From positions 1 to 37,314 of the IMG/VR virus record IMGVR_UViG_3300037493_001584: 37,314 bases of DNA. One strand, given 5' to 3'. The first letter of the stretch is position 1; the number at the start of each line of letters is the position of its first letter. The notes below the pieces were generated by a model. The model saw nothing but the letters and a program-made list of their open reading frames with translations, ran no database searches and was not told the origin of the DNA. Positions 1 to 37,314 of the stretch are shown here, in pieces. The position numbers and the translations under genes were made by a program. This DNA is from a virus.

Positions 1-12
1 TGTGCGTGGACC
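1..12. other. Left copy of 12-bp terminal direct repeat (candidate cosN)
   Basis: The window begins with TGTGCGTGGACC, and the same 12 bases end it at 37303-37314. A 12-base 5' overhang filled in during library preparation would give exactly this direct repeat. The site lies upstream of the terminase genes, where cos sits in lambda-type genomes, and the large terminase is of the cos-cutting gpA family. Positions 2-17 show imperfect dyad symmetry (GTGC ... GCAC). The repeat could instead be a leftover assembly overlap. Confidence 0.55.
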
Positions 13-31
13 GGCACTAACAACCGGGCGG

Positions 32-55
32 GAGGACCCGAAAGCCGGGGGCCTC
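32..55 (-). terminator. GC-rich hairpin after the gpZ-like gene, possible terminator or cosQ-side structure
   Basis: GAGGACCC at 32-39 can pair with GGGGCCTC at 48-55, with one mismatch and an 8-base loop. It starts five bases past the stop of the gpZ-like gene and about 20 bases inside the genome end. No T-tract follows on the minus strand, so a classical intrinsic terminator is doubtful. A structural role beside the cohesive end is an alternative. Confidence 0.3.
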
Positions 56-59
56 GCGA

Positions 60-677
60 TCATCGGCCTCGCTTCGCCGAGTCGAGCACTCGTTGAAATC
101 CTTTGATGAACTGCTCTTGGATGCGCTTTTCAACGTCCGAGCGCAGCTGCGGACCAATCGCAGACGCACCAAGGAACATCGAGCCAACAGATGGGCCATA
201 GACGCCATAGAAGCGGCCATTGGATCCTTTCCTAAGCACCAAGCTGTTGGCGTTCAGGCCTTGGGCAAAGAACGCACCATCAAACGCTTGGCGACCTTTG
301 CCACGGTTGATCACTGCGCTGATCGGCTTGCCTGCTTTGGTCGGCTTGCCCCAGCCCTTGCCCTGCCCTAGGCCAGGCTGTGGGTAGCGGGTGCCGGCCT
401 TGGGCTTAAACTGCGTCAGGGTTGGCGACCGGCGGGAGAAGCGAATCAGCGCTGTTTCGCCACCATCGACGAATTGGGCGCCGCTGATGTCCTCCTTGAC
501 CCGTGTTGCTGTCAGGTTGTACGCAGCCGTAATGCCCTTGGACACAGCAGTGGGCACCGCCTTGGATGCGTAGCTGATACCGCCACGTCTTGCTTTGTCG
601 TAGAGCTTGGGATCAAGGAAGGCCTGAAGGAGCTTGAGCTGATCAATGCCAGCAAGCGAAAGGGAGACGGTTGCCAT
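60..677 (-). CDS. Minor tail protein Z-like (tail completion) protein
   Basis: This 205-residue protein resembles the prophage minor tail protein Z / HK97 gp10-like group, which acts at the head-proximal end of siphophage tails. Seen here: an N-terminal segment on a central point of the protein axis (AGIDQL), an AVPTAVSKGITAAYN helix, an Arg/Lys/Gly/Pro-rich middle, and a C-terminal amphipathic helix (VEKRIQEQF) typical of the group. It starts two bases after the upstream gene's stop, so the two are probably cotranscribed. Its place is odd: it follows the replication gene and is the last gene before the genome end, while all other tail genes lie at 16-30 kb. If the genome circularises, it lies directly upstream of the terminase genes on the same strand. 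The family call is from remembered sequence character and is moderately sure. Confidence 0.6.
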   Translation of the reverse strand: MATVSLSLAGIDQLKLLQAFLDPKLYDKARRGGISYASKAVPTAVSKGITAAYNLTATRVKEDISGAQFVDGGETALIRFSRRSPTLTQFKPKAGTRYPQPGLGQGKGWGKPTKAGKPISAVINRGKGRQAFDGAFFAQGLNANSLVLRKGSNGRFYGVYGPSVGSMFLGASAIGPQLRSDVEKRIQEQFIKGFQRVLDSAKRGR

Positions 678-679
678 GC

Positions 680-913
680 TCAGCCCTCACGCTGATTGAG
701 CTCAGCGCTGAGCAGCTCCTCCAGCTCCTGCCTGGCCAGCTCCAGGTCTGTTGGTATGTCCCAGGTCACGTCCTGATCGGTTTTGCTGCTTGAGACGTGC
801 AGGGTTTCGACCGATTCCCACGATGCCACCCAGTTCAAGATCAACTCCTGCCACCAGGCCAGCCATGGGGTGGTGCGGTCTAGCAGGTCCGAGATAGTGG
901 AGGCGCGCTTCAT
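680..913 (-). CDS. Small tryptophan-rich protein of unknown function
   Basis: This 77-residue protein is not recognised. Its N-terminal half is tryptophan-rich (PWLAWWQ, NWVASW) and its C-terminal half is an acidic helix (ARQELEELLSAEL). No signal peptide or convincing membrane segment is seen. It ends two bases before the gpZ-like gene, and its ATG follows the iteron-rich gap after the primase-helicase gene. Pairing with the gpZ-like gene suggests a tail or connector accessory protein, but this is only inference from position. Confidence 0.6.
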   Translation of the reverse strand: MKRASTISDLLDRTTPWLAWWQELILNWVASWESVETLHVSSSKTDQDVTWDIPTDLELARQELEELLSAELNQREG

Positions 914-951
914 GGCCCTGCAGTGGCTGGCTCAGTCTGGGGATGGAGCGG

Positions 952-1216
952 TGTTACGCCTGTTACGCCGCTGTTACGGTCGGCGTAACACCCGAAACCA
1001 ACTGCGCCAGAGCCGAACTGCCCTATCTTGTTACGTTGTTACACCTATAGTTAAAGAGATATAGATAGAGAGAGAGTGGCCAAAGCGTTACGGCCTACCT
1101 CTCTGCACCTATGCCTTTCTTTAATAGGGGATATATCCCCCCACTTTTGGCGTAACACGTAACAACGCTGTCAGAGACAGGGATCTCGGCGTTACGCCGG
1201 TTGTTACTGTTACGCT
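952..1216. other. Iteron cluster, candidate replication origin
   Basis: This stretch, mostly the gap between the primase-helicase gene and the next gene, holds about twelve copies of a TGTTACG core in both orientations. TGTTACGCC occurs at 952 and 961, TGTTACGGT at 972, GGCGTAACA (the reverse complement) at 982 and 1149, TGTTACG at 1029, TGTTACA at 1037, CGTTACGG at 1087, CGTAACA at 1158, GGCGTTACGCC at 1188, TTGTTAC at 1201 and TGTTACGCT at 1208. Between the two groups lies an AT-rich tract (1046-1075) and a perfect palindrome. Iterons flanking an AT-rich segment beside a P4-type primase-helicase gene fit an origin bound by that protein. An operator array is the alternative. Confidence 0.6.
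1127..1140. repeat. Perfect 14-bp palindrome GGGGATATATCCCC
   Basis: The sequence at 1127-1140 is its own reverse complement and lies inside the candidate origin, between the two iteron groups and next to an AT-rich run. It could be a protein-binding site or an easily extruded element at the unwinding region. No family was matched to it. Confidence 0.5.
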
Positions 1217-3708
1217 CCAGCGGCTGGAAAGGCCAGTGAGACGGCTCTGCTGACTCCAGCCAGGCCTTTGAACCGCACCACGCCTGCCTTGGACGCTCCA
1301 GGCAGTCGGCCGAGCACGGTGGCGTAACAATCGGCCCAGGCCGTGCCATCAAGTATCCGCCTCATACCCTTGGCGCTATTGCTGACGACGATGCGATCAC
1401 CTTCAACCTTTATGCCAGTGCGGCCTAGGTGCGCCTCGGCGGCAGTCATGGTTATCTCCATGGATGCAGCGCTGCCGCGTGCAAGCTCCACCAGCTCCCA
1501 AACGGTGCGGGTATAGGCCGAGCCGCGGTCTCCTTCGACCCGTACCTGGTGCTGGAGGATGTGCTGCAGGCAGCGCTCCTCGTCGGCTTCGGTCTGCTCG
1601 CGGTAGGCGTCCCAGCTGTTGGCGTCGATGAGCTGATAGGCGTCTTCGATAGTGGCTGGCCTGGAGTTGGCCAGGGACCAGGCACCGGCCAGCAGGGTGC
1701 CGTATTGATCGCCTTGGCGTTGGCTGTCGAAGCGATCAGCAGCAGCGCGGCGGAATACAGCCACCGAATCGCGGATGATCGGGATCTGGCGCACCATGCG
1801 CAGCAGCAGTCGATGGCCCATCTCGGCGGTGCATAGCCGGGTGATGTCAGCGTCGAGCGCTGACCAATGTGCGATGCGCTCAGGCTTGGGCAGGAAAGAT
1901 GGATTGCGCAGTGTGAGCTGCGCGAAGCGGGATTGATCAGCGCCTTGCTTGAGCGCGGTGGAGATTGAGCACAGCAAGAACATCGAGCGGATGGTGAACG
2001 ATTGCGCAGTGCCATCGGCGCCACCCTTGCCGATCACGCCGCGGCCTGAGCTGGACGACACGCGGGCTAGCGCCAGGATGTTCTGGATGCGTTGGCGGTC
2101 GGCCTTCTCGTTGCTCTCGGCCTCATCAAAGATCACCGGGATGGCATCGGCGCGCAGCTGCTGACGGATGAAGGCTTCAGTGGTGTTCCCTTCAGGGAAT
2201 AGGGCCATCGACTCCAGCAGGATGCCAATGAAGCGATCAAGGATGGCGCTCTTGCCGGAGCCTGCTGATGCAGTGAGCCAGACGTGCGGCCGCCACTGCA
2301 TGGCGCCACAGATTGGCGCTAGGGCGATCCAGCCGGCTAGCAGCAGACCTGATGCCGGCACTTCCCAGTGGAAGCGTGATGCCATGTCGATGATCTCCAT
2401 GCCGAGCTCATCAGGGAGCAGCTCTAGGCGTTTGGGGATGTCGATTGATGCCAGGCGTTGATAGTGGAATCTGGAGCCAGCGGCCTTGCTGATGGATTGT
2501 TCGGTGCCATCGATCAGCAGGCGATCACCTAGGTGCAGCACTGAGCGGCCATCGTCCCACCAGGCGCCGCGGCCGCGGATGCGATCAGCGCTGAAAATGC
2601 CAGCCTTGGCCTGAGTCTCGAATAGGGAGCTGGCAGCAGCCAGCCAGTTGGCGCCGGTCTTGGATGGGAAGAGCGTCTCCCAGTAGGCGAGCGGCGCAAG
2701 GGTGAGCAGGTTGGTGCCGGTGTGTGAGCTGCGTGATAGCGAGATCACCTGGCCGGTGCTGCCTGGCTGGTAGTAGTAGACGCCTTCACTGAATCCCAGG
2801 CAGACGAACGGCGCGCTGCTGGGTATCTCTGGAGCGGCTGGCGTTGATGCTGACGGTGGCGGTGGCGGTTCAGGTTCTGGCAGCGGGTCAAGCGCCTTGG
2901 CGCAGGTGAGCACGGTTTTGGAAGCCTTGGCATGCGTCCAGCCTTCGGCAAGCGCATCGGCCAGGTCCCAGCCTTGAGCGAGCGATGCAGGCGGATTGAC
3001 CTCCTGCACCGTGCAGCGCAGGCCGAGCAGGATGCGTGCAAGCTGATCAGCAGCCTTGCGGCCTACGTCGTCGGCGTCGGGCCAGATGGTGACGCTGCGG
3101 CCTAGAAGCGGTTGCCAGTCAGCATGTTGCACGTTGCTGGTTCCGCCTGGCCAGGTGCAGACCGCATGATCAGGAAACAGGATGGCGGCAGCATCGGCGG
3201 CTTTCTCCCCTTCGGCGATGAGCACTGGCGCAGCTGCTGAACGGCGGGCCCAGTAGAGCGGCCGTGGCTTGGCGGGTGACTTCCAGGCCCAGGTGCTGCC
3301 GGTCCATGTGAGCGGGCGGATCTTCTTACCGGGGAAGCGGCAGACGATGTAATCGTCGGTGTAGCGCCAGACCTGCTCAGCACCGGCGGTCGGCGGCTCA
3401 GGCCTTGGGGTGGTGGCATTGATGCCTAGGTGCTGCTCGATGCGGCGGCAGGCCTGCTTGAAATCCCACCCGGTTACGCGGGTGAGTAGGTCCATGCCGG
3501 AGCCAGCACCACCAGCGTGATCCTTGCCGCCGCATTGATTGCAATACCAGCCGCCGGGGCCATCGTTACGGTCCCAGCGGTAGCGGTCTTCCCCGCCGCA
3601 GAATGGACAGGGTTGGTGTTTGTCGGTGAGCTGCTCGGGCGATAGATGAGCGAGCGCTCCCAGCAGCTCCGGCCACCGGCCGAAGGCGGCATCAATGGCG
3701 GATGGCAT
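1210..3708 (-). CDS. P4-type DNA primase-helicase
   Basis: This 832-residue protein probably primes and unwinds DNA at the phage origin. An N-terminal zinc finger has cysteines at 34, 37, 56 and 59 (CPFCGG ... CNQCGG), as in phage primases. A TOPRIM-like domain follows, with Glu166 in LIAEGEKA and an acidic DAD near 211-213. After a proline-rich linker (about 277-300), a DUF927-like ATPase has Walker A TASAGSGKS (479-487) and Walker B IPVIFDEAE (523-531). The combination matches P4 alpha-like and other virus primase-helicases. The ATG lies three bases after the ribbon-helix-helix gene's stop, so the two form one transcription unit. The gene ends inside an iteron cluster that is probably its binding region. 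Its last codons overlap the repeats at 1210-1216. Confidence 0.9.
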   Translation of the reverse strand: MPSAIDAAFGRWPELLGALAHLSPEQLTDKHQPCPFCGGEDRYRWDRNDGPGGWYCNQCGGKDHAGGAGSGMDLLTRVTGWDFKQACRRIEQHLGINATTPRPEPPTAGAEQVWRYTDDYIVCRFPGKKIRPLTWTGSTWAWKSPAKPRPLYWARRSAAAPVLIAEGEKAADAAAILFPDHAVCTWPGGTSNVQHADWQPLLGRSVTIWPDADDVGRKAADQLARILLGLRCTVQEVNPPASLAQGWDLADALAEGWTHAKASKTVLTCAKALDPLPEPEPPPPPSASTPAAPEIPSSAPFVCLGFSEGVYYYQPGSTGQVISLSRSSHTGTNLLTLAPLAYWETLFPSKTGANWLAAASSLFETQAKAGIFSADRIRGRGAWWDDGRSVLHLGDRLLIDGTEQSISKAAGSRFHYQRLASIDIPKRLELLPDELGMEIIDMASRFHWEVPASGLLLAGWIALAPICGAMQWRPHVWLTASAGSGKSAILDRFIGILLESMALFPEGNTTEAFIRQQLRADAIPVIFDEAESNEKADRQRIQNILALARVSSSSGRGVIGKGGADGTAQSFTIRSMFLLCSISTALKQGADQSRFAQLTLRNPSFLPKPERIAHWSALDADITRLCTAEMGHRLLLRMVRQIPIIRDSVAVFRRAAADRFDSQRQGDQYGTLLAGAWSLANSRPATIEDAYQLIDANSWDAYREQTEADEERCLQHILQHQVRVEGDRGSAYTRTVWELVELARGSAASMEITMTAAEAHLGRTGIKVEGDRIVVSNSAKGMRRILDGTAWADCYATVLGRLPGASKAGVVRFKGLAGVSRAVSLAFPAAGA

Positions 3709-3711
3709 GGG

Positions 3712-3891
3712 TTAGGCCGTCGCTACGCGGCCAGGCCCTTGGCGCTCAATGTCGCGAACGATCAGCCGGCGGATGTACGCAGCGCGCGAGCAGCCCTCGT
3801 ACTCGGCCTGAACGTCGAGGTGGTGGACGTGCTCAATCAAGAGTTCAATCGTTACGCAGCGCTTGCCTTCAGCAGTGGGCCAACCGGGCAT
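3712..3891 (-). CDS. Small ribbon-helix-helix (CopG/Arc-like) protein
   Basis: This 59-residue protein has the size and pattern of a ribbon-helix-helix DNA-binding protein. A short strand segment (RCVTIELL) is followed by a helix and a turn-helix ending SRAAYIRRLIVRDIERQ, typical of the CopG fold. It starts at ATG 3889-3891, 24 bases downstream of a TATAGT box in the duplicated promoter element, and ends three bases before the primase-helicase start. A likely job is control of its own operon or of the matching element near 12.9 kb, or an origin accessory role. None of these is shown by the sequence. The fold call is fairly good; the target is inference. Confidence 0.7.
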   Translation of the reverse strand: MPGWPTAEGKRCVTIELLIEHVHHLDVQAEYEGCSRAAYIRRLIVRDIERQGPGRVATA

Positions 3892-4016
3892 GGTGGGGAG
3901 TGGGGTGTTTTTCCACTATAGGGGTGGGGATGCGGAACCAGAGCGGCAGATAATGTGGATTTGGAAGCGGAGGGGGGTATATTGGGAACACCCCCCCTGC
4001 GACCCCGACACCCCCC
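3892..4016. promoter_or_regulatory. Divergent control region between the primase unit and the plus-strand early genes
   Basis: These 125 bases separate two divergent units. They hold the minus-strand promoter element at 3913-3940 and a plus-strand TATATT at 3978-3983, about 34 bases before the GTG at 4017. The region is strongly strand-biased: G-runs lie on the plus strand at 3893-3929 and 3972-3977, and C-runs at 3990-4016. The sequence ACACCCCCC occurs twice (near 3988 and 4008). A GGGGGG run (3972-3977) can pair with the following C-run across the TATATT box. No Shine-Dalgarno site precedes 4017. Confidence 0.5.
3913..3940 (-). promoter_or_regulatory. Copy A of the duplicated 28-bp promoter element
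   Basis: On the plus strand it reads CCACTATAGGGGTG, two variable bases, then GATGCGGAACCA. On the minus strand this gives GGTTCCGCATC followed by CACCCCTATAGT, with TATAGT at 3915-3920 as the -10 box. The start codon of the ribbon-helix-helix gene is 24 bases downstream. Copy B at 12899-12926 differs at two positions only. No good sigma-70 -35 hexamer sits 17 bases upstream of the -10 box, so a phage sigma factor or an activator may be needed. Confidence 0.6.
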
Positions 4017-4898
4017 GTGGCTCTTGCAACAACAACAGAGCAGCCGCTGCTCGACTACGAAACGTTTGATCAGCTGCCTGCGGCAGTTCGGCAGCGAGTA
4101 CTAGAGGACGGAATTCCCGCTCTTCGCGGCTACCACACCAGCTGGCAAGCACTAGGCCGGCTTTGGCTGGACGCCAAGGCCGCTGCGGGAGATGACGAAG
4201 AAACGGCCGATCGGGCCATTCGATCGCTCAATCTCCAGCCTGGACCTGTTCGCGAGTGGGCGCGAGCAGTGCAATTTATTGCAGATCCAAAGTACGCAAA
4301 TGCTATTGGGCAATCACGCACGCCGGAGGCAATTGTGGCCAAAGGGCGTGCGTGGGAAAACAACCAACTTCAGCTAAATCCAAAAATTGATCATTACGAC
4401 GTTACGACTAGCGTAAAAGACTTGTCGTTTGGTTCTCTTTGCGGTGACGACGTATTAAAAGCAAGCCCCAACGTTGCTGGCGCTACTGGAGAAAATGCCA
4501 TTAAAGCAATCCTTGAAACGCTAGGCATCAAATTTGAAGAGCAATACCAACGGGCTTTTTTGTGTGATTTTGGGGAAGAAAAGCGCCCTGACTTCAAGGT
4601 GGGCACAGTTAGGGCTAAAGCCGACGCCCGCTTGGCCCGCGGCTTCTACATTGAATCGGCAATGCGCCTCAATGTCAGAGACAAGGATCTCGGCTTGTAC
4701 TATTTGCTTCACCAGATTGTTCAGTTTGCTGATCTGCCAACAATTGTGGTGTACGACGCCTCAATAATTTCAGATCGAGTTGCAGGATGGTCGGCGCGAT
4801 TTAATGAAAAGCACCGCAGCGGCGGAAAGTTGTTTGGCGTGGTGACGCTGCAGCAATTCCGCGAATGGGCAATCCGCAAGCTTGGGAAGCAGCAGTGA
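4017..4898 (+). CDS. Unknown protein, possible PD-(D/E)XK-like nuclease domain
   Basis: This 293-residue protein is not firmly recognised. The N-terminal half is helical (TSWQALGRLWLDAKAAAG). The C-terminal half looks like an alpha/beta nuclease: GENAIKAILETLGIKFEEQ, then RPDFKV (Pro191-Asp192), then YIESA with Glu213, resembling the PD...(D/E)XK core. The usual lysine two residues after the Glu is replaced by alanine (ESA), so activity is uncertain. The gene starts at GTG 4017 after a C-rich leader and overlaps the next gene by one base (TGATG). From about 4290 to 4860 it looks more AT-rich than its neighbours, which hints at recent acquisition. As the first early gene it could act on host DNA or against host defences, but that is inference. 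Confidence 0.6.
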   Translation: MALATTTEQPLLDYETFDQLPAAVRQRVLEDGIPALRGYHTSWQALGRLWLDAKAAAGDDEETADRAIRSLNLQPGPVREWARAVQFIADPKYANAIGQSRTPEAIVAKGRAWENNQLQLNPKIDHYDVTTSVKDLSFGSLCGDDVLKASPNVAGATGENAIKAILETLGIKFEEQYQRAFLCDFGEEKRPDFKVGTVRAKADARLARGFYIESAMRLNVRDKDLGLYYLLHQIVQFADLPTIVVYDASIISDRVAGWSARFNEKHRSGGKLFGVVTLQQFREWAIRKLGKQQ

Positions 4899-5839
4899 TG
4901 ACCACCACCGTAGATATTATTGCCGTTGAAGTGCCGCAAAACTTCAACTACGAGCATCTTCAGGATCAGCGGCTTCAGGATTGGGCAATGGCCGCCGCTG
5001 GCACAATTCGATCAAACATCAGCGGCGCCGTTCAGAAAGTCTTAGAGGCTGGCCACCTTCTGCAGCAGGCAAAGGATCGCCTTCCCCATGGGGCTTATCT
5101 GCCTTGGGTGCAGCAGGCGTGTCACTTGAAGCCAAACCACGCAAGTCAGCTGATCAAGGCCGCGGCATGGGTAAACGATCAACATGTTGATCATTTGGAA
5201 GGAGCCACGGATACGACAACCCTGTTCCTGCTTTCCGCCGACGCCACTCCAGAAGATGTGCGGGAGTGGTTTATGGAGCGCTGCGCCGTTGGCGAGGTGC
5301 CCACTCGGGCGGAGGTAGCGGAAAGGAAGCGCACGGCCGGCCGCCCACGCCAGCCACAGCCCGCCGAGGCCATGGCCCTGTCAATTTTGCGGAAAGGCGA
5401 ATTGGACCGCATCCGCGAAGCCCTGCAGCTGGCTGAGAGCGCTTCAGCTGTCACCGCTGCCGAGGTAATGGACGAGCAAAGACTGCGCGATCTGGGCAAG
5501 CTCCGATTCATTCCAGGCGCCGCCGCCGACTTTCACCGCATGAAGGACGGCAGCTGGATTCGGCTTCCCCACGCTGGGGACGTTGACCTGACGCTCGAGC
5601 CACCGACAACGGTCGCGCATGAAGCCCAACAGTCGTTACTGGTGATGGATTCTGCGGTGCTGGTTGGCGATTCCGTCAGCGTTGACGATGCTGCCAAGCG
5701 GATTGGAATGAAGTGCCGAGCCCTGACCATGCAACTCGTACCTAGCAAGAATCCCGGCGGCATTACCAGAGGCGGCTTTCATATCACCCGAGCCGGCCGC
5801 GGAATGGTTCGCCTTATTCCGGTTGCGGAAGCACCATGA
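4898..5839 (+). CDS. DUF3102-like phage protein
   Basis: This protein has 313 residues when started at ATG 4898, which overlaps the previous stop (TGATG); an in-frame ATG at 4865 lies inside the upstream gene and is less likely. Residues about 35-95 resemble DUF3102: a long helix (SGAVQKVLEAGHLLQQAKDR), then LPHGAYLPWVQ and a region like a helix-turn-helix (LKPNHASQLIKAA). Such proteins are common in phages and plasmids near replication genes and probably bind DNA. The middle is charged (AERKRTAGRPRQP), and the C-terminal half has a possible winged-helix-like segment (SVDDAAKRIGMKCRAL). It overlaps the SF2 helicase gene by four bases (ATGA), pointing to translational coupling. Confidence 0.7.
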   Translation: MTTTVDIIAVEVPQNFNYEHLQDQRLQDWAMAAAGTIRSNISGAVQKVLEAGHLLQQAKDRLPHGAYLPWVQQACHLKPNHASQLIKAAAWVNDQHVDHLEGATDTTTLFLLSADATPEDVREWFMERCAVGEVPTRAEVAERKRTAGRPRQPQPAEAMALSILRKGELDRIREALQLAESASAVTAAEVMDEQRLRDLGKLRFIPGAAADFHRMKDGSWIRLPHAGDVDLTLEPPTTVAHEAQQSLLVMDSAVLVGDSVSVDDAAKRIGMKCRALTMQLVPSKNPGGITRGGFHITRAGRGMVRLIPVAEAP

Positions 5840-7218
5840 TTGAACTTCGCCCCCGCCAACTCCAAGCCCTAGCCGATCTACGCCAGGCATACGCCTCAGG
5901 CTCACGGGCACCGATCCTGGTTGCTGCCACGGGCTTCGGCAAGACCGCCACCGCCACCGAGATTGTGCGGCAGGCTGTCGCCAAGGGCCGCAACGTGTGG
6001 TTTCTGGCGCACCTGCGCGAGATCCTCGACGACACCAGCGCCAGGCTCACGGCCGGCGGCATCAGCCACGGCAGCATTCGCGCCGGCAGGTCAGCTGATT
6101 ACAGCCAGATGGTGCAGGTGGTCGCAGTGCAGACCGCAGTGCGCCGGCCCAGCCTGCCGCGGCCGCACCTGATCATCGTGGATGAGTGCCACCTGGCCAT
6201 TGCCACCAGCTATCAGAAGGTGATCGCCGCTGCTGGGCATCCCCTGCTGCTGGGCCTGACCGGCACACCGCAGCGCCTTGATGGCCGCGGCTTGCGCGAA
6301 GTATTTGACCTGCTGGTTTATACCTGCAGCACAGCAGATCTGATCGGTGAGCAGCTGCTGGCGCCAGTGCGGGTGTTTGCTCCACCAGGCGCCGATCTCT
6401 CAGGCATTGGCCGCCGCGGTGGTGACTTCGACCAGGGCCAGGCTGGTGCTGTGATGTCGCGGCCTGCGGTGGTAGGTGATGCGCTGGGCCACTGGAAGAA
6501 GCTCTGCGCCGGCCGCCGTGGGGTTGCTTTCACCACAACCGTTGCTCATGCGGAAGCAGTAACGGCCCAATGGCGCGAGGCCGGTTACCGGGCGATGACG
6601 GTGCATGGCAACAGCGACGACGCCGAACGCCGCGAGGCAATCGCCGGGTTGCGTGCCGGCCGGCTTGATCTGGTGGCCTGCGCTCAGTTGTGGATCGCCG
6701 GGGTGGACGTGCCCGAGATCGACGCAGTGATCTGGTTACGGCCTACGTCAAGCCTGACGGCATGGCTGCAGGGCAACGGCCGCGGCCTGCGCATTGCCCC
6801 GGGCAAGCGCGACTTGTTGATCCTTGACCACGTTGGCAACTGCGCCCGGTTAGGCCATCCGCTGATGGTGCATGAGTGGACGTTGGACGGCACACCAAAG
6901 CGCGACCCCGAGAAGGCGCCATCGGTGAAGGTCTGCCCCCGTTGTTTCAGTGCAATGCCGAGCGCCGCCCGTGAGTGCCCCGACTGCGGTCATGAGTTCG
7001 TCGCTGAGCGCCGGGAGCTGGTGCATGTTGATGGTGAGCTGCAGGAAGTCACCAGCGTTGACCGGAAGCGCGAGCAGGCCCAAGCCAACACCCTTGATGA
7101 GCTGATTGCCATCGGCCGCCGCCGCGGGATGAAGAACCCAGCCGGCTGGGCCCGGCATGTGATGGCAGCGCGCAGCCTGCGCAGTGGGAAGGCCAGGGTG
7201 AGGGAGCTGGTGGCGTGA
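5836..7218 (+). CDS. Superfamily 2 DEAD/DEAH-type helicase with C-terminal zinc ribbon
   Basis: This 460-residue protein has the ordered motifs of an SF2 helicase or translocase. The N-terminus carries a Q-like LRPRQLQAL. Walker A is VAATGFGKT (about 29-37), motif II is DECH (116-119), motif III is LTGTP (141-145), and motif VI is QGNGRGLR (312-319, with N in place of the usual residue). A C-terminal zinc ribbon has Cys367, Cys370, Cys381 and Cys384. Related phage enzymes act in replication or recombination, remodelling forks or D-loops. It is coupled to the DUF3102 gene and to the next gene by ATGA-type overlaps, so the three are likely made together. The specific substrate cannot be read from the sequence. 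Confidence 0.9.
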   Translation: MIELRPRQLQALADLRQAYASGSRAPILVAATGFGKTATATEIVRQAVAKGRNVWFLAHLREILDDTSARLTAGGISHGSIRAGRSADYSQMVQVVAVQTAVRRPSLPRPHLIIVDECHLAIATSYQKVIAAAGHPLLLGLTGTPQRLDGRGLREVFDLLVYTCSTADLIGEQLLAPVRVFAPPGADLSGIGRRGGDFDQGQAGAVMSRPAVVGDALGHWKKLCAGRRGVAFTTTVAHAEAVTAQWREAGYRAMTVHGNSDDAERREAIAGLRAGRLDLVACAQLWIAGVDVPEIDAVIWLRPTSSLTAWLQGNGRGLRIAPGKRDLLILDHVGNCARLGHPLMVHEWTLDGTPKRDPEKAPSVKVCPRCFSAMPSAARECPDCGHEFVAERRELVHVDGELQEVTSVDRKREQAQANTLDELIAIGRRRGMKNPAGWARHVMAARSLRSGKARVRELVA

Positions 7219-7850
7219 CCACACCCCCACGCTGGACGCAGCCCGAACTCGACCACCTAGAGAGCCTGGCGGGTGATGTGCCATTTCCGACGCTGCTCCG
7301 GAGCATGCACTACAAGGCCACCGCCGAGGGTTGGCCGCGGCGAACGGATAAGGCAATTGTGATGAGGATGCGACGCTCCAGGCAGTTCTGCCGTGCCCGT
7401 ACCGGCGAGTGGACCACGACCTACGGCGCAGGGGAGATCCTGGGTTGCCCTGGCAGCCGCGTCGATGCATGGCTAAGGCGGAAGCCCATCGCCAGGATTC
7501 TTGATCCGCAGACGACTGGTGGCACGCGCTACATCAACCGCAGATCATGGCGCCGGCTGGCTCGGGCTATGCCACGGGTGTTCGGTGGGTTCAGCGCTGA
7601 TGCTCTGTTCCTGCTGCTTGAGGATCGTGATCTGGCCGATGCCATTGCAGAGCAGCATCCGCGGCCGATGGGTGACTGGCGGGTGAGGTGCGTCGAGACG
7701 GGCGAGATCTACAGCAGTTGTGGCGCCGCGGCCCGTGAACTCCATGTAACGCAGGCCTGCATCAGTCTGGCGATTCGTCAGCGGCGGACGGTGACGGCGC
7801 TGGGAATGACGTTTGAGGCATTGCGGGGTGCGGGGCCGGTGCTCGATTGA
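7215..7850 (+). CDS. DNA-binding protein with Myb/SANT-like N-terminus and NUMOD1-like C-terminus
   Basis: This 211-residue protein starts with GTG at 7215, overlapping the helicase stop. Residues about 5-60 (RWTQPELDHLESLAG ... GWPRRTDKAIVMRMRR) look like the Myb/SANT-type helix-turn-helix used by phage DNA-binding proteins. A middle segment (GEILGCPGSRVDAWLRRKP) resembles a second helix-turn-helix of the AlpA kind. The C-terminus (ETGEIYSSCGAAARELHVTQ ... ISLAI) resembles the NUMOD1 repeat of homing-type nucleases, but no nuclease domain is present. It may be a regulator, or a remnant of a homing endonuclease that kept only its DNA-binding parts. Its place in the recombination cluster does not settle the choice. 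Confidence 0.65.
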   Translation: MTTPPRWTQPELDHLESLAGDVPFPTLLRSMHYKATAEGWPRRTDKAIVMRMRRSRQFCRARTGEWTTTYGAGEILGCPGSRVDAWLRRKPIARILDPQTTGGTRYINRRSWRRLARAMPRVFGGFSADALFLLLEDRDLADAIAEQHPRPMGDWRVRCVETGEIYSSCGAAARELHVTQACISLAIRQRRTVTALGMTFEALRGAGPVLD

Positions 7851-7858
7851 CTGCCGCC

Positions 7859-8254
7859 ATGAGCGAGCACATCACCCAGCAGCAGATCCTGCTTGCTTAC
7901 GGCAGCGGCAGCGTCAGGCTGTGGCGCAACAACGTCGGCACCGGCTGGGCAGGCCAGGCCACCAAGGTCTCGGCAGGGAACCGCCAAGCCATCGCCGCCG
8001 GCCTGCGTCCCGGTGATGTAGTTATCCGGCAGGGCCGGCCGCTGCACGCTGGGTTGTGCGTTGGCAGCTCCGATCTGATCGGTTACCGGGTGGTCGATCG
8101 CGTGGCTCAGTTTGTGGCGCTGGAGGTGAAGTCAGCCACGGGCAGGCCAACGGCGCAGCAGGTGCAATTCCTAGATCACATCAACGCTGTTGGAGGACTG
8201 GCCGGCATTGCCCGCTCCGTTGATGATGCCGCAGCGATATTGCGACTTACCTAG
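7859..8254 (+). CDS. VRR-NUC domain nuclease
   Basis: This 131-residue protein is a stand-alone VRR-NUC nuclease (PD-(D/E)XK superfamily). The core is visible: GSSDLIG with Asp72, then VALEVKS with Glu89 and Lys91, then Gln101 and a GGLAGIARS strand, all in family order. The ATG at 7859 is preferred to a TTG at 7847 because the domain is complete without the four extra residues. VRR-NUC proteins cut branched or flapped DNA, and phages often carry them beside recombination genes. Here the gene sits just upstream of the RecT-like gene, where many phages have an exonuclease, so it may be the nuclease partner. It is the last gene before an internal promoter. Confidence 0.88.
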   Translation: MSEHITQQQILLAYGSGSVRLWRNNVGTGWAGQATKVSAGNRQAIAAGLRPGDVVIRQGRPLHAGLCVGSSDLIGYRVVDRVAQFVALEVKSATGRPTAQQVQFLDHINAVGGLAGIARSVDDAAAILRLT

Positions 8255-8280
8255 TCAAAGGGGTGCAAAGGAGAACCAAT

Positions 8281-8290
8281 CCCCTATAAT
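8281..8290 (+). promoter_or_regulatory. Promoter for the RecT-like/SSB unit (CCCCTATAAT)
   Basis: A perfect TATAAT at 8285-8290 preceded by CCCC lies in the 59-base gap before the RecT-like gene. The start codon is 23 bases downstream, as in the two copies of the 28-bp element (24 and 26 bases), whose cores read CCCCTATAGT. There is no recognisable -35 box 17 bases upstream (GGTGCA). The shared core and spacing suggest the same promoter class. Confidence 0.6.
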
Positions 8291-8313
8291 TGCAGAACCA
8301 CCCGCTAACCGCC

Positions 8314-9144
8314 ATGGCGATTCAAAACAGCTCAGCGCTCACTGCGCCGGGCACCAGCACGCTCAGCCTGCAGGTCCAGTCCGTTGACGATCTGGCGCGC
8401 CTTGCTCGGGTGTTTGCTGCGTCCGGCCTGTTCGGCCGTGCCGGCAACCAGGAGACCCTGGTAGCCGAGTGCGCAATACGCCTGATGGCCGGCATGGAGG
8501 CAGGATTCAGCCCGTTTGCCAGCGCCACTGGGGTTCACGTAATCAACGGCCGGCCAGCGTTCAGCGCCAACCTGCTCGCCCAGGCCGTGCGCCGCCACCC
8601 TGACTACGACTACCGGGTGGTGGAGAAAACCGCGCAGCTCTGCCGGATTCGATTCCTATCCCGCGGGGAACTGCTGGGCGAGGAACTATTCACCATCGAG
8701 ATGGCCGAGCGGGCTGGCCTGCTCAAGAACCCGACTTGGCGCAGCTATCCCGAGGCAATGCTGTTCTCCCGTGCGCTCACCGCCGGGATGCGCACCCACT
8801 GCCCCGATGCTCTCGGCGGCCACCCGGCTTACACGCCCGAGGAGCTTGGCAGCGATGAGGTGGTTCCGGTCACGGTGACGGAGCCAGCACCAGCACCGGC
8901 GTCTCCATCGCCTGAGCTGATCAACCAGGCCTTTGTTGCCTGCGGTGATGCTGGCCTGACTGGTGAAGGCCTAGACGCATTGGTATCGGAGCTAAGCCAT
9001 GGCGAAGCCCACTCGCTGGATCAGCTGCCGGTCGGCATCCTGCAAAGGCTGGCCGGCGCCGGCGTCAGCGCCGAGACCGTGGTGCGCTGCAACGGCGCAA
9101 CCACCGTCCTTGACGACGATCTCCCTGCCGCCTGGTCTGCCTGA
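8314..9144 (+). CDS. RecT-like single-strand annealing recombinase
   Basis: This 276-residue protein resembles the RecT-like phage annealing proteins that pair complementary single strands in recombination. Family features seen: LARVFAASGLF near the start, MAGMEAGFSPF, the turn VINGRPAFSANLLAQAV, a helix containing FTIEMAERAGL, then YPEAMLFSRAL and PDALGGHPAYTPEEL. After about residue 190 a proline/alanine linker (PAPAPASPSP) leads to an extra helical region that is not needed for annealing in shorter relatives. The start is ATG 8314; an in-frame TTG at 8290 falls in the promoter and cannot be used. It is followed by SSB, and its C-terminal tail could bind SSB or the nuclease. There is no lambda-type exonuclease nearby; the VRR-NUC protein is the only nuclease neighbour. 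Confidence 0.8.
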   Translation: MAIQNSSALTAPGTSTLSLQVQSVDDLARLARVFAASGLFGRAGNQETLVAECAIRLMAGMEAGFSPFASATGVHVINGRPAFSANLLAQAVRRHPDYDYRVVEKTAQLCRIRFLSRGELLGEELFTIEMAERAGLLKNPTWRSYPEAMLFSRALTAGMRTHCPDALGGHPAYTPEELGSDEVVPVTVTEPAPAPASPSPELINQAFVACGDAGLTGEGLDALVSELSHGEAHSLDQLPVGILQRLAGAGVSAETVVRCNGATTVLDDDLPAAWSA

Positions 9145-9182
9145 CCTGCGGCGATTCACTTACCGAACCACAACCCCCCACC

Positions 9183-9638
9183 ATGTCAGACCTCATCACT
9201 CAAGTCCTGCGCGCCAGCCAGCACCGTTTCATCGGCCGCATGGCCCGCGATCCTGAACTGCGCTCCTTTGATTCTGGTAATTGCGTCTGCAACGTCCGCA
9301 TCTTGATCAACAGGCCAGGCGCCAAGCGTGACGACGGCCAGGAGCCTGACGGCTTCAAGCTCGAAATCTGGGGCGAGAAAGCGCAGGCCTTCACCGATGC
9401 CACCCGCAAGGGCGACCTGGTGGATGTGACCGGCCGGGTGAAGTCGGAGACCTGGACCGACCGCAACACCGGCGAACAGCGCACCGGCCTAGTTGTGTTG
9501 GTTGATGAGTGGGCGCTGGCAGGCAAGCCACGTCAGGCAGCGCCGGCAGCAGCGCCGGCCCCGGCTCCAGCCCGCGCCAACGCACCACAGCCGGCATGGA
9601 ACACAGCGCCACTGTCCGATTCAGACGTGCCTTTCTAA
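9183..9638 (+). CDS. ssb: Single-stranded DNA-binding protein
   Basis: This 151-residue protein has the OB-fold pattern of bacterial SSB: FIGRMARDPELR, CNVRILINR, FKLEIWGEKAQ and GDLVDVTGRVKSETW. An Ala/Pro-rich disordered linker follows. It ends with the acidic tip DSDVPF, which in bacterial SSB docks partner proteins such as recombinases and helicases. It protects single-stranded DNA in replication and recombination. The order RecT-like then SSB fits a recombination cassette. Its stop overlaps the next start (TAATG). Confidence 0.95.
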   Translation: MSDLITQVLRASQHRFIGRMARDPELRSFDSGNCVCNVRILINRPGAKRDDGQEPDGFKLEIWGEKAQAFTDATRKGDLVDVTGRVKSETWTDRNTGEQRTGLVVLVDEWALAGKPRQAAPAAAPAPAPARANAPQPAWNTAPLSDSDVPF

Positions 9639-9898
9639 TGGACGGCCTAACCCAAGCCCGCCAGCAGCTAGACACCCTGCTGGCTGATCTGGAGCAACGT
9701 GAGCAGTCCGTTGCGCAGGCTGCTGAGCTGCTCACCGAATCCGCCGCCGTGCGGTCTGCCTGGCAGCAAGGCGGCATGGCTGAGCGCGATCGGGTGGTGA
9801 TGCTGATTGATCTCCAGCTGGATCAGCTCAGCCGCGGCGGCGTGAACGCCCTAGTGCTCACCGCTCTGCGCCGCCAGGTGCTGGAGGTGGAGGCATGA
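9638..9898 (+). CDS. Small helical protein of unknown function
   Basis: This protein has 86 residues from ATG 9638, which shares one base with the SSB stop. It is not recognised. The sequence is almost entirely alpha-helical with heptad-like spacing (LTQARQQLDTLLADLEQREQ), suggesting a coiled coil. It overlaps the next gene by four bases (ATGA). Tight coupling with SSB suggests a role near replication or recombination, but this is not shown. A longer frame from 9509 runs through the SSB gene and is a shadow. Confidence 0.65.
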   Translation: MDGLTQARQQLDTLLADLEQREQSVAQAAELLTESAAVRSAWQQGGMAERDRVVMLIDLQLDQLSRGGVNALVLTALRRQVLEVEA

Positions 9899-10083
9899 AG
9901 TTCCCACCACTGGCTGAGCAGCAGTGCGGAAACTGCCGATACCGCAGGCCTGGATACGAAATCCCCGGCGTCTGGCGCTGCCATCGCCACGCGCCACAAA
10001 TTGGCCCTCGCGGATCAGAGTGGCCGATCGTTGCAGGTGGTGATTGGTGCGGCGAGTGGGTGCAGCTTGAGGGTGCGCAATGA
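9895..10083 (+). CDS. Small cysteine-rich (zinc-binding?) phage protein
   Basis: This 62-residue protein has paired metal-ligand residues: CGNC near the N-terminus, then CHRH in WRCHRHAP, and DWCGEW near the end. Similar tiny proteins with a final DWCGEW-type motif are common in phage early regions and have no assigned function. The spacing fits one small zinc-binding fold. It overlaps both neighbours by four bases, so it is expressed with the SSB cluster. Confidence 0.7.
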   Translation: MKFPPLAEQQCGNCRYRRPGYEIPGVWRCHRHAPQIGPRGSEWPIVAGGDWCGEWVQLEGAQ

Positions 10084-10535
10084 CTAACCCCTACCGCGCC
10101 ATGTGCGCTGAGCTGATAGAAGCCGTCCTGTCTGATGACAGCCACATCGACTGTGTTCAGATCGCCCGCCGCGCCCGCGCACTGCTGGCCCAGCCCGAGG
10201 CGGAAGGGCCGACGGATGAGGAACTTGAAGAACTTGCCGAGCCGTTCAGCTTTGTTGGCGAAGACGGCTGGACCCGGTCTGTTTATGACGAGTTCGGTTA
10301 CGCCCGCGCCGTCCTTGCCCGCTTTGGCCACCCTACGCCGCAGCCAGTGCCTGTAAGCGAGCGCCTGCCAGGGCCAGACGATGTTAACGAAGATGGCAAC
10401 TGCTGGATGTGGGATAGAGAAAGCTGTTTTTGGGATTGGACTTATATCCGAACCAGGACAAGAGCTGAAATGTACACATACACTCACTGGCTCCCTTTCA
10501 ACGCCCTACCCACCCCCGAGGCCACCAATGAATGA
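10080..10535 (+). CDS. DUF551-containing protein
   Basis: This 151-residue protein ends in a DUF551-like domain, shown by PVSERLPGPDD, a central tryptophan-rich part (NCWMWDRESCFWDWTY) and a final THWLPFNALPTPE. DUF551 occurs in many phages and prophages and has no known biochemical role. The N-terminal half is helical and acidic (DEELEELAEPF). It overlaps the previous gene by four bases and the next by eight, in another frame. Confidence 0.75.
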   Translation: MTNPYRAMCAELIEAVLSDDSHIDCVQIARRARALLAQPEAEGPTDEELEELAEPFSFVGEDGWTRSVYDEFGYARAVLARFGHPTPQPVPVSERLPGPDDVNEDGNCWMWDRESCFWDWTYIRTRTRAEMYTYTHWLPFNALPTPEATNE

Positions 10536-10773
10536 ACCCCTTTCCCCCGCCGCTCAGGCGGTAATGGTTGCCGCTACTAACGGAAATTTCAACGTAGTGA
10601 ACGATCCGGTTTACAAACAGTGCATTGCCGCCGCCCTGGTTGCTGCTGCTGATCAGGTGGTGCCGGAGCCAAATGACACCGACAAGGCATTGCTTGCACT
10701 TGCAGCTATTCGCAACCACTGCAAAGTACGCGATAAATTCCTTGCCATCGCCGCCGAGTTGCAGGGCCAGTGA
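10528..10773 (+). CDS. Small hypothetical protein
   Basis: This protein has 81 residues from ATG 10528, overlapping the end of the DUF551 gene by eight bases. It is not recognised. It is alanine-rich and helical (SPAAQAVMVAATN, IAAALVAAADQV), with a C-terminal KFLAIAAELQ helix. Upstream in-frame codons from 10381 lie inside the DUF551 gene and are probably not used. It resembles short phage proteins of this kind that sit beside DUF551 genes. Confidence 0.65.
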   Translation: MNEPLSPAAQAVMVAATNGNFNVVNDPVYKQCIAAALVAAADQVVPEPNDTDKALLALAAIRNHCKVRDKFLAIAAELQGQ

Positions 10774-10782
10774 CCCTTGGCA

Positions 10783-10832
10783 TGGTATGCTGCATGCGTC
10801 AACCGGCGAGGCCTGAGCGCCCCGGCTGACGC
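10783..10832 (+). promoter_or_regulatory. Extended -10 promoter with a strong 5'-leader hairpin
   Basis: TGGTATGCT at 10783-10791 is an extended -10 box, predicting a start of transcription near 10797. The RNA would then begin with an imperfect 11-bp stem: GCGTCAACCGG at 10796-10806 pairs with CCGGCTGACGC at 10822-10832 (one mismatch, 15-base loop). The stem ends 18 bases before the start codon at 10851. It could stabilise the transcript, control translation or act as an operator. The promoter is a prediction; the inverted repeat is directly visible. Confidence 0.45.
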
Positions 10833-10850
10833 ACCAAAGCATTTCCAGCC

Positions 10851-11039
10851 ATGTCTATTACTTGCCTTGCCGCCTGGGTGGCGGCGTTTGTTCTGTTGCC
10901 GATCGTCGTACTGCTCTGGGCCACCGAGAGCCGCCAGCAACGTGCCCGCAGGTGGCGCCAGGCTGGGCTCACCCAGCAGCGCATTGCTGATCGCCTTGGG
11001 TGCTCACGCAGCACGGCGCGGAGGTTGCTGGTGGGGTGA
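10851..11039 (+). CDS. Small membrane-anchored helix-turn-helix protein
   Basis: This 62-residue protein has two parts. Residues about 3-24 form one hydrophobic membrane helix (AAFVLLPIVVLLW). Residues about 37-60 match a helix-turn-helix of the resolvase/sigma-region-4 kind (RQAGLTQQRIADRLGCSRST). An arginine-rich stretch joins them, so by the positive-inside rule the DNA-binding part should face the cytoplasm. It could tether DNA to the membrane or be a membrane-linked regulator. Its last 71 bases overlap, on the other strand, the 3' end of the 10969-11511 gene. It has its own leader with a hairpin. It is unusually small for a DNA-binding membrane protein; the reading frame is convincing from both motifs. 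Confidence 0.65.
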   Translation: MSITCLAAWVAAFVLLPIVVLLWATESRQQRARRWRQAGLTQQRIADRLGCSRSTARRLLVG

Positions 11040-11511
11040 CCGCATCAAACACTGAGCAATCACGGGCAAACCGTGGGCCCTCGATCTCTGGATCAGGAAA
11101 GCCCATGCTGCAGCCATAGCTATCACTCCAGAACTTGCACTGCTCGCAATTTGGGTCACCTGCTTTAGGTGGTGATCTAAACCACCCAGGCAACAGATCT
11201 TTGTAAATCAAACCGTTGCGAATCTGCCGAATCAACTCACGGCTACAGCCATGCTGATCTGCCAGTAATTGATAGTTGTCGGTTGATTGACGAATTGCTA
11301 TCACCGCCGCGTCATCAATCAACCGCTCAGCCTTTTGCTCGCTATAGGTAATGTTGAAACGGTGCTGGCAGTTCTTGCACTGAAAACGCCGATAACGCCC
11401 GTATTTGGTCGTCCGCGATCCAAATACGAGCGTTGATCCGCCACACTTCAAACACTCCTGCTTCACGGCACCACCGGCAAACGAGACAGGCACTGCTGCG
11501 GCACGGTCCAT
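10969..11511 (-). CDS. Zinc-finger/helix-turn-helix protein with C-terminal cysteine motif
   Basis: This 180-residue protein begins with a zinc ribbon like those in IS1 InsA-type and phage regulators: Cys20, Cys23 (CLKCGG), Cys45 and Cys48 (FQCKNCQHRFN). A helix-turn-helix follows at about 79-100 (YQLLADQHGCSRELIRQIRNG). The C-terminal part has Cys122, Cys125, Cys134 and Cys152 (CEQCKFW ... GCSMGFPDPEIEG ... DCSVF), which looks like a second metal site. It probably binds DNA as a regulator. The last 25 residues past DCSVF are low in conserved character and overlap the plus-strand membrane-HTH gene by 71 bases. It also overlaps its upstream neighbour by 49 bases. Confidence 0.7.
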   Translation of the reverse strand: MDRAAAVPVSFAGGAVKQECLKCGGSTLVFGSRTTKYGRYRRFQCKNCQHRFNITYSEQKAERLIDDAAVIAIRQSTDNYQLLADQHGCSRELIRQIRNGLIYKDLLPGWFRSPPKAGDPNCEQCKFWSDSYGCSMGFPDPEIEGPRFARDCSVFDAVTPPATSAPCCVSTQGDQQCAAG

Positions 11512-11672
11512 TCGTGCATCTGGTGATCCACCACTAGGTAATGCGGCCAGTTTGATCGGCCGTGGCCGAATGCCGCAGTTACCTTGGCTGGCAGCTGCTT
11601 ATGGCCGGCAATGTAGACCTCATCACCAGCAGCGAAGCGCCAAGGGTCGGCGTTGAGAAGTTCATGAATCAT
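11463..11672 (-). CDS. Small hypothetical protein with SH3-like beta pattern
   Basis: This 69-residue protein is not recognised by name. Alternating hydrophobic strands (FAAGDEVYIAG, LPAKVTAAFG, PHYLVVDHQ, EWTVPQQCL) suggest a small SH3-like beta barrel of the kind found in phage accessory proteins. It overlaps the downstream zinc-finger gene by 49 bases, and the upstream membrane-protein gene by four bases (ATGA). Both overlaps support expression as one unit running from the Gp157-like gene. Confidence 0.6.
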   Translation of the reverse strand: MIHELLNADPWRFAAGDEVYIAGHKQLPAKVTAAFGHGRSNWPHYLVVDHQMHEWTVPQQCLSRLPVVP

Positions 11673-11845
11673 TGCATTGCTCCATAAGCGGGCTGGATCT
11701 GCACGTCTCGCTCCTGCACCGCCACGCAGGCAACCAGGCCCAGCAGGCAGAGCGCCAGGCTGATCACGGTTCGGCGACGGGCAGCGGCCTGGGCAGCAAG
11801 CACAGCACGCCGGCGTTGCGCCTTGTAGACAGCCAGCGAAACCAC
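11669..11845 (-). CDS. Small single-pass membrane protein, function unknown
   Basis: This protein has 58 residues when started at GTG 11845. An arginine/alanine-rich head (VYKAQRRRAVLAAQ) leads into one hydrophobic helix (TVISLALCLLGLVACVAV) and a short polar tail. The cysteine in LVAC could also be a lipobox-like site, but the charged head is long for a signal peptide. The open frame extends upstream to 12064 with no good start and overlaps another small gene, so the start is uncertain. It overlaps the next gene by four bases. Confidence 0.45.
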   Translation of the reverse strand: MVSLAVYKAQRRRAVLAAQAAARRRTVISLALCLLGLVACVAVQERDVQIQPAYGAMQ

Positions 11846-11852
11846 AGGCCGA

Positions 11853-12005
11853 TCACTGCAAGGCCTCAAGGCTGATAACCGTGGCGCCCGGGTATTGCTG
11901 CTTGAAACATGCGTAGATCGCAGCTGTGCTCCAACCAGTCGGCACAATCCACTCAATGCTGATCGTTTCATTGTTCTTGCTGCGGTAGGTGATGAAGTAC
12001 GGCAT
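11853..12005 (-). CDS. Small hypothetical protein (50 residues)
   Basis: A compact open frame runs from ATG 12005 to TGA 11853-11855. The product has three or four likely strands and one helix (PYFITYRSKN, TISIEWIVP, WSTAAIYACFKQQYPGATVISLE), so it looks like a folded alpha/beta microprotein. Its start lies three bases after the stop of the 104-residue gene upstream. This spacing and the protein-like composition support a real gene. Function unknown. Confidence 0.55.
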   Translation of the reverse strand: MPYFITYRSKNNETISIEWIVPTGWSTAAIYACFKQQYPGATVISLEALQ

Positions 12006-12008
12006 GGC

Positions 12009-12323
12009 TCAGGTGCTGGAGTCAGGGCAGGCGCTGGCGGTTTCGATTGCTGTGGCGATGGCACGCGACTGACGGGCCAGGTCGCTCATCAGCTCGCGGT
12101 CCAGCGGTAGGGATTCATCCCAGGCGTTATCAGCAACGGCCTGTGCGACCTGCTGCGTGGCATCAATCAGCCCCACCAGCAGCGGCAGGATTGGGTTGTT
12201 GCGGCGGCCGGAGTCGGGCAGCGTGATCAGCCGATTAACGTCGGCGGGGATGGCCTGCCGCGCTGCTTGGAGGATCAGGTCAGACAGTGCGCCATCGCAC
12301 TCAAGGCGGGCAGTGCTGTTCAT
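12009..12323 (-). CDS. Hypothetical helical protein
   Basis: This 104-residue protein is not recognised. It is mostly helical (ALSDLILQAARQAI, ILPLLVGLIDATQQVAQAVAD), with a C-terminal helix (MSDLARQSRAIATAIE). It overlaps the Gp157-like gene by four bases (ATGA) and follows it on the same transcript. It may be an accessory to that protein, but only the coupling supports this. Confidence 0.65.
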   Translation of the reverse strand: MNSTARLECDGALSDLILQAARQAIPADVNRLITLPDSGRRNNPILPLLVGLIDATQQVAQAVADNAWDESLPLDRELMSDLARQSRAIATAIETASACPDSST

Positions 12324-12862
12324 TTAATGCTCCAGCTACGACGCTCGACTAATGCGGCACCTTCAATCTGCGCACCACCTTTGAGTGCTGCGGCTAGCGC
12401 GGTCTTGTCGGCGGTGATGGTGGTCTTCACCCGCTGGAACTGCTCGGGCAGAGTCCACGCCGAACAGGCAAGATCAACAGCGGTTGACTTCCTGCTGGTG
12501 ATCTTGTGCTCTGGCAGCTCCCAGCTCGTCTCATCAGGTGCTACCTTCTGGAGCGCTGCAATCAGCCGCTCCTGCAATGCGTCGGCCTGCTGCTCAGCGC
12601 TGGTGGCTAAGTCCTTGAGGCGCTGAGCGTGAGCGGCCCGGGCAGCGGACTGGGCACGCATGTGATCGATCACCCAGCACCAGGCGTCGGCCTTGGATTC
12701 CAGCGCTTGGCGGTTGCCTGATTCAAAGGCGATCAGCGCTTCGAGCTTTGCGGTGGCTTCGGCAGCTTCCCCTAGGTCATCGCTGAAGAGGAGCTCAGCT
12801 GATTCGTTGATCTGTCGTTGAAGGTGCAGGGCTTCGCCAGTGAGGTCGAAGAGGGTGGCCAT
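12320..12862 (-). CDS. Siphovirus Gp157-like protein
   Basis: This 180-residue protein matches the Gp157 family of phage early proteins. It has an N-terminal helix (LFDLTGEALHLQRQINE), a long coiled-coil region (about 55-115) with WCWVIDHMRAQ, and the C-terminal beta pattern typical of the family: LPEHKITSRKSTAVDL, a PEQFQRVKT segment and IEGAALVERRSWSIK. The family was first noted in streptococcal phages for a link to phage resistance; its molecular role is unclear, and it usually lies near SSB/RecT-like genes. Here it heads a minus-strand unit diverging from the sigma factor, with copy B of the shared promoter element between them. Confidence 0.85.
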   Translation of the reverse strand: MATLFDLTGEALHLQRQINESAELLFSDDLGEAAEATAKLEALIAFESGNRQALESKADAWCWVIDHMRAQSAARAAHAQRLKDLATSAEQQADALQERLIAALQKVAPDETSWELPEHKITSRKSTAVDLACSAWTLPEQFQRVKTTITADKTALAAALKGGAQIEGAALVERRSWSIK

Positions 12863-12898
12863 GGGCCGTTTGCAGTGAACCCGCCAACCCTAGCGTTT

Positions 12899-12926
12899 TG
12901 GTTCCGCATCTGCACCCCTATAGTGG
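12899..12926 (+). promoter_or_regulatory. Copy B of the duplicated 28-bp promoter element, upstream of the sigma gene
   Basis: On the plus strand it reads TGGTTCCGCATC, two variable bases, then CACCCCTATAGTGG. It matches copy A (3913-3940, opposite orientation) at 26 of 28 bases. TATAGT at 12919-12924 is the -10 candidate, 26 bases before the sigma GTG start. The Gp157-like gene starts 36 bases away on the other side, so the element could also control that divergent unit. Confidence 0.6.
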
Positions 12927-12950
12927 GCCAGTCTTCACAATCTCAATCCC

Positions 12951-13901
12951 GTGGCCGCGAGCTGGTGGCTAGACACGATTGGCCGAATACCGCTGCTCAC
13001 CCCTGCTGAGGAGATTGAGCTGGGCACGATCATCCAGCGTTGGCAGCAGCACCCTGAGCCGTGCCCGCCAGGTATCAGGCGCCGTGGGATGCGGGCCCGT
13101 GATCGTTTTGTGCAGGCCAACCTGCGGCTGGCGGTTTCGTATGTGTCCAAGCGCTGCTTCCGGTTGGCCAAGGCGCACGCGCAGGAAGACCTGATCCAGG
13201 CCGCCAACATGGGCCTGATCACTGCTGCTGAGCGCTTCGATCCAGCCCGCGGCTACAGGTTCAGCACCTATGCCTACTGGTGGATTCGCCAGGCCGTCAG
13301 CCGCTGGGCTGATCAGCATTCCCGCCTGATCTCCATTCCCGGCAGCCACTGCCAACACCTAGGCCGCATCGGGCCGATCACCAGGCGCCTCAAGCAGGAG
13401 CTGAACCGCACTCCCACCCGCGAAGAGATTGCCATCGAGCTGGGCGTATCAATGCAGGTGCTGGAGCAGGTGATTGAAAACGGCCGCAGCATCTCCAGCC
13501 TCGACCAGATCATCACCGACGACGGCCTGGAGCTGGGCTCCACCTGCGCATCGTTCGACCGGAGCATTGAGGATGAGGAAGAACAGCGCGAGCGATGGCG
13601 CCATGCTGAGCTGTTGCGCAACATGATCGCCCGGCTGCCGGTGTCAGATCAGCGGCTGCTGGTGATGGCCTGGGGCCTTGATGGCGTCGAGATGCCACGC
13701 CCTGAGCTGGCCCAGCAGGAAGGGCTTAGCATTCGGGCGCTGGAGTCACGCCTAGAGCGCCTCCAGTCGTCACTAGCATCGCACTCGGTGCAGCTGGTGC
13801 TGGTGGCAGTGTGCAGGGTGCGGCCCTCGCCACGACCAAAGCAGCGGCGGCACAGGCGTGAGGTGATTGGGGTGCAGTTAGTGCTGGTGGTGGCGCCGTG
13901 A
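12951..13901 (+). CDS. RNA polymerase sigma-70 family factor (cyanobacterial group 2-like)
   Basis: This 316-residue protein would direct host RNA polymerase to phage promoters. Region 1.2 is short (IGRIPLLTPAEEIELG, about 10-25). Region 2 spans about 54-125, with ANLRLAVSYVSKR, DLIQAANMGLITAAERFDP and the -10 recognition helix YRFSTYAYWWIRQAV. Region 3 follows at about 136-190 (RRLKQELNRTPTREEIA, ISSLDQIITDDG). Region 4 has a helix-turn-helix (PELAQQEGLSIRALESRLERL, about 250-271). The PLLTPAEEIELG and SSLDQ motifs are typical of cyanobacterial sigma factors, so it was probably captured from a host. The region 4 segment is weaker than usual, so -35 recognition may be altered; the candidate target promoters also lack a good -35. 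About 35 C-terminal residues after region 4 are basic and unrelated. GTG start 12951, four-base overlap with the methylase gene. Confidence 0.9.
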   Translation: MAASWWLDTIGRIPLLTPAEEIELGTIIQRWQQHPEPCPPGIRRRGMRARDRFVQANLRLAVSYVSKRCFRLAKAHAQEDLIQAANMGLITAAERFDPARGYRFSTYAYWWIRQAVSRWADQHSRLISIPGSHCQHLGRIGPITRRLKQELNRTPTREEIAIELGVSMQVLEQVIENGRSISSLDQIITDDGLELGSTCASFDRSIEDEEEQRERWRHAELLRNMIARLPVSDQRLLVMAWGLDGVEMPRPELAQQEGLSIRALESRLERLQSSLASHSVQLVLVAVCRVRPSPRPKQRRHRREVIGVQLVLVVAP

Positions 13902-14833
13902 CTCTGCGCATGATCGACACTTTCAGCGGCATCGGCGGCTTCTCCCTAGCTGCTCGCTGGCTTGGCGGAATTGAGACGGTTCAGTTCGTCGAGCGTGACC
14001 CTTACTGCCAGCAAGTGCTGGCGAAGCATTGGCCCACTGTTCCTATTCACGATGACATCTGCACCTTCCAACCTGAGCCCGGATCAGCTGACATTATTTG
14101 CGGTGGATTTCCCTGCCAGGACATCAGCCAAGCCGGAAAGGGTGCCGGCCTGGCTGGCAGCCGATCGGGCCTGTTCTACGAATTGCTCAGAGTCGTTCGC
14201 CTGGTGGGACCGCGCTACATCGTCCTGGAGAACGTCGCAGCGATCACTCACCGAGGAATGGACACCGTTCTTGGAGCGCTGGCCGAGGCAGGGTATGACG
14301 CGGAATGGGCGTGCATACCGGCAGCGGCTGTGGGTGCCTGCCATCAGCGTGACAGGTGGTGGTGCGTTGCCTACGCCACGGGCACAGGAGCCAGGAAGGA
14401 CGAACCACGGATACGGGGACAGCGTGACCGAAAGGATCTGCTTGGAGATGGGCATACCGACGCAGAAGTATCCAAGCCAACTGCCCACCCCACGCACATG
14501 CTCAGCCATGGCGGCGCCGGTCGACAGCAGGGGCAACCTGGAGGGCAAGCGCTTCCCAAATCTGGAGACGGTGATCGGGCGGCAACTCCTGACCCCATGC
14601 GCCAACGACTGGAAGGGCCGGACGAACTGGGAAGCAGCGGAGCGCCATGGCCCTCAGCGATTGCCCGACTGTCTCCCGACTGGCGCAGCTACCTATCTGA
14701 GCCCGTCCTTTGTCGAGGAGATGATGGGCTTTCCGGTCGGGTGGACCGTCTTAAAGCCCTAGGCAATGCCGTGGTGCCTCAGGTGGCGATGATCCCGCTG
14801 GCAAGGGTGCTGGAGCTGGCCGATTATCAATGA
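13898..14833 (+). CDS. C5-cytosine DNA methyltransferase
   Basis: This 311-residue enzyme would methylate cytosines, probably to shield phage DNA from host restriction. Motif I is DTFSGIGGFSLA (7-18). Motif IV GGFPCQDIS has catalytic Cys73. Motif VI is ENV (111-113), motif VIII is QRDRWW (150-155), and motif X is LKALGNAVVPQVA near the C-terminus. The target-recognition part (about 160-260) is Gly/Arg-rich and low in complexity, unlike a normal folded recognition domain. The same DNA carries a long +1 frame that looks more protein-like there (14052-14762). GTG start 13898 overlaps the sigma gene by four bases. No cognate restriction enzyme is seen, so it is an orphan methylase. Confidence 0.92.
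   Translation: MTLRMIDTFSGIGGFSLAARWLGGIETVQFVERDPYCQQVLAKHWPTVPIHDDICTFQPEPGSADIICGGFPCQDISQAGKGAGLAGSRSGLFYELLRVVRLVGPRYIVLENVAAITHRGMDTVLGALAEAGYDAEWACIPAAAVGACHQRDRWWCVAYATGTGARKDEPRIRGQRDRKDLLGDGHTDAEVSKPTAHPTHMLSHGGAGRQQGQPGGQALPKSGDGDRAATPDPMRQRLEGPDELGSSGAPWPSAIARLSPDWRSYLSEPVLCRGDDGLSGRVDRLKALGNAVVPQVAMIPLARVLELADYQ
14052..14762 (+). CDS. Overlapping +1-frame gene inside the methylase gene (PTP/MGFP-type phage protein)
   Basis: A 236-residue frame starts at ATG 14052, wholly inside the methylase gene and shifted by +1. It is open further upstream, to 13962. Its product has features I recall from a phage protein family usually found beside or within cytosine methylase genes: SPDQLTLF near the start, SSWRTSQRSL, WPRQGMTRNGRAYR, repeated LPTP segments, LTPCANDWKG and a C-terminal LSPSFVEEMMGFPVGWT. 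The bases that encode MGFPVGWT also encode the methylase segment DDGLSGRVDRL in the other frame, so both signatures share the same DNA. Long shadow frames do occur in this GC-rich window, so length alone proves nothing; the motifs are the argument. Function unknown. Confidence 0.5.
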   Translation: MTSAPSNLSPDQLTLFAVDFPARTSAKPERVPAWLAADRACSTNCSESFAWWDRATSSWRTSQRSLTEEWTPFLERWPRQGMTRNGRAYRQRLWVPAISVTGGGALPTPRAQEPGRTNHGYGDSVTERICLEMGIPTQKYPSQLPTPRTCSAMAAPVDSRGNLEGKRFPNLETVIGRQLLTPCANDWKGRTNWEAAERHGPQRLPDCLPTGAATYLSPSFVEEMMGFPVGWTVLKP

Positions 14834-14847
14834 ATGTTGCTGGTGCC

Positions 14848-14877
14848 GATGCGGAACCGCAACGGATGGGTTATTGT
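14848..14877 (+). promoter_or_regulatory. Promoter-like site with a half copy of the shared element
   Basis: GATGCGGAACC at 14848-14858 is the same 11 bases found in both copies of the 28-bp element, without the TATAGT half. A TATTGT at 14872-14877 could be the -10 box for the small gene starting at 14916. The half site sits where a repressor or activator could act on this promoter. Confidence 0.4.
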
Positions 14878-14915
14878 TTGGAGGTCAAGGGGGAGACCCC
14901 ACCGCATTACCAGCC

Positions 14916-15089
14916 ATGACCGCTACCCAGATCACCGCTTTTAAGGCCATCCGCGCCGAGATGACTGCCGCCCGCAACGCTTACCACGCTGCTCTGGCCG
15001 CCAAAGCACCAGCCGCCACCCGCATCAAGGCAGAAAAGGCTTGCACTGTTGCCATGGACAAGATGACTGCCTTTCAATCGGCTCTTTGA
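14916..15089 (+). CDS. Small alanine-rich helical protein, unknown
   Basis: This protein has 57 residues from ATG 14916; the same frame is open from 14874, but those codons follow the promoter closely. It is alanine-rich and helical with a basic middle (FKAIRAEMTAARNAYHAAL ... TRIKAEKA), so it may form a coiled coil or bind nucleic acid. It stands alone between a promoter-like site and a terminator-like hairpin, suggesting a separately expressed small protein. No family was recognised. Confidence 0.6.
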   Translation: MTATQITAFKAIRAEMTAARNAYHAALAAKAPAATRIKAEKACTVAMDKMTAFQSAL

Positions 15090-15098
15090 TCAATGCCC

Positions 15099-15120
15099 AC
15101 CGCCCATCAAGGGGGTTTTT
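15099..15120 (+). terminator. Candidate intrinsic terminator
   Basis: ACC-G-CCC at 15099-15105 can pair with GGGGGT at 15111-15116 across an ATCAA loop, with one bulged G, and the stem runs into TTTTT ending at 15120. It lies ten bases after the stop of the small gene and ahead of the convergent late genes. The stem is short, so efficiency is uncertain. Confidence 0.5.
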
Positions 15121-15122
15121 AC

Positions 15123-15214
15123 TAGCCGGGGAGCCTGACGCCTTCGGGCTGAAAGCCATACAACACCCAGTAGGGGAAAGCAAGGCGCGTGCGGCGCGAT
15201 CCATCCCCCGGCTA
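15123..15214. ncRNA. Candidate structured RNA or bidirectional barrier between convergent units
   Basis: No gene covers 15121-15253. Within it TAGCCGGGG (15123-15131) and CCCCGGCTA (15206-15214) are perfect reverse complements, closing a 74-base interior. Inside are a GCC-TTCG-GGC stem-loop with a stable tetraloop (15140-15149) and a GCGC-GTGCG-GCGC hairpin (15184-15196). The layout, a long closing stem with two inner hairpins right after a terminator-like run, suggests a folded RNA or a barrier between converging transcripts. No known RNA family was matched. Bases 15215-15253 show nothing further. Confidence 0.35.
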
Positions 15215-15253
15215 TTACTTCTGAACAGGGCAATGTGGTGCACAGGGCGGCGC

Positions 15254-15556
15254 CTAGCTGATCCACCTGCTAATCCGCGCTTCACGCTCAATGCAGTGCC
15301 ACTCCTGAGCAGCAAACCAGTGACGCCAATCTGCCGACGATTTCGCACCATTGCAGCGCCGGCACGCCGGCACCAAGTTCTCAGCAACCGTCAGGCCGCC
15401 TGATATGCGAGCCACAACATGATCAAGCGTGTCGGCTGATTCGGCGCAGTAGGCGCAGGCGTGGTTCCACTCGGCAAAGATCCTGGCCCTGAATCTAGAT
15501 TTGGTGGTGCGCTTGGGTAGTAGCTCGGTTCCATCAATCTGATGGTCGAAGGCCAT
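15254..15556 (-). CDS. HNH endonuclease
   Basis: This 100-residue protein has the HNH fold signature. CAYC is followed by DTLDHVVARISGG (the His of the first HNH motif), then AENLVPACRRCNGAKSS, with the second CxxC and the Asn. These are the zinc ligands and active-site residues of small phage HNH nucleases. It is the last gene of the late transcript and its ATG directly follows the phosphoesterase stop. In several cos phages a small HNH protein works with terminase in DNA packaging; those genes lie next to the terminase, which this one does not. A free-standing mobile nuclease is the other option. Confidence 0.88.
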   Translation of the reverse strand: MAFDHQIDGTELLPKRTTKSRFRARIFAEWNHACAYCAESADTLDHVVARISGGLTVAENLVPACRRCNGAKSSADWRHWFAAQEWHCIEREARISRWIS

Positions 15557-16711
15557 TCAATCGGTGAGGATGGGCGCCGAGATTGTGAAGCCACGCTGGG
15601 AGTCAATAAACCGCATCAGCTGCTGCGGTCGCTCCGGTGCAAATCCCAGCTTCAAGCCGTAGGCAGTGGGGCCAATCAAGCTGCCGTTTACTGACCAGTT
15701 CGGGCCCAGCGTTAGCTGATGGAAGTGCCCCTGGAATGTGTGATCAGCGCGGATTGCTTGATCTGCGCGGTGAATCCATTTCGTCAGCGGGATGGTCAGC
15801 CCACCAATGCCGCCCTGGTAGCGGCAAGCATCGCCATGGTGAAAGCGCAGCACCTGTCCCAGCACATTAAGGTAGGTGACGTTGCCATCAGCGATCTGCC
15901 AGACGATGCGCGGCTCATTGCGGAAGTGCCGCTGCAGGCTCTGATACATCAACCACTCGTAGCTGGTGGCGTGGCTGTTGTCGGCTTGCATCTTCTGCGT
16001 CGTCCGGCCATGGTTGCCATGGCTGCAGGGAACAATGATCCGCTCAAAGTCGCCGTGCTCCAGCAGGTAGCCGAGGCCCGCCACAATGGCGCGCTCGCAT
16101 TCAATCAGCTGCTGCGTTGGGCTCAGCTCCTGCATCTGGACCTGCTCAGGATGGAGCCAGTTGTCGATCAGATCACCGCCAAGCCATACCACCATTTCGG
16201 TGATGGTCGTGGTTGAGCGGACCATGTTCACCACCTTGAGAGCATTGCGGAACAGGCCCTGGGCGCGTTCGTGGAAGATGCCTACATCAAACTCATTAAG
16301 GTCGTTCACCGATGCTGGACGCACCACAGCGCCGCAGTGCCAATCGGAGCACAGCAGCACCGGCACTGATGTAGAAACGGCAGTAATCGGTGGCGGGAGG
16401 ATTGCCAGATCGGTTGGACAATCCACGATGTCCAGAGCGGTCGTCAACTGCTCTTGCAGTCGCTCTACCTCGCCAATTGCCCGCTCCTGGCCATCGTTGG
16501 CGCTCTTGGCAGCACCCTTCAGGCGGCGCACCTCCAGCTGCAAGGCCAACAGCTCTGCGGTTGTATCATTTCGATTTCCCTTCGGGCACATGCCTGGCTT
16601 GCACACAGGCCGCCGGCCGCTAGAGACTTGCACCCATTCAATTTTGGATTCAGCAATCCACGCGCGACACGCTTTAGTGCGCCGGCATTGGTAGGTGCGT
16701 TCGGTGCTCAT
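15557..16711 (-). CDS. Calcineurin-like metallophosphoesterase with coiled-coil N-terminus
   Basis: This 384-residue protein has metallophosphoesterase metal-binding motifs in order: CSDWHCG (Asp123, His125), GGDLIDN (Asp180, Asn184), HGNHGR (Asn233, His234), HHGD (about 291-294) and GHFH (His329, His331). Before the domain lie two cysteine-containing stretches (CRRTKAC and CKPGMCPKG, possibly metal-binding) and a helical coiled coil (about 52-95). Phages often carry such enzymes with no proven substrate; nucleic-acid phosphodiesters or nucleotides are likely. The gene lies one base after the endolysin stop in the late operon, an uncommon place for a DNA-processing enzyme. Confidence 0.88.
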   Translation of the reverse strand: MSTERTYQCRRTKACRAWIAESKIEWVQVSSGRRPVCKPGMCPKGNRNDTTAELLALQLEVRRLKGAAKSANDGQERAIGEVERLQEQLTTALDIVDCPTDLAILPPPITAVSTSVPVLLCSDWHCGAVVRPASVNDLNEFDVGIFHERAQGLFRNALKVVNMVRSTTTITEMVVWLGGDLIDNWLHPEQVQMQELSPTQQLIECERAIVAGLGYLLEHGDFERIIVPCSHGNHGRTTQKMQADNSHATSYEWLMYQSLQRHFRNEPRIVWQIADGNVTYLNVLGQVLRFHHGDACRYQGGIGGLTIPLTKWIHRADQAIRADHTFQGHFHQLTLGPNWSVNGSLIGPTAYGLKLGFAPERPQQLMRFIDSQRGFTISAPILTD

Positions 16712-16712
16712 G

Positions 16713-17783
16713 TCAATAATCCCATCGCACGCGAGGACGGCCAGCGCGAATGCCTAGATGGACGAATCCTTTGGGCGCGCCGTATCCCAGGCTGTAGGGC
16801 CACTCCTTATCGCACCACGCCTGCACAGCGTTGATGTCTGCGCCTTGGATGTAGAAGTCCACCGCTCCGATGCTTGGCGCGTTGTAGAGGTGCTCCGACG
16901 AACTGGCGCCACCAACTGCACGATTAATCGCCGCTGGCCTGTATCCGCTGGTGATGATCACCGGCTTGCCACCAAAGGCAACGCGCACCCGCTCAAGGAA
17001 CGCAGCCAGCTCAGCGGCAGTGTCTACCTGGTGCTGGTGATCAAAGCGCCGTGCCTCCTGATTCAGCGCAAACTCACCGATGGTGATGTGCGGCGTCATG
17101 CGCGCCGTGAACGCACTGGCCGGGCTCAACTTGGCCGGCGGTTGCTGCTGCGAAGTGCCAGCCCATAGCTTGCCCTCGGCCTCGCGGCGCCGCTTCAGGC
17201 CGGCTTCAACGTTGGTGCCAGGGTTGCGGTAGAGCAGCAAGGCGGCTGGCACTGCTGACCAATCTTTCTCGCGCAGCTCGCGGCTGATGGTTTCAAAGCC
17301 CGCCACGCCATAGAAACCGCTCCCGAGGTTATAAGCGAATGAGATCAGCGCGCATTTCTGGTGATCGGCCATCGCCACCCAGAACGGCACAGTGGCGCGG
17401 AGCTTTTCAGCAATGCGATCCACCTCCTGCCGCAGCAGCATGTCGGCTTCAATGGCGTTGATCTTGTCGCCCCGCTGAACCTTGCGGCCGTCGCCGTAGC
17501 GGGTAGTACCAAAGCCGATCGTTGCCACGTCCCAGCCGTGGAGCGGGTCGGCGTAGGCATCAAGGTGGCAACCCTCAAACTCCTTGATGAGCTTCAGCGC
17601 CGCAGCCAGGTCTGATTGCTTAGCCGCCGGGCTTCCCTCCGCTCGCCACAGCTCGGTGAACGCCTGCTTCTGCGCAGCGGTCAGGCCCTCATCCAATCCC
17701 GAGAACGCCGCCAGCTGTTGCGGCGTGATCTTGCCGGTGCGGGCGATGTGCTCAGCGGCAGAGCGAACGGTGGCGTAGGTCAT
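16713..17783 (-). CDS. Bifunctional endolysin: GH24 lysozyme plus M15 peptidase
   Basis: This 356-residue protein has two wall-cutting domains. After a helical start (about 1-60) comes a T4/P22-type lysozyme (GH24), with Glu70 in KEFEG, Asp79 in AYADP and Thr88 in TIGFG; the last two are spaced wider than usual by a short insertion. Residues 145-165 carry the family helix FAYNLGSGFYG. A Pro/Gln-rich linker (211-222) leads to an M15-type L,D/D,D-peptidase with SGYRP, His298 in SSEHL, Asp309 in GAVDF and His342 in FVHLG. Together they would cut both glycan strands and peptide links. No signal peptide is seen, so a holin is needed. It overlaps the next upstream gene by four bases and heads toward the phosphoesterase gene. 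Confidence 0.9.
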   Translation of the reverse strand: MTYATVRSAAEHIARTGKITPQQLAAFSGLDEGLTAAQKQAFTELWRAEGSPAAKQSDLAAALKLIKEFEGCHLDAYADPLHGWDVATIGFGTTRYGDGRKVQRGDKINAIEADMLLRQEVDRIAEKLRATVPFWVAMADHQKCALISFAYNLGSGFYGVAGFETISRELREKDWSAVPAALLLYRNPGTNVEAGLKRRREAEGKLWAGTSQQQPPAKLSPASAFTARMTPHITIGEFALNQEARRFDHQHQVDTAAELAAFLERVRVAFGGKPVIITSGYRPAAINRAVGGASSSEHLYNAPSIGAVDFYIQGADINAVQAWCDKEWPYSLGYGAPKGFVHLGIRAGRPRVRWDY

Positions 17784-18061
17784 CGGTTGATGTTGCGAAG
17801 GGCGGCTTTCACGGGGTCATACAGGCCCAGCACTGCGCTCACCTGGGTGGCGGTAGCAATGCCGCCTAACTTCTCTTCAATGGCATCGGTAACAGCAGCC
17901 TGCAGCGTCAGCGGCTTGGCCTTATTGACCAGCATGAAAGGCAGCTCTAGATCCAGCCGGGCGAAGATCATCGGCAGCTCATTCCTGAGCGCACGATCAA
18001 CGGCCATGCTGAGCAGGAAGCGGCCAATCTGAAGCGAGATAGAGCGGAAAATTTTGGTCAT
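17780..18061 (-). CDS. Small protein in the lysis cluster, unknown
   Basis: This 93-residue protein is not recognised. It has a basic, amphipathic N-terminus (MTKIFRSISLQIGRFLLSMAVDRAL) that could lie along a membrane, then a helical middle and a short C-terminal helix (VSAVLGLYDPVKAALRN). It overlaps the endolysin gene by four bases and the upstream small membrane-protein gene by four bases, so it is made with the lysis proteins. It may be a lysis accessory or a structural protein; nothing more can be said. Confidence 0.6.
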   Translation of the reverse strand: MTKIFRSISLQIGRFLLSMAVDRALRNELPMIFARLDLELPFMLVNKAKPLTLQAAVTDAIEEKLGGIATATQVSAVLGLYDPVKAALRNINR

Positions 18062-18264
18062 GGTTTTGTAGGTACGAGAAGACCGCCGATCCAGCCGGCA
18101 GCGGCGCCAACTGCTGCGCTGATTGCGCTGGATTGGGCATCGCAGCTAGCCGGTGTGCGGATGCGGCAGCCGGCCAGGTCAATGGCGCTAATGACGATGC
18201 CGGTGGCCAGCAGTGCCACCAGGCAACGGAGCAGGTAGCTGCGCTCGGTAGGTGCGGTGGTCAT
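18058..18264 (-). CDS. Small membrane protein, holin candidate
   Basis: This 68-residue protein has one clear membrane helix near the N-terminus (YLLRCLVALLATGIVISAI) and a second weaker one near the C-terminus (AISAAVGAAAGWIGGLLV), with little else. Size, two-helix layout and position just upstream of the endolysin fit a class II-type holin. A cysteine-containing segment between the helices (DLAGCRI) could be a lipobox, so an outer-membrane spanin-type protein is an alternative. It overlaps both neighbours by four bases. Confidence 0.55.
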   Translation of the reverse strand: MTTAPTERSYLLRCLVALLATGIVISAIDLAGCRIRTPASCDAQSSAISAAVGAAAGWIGGLLVPTKP

Positions 18265-18503
18265 TTCTGCCCCTCCAGCTTGCTGATGCGCTGCTCGACG
18301 CTGCCGATGCGGCCGAACAACTCCTTGCGCTCGTCCTTGATGTCGGTGTGAAGAATTTGTAGCTGTGTGGCTATGTTTTCAACTCCTGCGGTGAGCCGAA
18401 TGACGGCCTCGCGTGCCTCGTCGTTGCGCCGTGCAAAGCCCATGCTGCCCATCGCGGCCCAGGTGATAGAGGCGCCGGCCACAGCGGCTAGAACTTCGAT
18501 CAC
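18261..18503 (-). CDS. Membrane-anchored coiled-coil protein of the lysis cluster (XhlA-like)
   Basis: This 80-residue protein has an N-terminal membrane helix (EVLAAVAGASITWAAMGSM) followed by a charged coiled coil (about 30-78; VENIATQLQILHTDIKDERKE). This layout resembles XhlA-type holin partners, which sit at the membrane and help the lysin out. It starts the run of overlapping small lysis genes that ends in the endolysin. An i-spanin-like protein is the alternative. No enzyme motif is present. Confidence 0.55.
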   Translation of the reverse strand: MIEVLAAVAGASITWAAMGSMGFARRNDEAREAVIRLTAGVENIATQLQILHTDIKDERKELFGRIGSVEQRISKLEGQK

Positions 18504-18535
18504 GGGTCTGCGCTGCTTTGCCTTCAGGCTATGGA

Positions 18536-18976
18536 TTAAGCGCCTGTGGCAGCACCGCCAGCAATGGTCAGATCAATTGGTTGCAGCCCTAGCTCAGCGT
18601 CGATCGTGCCATCAGAGCCAAGCGCCACGGTCACGTTGACGTACCCAGCGCTGCGGTGTTCTTCCTGTGGTGCGTCGGTGTATCGCCAGCGAGTGTTGGT
18701 TGGCGCCACGTTGCCGCTGAACGTGTGACCACGCCAAACGATTGCCGGCAGCTGAAAGCTGCGGTAACCGCCGCCCTGGCCCTGGAAGTGCTCGCGGATC
18801 AGCGCTGCCTCCGCGTCGGTCAGATCGACGTATCCCAGCGTCAGCTGGTAGTTCTGCGGCGTGATGCTGTGCCTGAACCTGACGATGCCAGCGCTGATGC
18901 TGGGTTCTTCGGTCAGCGGGAATAGCCCGAAGTCGTAGCTGCGGGAGGCAGGTTCCAGCTCAGGGAACGTGGCCAT
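18536..18976 (-). CDS. Phage tail-associated protein, paralogue 1 (MATFP family)
   Basis: This 146-residue protein starts MATFPELEPASRSYDFG and has a beta-rich core with a GGGYRSFQLP turn. It is clearly related to the 183-residue protein at 19418-19969: shared are MATFP-L-P-SR at the start, an internal LTDAEA/LTEAQ helix followed by IR-H, and a C-terminal DLTI followed by GAATG. Such proteins are common in siphophages downstream of the tail-tip gene and are probably structural. It lies one base into the stop of the next gene (TAATG). Copy number two suggests a duplication. Confidence 0.7.
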   Translation of the reverse strand: MATFPELEPASRSYDFGLFPLTEEPSISAGIVRFRHSITPQNYQLTLGYVDLTDAEAALIREHFQGQGGGYRSFQLPAIVWRGHTFSGNVAPTNTRWRYTDAPQEEHRSAGYVNVTVALGSDGTIDAELGLQPIDLTIAGGAATGA

Positions 18977-19392
18977 TAATTCGCTAGCGTGATGGTGCTG
19001 GCTGCCACTGAGAAGGTGCCGCCGGACGAGCTGACATCAGAGCCGAAATCGGCATACGCCACCAGCTCATCAGCGCTTGATGCCCCGCCCCTGGATTTGT
19101 AGTAGACGCAGCCGCGAGCAGTGATCGTGCTGCTAGCCCAGGAGACGGCGCCGAACTGAATGGTTACTTTGTCGTTAGCGGTGTCCTTGGTGACTGTGAC
19201 AGCCGATGCAACGCCCCCTGCGGTGTAGCCGGTGCCGCTGACTTCATTGGTTACATCGTTGCGCTTGTCGTGCGTGTCCTTGTCAGGCGTGTAGGTGCTA
19301 GTCACCAGCATTGCCTTAAAGGTATTGGTGTCAAAGTCGATATTGTTGCGCGCCATGTCGTCAATGGCTGAGTTGTAGATCAGGGACGCCAT
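18976..19392 (-). CDS. Conserved phage tail-region protein
   Basis: This 138-residue protein starts MASLIYNSAIDDMARNNIDF and contains TYTPDKDTHDKRNDVTNEV, GTGYTAGG, WASSTITARG and CVYYKSRGG. I recall a widespread family of small siphophage proteins with these motifs, encoded near tail-tip genes, whose function is unassigned. The beta-rich composition and position between two related tail proteins suggest a virion or assembly role. It overlaps the next gene by one base. Confidence 0.75.
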   Translation of the reverse strand: MASLIYNSAIDDMARNNIDFDTNTFKAMLVTSTYTPDKDTHDKRNDVTNEVSGTGYTAGGVASAVTVTKDTANDKVTIQFGAVSWASSTITARGCVYYKSRGGASSADELVAYADFGSDVSSSGGTFSVAASTITLAN

Positions 19393-19417
19393 GGCTATGC
19401 CGGGTAATAGTTACAGA

Positions 19418-19969
19418 TTAGCTGCCAGTCGCAGCACCCGCTAGCAGCGATGCGGTAATGGTGAGATCAAGGCCTGGCGATTCAACGCCAGACACACCAG
19501 CCGCAAAGCTGATGGTGATTGTCTGCGCCAGCGGCGTGACCGTTGCAAATGTGATGCCAACAGTAAACTCAGCGCCGTTGATATTGGCGCCTTCTGGTGG
19601 GATCGTCACCAGCTCAATGCTGACGTTGTAACGCTGAGCGCAGGGGATGTCTTCAACCTGTGGCGCCCCTGCGTATATCCAGCTGTAGCCGGTTGGTGTG
19701 AAATTGGCCGGCGTGGTCATTCCACTGAGCAGGCTGGTGGGGATGGCAAAGGAAAGGAAGCGCCCCTGCTGGCCGATGTAGTGGCTGCGAATGCTGAGCA
19801 TCTGCGCCTCTGTCAGCCCTAGGAACGTCAGCCGCAGTTGCTGCTCCAGAATGACGTTGCTGGTGCGCACGCGAACTTGTAACCCATCAAGCGTGGGAAT
19901 CTCCGAGTGCGGGTGCCGTCCTGGCGTGAAGGTGCGGCTGGATGGTGTCAGCGTGGGGAAGGTTGCCAT
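19418..19969 (-). CDS. Phage tail-associated protein, paralogue 2 (MATFP family)
   Basis: This 183-residue protein starts MATFPTLTPSSRTFTPG and shares its start, the LTEAQ helix, the IR-HY segment and the DLTI ... GAATG end with the 18536-18976 protein. It is about 37 residues longer because of an extra beta-rich region (around 125-165). The pair flanks the 18976-19392 gene, so a tandem duplication with insertion or divergence is likely. It lies three bases after the tail-tip gene, so it probably acts with the baseplate or tip. Confidence 0.7.
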   Translation of the reverse strand: MATFPTLTPSSRTFTPGRHPHSEIPTLDGLQVRVRTSNVILEQQLRLTFLGLTEAQMLSIRSHYIGQQGRFLSFAIPTSLLSGMTTPANFTPTGYSWIYAGAPQVEDIPCAQRYNVSIELVTIPPEGANINGAEFTVGITFATVTPLAQTITISFAAGVSGVESPGLDLTITASLLAGAATGS

Positions 19970-19972
19970 GGG

Positions 19973-22048
19973 TTAAGTCTCCTCCCAGTAAAATTCAACT
20001 ACAGGTTCTACAATCCAGATGTTGCTATCACCCCCGGCTGATCCCGCAAAGCCACCTATGTTTCCATTATAATCTATATAGAGCAATGACCAACTTCCCC
20101 ATCCACCGCACCCTGTACCAGGTAAATACTTAGCAAAGATAGACTTTGGATGCTGACTAGCAGTTGACGGGCCAGGCGTCGTAACTGTCTGGGTAACTGG
20201 TGCTTCGAAAATGCCTGTTACCGTGCATGACTTATCTGCGAACATGACGCCACGCACTCCGCCGCCGTGGCCTATCACCGTTCTAAAACTTGGCGGGAAG
20301 TTTACCCAAGGCAGATCCCCTGGTATGGTCGGGAAGACTGGCACCACCCAGCCGCCTAAATCTGTGGTTGGGGCTGTAGCGGTAGGGAATGACGGAGGCC
20401 ATTCAGGGCTATCAGGAGTTGGATACCATTCAGGCCAACTGTCATATGGGCCATTTTGCTGATTGTCCTTCCCATCATCAGCGTTGTCATCTGTAGGATC
20501 AGCATCGCCAAACTCACCACCACCACCACCACCATCATCACCACCACCAAGGTTGCTGATATTACTTCCATACTCAGAGAACACTCCCTCTGTAAACGTC
20601 TCAGCTGGCACACTGGTATCCCCCGATGAGTTCACATCGCAAGTAATGCCGCTCAATCCAGTCGGCAATAGCAAGCCAGATCCAGTTGCTGCGTTTACCT
20701 CCAGCGCCACCACGCTGGCAAGGTTGGCATCAACCGGGAAGTGCGTCAGATCAAGCTGCACTTCACCGCCAATGCTTTTGCCGATGCGGTCCACCTCGTA
20801 GAGGTAGTCGTGAACGCTATCCGCACCAGTGGATGCAATGCGCTCTAGCCTGACGCGCACCAGGTCACCAGCGCCTAGCGTTGAGTTGAAGGCATCAGGC
20901 TTTACGCCAAGCCGTAGCCGGTGGCTAACGTGCCGCCGCTTTGAGATGATGTAAGCGCCAACCTTGACTGCGTGGTTTTCAGTAGAGCAGAACCCACTCA
21001 GATCGTGCTGCTCGTAGGGTCCATCAACAGCAGCGCCGGTGTAACGCACCTCAGTAGTGCGCATTACCGGGATGCCTAGATCGTCCTGCTGCCGCCATAA
21101 CATCACAGCGCAGAACGGCTTGCGGTCTGCTAGTGGCGTGTAGGTGATCTCAAAGCTGTCTGGGATGATGTGCCGCTCGGTGAACGTGAACACCCAGCTC
21201 ACTGCTGTGGTCTTGATGGTGCCGTTGGCGTTGGTTGGCACCAGTGGCTTGAGTGCTTCTTTGCCGCCGATGCGTGCCTGACGCAGTAGGAAGTATCGAA
21301 GGGTGCCGCTGATCCAATCGCGCAGGTTGGTGGATTCGCTCACCACACCGTTAAACCAAAATCCGTTGGTGTTGGTGAATGTCGCTGCTGCCAGAAAGCT
21401 GGTGGCGGTGTCGATCATCGCCTCGGGCACCCTAGAGCTATTGCGCAGCAGATACAGCAGCAGATCGGCCACGTTGTTGCTGGGGCCGCTGACGTTATCA
21501 AGCAGCCGTGTGACGTAGATTCCGCCACGGATGAAGCAATGCACCTGGCGGTTCCATTGGTCGAACCCCGCCGGAATAGTGACCGAGAACGCCATTGTGC
21601 TCAGCCCTTCATAAGTGCCACCTGTTCCGCAGTATCCGGGTGCTTCTAGGTTTGGCGTGTTGCTGATGAAGTTGCCGGCCACAAAGGTGCCAGCACGCCG
21701 GTCATAGGTCTGGGTGAAACTGCCCACCCGGCAGCTGCGCTGAAATACATCGCGCACCTGGATCGAGTCAATCACCCCCTCGCTCAGGACTAGGTGGTAA
21801 CTGGCGGTGATGTTGCTCGATGCGTCGTCTTCAAATCGGGCCTCCGTTGCCGGCGGACTGATCAGCACACCACCAGTGCCACCAGTGCGGCGGCAGAACA
21901 CAATCGGGATCGGTTCACCGATGACTGCGCTGCGCTGTTTCTGATCCAGGTTGTCGGCACCACTGGCGCCGCCCTCGGTCAAGGGTGTTCCAACCACTCC
22001 ACCTAGAGCGGTCAGGAAGGCAAGGGGATCACTGCCGATGATGCTCAT
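19973..22048 (-). CDS. Tail-tip/host-specificity protein (gpJ-like) with Gly/Asp linker
   Basis: This 691-residue protein is probably the central tail-tip protein that starts host recognition. The N-terminal part (about 1-470) has the character of lambda gpJ-type tail-tip proteins: KQRSAVIGEPIPIVFCRR, a WNRQVHCFIRGGIY strand and YTPLADRKPFCAVMLWR. Around 500-525 a low-complexity linker (GGGDDGGGGGG, then Asp/Asn-rich) separates a shorter Trp/Pro-rich C-terminal region (SWPEWYPTPDSPEWPPSFP) and a final beta domain. That end could contact the receptor or be exchangeable. It overlaps the distal-tail gene by four bases. The family call is from position and sequence character. Confidence 0.75.
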   Translation of the reverse strand: MSIIGSDPLAFLTALGGVVGTPLTEGGASGADNLDQKQRSAVIGEPIPIVFCRRTGGTGGVLISPPATEARFEDDASSNITASYHLVLSEGVIDSIQVRDVFQRSCRVGSFTQTYDRRAGTFVAGNFISNTPNLEAPGYCGTGGTYEGLSTMAFSVTIPAGFDQWNRQVHCFIRGGIYVTRLLDNVSGPSNNVADLLLYLLRNSSRVPEAMIDTATSFLAAATFTNTNGFWFNGVVSESTNLRDWISGTLRYFLLRQARIGGKEALKPLVPTNANGTIKTTAVSWVFTFTERHIIPDSFEITYTPLADRKPFCAVMLWRQQDDLGIPVMRTTEVRYTGAAVDGPYEQHDLSGFCSTENHAVKVGAYIISKRRHVSHRLRLGVKPDAFNSTLGAGDLVRVRLERIASTGADSVHDYLYEVDRIGKSIGGEVQLDLTHFPVDANLASVVALEVNAATGSGLLLPTGLSGITCDVNSSGDTSVPAETFTEGVFSEYGSNISNLGGGDDGGGGGGEFGDADPTDDNADDGKDNQQNGPYDSWPEWYPTPDSPEWPPSFPTATAPTTDLGGWVVPVFPTIPGDLPWVNFPPSFRTVIGHGGGVRGVMFADKSCTVTGIFEAPVTQTVTTPGPSTASQHPKSIFAKYLPGTGCGGWGSWSLLYIDYNGNIGGFAGSAGGDSNIWIVEPVVEFYWEET
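20515..20549. repeat. Imperfect CAC/CAT trinucleotide repeat in the tail-tip gene
   Basis: A run of CAC and CAT triplets encodes the Gly/Asp linker (GGGDDGGGGGG) on the minus strand. Because the unit is three bases, slippage would change linker length without breaking the frame. It is directly visible; whether it varies in nature is unknown. Confidence 0.75.
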
Positions 22049-22506
22049 AACTTGCAGGGAGCTCCGATCAGCCGGGTGGAGAATGTGCGCGGCGGCACTT
22101 GAGCGCCAACTGGTGACAGGCTGCTGCCTAGCTGCATTTGGATTGATGTGAACCCACCAGACACGCCAACCACCTCGCCTAGGTAAGACGCGATCAGCGT
22201 CTGCCCAGCCTGTGGAGTGCTGTTACCCAGGATGGTGTCGAACTCGTAGACCTGAAGCTCAGCCAGCCGCGCTTCATTCAGCGCCTGCAGCACTACCTCC
22301 ATCACGTTGGTGGTGGCCGGCAGGGTGACCGAGATCGACGATTCTGATTGCACCTCGCCAGCGGTGATGCCATCAGTATCAAATGGCTGATAGGCCCAGA
22401 CGGCGCCGCCGTAGCTGACGCTGGTGTTGACGTAGTAGGACTGCCACCGCTGGTAGGTGGTGGCGCCTGAGAAGATCCGCAGATACTGAGATTGACCGCG
22501 AGCCAT
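22045..22506 (-). CDS. Distal tail/tip assembly protein
   Basis: This 153-residue protein is beta-rich (QYLRIFSGATTYQRW, SESSISVTLPATTN) with a short helix (MEVVLQALNEARLAELQVYEF). Its position between the tape measure and the gpJ-like gene, and its length, match the small distal-tail proteins (DUF1833- or gpL-like) that connect tail tube and tip. It overlaps the tape-measure stop by one base (TAATG) and the tip gene by four. No enzyme motif is present. Family assignment is moderate, position is strong. Confidence 0.7.
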   Translation of the reverse strand: MARGQSQYLRIFSGATTYQRWQSYYVNTSVSYGGAVWAYQPFDTDGITAGEVQSESSISVTLPATTNVMEVVLQALNEARLAELQVYEFDTILGNSTPQAGQTLIASYLGEVVGVSGGFTSIQMQLGSSLSPVGAQVPPRTFSTRLIGAPCKL

Positions 22507-25118
22507 TAGCGCACCCCTGCGGCGTAGCGTCCTGCTGGTGTGCGCAGGCTGCTGTAAACGCCATCAGCGGTCTTGCGCATGGCGCGCTCCAGGTCAGCCA
22601 TGGTGACGTACTGCTGCCCGCCCTGCTGCAGCACCGGGCCGGTGGTGACGTTGATCTGGGCGTTGCCGTTGCCGACATAGCCGCCATTGGCAAAGGCAGG
22701 GATCACCGCACCACCTCTGGCGCCATTCAGGTAGTTGGCTGACGCGGCTGCCATCTTGCTGGCTGGGATGATGTACTCGCTCTCGCCGCCTTCGCCAACC
22801 ATCGCCAGAGTGGGGCCGTTTACGACGCCGCCCTGGGCGAACTTCTCCACTTTGAGCGTTGGAACGAAGGGAATATTAGGCCCTGGCAGCTTGTTGAATG
22901 CAGCAATCAGCTTGTTTACTTGCCTGCCCACAGAGTTAACAGCATTAGCGATGAACTGCAGCACGTTACGCATTGCGTCTTTGACTGTGTTGACTACACC
23001 AGTAAAGATGCTTTTTACTTTGTCTCCAATGCTGCTCATTGCTTTAGGCAAGAACTCAACCATAGCCGTCCATGCGCCTTGAATCCATGTAATCGCATCG
23101 GTGACAGGTTGGCGCAGGACGACATTCCATAGGTTTACCCATGGCTGCACGAATACTTGATAGGCAAGCGCATAGGCCGTTTGCATACTGAACTTGATGT
23201 AGCCGACAATCCAGCCGAAGAGCGTTGTGACTGGAGCACGCAGCACGTTGTTCCAGATGTCAATAAATGGCTGCACAAAGATCGGATAAAGCAGTTTCAT
23301 TAGCCCGCTGAACGCCTTCGAGATCGCATCACCTAGCCAGTTGAAGAAGTCGCCAATGGGCTTGCGGAACAGCACTACCATCGCCACCACGGCAGCCACG
23401 GCCAGCACGGTCCAGCCAACGGGGCCAGAGAAGAAGGCGATCAGGCCTGGCAGCAAAGTGCCGGTCAGGAACGTCAGTAGCCCGGTGAACGCAGCGCTGA
23501 TCGCGGTGATTGCAGGGCCGATCGCACCCGCCCAGCCGGCGATGGTGGCGCCGATTTTCAGGCCTGTCAACGCACCGCCTAAAACGCCAAGGATGCTGAT
23601 CACGGCAGAGATAGCCGGAGCCAGCACCAGGAACGCAATTGCAAGCCCGCCAACTGTGATGACCAAACCCTGCACGTTGGGGTCCAAGTTTCTAAATGCG
23701 TCAACACCTTTTAGCAGGATTTCCGTTAATCTTTCTAGGTGAGGAAGCAATAGGATTGCAATGTCTGCGCCAAGGCCGCCAATTTTTCCGCCAAGGTTTA
23801 CTAGTTTGTCGGAGTATGTATTCATCTTTTCGGCAAGTGCGGCTGTCATTTTTACCGAAAACTTTTCGATTGCAGTGCCGCCCATATTGAGCATCGGGAT
23901 AAGCTCTGCCCCGCCTTTGCCTAATAGCTTGAATGCCAATGCAGCTTTCTCTGGGCCGTCCTTCATGGCCTTGAACTTATTGGCAATATCAAGCATTACA
24001 TCGCCTGAGCTGCGCAGTGTTCCGTCTGAGTTTTTGATGTTGACTTGCAGCTCTCGGAATGCCTCTGATGCACCCTTTCCTGTCAGCCCCAGCTCGTCTA
24101 GCTTATCTGCCATTGCAGACTCGCCTGGATCTATTTTGAGCGCCTTGATTGATTCCTCAGATGCGCGCTTTATGATCAGCGTTTGATCATCTGCGCTTCG
24201 CTGGATGATCTGCTTTTGCCCTTCAACTCGATCACGAATTGCCTTTTCTTCTGCGGCTTTGCGCTCGTTTAACTGGTCTGTGACGGCTTGCTGCTGATCT
24301 CGCGCTGCACGCTTGCGCACTTTGCTTTCTTCCGCTGCGCTGTTGCGGATAATGTCAAGTGCTCGATCTTCGCTGTCTTCCAGTTGATTCAGGCGACTTT
24401 CGCGCTCTCCATCGGATAGCGCTTTGTTTGATTGAATTGCCTTTTTCCTTGCGTCATATTCACGCTGTACTGCCTTGATCTGGCTTTCAGTTCTATTGTC
24501 TGCCGCTTGTTCTGCCGCGTCCGCCTGATCGTCAAATTGATCATTTAATAACTGCTCTTCCCTGCGATAGCGCTTGTTTAATTCTTTTAGCCTGTCGTCC
24601 GATTCGTCTTCCAGCTTCTTCACGCGCTCATCGGCCTGCGCTTTGACAATTCTGGTTTGCTCTTTTTCGCCATCTTCAACCGCATCCTTTGCCTTGTCCA
24701 TTTCCGCCTTGGTCATTCGCCCAAGGTCAGATGATGAGGCCGCTGCAGCCATTGCCTTGGAAAGGCGCCCTAGTCCACTTGTCACAGCCTCAAGGGTTGT
24801 GCCTGACAGTGCTGCTGCTTTCTTGAACTTGGCCAGCATCTCAACGCTGACGCCTGTCCGCTGGGAAAGGTCGTGGAGCTTATTTCCTGCATCAATGGAA
24901 CTTTTAGCCAGCCCTGCAAGGCCCGCAGCAGACAGCAGCGGCACCAGGGAGCCCATTGCCCCACTAAGCCCACCAGCGGCGCCAGCCATGCCTCTCAGCC
25001 CACCAGACACCTTGCCAGCAGTGCTGCTAAGGCCGCCGATTGCACGGCCTAGGGCGTTGATCTTGCCTTCGCCTTCAACGTCTGCCTTGATCTTCAGCAG
25101 CGCCTGCATCTGTGCCAT
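22506..25118 (-). CDS. Tail tape measure protein
   Basis: This 870-residue protein sets tail length. An N-terminal Gly/Ala-rich part (LGRAIGGLSSTAGKVSGG) precedes a long charged coiled coil (about 135-325, with many Lys/Glu/Arg heptads). Hydrophobic membrane-like stretches follow (about 475-600, e.g. LVITVGGLAIAFLVLAPAI), which may insert into the host membrane during DNA entry. Repeated WVNLWNVVLRQPVT- and FVQPFIDIWNNVLRAPVT-like units are visible around 640-690. The end carries the GGVVNGPTLAMVGE motif common in tape measures. DNA from about 23690 to 24740, covering the coiled coil, looks more AT-rich than its flanks. It starts on the last base of the chaperone frameshift region stop (TAATG). 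Confidence 0.95.
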   Translation of the reverse strand: MAQMQALLKIKADVEGEGKINALGRAIGGLSSTAGKVSGGLRGMAGAAGGLSGAMGSLVPLLSAAGLAGLAKSSIDAGNKLHDLSQRTGVSVEMLAKFKKAAALSGTTLEAVTSGLGRLSKAMAAAASSSDLGRMTKAEMDKAKDAVEDGEKEQTRIVKAQADERVKKLEDESDDRLKELNKRYRREEQLLNDQFDDQADAAEQAADNRTESQIKAVQREYDARKKAIQSNKALSDGERESRLNQLEDSEDRALDIIRNSAAEESKVRKRAARDQQQAVTDQLNERKAAEEKAIRDRVEGQKQIIQRSADDQTLIIKRASEESIKALKIDPGESAMADKLDELGLTGKGASEAFRELQVNIKNSDGTLRSSGDVMLDIANKFKAMKDGPEKAALAFKLLGKGGAELIPMLNMGGTAIEKFSVKMTAALAEKMNTYSDKLVNLGGKIGGLGADIAILLLPHLERLTEILLKGVDAFRNLDPNVQGLVITVGGLAIAFLVLAPAISAVISILGVLGGALTGLKIGATIAGWAGAIGPAITAISAAFTGLLTFLTGTLLPGLIAFFSGPVGWTVLAVAAVVAMVVLFRKPIGDFFNWLGDAISKAFSGLMKLLYPIFVQPFIDIWNNVLRAPVTTLFGWIVGYIKFSMQTAYALAYQVFVQPWVNLWNVVLRQPVTDAITWIQGAWTAMVEFLPKAMSSIGDKVKSIFTGVVNTVKDAMRNVLQFIANAVNSVGRQVNKLIAAFNKLPGPNIPFVPTLKVEKFAQGGVVNGPTLAMVGEGGESEYIIPASKMAAASANYLNGARGGAVIPAFANGGYVGNGNAQINVTTGPVLQQGGQQYVTMADLERAMRKTADGVYSSLRTPAGRYAAGVR

Positions 25119-25435
25119 TACTTGGCCTCCTTGTTGATCAGGTCGCGTGCGCGCAGTTCCATGATCTGCAGATCTTCCATCACGCGGGCCAGATCCTGTA
25201 CCTGATACAGGCTAGCCATCTGCAACACCACGCCATAGTCCAAACCGATCACACCACTGGCGCCGCAACGCCATTGCGTCATGCACCGCATGAATAGCTC
25301 CAGCACGTCCATGTGCTCAGGCCAGACGCTGTAAACCTTCGGCGCCAGCATTGCGTCTGGCAGCGTCAAGCCGAAGGCTGCTGCATCAGCAAGCAGCTCT
25401 TTATCGGCGCTGCTGCCATGGAGCAGATGCTCCAC
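25118..25435 (-). CDS. Tail assembly chaperone, frameshift extension (GT part, DUF1799-like)
   Basis: This 105-residue frame resembles DUF1799, with WPEHMDVLELFMRCMTQWR and GLDYGVVL. It is in the -1 frame relative to the chaperone ORF upstream and has no good independent start (GTG 25433-25435). Frameshifting at AAAAAAC (25447-25453) reads straight into it through four extra codons (L-T-G-A), giving a 235-residue fusion of 126 plus 109 residues. In siphophages the short and long forms chaperone the tape measure protein while the tail tube assembles. It ends on the first base of the tape-measure start. Best treated as part of a fusion product rather than a separate gene. Confidence 0.85.
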   Translation of the reverse strand: MEHLLHGSSADKELLADAAAFGLTLPDAMLAPKVYSVWPEHMDVLELFMRCMTQWRCGASGVIGLDYGVVLQMASLYQVQDLARVMEDLQIMELRARDLINKEAK

Positions 25436-25443
25436 AGCGCCTG

Positions 25444-25824
25444 TTAGTTTTTTGCTTTGGCCTTCTCAGCGCTCTCGATGTAGGTGGTAACCAGCACGTC
25501 AGCAACTGTTGAAATCTCCAGCAGCTGCGCCTTGCTGTCCTCTGAGTAGGGGATCTGCGTGGTGTTGTCTGGCTCAAAGATGCCAGTCCAGCCGATCAGG
25601 ATCTCGCTAGCAATCGCCCTGGTAGGCAGCTCGTTAATCACTTCATCGCGTGCCGCATAGCTTTTGATGCGCTGGTAATCAAGCGCAATCTCATCCATGC
25701 GGCTCTGCGGCAGCCGCTTGAACACTGCCTCAAAGGTGTGGGTCCGGTAGCGGCCGCCGTCTTGGGTTTCCCTGATTGTGATCGGCCAGGAGAAGCTAGG
25801 CGTTTGCTCTAGGATGAAGCCCAT
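25444..25824 (-). CDS. Tail assembly chaperone (G form)
   Basis: This 126-residue protein is the short tail assembly chaperone, encoded between tail tube and tape measure as in lambda and HK97. It has a beta start (SWPITIRETQDGGRYRTHTFEAVFKRLP) and a helical end with a lysine/alanine-rich tail (SAEKAKAKN). The last codons GCA-AAA-AAC-TAA contain the slippery heptamer A-AAA-AAC in the correct register just before the stop. A fraction of ribosomes would shift -1 and make the long form. It starts four bases after the tail-tube gene's stop. Confidence 0.88.
   Translation of the reverse strand: MGFILEQTPSFSWPITIRETQDGGRYRTHTFEAVFKRLPQSRMDEIALDYQRIKSYAARDEVINELPTRAIASEILIGWTGIFEPDNTTQIPYSEDSKAQLLEISTVADVLVTTYIESAEKAKAKN
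25447..25453 (-). promoter_or_regulatory. Programmed -1 ribosomal frameshift slippery site AAAAAAC
   Basis: On the minus strand the zero-frame codons read GCA AAA AAC TAA, giving the canonical X-XXY-YYZ heptamer A-AAA-AAC one codon before the stop. The -1 frame continues CTA ACA GGC GCT and then joins the DUF1799-like ORF without a stop. Position, register and gene context match tail-chaperone frameshift sites in other siphophages. No downstream pseudoknot was worked out. Confidence 0.88.
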
Positions 25825-25828
25825 TTTG

Positions 25829-26758
25829 TCAGGTCAGCGCGAGGGTGAATTCGTCGTTGCCTGCAGCGGTTGGCTGAGGCATGAATGGCAGCTTGAGCAT
25901 GATGATGCCGTCGCTGTCTTCGTATTCTGGGGAGCCCAGAGTGGCGGTCGGCGCGGTGAACGTGATGATGTTCCCCGCAGTGGTGCCATGAACCCAGCTG
26001 AACTGGCCTGCTGTCTGCGTGCTGGCAGCGCTGAAGTAATTCTTACTGGCGATCGTTGGCGCTTCAATTGTCACTTCGCCCTCAGGCTTGCGGTCGGTGA
26101 TCATCACCTGCTGGGTGCAGCCGGCCAACTGACGGAATGGGGTTTCGTTAGCTAGGTCAAGGCTGAAAGCAGACAGGCAGGCGGCGTAGCCATGCACCTG
26201 CAGCGTTGCAGTGTTGGCGGAATTGACCACCACCGGATCAGCCTGGTTCGTGAAGGTTGGTGACGGCTGGGTTTCGTCGGTTGGTGCGTTGAAGATGCCG
26301 GTGAACTCAAAAGAGATCTTGGGGATCTCGCCGACTTCCAGGCTCATGCTCCAGGTGCCGCGGCAGCCGGTGACCTTGTGGCGCACGCCATCGGCAAAGA
26401 AGTAGAGGGTGACGCCCTTGAAGGCGCTGCTGATTGGCGCGTAGGTGACAGAGGTACTGGCAACAATGGCTTCACTGAATCCGCACGCCTGCATCAGTGC
26501 TGACCATTTCGGCGCAGTGCCTGCAGTGCCAGAGCCGGCAATCTCAACGTCAAAGCTGACGCTGACCAGGCGCTGACCTACAACCATTTCAGTGTTGCCG
26601 AGGTAGCCCAGGATCAGTTCACGATCCTTCAGCTCCAGCTGTAGCGGCTGCACCTCCAGTGCCGACACCAGCACCGCATCTGTAGCTGCGGGAGTGGGAT
26701 CGGTGCCGTAGGTGGCCTCAATCTTCGCCAGCAGTAGGCGCTTGCGAGTCAGTGCCAT
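25829..26758 (-). CDS. Major tail tube protein
   Basis: This 309-residue protein is probably the tail tube subunit. It begins with the common start KRLLLAKIEATYGTDPTPAATDAVLVSA, which is typical of siphophage tube proteins. It is beta-rich, with LQPLQLELKDRELI-type strands, SFDVEIAGSGTAGTAPKWSALMQACG, and a second similar half (about 170-300) suggesting a duplicated tube fold or an added surface domain. It lies just before the tail chaperone genes, as expected. Its start codon lies inside a small upstream ORF (26718-26885). Confidence 0.88.
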   Translation of the reverse strand: MALTRKRLLLAKIEATYGTDPTPAATDAVLVSALEVQPLQLELKDRELILGYLGNTEMVVGQRLVSVSFDVEIAGSGTAGTAPKWSALMQACGFSEAIVASTSVTYAPISSAFKGVTLYFFADGVRHKVTGCRGTWSMSLEVGEIPKISFEFTGIFNAPTDETQPSPTFTNQADPVVVNSANTATLQVHGYAACLSAFSLDLANETPFRQLAGCTQQVMITDRKPEGEVTIEAPTIASKNYFSAASTQTAGQFSWVHGTTAGNIITFTAPTATLGSPEYEDSDGIIMLKLPFMPQPTAAGNDEFTLALT

Positions 26759-26885
26759 TGATGATCTCGGGGGTAGGCAGGTCTGCTGGCGTTTCTTCGA
26801 TCAGTACCCATTGGTTTTTTTTGGCATCCAATAGGTATGAGCCACCAGCTGATGGGAGAGGGGGAAGTTCCTTCGCCACGATCAC
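26718..26885 (-). CDS. Candidate small gene overlapping the tail-tube start (55 residues)
   Basis: A GTG-started frame from 26885 to TGA 26718-26720 fills the 163-base gap between the tail-terminator and tail-tube genes and overlaps the first 41 bases of the tube gene in another frame. The product has a proline-rich part (KELPPLPSAGG), a strand-like SYLLDAKKNQWVLIEE and an acidic tail. It looks protein-like and is preceded in frame by a stop. Only the small-gene pattern and the otherwise empty gap support it. No function can be assigned. Confidence 0.4.
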   Translation of the reverse strand: MIVAKELPPLPSAGGSYLLDAKKNQWVLIEETPADLPTPEIINGTDSQAPTAGED

Positions 26886-26921
26886 AAGGTGCTAACGCCA
26901 ACAACAGGCTATGGAGCGCCT

Positions 26922-27350
26922 TTAGGTGGTCAGATCAGTGACGCTGGAGCGATAGCGGACGTTGTAGGTGCAGACGGTCCAGAGCGCCGGCTGATCGGCC
27001 TTCTCCATCTGTGGGTCAACCGTGCCGGGGAATATGTCCATCGCCAGGCCGCCGAGAGTGCGGTCTGCCATCAGCTTGGCGTGAAGGCTGATGATGATCG
27101 GATCGGCCAGCTGATCAGGTATTGCGCCACGGGTGTAGACCGCAATCAGCACCGGCAGCCGCCAGTCGATCTTGCAGTTGCTGACCAGCTCCTCTGATGC
27201 TGAATCAGTGCCTGGCTCGATCACCAAAGCGCCGGCCTCGTTTCTGGCGAACGCTTCTACTCGAGACCGATAGATGCGGGTGCTCACTCCAGTGGTGCCG
27301 ACCAGGGTTGTTGCGATGGCCGCCAGGATTGATTCGCGCTTGGATGGCAT
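26922..27350 (-). CDS. Tail terminator protein (gpU-like)
   Basis: This 142-residue protein has the pattern of siphophage tail-terminator or tail-completion proteins: KRESILAAIATTL, GVSTRIYRSRVEAFARNE, ALVIEPGTDSA and a C-terminal TYNVRYRSS strand. These proteins cap the tail tube and join it to the head. Position before the tail-tube gene agrees. It follows a small gene ending 34 bases upstream. The match rests on these remembered motifs and order. Confidence 0.8.
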   Translation of the reverse strand: MPSKRESILAAIATTLVGTTGVSTRIYRSRVEAFARNEAGALVIEPGTDSASEELVSNCKIDWRLPVLIAVYTRGAIPDQLADPIIISLHAKLMADRTLGGLAMDIFPGTVDPQMEKADQPALWTVCTYNVRYRSSVTDLTT

Positions 27351-27384
27351 CGGTGATGATGGTCTGCTGGCTCAGTCTGAGCAG

Positions 27385-27549
27385 CTATACCCAAGCCTCA
27401 TTGACATCAGGAGTAGCCGGGTCGTCAGGGATGAAGCGGCCATCCTCGTCGCGGGCGCGTTCGGTCGTGTCTTCAGCTTGCCGCGCCTGGAGTTTCAGCT
27501 CGGCTTGAGCGCGTAGGCGGGCTGCAGCGCGTAAGTAGGGGGAAGTCAT
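27385..27549 (-). CDS. Small charged protein (54 residues) of the connector region
   Basis: A frame from ATG 27549 to TAG 27385-27387 starts inside the stop of the 111-residue gene (four-base ATGA overlap). The product is a highly charged helix (YLRAAARLRAQAELKLQARQAED) with an Asp/Pro-rich tail (DGRFIPDDPATPDV). Coupled translation and a position where phage structural genes are packed tightly support it. No family was recognised. Confidence 0.6.
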   Translation of the reverse strand: MTSPYLRAAARLRAQAELKLQARQAEDTTERARDEDGRFIPDDPATPDVNEAWV

Positions 27550-27881
27550 GAGGTCATCTCTATAAGGATGTCATTGGGTGGCGCCTGGAAAGGGCCACCG
27601 AAGAAAACGCGAACCGGGTGATTCACCACTGCTAGGTATTGGTCCCACGCTTCAGGCGCTAGGTCACCAACTACGTTTACATGCCAACCGCTCAGCACCT
27701 TGGGAGGCGTGATCACCTCACCAGTTTCGGGGTCCCATTCCCCGCCTTCGATGATGGTTTCGACCTCATCAATGGCGAAGGTGTGGCTGGCGGTGATCAG
27801 CTCGCCGTCGGCAGTCAGCAGGCCCTCAGCAGCGGCAAGGGTGCGGAACTGGGCGCGGGATTGGAATTTGTAGCAGTACAT
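27546..27881 (-). CDS. Conserved small phage structural-region protein
   Basis: This 111-residue protein starts MYCYKFQSRAQFRTLAAAEGLL. Small phage proteins with this start, encoded in head-tail regions, are familiar to me but have no assigned role. The rest is beta-rich and Pro/Gly-rich (GEWDPETGEVITPP, FFGGPFQAPPND). It overlaps the next small gene by four bases and lies four bases after the receptor-binding candidate. Structural or assembly role likely from position. Confidence 0.7.
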   Translation of the reverse strand: MYCYKFQSRAQFRTLAAAEGLLTADGELITASHTFAIDEVETIIEGGEWDPETGEVITPPKVLSGWHVNVVGDLAPEAWDQYLAVVNHPVRVFFGGPFQAPPNDILIEMTS

Positions 27882-27885
27882 GGTG

Positions 27886-29238
27886 TTATTGGGTTAGGGT
27901 CTGGAGCCGGCTTGGTAGTGCTTGGGGCCAGTAGGTGATACGTTTGATGGTGCCGTTGAGCTGCTCGCTTGCGCTATTGAAACCGATGTTAAAAGTATCA
28001 ACGGTAGGCAATGTTCCTAACGTATCTACAGCCCCAATTTGCAAACCGTTTGCCATAAAAACAAAATCATTTGTGCGCACCCCAAGTGCCGCTTTTACCT
28101 TGGTTCCAACAAGCGTTAAATCTCCTGAATCCCTCGACATTTGATCGACGCTTGAAACTCGCACTAATCCATTGGCACGAACATTGGTAAGGCTTGGTCC
28201 TTGAAAAATCTCTATTGTGTTTTGACTATTGTTTGAGGATACTTGCCTTGCTGCTGCAACGGATGGAAACTTGTTGGTAGCAACAGGACCGCCAAACCAT
28301 TCTGCAAACAGCGTCCCCTCCGTCTGGTTATACCAGGAGCTAAAGTTGGAGCCCGTAATACTCGCCACATCCGCGCTGCGCGTGGCGGCGGCTGTGGTGG
28401 TGGGGATGTAGGAGCTGGGGAAGGCGCCGACTTCTAGTTGGGCACCCCAGACGTGGATGCCGCTAGTTCCGTTGCCTGCGTAGTTAGAAGCGCTATTAGC
28501 ATTTCCCGGCAACAGGAATACATCCAAGATGCAAGATGTAGACGTAGAGGAAGCAATACCAATGATGGTAAGCCTCCACCAGCCATTGCCAGCGTTTACT
28601 GCCGTAGCCGATGTAAATGTACCAGTTCCAGTGGCAGCCCCTCCTGTAGTGCCAGTAGCAGTATCTATGCTGCCAAAAAAACCGTTTGCGCTATTAACTG
28701 TATCTAGAGCACGGACTCTAAGTGAGGTCCTTTCTGCGCTCTTGACGTAAATACTAATAGAAAACGTGGCTCCTGTTGGGTATGCAACAGGCGTTTGGCG
28801 AACGTAATGCTCATTGGTAGTCCCATTTTCAATCAGCTTGTCCGCTGTGGTCGCCTGGCTTGGTGACGTAGTTGAGTTAGCGGTTACAGTTAAAGCAGAT
28901 TTGCCCCAACTCGCATTATCAAACTCCTCACTCCGCAGCAGCAGATTCGTCCTCTGCTCCTCCACCAACAGCCCCAGGCTTTCGCCGGTTGTGGGGTTAT
29001 GGTCGAAGCGTGGCACGTCAATGGCTGCCGTCTGCAACACCCCTGCGCTGTCCACATACGTGCCGCTGCTGGCGCGGGTGAACGTGACGAGCGATGCGCC
29101 AGTGACTGCATCAACCAGGCTCTTGTTGTCAGCAAAGCGCAGGTCAAGCGACGGCACAGCCCGAGCATTGCGCCAGAGCGCATCCTTAGCCCAGCCAGGG
29201 ACCGTCAATGCCCGCTGAGCTACGAGCAGCTGACTCAC
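27886..29238 (-). CDS. Probable receptor-binding/head-fibre-type protein with lectin-like domains
   Basis: This 450-residue protein carries features of phage fibre proteins: FTRASSGTYVDSAG, PRFDHNPTTGESLGLLVEEQRTNLLLRSE (a signature seen before carbohydrate-binding-type domains), then a beta-sandwich part (FSISIYVKSAERTSLRV) and a C-terminal concanavalin/LamG-like part (GTLFAEWFGG ... NIGFNSASEQLNGTIKRITYWP). It probably contacts host surface sugars. It lies in the head-tail connector region, not with the tail-tip gene, and DNA from about 27960 to 28750 is more AT-rich than around it. It overlaps the next upstream gene by four bases. Virion location is uncertain. Confidence 0.7.
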   Translation of the reverse strand: MSQLLVAQRALTVPGWAKDALWRNARAVPSLDLRFADNKSLVDAVTGASLVTFTRASSGTYVDSAGVLQTAAIDVPRFDHNPTTGESLGLLVEEQRTNLLLRSEEFDNASWGKSALTVTANSTTSPSQATTADKLIENGTTNEHYVRQTPVAYPTGATFSISIYVKSAERTSLRVRALDTVNSANGFFGSIDTATGTTGGAATGTGTFTSATAVNAGNGWWRLTIIGIASSTSTSCILDVFLLPGNANSASNYAGNGTSGIHVWGAQLEVGAFPSSYIPTTTAAATRSADVASITGSNFSSWYNQTEGTLFAEWFGGPVATNKFPSVAAARQVSSNNSQNTIEIFQGPSLTNVRANGLVRVSSVDQMSRDSGDLTLVGTKVKAALGVRTNDFVFMANGLQIGAVDTLGTLPTVDTFNIGFNSASEQLNGTIKRITYWPQALPSRLQTLTQ

Positions 29239-29810
29239 AGGCCTGCCTCCAGCAGATTCACGCGGATGGCCACCGTGCTGGCACTAACTGGGGTGTAGGC
29301 GCCACGGGTTTCAAGCTCAGCAAAAAGCGTGGTGCTGGCGGCTGCCAGCTTGATCAACCTGCCGGGATAATCGGTCTGGGTGTAAAGGCTGCTGCCGAAG
29401 TCCGCAGGCGTTGGCAGGTCAATAAAGCCCATGTAGTTGGCGCGGTCACCACTCAGCAGATCAAAGGCTGCGTTATCAGCGATGGCCGTAGGCGATGCGC
29501 TGTAAAGGTGCAAGCGAAACGCGCCCATACCAGCAGGCACCGCACTATCACTGAACACCAGCGAGATGCTCTGGATGATCACGAAGCCAGCGCTAGGACC
29601 AGCAGCGGTCAGGCTGATGATTGCGCTGCCGCCTGTGTCACCAACAACGTCGCCAGCGGTGTAGGCCGTGGCGTTGCTGGGCCGAGTAATGGTGGCGATG
29701 GAGCGGTAGGCCTTGCCAGCTACGCCTTGCGACGCGGGAAAATACAAATCACCCAGCTCGCCTGGGATGTCCGGCTTGTTGATTCGTACTGCGGCAACCA
29801 GGTCAGCCAT
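29235..29810 (-). CDS. Phage structural protein, beta-rich (unknown)
   Basis: This 191-residue protein starts MADLVAAVRINKPDIPGELGDLYFPASQ and contains TITRPSNATAYTAGDVVGD, GAFRLHLYSASPTAIADN and GFIDLPTPADFG. I recall such proteins next to head-tail genes in siphophages with no named function. The pattern fits a beta-sandwich capsid-decorating or connector-linked protein. It lies directly upstream of the receptor-binding candidate, sharing four bases, so the two may act together, for example as base and fibre. Confidence 0.7.
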   Translation of the reverse strand: MADLVAAVRINKPDIPGELGDLYFPASQGVAGKAYRSIATITRPSNATAYTAGDVVGDTGGSAIISLTAAGPSAGFVIIQSISLVFSDSAVPAGMGAFRLHLYSASPTAIADNAAFDLLSGDRANYMGFIDLPTPADFGSSLYTQTDYPGRLIKLAAASTTLFAELETRGAYTPVSASTVAIRVNLLEAGL

Positions 29811-29831
29811 GATCAGATCCAGTGATGGGGG

Positions 29832-30110
29832 TCAGGTCTTTTGCAGCGTGATCTCACAGAACACACCATCTTCAATCAGTCTATTCTCTCGAATTGTGTA
29901 GGCCGTTCCGTCAACCGTAATCGACGCGCCATAGGCCAAAGTTCCAAACTTTGACGCCTCACATCTGATGCTGTAATCGGTGCTGATGATCATGCCATCG
30001 GCCACCAGCTCGCCGGGCATATCCAGGATGCCAATACCAGAAGTGGCGCCACTGGTGACAGTGACGCCGAAGTCTGCCAAGAACACATCTAGGTTCTCGG
30101 TTAACGCCAT
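29832..30110 (-). CDS. Head-tail joining protein (gpFII-like)
   Basis: This 92-residue protein has the character of lambda gpFII-type head-tail connectors: LDVFLADFGVTVTSG near the start, DMPGELVADGMIISTDY, and the end TIRENRLIEDGVFCEITLQKT. These proteins bind the portal-gpW complex and receive the tail. It overlaps the upstream gene by one base and lies a few genes past the capsid gene, as expected. The motif run at the C-terminus is the best evidence. Confidence 0.75.
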   Translation of the reverse strand: MALTENLDVFLADFGVTVTSGATSGIGILDMPGELVADGMIISTDYSIRCEASKFGTLAYGASITVDGTAYTIRENRLIEDGVFCEITLQKT

Positions 30111-30499
30111 CAGCCGTACTTCTTCAGGCCGTAGCCGTTGACGGAGTAGATGGTGGTGCCGCTTGATGCGATGGTGCCAACGAACCGGATGTAACGCTTG
30201 AGGGCGTCACGGTTCAGGGTGAGCACTTGCTTTGACACAGCCTGGGCAACAGCAGTGAAGCCGCCGCCAGTCACATCAGAGAAGTCGCCAGCGGTGGTCG
30301 TGTCGCTGTGCTGGATCTTGCCGGTCATAGTCCCGGAAGACGCAGCAGCGCCAGCATCCAAGATCACTTGGATGTCGCCGTCAAAATCGCCAAGGTCGGC
30401 GATGTTGGTCGTGGCGCCGGTGAATGTTGCAGATTCAGATGCAACAGGGTGAAGCGGGAAGTGCTGGATTTTCTCCAGCGTTTGCTGAAAGATGGCCAT
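30110..30499 (-). CDS. Small beta-rich head-region protein
   Basis: This 129-residue protein is not firmly recognised. It has alternating strands (ASESATFTGATTNIADLG, GDIQVILDAGAA, MTGKIQHSDTTTAGD) and ends RYIRFVGTIASSG ... GLKKYG. The end resembles small phage structural proteins encoded between capsid and head-tail joining genes, some of which decorate the capsid. It is flanked by head-completion genes and coupled to the gpFII-like gene by a one-base overlap (TGATG). Confidence 0.65.
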   Translation of the reverse strand: MAIFQQTLEKIQHFPLHPVASESATFTGATTNIADLGDFDGDIQVILDAGAAASSGTMTGKIQHSDTTTAGDFSDVTGGGFTAVAQAVSKQVLTLNRDALKRYIRFVGTIASSGTTIYSVNGYGLKKYG

Positions 30500-30502
30500 T
30501 GA

Positions 30503-30703
30503 TCAGGCGGGGGTAAGTTTGCTGGGTCGAGGCTTCCGCGCCTCAGGCATTGGACACACAATCTGAGCTGGTTGAGGCTCCGCCTCTTTCGCCTTGCCGC
30601 TACCAATTAGGTAACGACCATCAGCGTCAGATACATCAATCAATTGGCCAACCCTTGCGGGTATGCCTTTGATTGATGTTTGGCGGAGGATCTCAATCAG
30701 CAT
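30503..30703 (-). CDS. Small SH3-like head-region protein
   Basis: This 66-residue protein has a short beta barrel-like start (IEILRQTSIKGIPARVGQLIDVSDADGRYLIGSGKAKEAE as strands and turns) followed by a proline/basic tail (PEARKPRPSKLT). Proteins with an IKG-P then VSDADGR-LI pattern are frequent in phage head operons, just after the capsid gene, and have no defined function. It lies 14 bases after the capsid gene. Confidence 0.65.
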   Translation of the reverse strand: MLIEILRQTSIKGIPARVGQLIDVSDADGRYLIGSGKAKEAEPQPAQIVCPMPEARKPRPSKLTPA

Positions 30704-30717
30704 CGTTATGTCTCAGG

Positions 30718-32568
30718 TCAAAGGGTGTTATTGCCGCGGGTGAACGCCTCGGGATGGCGCACCGCAACGTCAACGTCCTGCAGAGCAGTTACCCGCACGC
30801 CGCCGGAGGTGTCCAAGGCATAGGGATTCACTTGTAAATCAAGCGCCCCCCACATGCCCATTAGCATTTGATTCCAAACACCCATAAACACATCGCCAGT
30901 GGCAACTTGGTTGGAGCGCACCACGCCATAACCGTTCACCGTGCCGCCGGGCTCGAGCACGAACTGAGCGGTGCTGGCTGCCTTCTCGGTGGTCTTGAAG
31001 CCGCCGTAGATGGTGGAGTTGGTCAGGTAGGACATAGCCCCCACGTCGGCATTGTCGCTGTTAATTTTCGACTCCATGGAGACGAGCTCCGCGTAGGTCG
31101 GAGCAGCGGCGTTGAAGTCCTCGGTGTTGATGCCGGTGACTAGCTTTAGGCCTTGGGGCTGGTTGGTGTTACCTAGGCCGTAAAGCGCAGCGCGATCGAT
31201 CTCAAGCGCAATCACGGTGGCCAGCTCATTGCGGACCATGGTCTCCACGTCGATGGACGACTGGAGCAGCAGGCGGCGGCTGAACTCGGTATAGGCGCCG
31301 AGAGTCTTCGGCGTCATGTTCACCTGATCAACCGTGGGGTTGGACTCGGTGAGTGTGCCCTTTTCAGCAACCCAGTAGGCAGTCCCGCCAGCGTTTTGGC
31401 GGGGGATGGCGACGGGGCCGTTAAGACCAGTCAGCATCGTGACGCCAAGGGTGTTGAGTGCCAGGCGATTGCGCAGCAACTCAATGAAGCTGCCAGGCCG
31501 TGCATCGGTGAAGACCAGATCGCCAGCTGCAGAAGCAGTGCCGACGGTCAGATCACGCTTGAGCACCTCATTGCTGATCAGGTAGCCGCGAGCGCTGACG
31601 CCCATTTGCTGCTCAACAGCAGCAGATACTTCCCGCTCAAAGCCGGCGGCGTCGTAGGCAGAGCGATCGTTGGGGAACGCTTGAGCGCGAATGGCACGCA
31701 GGAAGCTGTAGGAGCGGGCTTCCTTATCGCTCAAACCGATGTCAGCTGAACCACCAGTGGCGATTGGCTGAGCAGCCTTAGGAGCAGCAGGCTGGTTGGC
31801 GCGCTTGCCGATGGCGGCGAGCACGTCCTTCATGGCGTCGGACTCAGTAGCGCCACGCTCGATCAGGCCTTGGGCCAGGTCGTCAGCGGCGTGAGTGCGG
31901 CAAAGGGCAGTGATGCTGGAGACGCGGGAACGCTCATCGGCCGCAGCCTGAGCCTTCACCGCCTCGATGTCGATGGTCGATTCCATGGATTCGATCGGGG
32001 GTTGGGATTGGTCTGCGGCCGAGGCCGCGATTGTGGTTTCGAGCTGGCGCCCGATTCCGACGGAGACATCAGCAGGGACCGACACCACCGAAACCTCATG
32101 GGGTTGCCATGAGGTCGCAACGATGGAGCCGTCCCTGGTCTGATCGGCGTCGTTGATGCTGTAGCCCACGGAGACATTGCGCAAAATGCCGTCGCGGATA
32201 TCGGCCAGCTTTTCCTCAGCGAATGCTGAGCGGCTGAACCGAACTGCGACCATTCCGCGCCTCTTCTCGCCATCAATCCAACCGCGCTCAACAACGCCGA
32301 GCACCTGGTCTGGATTGTGATTCCAGAGCAAAGGCGCGCCATCGTTAAGGCGGGTGAGATCAACAGATTCAGAGTCGTGGCTTAGCACCTCGTCTCCAAA
32401 CCAACGGGCTACCGGGGCCTCACTGCTGAAGCTGAACTCCAGCGACCGTGATTCCTCTCCAATCGCGCTGGCGTCAAATGACGCAACACGACGGAGCGGT
32501 TCACGATTGAGGTCGCGTTGTTCCATCGGCGCGGCTGTATCTGGCATCAGGCTATGAACCGCGGCCAT
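30718..32568 (-). CDS. Prohead protease fused to HK97-type major capsid protein
   Basis: This 616-residue protein joins two proteins that are separate in HK97. Residues about 20-185 form an S78-type prohead protease: GAPLLWNHN has His84, ILRNVSVGY has Ser133, and EVSVVSVPADVSVG follows at 158-171. A helical delta-like stretch (about 195-330) leads to the HK97-fold capsid domain, with PGSFIELLRNRLALNTLG, VAIPRQNAGGTAYWVAE, EFSRRLLLQSSIDVETMVRNEL and the C-terminal VRVTALQDVDVAVRHPEAF. During maturation the protease would cut itself from the shell. It starts on the portal gene's stop (TAATG). Confidence 0.93.
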   Translation of the reverse strand: MAAVHSLMPDTAAPMEQRDLNREPLRRVASFDASAIGEESRSLEFSFSSEAPVARWFGDEVLSHDSESVDLTRLNDGAPLLWNHNPDQVLGVVERGWIDGEKRRGMVAVRFSRSAFAEEKLADIRDGILRNVSVGYSINDADQTRDGSIVATSWQPHEVSVVSVPADVSVGIGRQLETTIAASAADQSQPPIESMESTIDIEAVKAQAAADERSRVSSITALCRTHAADDLAQGLIERGATESDAMKDVLAAIGKRANQPAAPKAAQPIATGGSADIGLSDKEARSYSFLRAIRAQAFPNDRSAYDAAGFEREVSAAVEQQMGVSARGYLISNEVLKRDLTVGTASAAGDLVFTDARPGSFIELLRNRLALNTLGVTMLTGLNGPVAIPRQNAGGTAYWVAEKGTLTESNPTVDQVNMTPKTLGAYTEFSRRLLLQSSIDVETMVRNELATVIALEIDRAALYGLGNTNQPQGLKLVTGINTEDFNAAAPTYAELVSMESKINSDNADVGAMSYLTNSTIYGGFKTTEKAASTAQFVLEPGGTVNGYGVVRSNQVATGDVFMGVWNQMLMGMWGALDLQVNPYALDTSGGVRVTALQDVDVAVRHPEAFTRGNNTL

Positions 32569-34097
32569 TAGCTCAAATCCTCTAGGTCGTCTTCGTCTAG
32601 TTGCTCTGGTTGCTCTGGCTCGTCATTGGTTTCAGCGGTGGCTAATGCTGCGCCGCCCTGCATGTCATCGGCTGGGTTGGTATCGAACTGAATGCCCAAC
32701 TGCTGAGCGCGTTCCACCTCAGATGCGCGAGCCAGCAGCAGATCCTCCAGGTCGCCGCCTTGCTCGGCCACGATCTGAGCCTGAGTAGCAAAGCCACAGC
32801 GCACGGCCTCCTTGTAGGCAGCCACCTCCTTTTGCGGATCTACCCAGCCCCAGCCGCGTGGGAACCACTGCACGGCCTCAAAGCGCTCGGGTGCTAGCTC
32901 ATAGCCAGGCAGGCTGATGGCGCCGACTGCCACCGATGCGGCCATCCACTGCTCAAACACTGGCCGGTGCAGGTGCTCAATCAGGAACTGCTGCAGGGTG
33001 CGCCAGTTCTCGCGTGCCTCAAGTAGCTCTAAGCGGCTGCTGCTGTAGTTGGTCTGGCTGTAATCGCTGCTTAGCGTCGGATAGGGAACGCCAGTGGTGG
33101 CGCTCACTGCGCGCAACATGGCCCTGAGAAAGGGCTCGAATTGTCCGTCTGGTGCATCCAGTTGCGGCACGTTGACCGATTCGCCAGGCGCTAGGTACTT
33201 GAAAACGCCTGGCTCAAAGTTGCTTACCCGTTCGCCATCTTCAACGCCATCACCAACCAGCTCACCTTCGGGACTTTGAATGAAGCCCATCAGGCTGGAT
33301 GCTGCCCTGGCCCTGACTACCTCAGCCTCCTCAAATCCTGCTAGGTGGTGCAGGCGTTTAACGGCTGCAGCAAACCAGGGAACGCCACGGGTTTGGCCGG
33401 GCCGCTCAAGCAGTGCAAGGTGCAGCACCTCATCTGCCGGCACTTCAACCAGCTTGTATCCAACGCTGCCGGCAATGTCGCCAGGGTGCCGGGTGCGGAA
33501 TGCGTATGCAATCGGCCTGCCCCACCGATCGGTCTTGACGCCCATGCGCCACTCATTACCGTTTGCGTCTGGGCCGACGGTCTTGCCCTCGTCCACCAGG
33601 TCAGACTCAAGGATCTCCAGCGCCAGCGGTGTGGTGCCACCGCCAAAGGGTTGCGGCACTAGGCGGATGAAAACCTCACCGGATTCAGCTATGGCCTGAA
33701 TGGCTAGGCGGCTGATCTCCACGAAGCTCAACCGGCCGGCGGTGTGGCAGGTCGATGGCCGGCACCAACGCTCCCAGGCGCTCTCGATCTGGCGATTCAG
33801 GCGCTCATCAAGCCGGCCGCTGCCGCGTTGCATCGGGATGCGCGACTGCATCCGAATGCCATGGCCGACCACATTGCAGCCGATCGCCCGCAATGCTTGG
33901 CGGGCGTAGGCGTTATCTCTGACGAGCTGCCGCGAGCGGTTGCGCAGCCTGACCAAGCTGCCGTCAATCTCAGCGTCTGCGCTGGTGCTGCTGGTCACCC
34001 AGTCGGCTGTGAGCCGCGACACCATGGCGCCCTCATAGGCGCGGCGGCGTGGTGCGGCTGGTGCCGGCGGCTGTGGCTTGCGCTTGCGCTTGCTCAT
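32568..34097 (-). CDS. Portal protein (lambda gpB family)
   Basis: This 509-residue protein is the portal through which DNA is packaged and exits. Family features: LTADWVTSSTSADAEIDGSLVRLRNRSRQLVRDNAYARQAL near the start, IGCNVVGHGIRMQSRIP, FVEISRLAIQAIAESGEVFIRLV, FRTRHPGD, PADEVLHLALLERPGQTRGVPWF and a late YSQTNYSSSRLELLEARENWR. A proline/basic start and an acidic end (EQPEQLDEDDLEDLS) surround the fold. It overlaps the gpW-like gene by four bases and precedes the protease-capsid fusion, the usual order in lambda-type genomes. Confidence 0.95.
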   Translation of the reverse strand: MSKRKRKPQPPAPAAPRRRAYEGAMVSRLTADWVTSSTSADAEIDGSLVRLRNRSRQLVRDNAYARQALRAIGCNVVGHGIRMQSRIPMQRGSGRLDERLNRQIESAWERWCRPSTCHTAGRLSFVEISRLAIQAIAESGEVFIRLVPQPFGGGTTPLALEILESDLVDEGKTVGPDANGNEWRMGVKTDRWGRPIAYAFRTRHPGDIAGSVGYKLVEVPADEVLHLALLERPGQTRGVPWFAAAVKRLHHLAGFEEAEVVRARAASSLMGFIQSPEGELVGDGVEDGERVSNFEPGVFKYLAPGESVNVPQLDAPDGQFEPFLRAMLRAVSATTGVPYPTLSSDYSQTNYSSSRLELLEARENWRTLQQFLIEHLHRPVFEQWMAASVAVGAISLPGYELAPERFEAVQWFPRGWGWVDPQKEVAAYKEAVRCGFATQAQIVAEQGGDLEDLLLARASEVERAQQLGIQFDTNPADDMQGGAALATAETNDEPEQPEQLDEDDLEDLS

Positions 34098-34669
34098 CGT
34101 CCAAACCTCACGAACAGGCTGCGTGGATCACCCAGGCCGGCAGCCACCTTCTCGGCAGCACGCTCGCGGGCGACGATCGCCTTCAGCTGCGCCTCGCGCT
34201 CCATCAGCTGACCAAGATCGGCGGCGTCAAACTTCCTGCTGCCGATGGTGTAGCTCTTGGCGCCCTTGCTGACGATTGAGCGGATAGCGGCCTGCACCGC
34301 TGCTAGGTCTTGCTCGGCCTGGCTCTGGCCGTTGAAGGCGCTTGGTTGGCCGGAGTAGTTCAGCCCTGGCAGCACCTGCGTAGTGCCAGATCCAACGGTG
34401 AGCACAGTGGCGCCGCTAGTTGCTCGGGTCTCCCAGTACCAGGTGCCGGCGTCGAATGCGCTCGACGTGGTGGCGGTGATCGCCATATCCCACCCGCCAT
34501 CAGCACGGGCCGTGCCGGTAACTATGGCGCCTTCGTGGTTGGTGTTAGTGCGCAGGTAGGAGATCAGCGTCCAGCTAGCTGATGTAGCTGCGTTGCCGTC
34601 AAGATCCACTGTCGGCGGCTCCACCCACCGCACTGTTGTGCCGGCCCGAATGGTGGCGGGAACTGTCAT
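34094..34669 (-). CDS. Head-tail joining protein: Ig-like domain plus gpW-like C-terminus
   Basis: This 191-residue protein has two parts. Residues about 1-105 are beta-rich and Ig-like (GTTVRWVEPPTVDLDGNAATSASWTLISYL ... GTWYWETRATSG). Residues about 115-191 match the gpW-like helical fold, with QAEQDLAAVQAAIRSI, KSYTIGSRKFDAADLGQLMEREAQLKAIVARE. The gpW domain plugs the filled head below the portal. Gene order terminase, gpW, portal is as in lambda. A gpW fused to a beta domain is longer than lambda gpW (about 68 residues), so the Ig-like part may add a surface or connector function. Confidence 0.78.
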   Translation of the reverse strand: MTVPATIRAGTTVRWVEPPTVDLDGNAATSASWTLISYLRTNTNHEGAIVTGTARADGGWDMAITATTSSAFDAGTWYWETRATSGATVLTVGSGTTQVLPGLNYSGQPSAFNGQSQAEQDLAAVQAAIRSIVSKGAKSYTIGSRKFDAADLGQLMEREAQLKAIVARERAAEKVAAGLGDPRSLFVRFGR

Positions 34670-34684
34670 AGCTCAGGCTATGGA

Positions 34685-36586
34685 TCACCAGCCCGAGACG
34701 AAGCCGCCAGTCCTCGATGGTGCGGCGCTGCGGCGCCTTGTGGTCTCAGGCGTGGTGGCCTTGGTTAGTCCGGCCTCAATCTGATCCCACATCGTGGCGC
34801 GGTTGTAGCGCCTGGTTACCAGCTGGAGCGCGGCGTAGGCGTAGCGGGTGCAATCGCCGCCTTCATCCCTGGCGCCTTTGGGCAGAATCCAGCTGTAGAC
34901 GGTCTGGCCCTTGTCGCGCTTGGGCATCCGTTTCCACGGGAACAGCTCAGCCAGGAACTGATCAGTTGCGGCCGCGCCAAGGTGCAGGTAGCTCGGGCCG
35001 GGTTGCTCCACTCTCAGCCGGCCTTGCAGGTGATTCACGCTGGCGTCATAGCCGACGTGATACAGCATGACGCCGCGCTTGGTGGTTTGGTTCTTGCGGT
35101 TCACATCCACCGGCACACCACGACTGAGCAGCGGCTTGCCTTTCTGCGGCGCACCTTTCACCGGCACCCATTGAGCAGAACGAGTGCGGCACCATTCCCT
35201 GACCTCCTGGGTGGCGATGCCACCGTCATCAATGCCGCCCATGCTCACCCTGAGCTCCATGCCGTCTTCGCGCTTCCACCTGGTCGCCGCGATCTGGTCA
35301 AGCTGCGCCAAGGTTTCAGCCTGCTGCGGGTCGCCGTCAATCTCAAAGTGACCTAGGTGCCAGCCTTCTTCGCCGCGCCCCCAGCCCCAGAACGTCACCA
35401 CCAGGCGCTCGCCAACAGTGCCGCCGCCGCCTTGCACGTCAACGCCAGCGGTGATCAGCAGGACTCCAGCCGGCACGGTGCCCACGGCGTAGCCGTTGCC
35501 GGTGGCTTCGTTCTTGCGCCGTTCGGCCAGGCCGTCGCCAGTGAGCTTGCCTGACAGCGTGTCTTCCCACGGCAGGCCCAGCACGGTGTTTCGGAACGTC
35601 TGCATCGCATCGGGATCACCCTTGCGCATGGCGTCGAGCGCCTCGGCGTGCTCGCGCACCAGCACGCTCCAGTCCGCTGCCGGGCTGTAGCTGTAGGCCG
35701 CCCAGATATGGAATGACACCAAGCCTGGCTGCTGTGATTCAGCTGTCGGTCGCCACTCACCGCGCTCCACCATCCAGCGCTTCTTGCTGTGCGGGATCAG
35801 CTCGGTGCAGTTCTCGCAGCGGTAACAGCCGGCGGCCGTGCCTTCGCGCTGCATTTGCTCCCAGCGCAGCACCTGCATGGTTTGGCAGAACGGGCATGGC
35901 ACAAAGAACCGACGTTGATCGCCACGCAGAAAGGCTTCCTCAGTCTTGCCTCCTACAAAGATCGGCGTGCCGCCCTGGCCAATCTTGCGGTCCCAGTAGT
36001 AATCAGCACGGTTACGGCCCAGCTTGATCGGGTCGCCTTCGTCGAGCTTCGGGTAAGCATCAACCTCATCAAACAGCACCACCTTGCGCGATTTGCGCCG
36101 GAATGATCGGCCGCTGGCAGCGTTCACGATGTCGATCAGACCACCGTTCCCCAGCTGCTTCAGCAGGATCGTGTTACTGGCGGTGCCGCGAGATTTGCTT
36201 TCTGAGATCAGACCGCGCAGCACCGGCGTGTCTTCAAAGAGTGGCTTGATCTCCTCCTTGCTGTACCCTTCCGCGTCTTCCTTCACCGGCTGCACGATCA
36301 TCACCGGGCAGGGATCTTGGTGGCTGTAATACTGCACCACCACGCCGAGCATCTTGGTCCAGCCCACTCGGGCGGACTTCATGATTGCAACGGTCTCCAC
36401 CGCCGGATTGGTGAAGCTATCGAGGATCTCGCGCTGATACGGCAGCGTGTTCCACCTGCCTTTCTCAGCAGCGTTGCCGGTCATCACCGCAAACTCGTCC
36501 GCGTACTGGCTCAACTGCAAGCGCGGTGGTGGCTTGAAGCCAGCCAGGATCTGCCGCGTCAGATCTGCAGGGTCAACGCTGATCAT
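34685..36586 (-). CDS. Terminase large subunit (lambda gpA family)
   Basis: This 633-residue enzyme packages DNA and cuts cos. The ATPase has a gpA-type Walker A, MKSARVGWTK (69-78), and Walker B VVLFDEVD (169-176). A zinc-finger-like insertion carries CPFC (231-234) and CYRCENC (254-260). The nuclease half has ITAGVDVQGGG (Asp383) and GGIDDGG (Asp453/454). The N-terminal RLQLSQYADEFAVMTGNAAEKGRW and LPYQREILDSF are family hallmarks. It overlaps the small-subunit gene by four bases. Enzymes of this family make staggered cuts, which fits the 12-base terminal repeat. Confidence 0.96.
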   Translation of the reverse strand: MISVDPADLTRQILAGFKPPPRLQLSQYADEFAVMTGNAAEKGRWNTLPYQREILDSFTNPAVETVAIMKSARVGWTKMLGVVVQYYSHQDPCPVMIVQPVKEDAEGYSKEEIKPLFEDTPVLRGLISESKSRGTASNTILLKQLGNGGLIDIVNAASGRSFRRKSRKVVLFDEVDAYPKLDEGDPIKLGRNRADYYWDRKIGQGGTPIFVGGKTEEAFLRGDQRRFFVPCPFCQTMQVLRWEQMQREGTAAGCYRCENCTELIPHSKKRWMVERGEWRPTAESQQPGLVSFHIWAAYSYSPAADWSVLVREHAEALDAMRKGDPDAMQTFRNTVLGLPWEDTLSGKLTGDGLAERRKNEATGNGYAVGTVPAGVLLITAGVDVQGGGGTVGERLVVTFWGWGRGEEGWHLGHFEIDGDPQQAETLAQLDQIAATRWKREDGMELRVSMGGIDDGGIATQEVREWCRTRSAQWVPVKGAPQKGKPLLSRGVPVDVNRKNQTTKRGVMLYHVGYDASVNHLQGRLRVEQPGPSYLHLGAAATDQFLAELFPWKRMPKRDKGQTVYSWILPKGARDEGGDCTRYAYAALQLVTRRYNRATMWDQIEAGLTKATTPETTRRRSAAPSRTGGFVSGW

Positions 36587-37161
36587 TCCTTCAGCTCCCC
36601 AGCGGCCAGTTCTTCAAGCGCCTCGCGGATCAGCGTGGTGATCAGCTCTACTTCCTCCGTCTCCAGGTGCGGGATGCGCTGCCTGGCGGTGCTGGCCACG
36701 CCAAGCAATCTGGTACGGGTGATGTTCACCGCACCACCCCAGGCCTGCTCCACATCCTCGCGGCGCAGCAGGTGACCTTCCTTGGTCTTGCGGTCCAGCT
36801 CCAGCAGGTTGGCCTTTTCGTATTCGCTGCGGGCGCGGCTGACGTTGTAGTCAGGTAGGTCCACTGGTTCAGGTGCCTTAGGCGGTGGCGGCGGCCGCTT
36901 TGGCTGTGGTGGTCGCGGTGCTGCTGGCTCACGCTTGGCCCTTGGCTGCTGCGCTTCGGCTTGGTGTGGTGACACCTTCGCTAGGTATTCGGCCACCAGC
37001 AGGTCAGCATCCACCCGCAACGGCTTGGCCTGCAGGATGCAAGGACTGCCGCGAAGCGCTCCACGTTCGCAGAGCTTGTCCAGGTTTTGCCTAGTGCAGC
37101 GGCGGCCGGTCTCGGTCTCGATCAGCTCGGCGCCCTTCGTGCTGTTGAGCGAATTTGCCAT
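36583..37161 (-). CDS. Terminase small subunit (Nu1-like)
   Basis: This protein has 192 residues from ATG 37161; a TTG nine bases upstream (37170) is in frame but less likely. An N-terminal winged-helix-like region (LNSTKGAELIETETGRRCTRQNLDKLCERGAL) resembles the DNA-binding domain of lambda Nu1. A proline-rich linker (about 80-105, e.g. PPQPKRPPPPPKAPEP) leads to a helical C-terminal part (YEKANLLELDRKTKEGHLL ... EEVELITTLIREALEEL) that should bind the large subunit. It recognises the packaging site, and the repeats at 37199-37289, just upstream, are the obvious candidates. It overlaps the large-subunit gene by four bases. Confidence 0.9.
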   Translation of the reverse strand: MANSLNSTKGAELIETETGRRCTRQNLDKLCERGALRGSPCILQAKPLRVDADLLVAEYLAKVSPHQAEAQQPRAKREPAAPRPPQPKRPPPPPKAPEPVDLPDYNVSRARSEYEKANLLELDRKTKEGHLLRREDVEQAWGGAVNITRTRLLGVASTARQRIPHLETEEVELITTLIREALEELAAGELKE

Positions 37162-37198
37162 TGCAACCAAGCTATGGACACGGTTGCGGGTGGTTGCA

Positions 37199-37289
37199 AT
37201 TCTCAGTAGGCAGGCTTATTGAGAATACCGGGCCTTGCTATGGCTGGGTTTGTTGGTTGTCGGGCAACCTTATTGAGAACAGTTCTCAA
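37199..37289. promoter_or_regulatory. Repeated TTGAGAA sites, candidate cosB (small terminase binding) region
   Basis: Between the small-terminase gene and the genome end lie several related sites. ATTCTCA (37199-37205) and TGAGAAT (37220-37226) form an inverted pair. CTTATTGAGAA occurs at 37215-37225 and again at 37269-37279. The second copy is part of a 17-bp perfect palindrome, TTGAGAACAGTTCTCAA (37273-37289). A GGTTG-TCGGG-CAACC hairpin sits at 37255-37269. The order terminase gene, binding sites, genome end matches lambda cosB-cosN. A repressor operator for the late promoter is the alternative. Confidence 0.55.
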
Positions 37290-37302
37290 GGGTTTTTCTG
37301 CG

Positions 37303-37314
37303 TGTGCGTGGACC
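37303..37314. other. Right copy of 12-bp terminal direct repeat (candidate cosN)
   Basis: The last 12 bases, TGTGCGTGGACC, equal the first 12 bases. They lie 14 bases past the palindrome of the putative cosB region. If the repeat marks filled-in cohesive ends, the circular genome is 37302 bp. See the entry at 1-12. Confidence 0.55.

Follow-up and report, generated by a model that had tools for sequence, protein, structure and literature searches.

A methyltransferase gene of a virus that probably encodes the catalytic and recognition chains of one enzyme in two overlapping frames

The analysed DNA (the window), 37,314 bases long, comes from a virus record and includes genes for terminase, portal, major head and tape-measure proteins. 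One of its genes encodes the large subunit of a C5 cytosine methyltransferase, termed alpha, and starts at a GTG codon that overlaps the stop codon of the upstream sigma-factor open reading frame. The sigma factor, of the sigma-70 type (12951-13901, + strand), lies directly 5' of alpha and contains regions 1.2, 2 and 3, with a weak region 4. The methylase region is flanked on the opposite strand by an HNH endonuclease gene (15254-15556, − strand) and, on the other side, by a gene for a Mu Gam-like DNA end-protection protein (12320-12862, − strand). Within alpha, the +1 frame is open from a TTG at 13962 to a stop codon at 14760-14762. It contains a second protein, termed beta. The features of the two chains are as follows.

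13898-14833, + strand: alpha, C5 cytosine methyltransferase large subunit, 311 residues (PF00145 and phrog_363 matches; openness in relatives)
13916-13939, + strand: alpha motif I, DTFSGIGG, SAM binding (sequence; conserved in A3)
14052-14762, + strand: beta, +1-frame protein of 236 residues, with a putative target-recognition region and motif IX (phrog_1008; stop suppression; conservation)
14052-14054, + strand: proposed ATG start of beta (ATG enrichment; no alternative start before QLTLF)
14102-14128, + strand: alpha motif IV, GGFPCQDIS, with the catalytic Cys codon at 14114-14116 (sequence; P72 and C73 invariant)
14223-14240, + strand: beta SWRTSQ, +1 over motif VI (Q conserved beyond the expectation from alpha; hairpin predicted)
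14228-14236, + strand: alpha motif VI, ENV (E111, N112 and V113 invariant)
14280-14309, + strand: beta WPRQGMTRNG, +1 over alpha LAEAGYDAEW (P and G conserved beyond the expectation from alpha)
14342-14374, + strand: alpha motif VIII, HQRDRWWCVAY (H149, R151 and R153 invariant)
14367-14690, + strand: beta putative target-recognition region with LPTP-type repeats (beta-type codon-position signature; between VIII and IX)
14387-14677, + strand: alpha linker, residues 164-260, predicted disordered and kept open (pLDDT about 38, no secondary structure; stop deficit)
14697-14747, + strand: beta motif-IX-like segment LSPSFVEEMMGFPVGWT (near-invariant in A1; predicted helix, pLDDT about 94; little change at any codon position)
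14759-14782, + strand: alpha motif X, LGNAVVPQ (L288, G289 and N290 invariant; ordered helix 294-310)

Alpha matches PF00145 over residues 4-165 (E=4e-37) and phrog_363 (E=1e-76). This single chain holds motifs I, IV (PCQ), VI (ENV), VIII and X of the C5 methyltransferase set (PF00145/TIGR00675); between VIII and X, motif IX and the recognition domain are absent. An earlier note made from the sequence had proposed that a second coding frame shares the methylase gene. The interval that it gave for this frame is exact to the base, with the ATG at 14052, and the motifs that it quoted (SSWRTSQ, WPRQGMTRNGRAYR, LPTP and LSPSFVEEMMGFPVGWT) are all found in the +1 product. The phage protein family to which it referred exists, as a database search of the +1 product returned homologues in phrog_1008, labelled 'DNA methyltransferase' (E=4e-25, profile positions 36-279 of 329, most of the family). 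Beta has no family match in Pfam, NCBIfam or PADLOC. The double coding that had been noticed just before motif X is also present: beta MGFPVGWT (14724-14747) shares its bases with alpha DGLSGRVD. Likewise, the bases of LSPSFVEEMMGFPVGWT encode LSEPVLCRGDDGLSGRVD in alpha, and those of alpha motif IV encode DFPARTS in beta. The beta stop codon falls within the first codons of motif X.

Two scans of viral contigs yielded 123 loci. Wherever a locus matched both proteins, the beta match is in +1 relative to that of alpha, and the MGFP of beta is located 12 codons 5' of the LGN of alpha in most loci. Alpha is open throughout in 69 of the 70 distinct full-length single-piece matches, the remaining one (L012) having one stop. 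As a null for the +1 frame, alpha codons were shuffled among synonymous positions, which preserves the alpha protein and its codon usage. For the window alone, about 0.3% of such shuffles are free of stops in the +1 frame. In the interval from motif IV to motif IX, 7 stops were observed in the +1 frame of 66 relatives for 240 expected, while the third frame of the same 66 loci, used as a control, contained 518 for 555 expected. Free +1 stops in relatives, which the earlier note had named as evidence against a second coding frame, are thus almost never there, and few relatives have any after the beta ATG. With a non-redundant set of 31 representatives (less than 90% identity), the counts were 33 stops for 33.9 expected before the beta start, 1 for about 110 from the beta start to motif IX, and 45 for 32 past motif X. 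The constraint on the +1 frame starts and stops at beta's own ends.

Beta residues are also more conserved than alpha would impose. The Q of RTSQ reaches 0.91 for 0.24 expected from alpha alone, the P of WPR 0.94 for 0.22, and the next G 0.97 for 0.27; as relatedness narrows the amino-acid null, the fair control for these values is the stretch 5' of beta, where the figure is only 0.30 for 0.26 expected.

The converse null was obtained by shuffling the synonymous codons of beta with the beta protein fixed. In the linkers of 53 loci, preselected for an open alpha (a filter that dropped one of 70) and not including loci where the alpha match is in pieces, several of them frame-broken (e.g. L017, L047), no alpha stop was observed for 130 expected, and 53 of 53 linkers were open for 5.4 expected. 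The third-frame control gave 189 stops for 180 expected. At L017/L104 and L047, a frame break after motif VIII shifts the second half of alpha to another frame, which may reflect decay, sequencing error or rearrangement. The earlier note had likened the middle of alpha to a low-complexity shadow, a reading that the absence of stops does not support. Presumably the middle is kept open so that translation of alpha can continue to motif X. One could argue instead that only beta matters in this region, alpha being functionally over after motif VIII and the openness of its linker incidental. Some relatives indeed end alpha after VIII and have X in beta, and the linker has no predicted structure, but the count of open linkers and the invariance of motif X in the alpha frame make this reading very improbable.

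The division of constraint between the frames is apparent from pairwise differences, taken separately for positions 1/2/3 of the alpha codon. Before the beta start these amount to.165/.117/.483 and in the stretch of motifs IV-VIII to.124/.087/.284. They then change to.347/.180/.183 in the recognition region and to.078/.023/.124 at motif IX, and are.157/.097/.476 past motif X. The fastest position therefore passes from the alpha third to the alpha first, which is the beta third, over the recognition region, and then back. This shift indicates that alpha leads in the catalytic part and beta in the recognition part, and that both are strict at motif IX. These rates bear out the proposal that, in the middle region, conservation is stronger for the +1 frame than for alpha. 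Within the overlap, purifying selection acts on alpha and beta alike.

A chance origin of the +1 frame was considered, in which it would be a non-coding shadow held open by GC-richness and the database homologues would be mis-called reading frames. Most depositors annotated alpha alone and beta lacks a Pfam family, as would be the case for a shadow. Against this stand the deficit of stops and its coincidence with the limits of beta, the codon-position signature of the middle, which is that of the +1 frame, and the recurrence of the same pattern in Bacteroidota loci of lower-GC type. With so large a deficit, such a signature and such sharp limits, the chance reading is rejected as scarcely credible.

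Structure prediction with AlphaFold2 was applied to both chains. For alpha, with a 49-sequence alignment, residues 1-160 form a large domain predicted with confidence, residues 164-260 are without structure, and the motif X helix is ordered. The alpha model matches M.HhaI (Foldseek E=8e-15) over 166 alignment columns of the 327-residue chain. As modelled, alpha thus appears to possess the large domain of such enzymes and to lack the small one. Beta alone was poorly predicted (mean pLDDT 57), its best part being the motif IX helix, and comparison of beta alone with solved structures returned chance matches only. The segment LSPSFVEEMMGFPVGWT resembles motif IX (KLHPRECARVMGYP in M.HhaI) and is at the right distance from motif X. 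By computation, beta has sharp limits and closes with a helix that resembles motif IX, at the place expected for that motif. The equivalent IX-X segment of Gordonia phage Rabbitrun was placed by phmmer on this part of M.HhaI, with a negligible score. Among methyltransferases of solved structure, the IX-X profile gave only a weak, non-significant match to plant DRM (E=1.4), and the match of a joined alpha-beta-alpha chain to PF00145 and TIGR00675 was not extended past motif VIII.

The LPTP region of beta is a putative target-recognition domain, as judged from its position between motifs VIII and IX and from its variability. The number of LPTP-type repeats per beta varies from 1 to 5 among relatives. 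A module LPTPKA.DGERGRDKARARPDT... is found in 13 loci (L005, L006, L008, L009, L016, L018, L028-L030, L035, L037, L098 and L099) and is missing from close relatives of these. It looks as if recognition cassettes had been gained and lost with both frames staying intact.

The pieces of the enzyme are differently distributed in some phages. The arrangement is nested as in the window in SG4, S-H1, ABMM1 and Diva. In Phanphagia (gp65/gp66), Eesa (39/40) and PrincessTrina (81/82), alpha stops after motif VIII and the later parts, including IX and X, are in the beta frame. In Rabbitrun (L131, 1287-2150), IX-X is in line with alpha, and the +1 frame retains the N-terminal part of beta and the LPTP part; the chain matches phrog_363, phrog_116 and the C-terminal part of phrog_1008. 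A split of the Rabbitrun type, a third way to divide the enzyme, is also seen in Neville and Trax. Such exchanges of IX and X between chains are readily understood on the view that all the parts come from a single enzyme. The Diva beta was deposited as 'g49 internal gene' with the product DNA methyltransferase, whereas alpha alone is annotated in most other records.

These rearrangements bear on the possibility that beta is expressed but has a function of its own, for instance as a regulator or an inhibitor, and is not a methyltransferase subunit. Monomeric C5 methyltransferases have no known equivalent of the N-terminal part of beta (RTSQ, WPR), and no fold is predicted for beta, which would agree with a separate function. 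However, alpha would otherwise be devoid of motif IX and of the region preceding it, and the same beta C-terminus occurs in line with motif X or with alpha in related phages. A separate function is consequently judged quite unlikely. The earlier note, which took beta for a member of a separate phage family, is to be amended in this respect, as beta carries the apparent missing part of the same enzyme, namely the putative recognition region and motif IX.

A scan of genomes with beta found the +1 nesting in Pedobacter, Chitinophaga, Prevotella/Segatella/Hoylesella and Phocaeicola, and also in one Planctomycetota metagenome-assembled genome (MAG) and in Euryarchaeota MAGs. The MAG contigs with the nested pair may be viral. 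Plasmids gave weak matches only. Nine genome loci could be tested, and no stop was found over 204-408 codons for 3.4-5.3 expected per locus. In Prevotella bivia (L149, 1731-3308), an alpha of 526 residues and an open beta frame of 495 residues overlap nearly end to end. The overlaps in the Bacteroidota loci L149 (1731-3308), L148 (2073-3506) and L145 (1977-3308), of about 330-490 codons, are longer than those in phage loci.

Two routes to beta were weighed. Internal initiation at the ATG is favoured but unproven, and the main rival is +1 ribosomal frameshifting from alpha, which would generate a fusion of the alpha N-terminal part to beta with no internal start. An ATG is present at 14052 or within one codon of it in 62 of 69 relatives for 41 expected, and at the beta boundary in 28 of the 31 representatives for 18.2 ± 2.6 expected; where GAC encodes the first Asp of alpha, the ATG is often displaced upstream by one codon. 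From the unconstrained stretch to the conserved QLTLF there is no further ATG, GTG or TTG. About 10% of the relatives lack an ATG at the beta start, as frameshifting would allow. A Shine-Dalgarno sequence was not found at the beta ATG of the window and was found in 2 of 61 relatives, 59 having none, which also speaks for frameshifting. On the other side, starts without such a sequence are common in the window phage, where only 8 of the 27 genes checked have one, and the beta of Diva is preceded, 12 bases upstream, by a strong Shine-Dalgarno-like GGGAGG. Together with the enrichment and displacement of the boundary ATG, this renders frameshifting unlikely.

The explanation that we consider probable is that one stretch of DNA encodes, in two frames, a two-chain C5 methyltransferase with a catalytic alpha and a beta that constitutes the small domain. 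Frame 0 would yield alpha, with SAM binding, the catalytic cysteine and motif X, and with a floppy linker in place of the small domain. Ribosomes that initiate at the internal ATG (14052) would read the +1 frame into beta, which would supply the small domain, comprising target recognition and motif IX. The two chains would assemble into one DNA-methylating enzyme, and methylation would probably protect the phage DNA from host restriction.

It is an even question whether the locus represents an old and widespread double-coding gene, present in phages, Bacteroidota and some archaeal MAGs, in which the recognition subunit of a C5 enzyme was overprinted on the catalytic subunit for some 150-490 codons. 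The N-terminal part of beta would come from the +1 frame of catalytic motifs, cassettes would have been gained and lost, and the overlap would have been resolved in some lineages into separate or in-line chains. To our knowledge, neither cells nor phages often have long same-strand overlaps in which selection on two frames is clear. The dozens of divergent, sharp-edged copies make the trade-off between two frames measurable. Many database 'methylase' genes of phages and bacteria are probably annotated with half the enzyme missing, so that their activity and target sequence are not testable from the annotated chain alone.

The two window proteins belong to phrog_363 (alpha) and phrog_1008 (beta), phrog_116 being a longer methyltransferase chain; the entries seen for phrog_363 and phrog_1008 both read 'DNA methyltransferase' and mention neither overlap nor joint action. 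No paper on the nested arrangement in phages was found in the open literature. A close deposited counterpart is that of Paenibacillus phage Diva, whose gp49 and gp50 are nested in +1 as in the window and listed as two DNA methyltransferase products. Compared with the window, Diva has a greater distance between IX and X, a beta start displaced downstream by about nine codons, and a Shine-Dalgarno-like sequence. The small chain of M.EcoHK31I, too, is reportedly encoded within its large gene in another reading frame.

Natural split C5 methyltransferases with two chains are already known, namely M.EcoHK31I and M.AquI (PMC3404938). M.AquI (CYCGRG) is split between motifs VIII and IX, its small chain comprising the distal recognition part, IX and X (PMC3404938). 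The window is unlike it, as motif X is in alpha, whereas Phanphagia, Eesa and PrincessTrina, with IX and X in beta, have an M.AquI-like arrangement. The large chain of M.EcoHK31I (YGGCCR) comprises motifs I-VIII and X with a predicted recognition domain, and the small chain carries motif IX (PMC3404938). The window has the same distribution of motifs, with a IX-like segment in beta, but places the putative recognition region in beta instead of the large chain, a distinction drawn from the published description of M.EcoHK31I. The arrangement of the window also extends across many phages, Bacteroidota and some archaeal MAGs. With its putative recognition region in beta, the window pair would be a variant of the M.EcoHK31I type and not a strict member.
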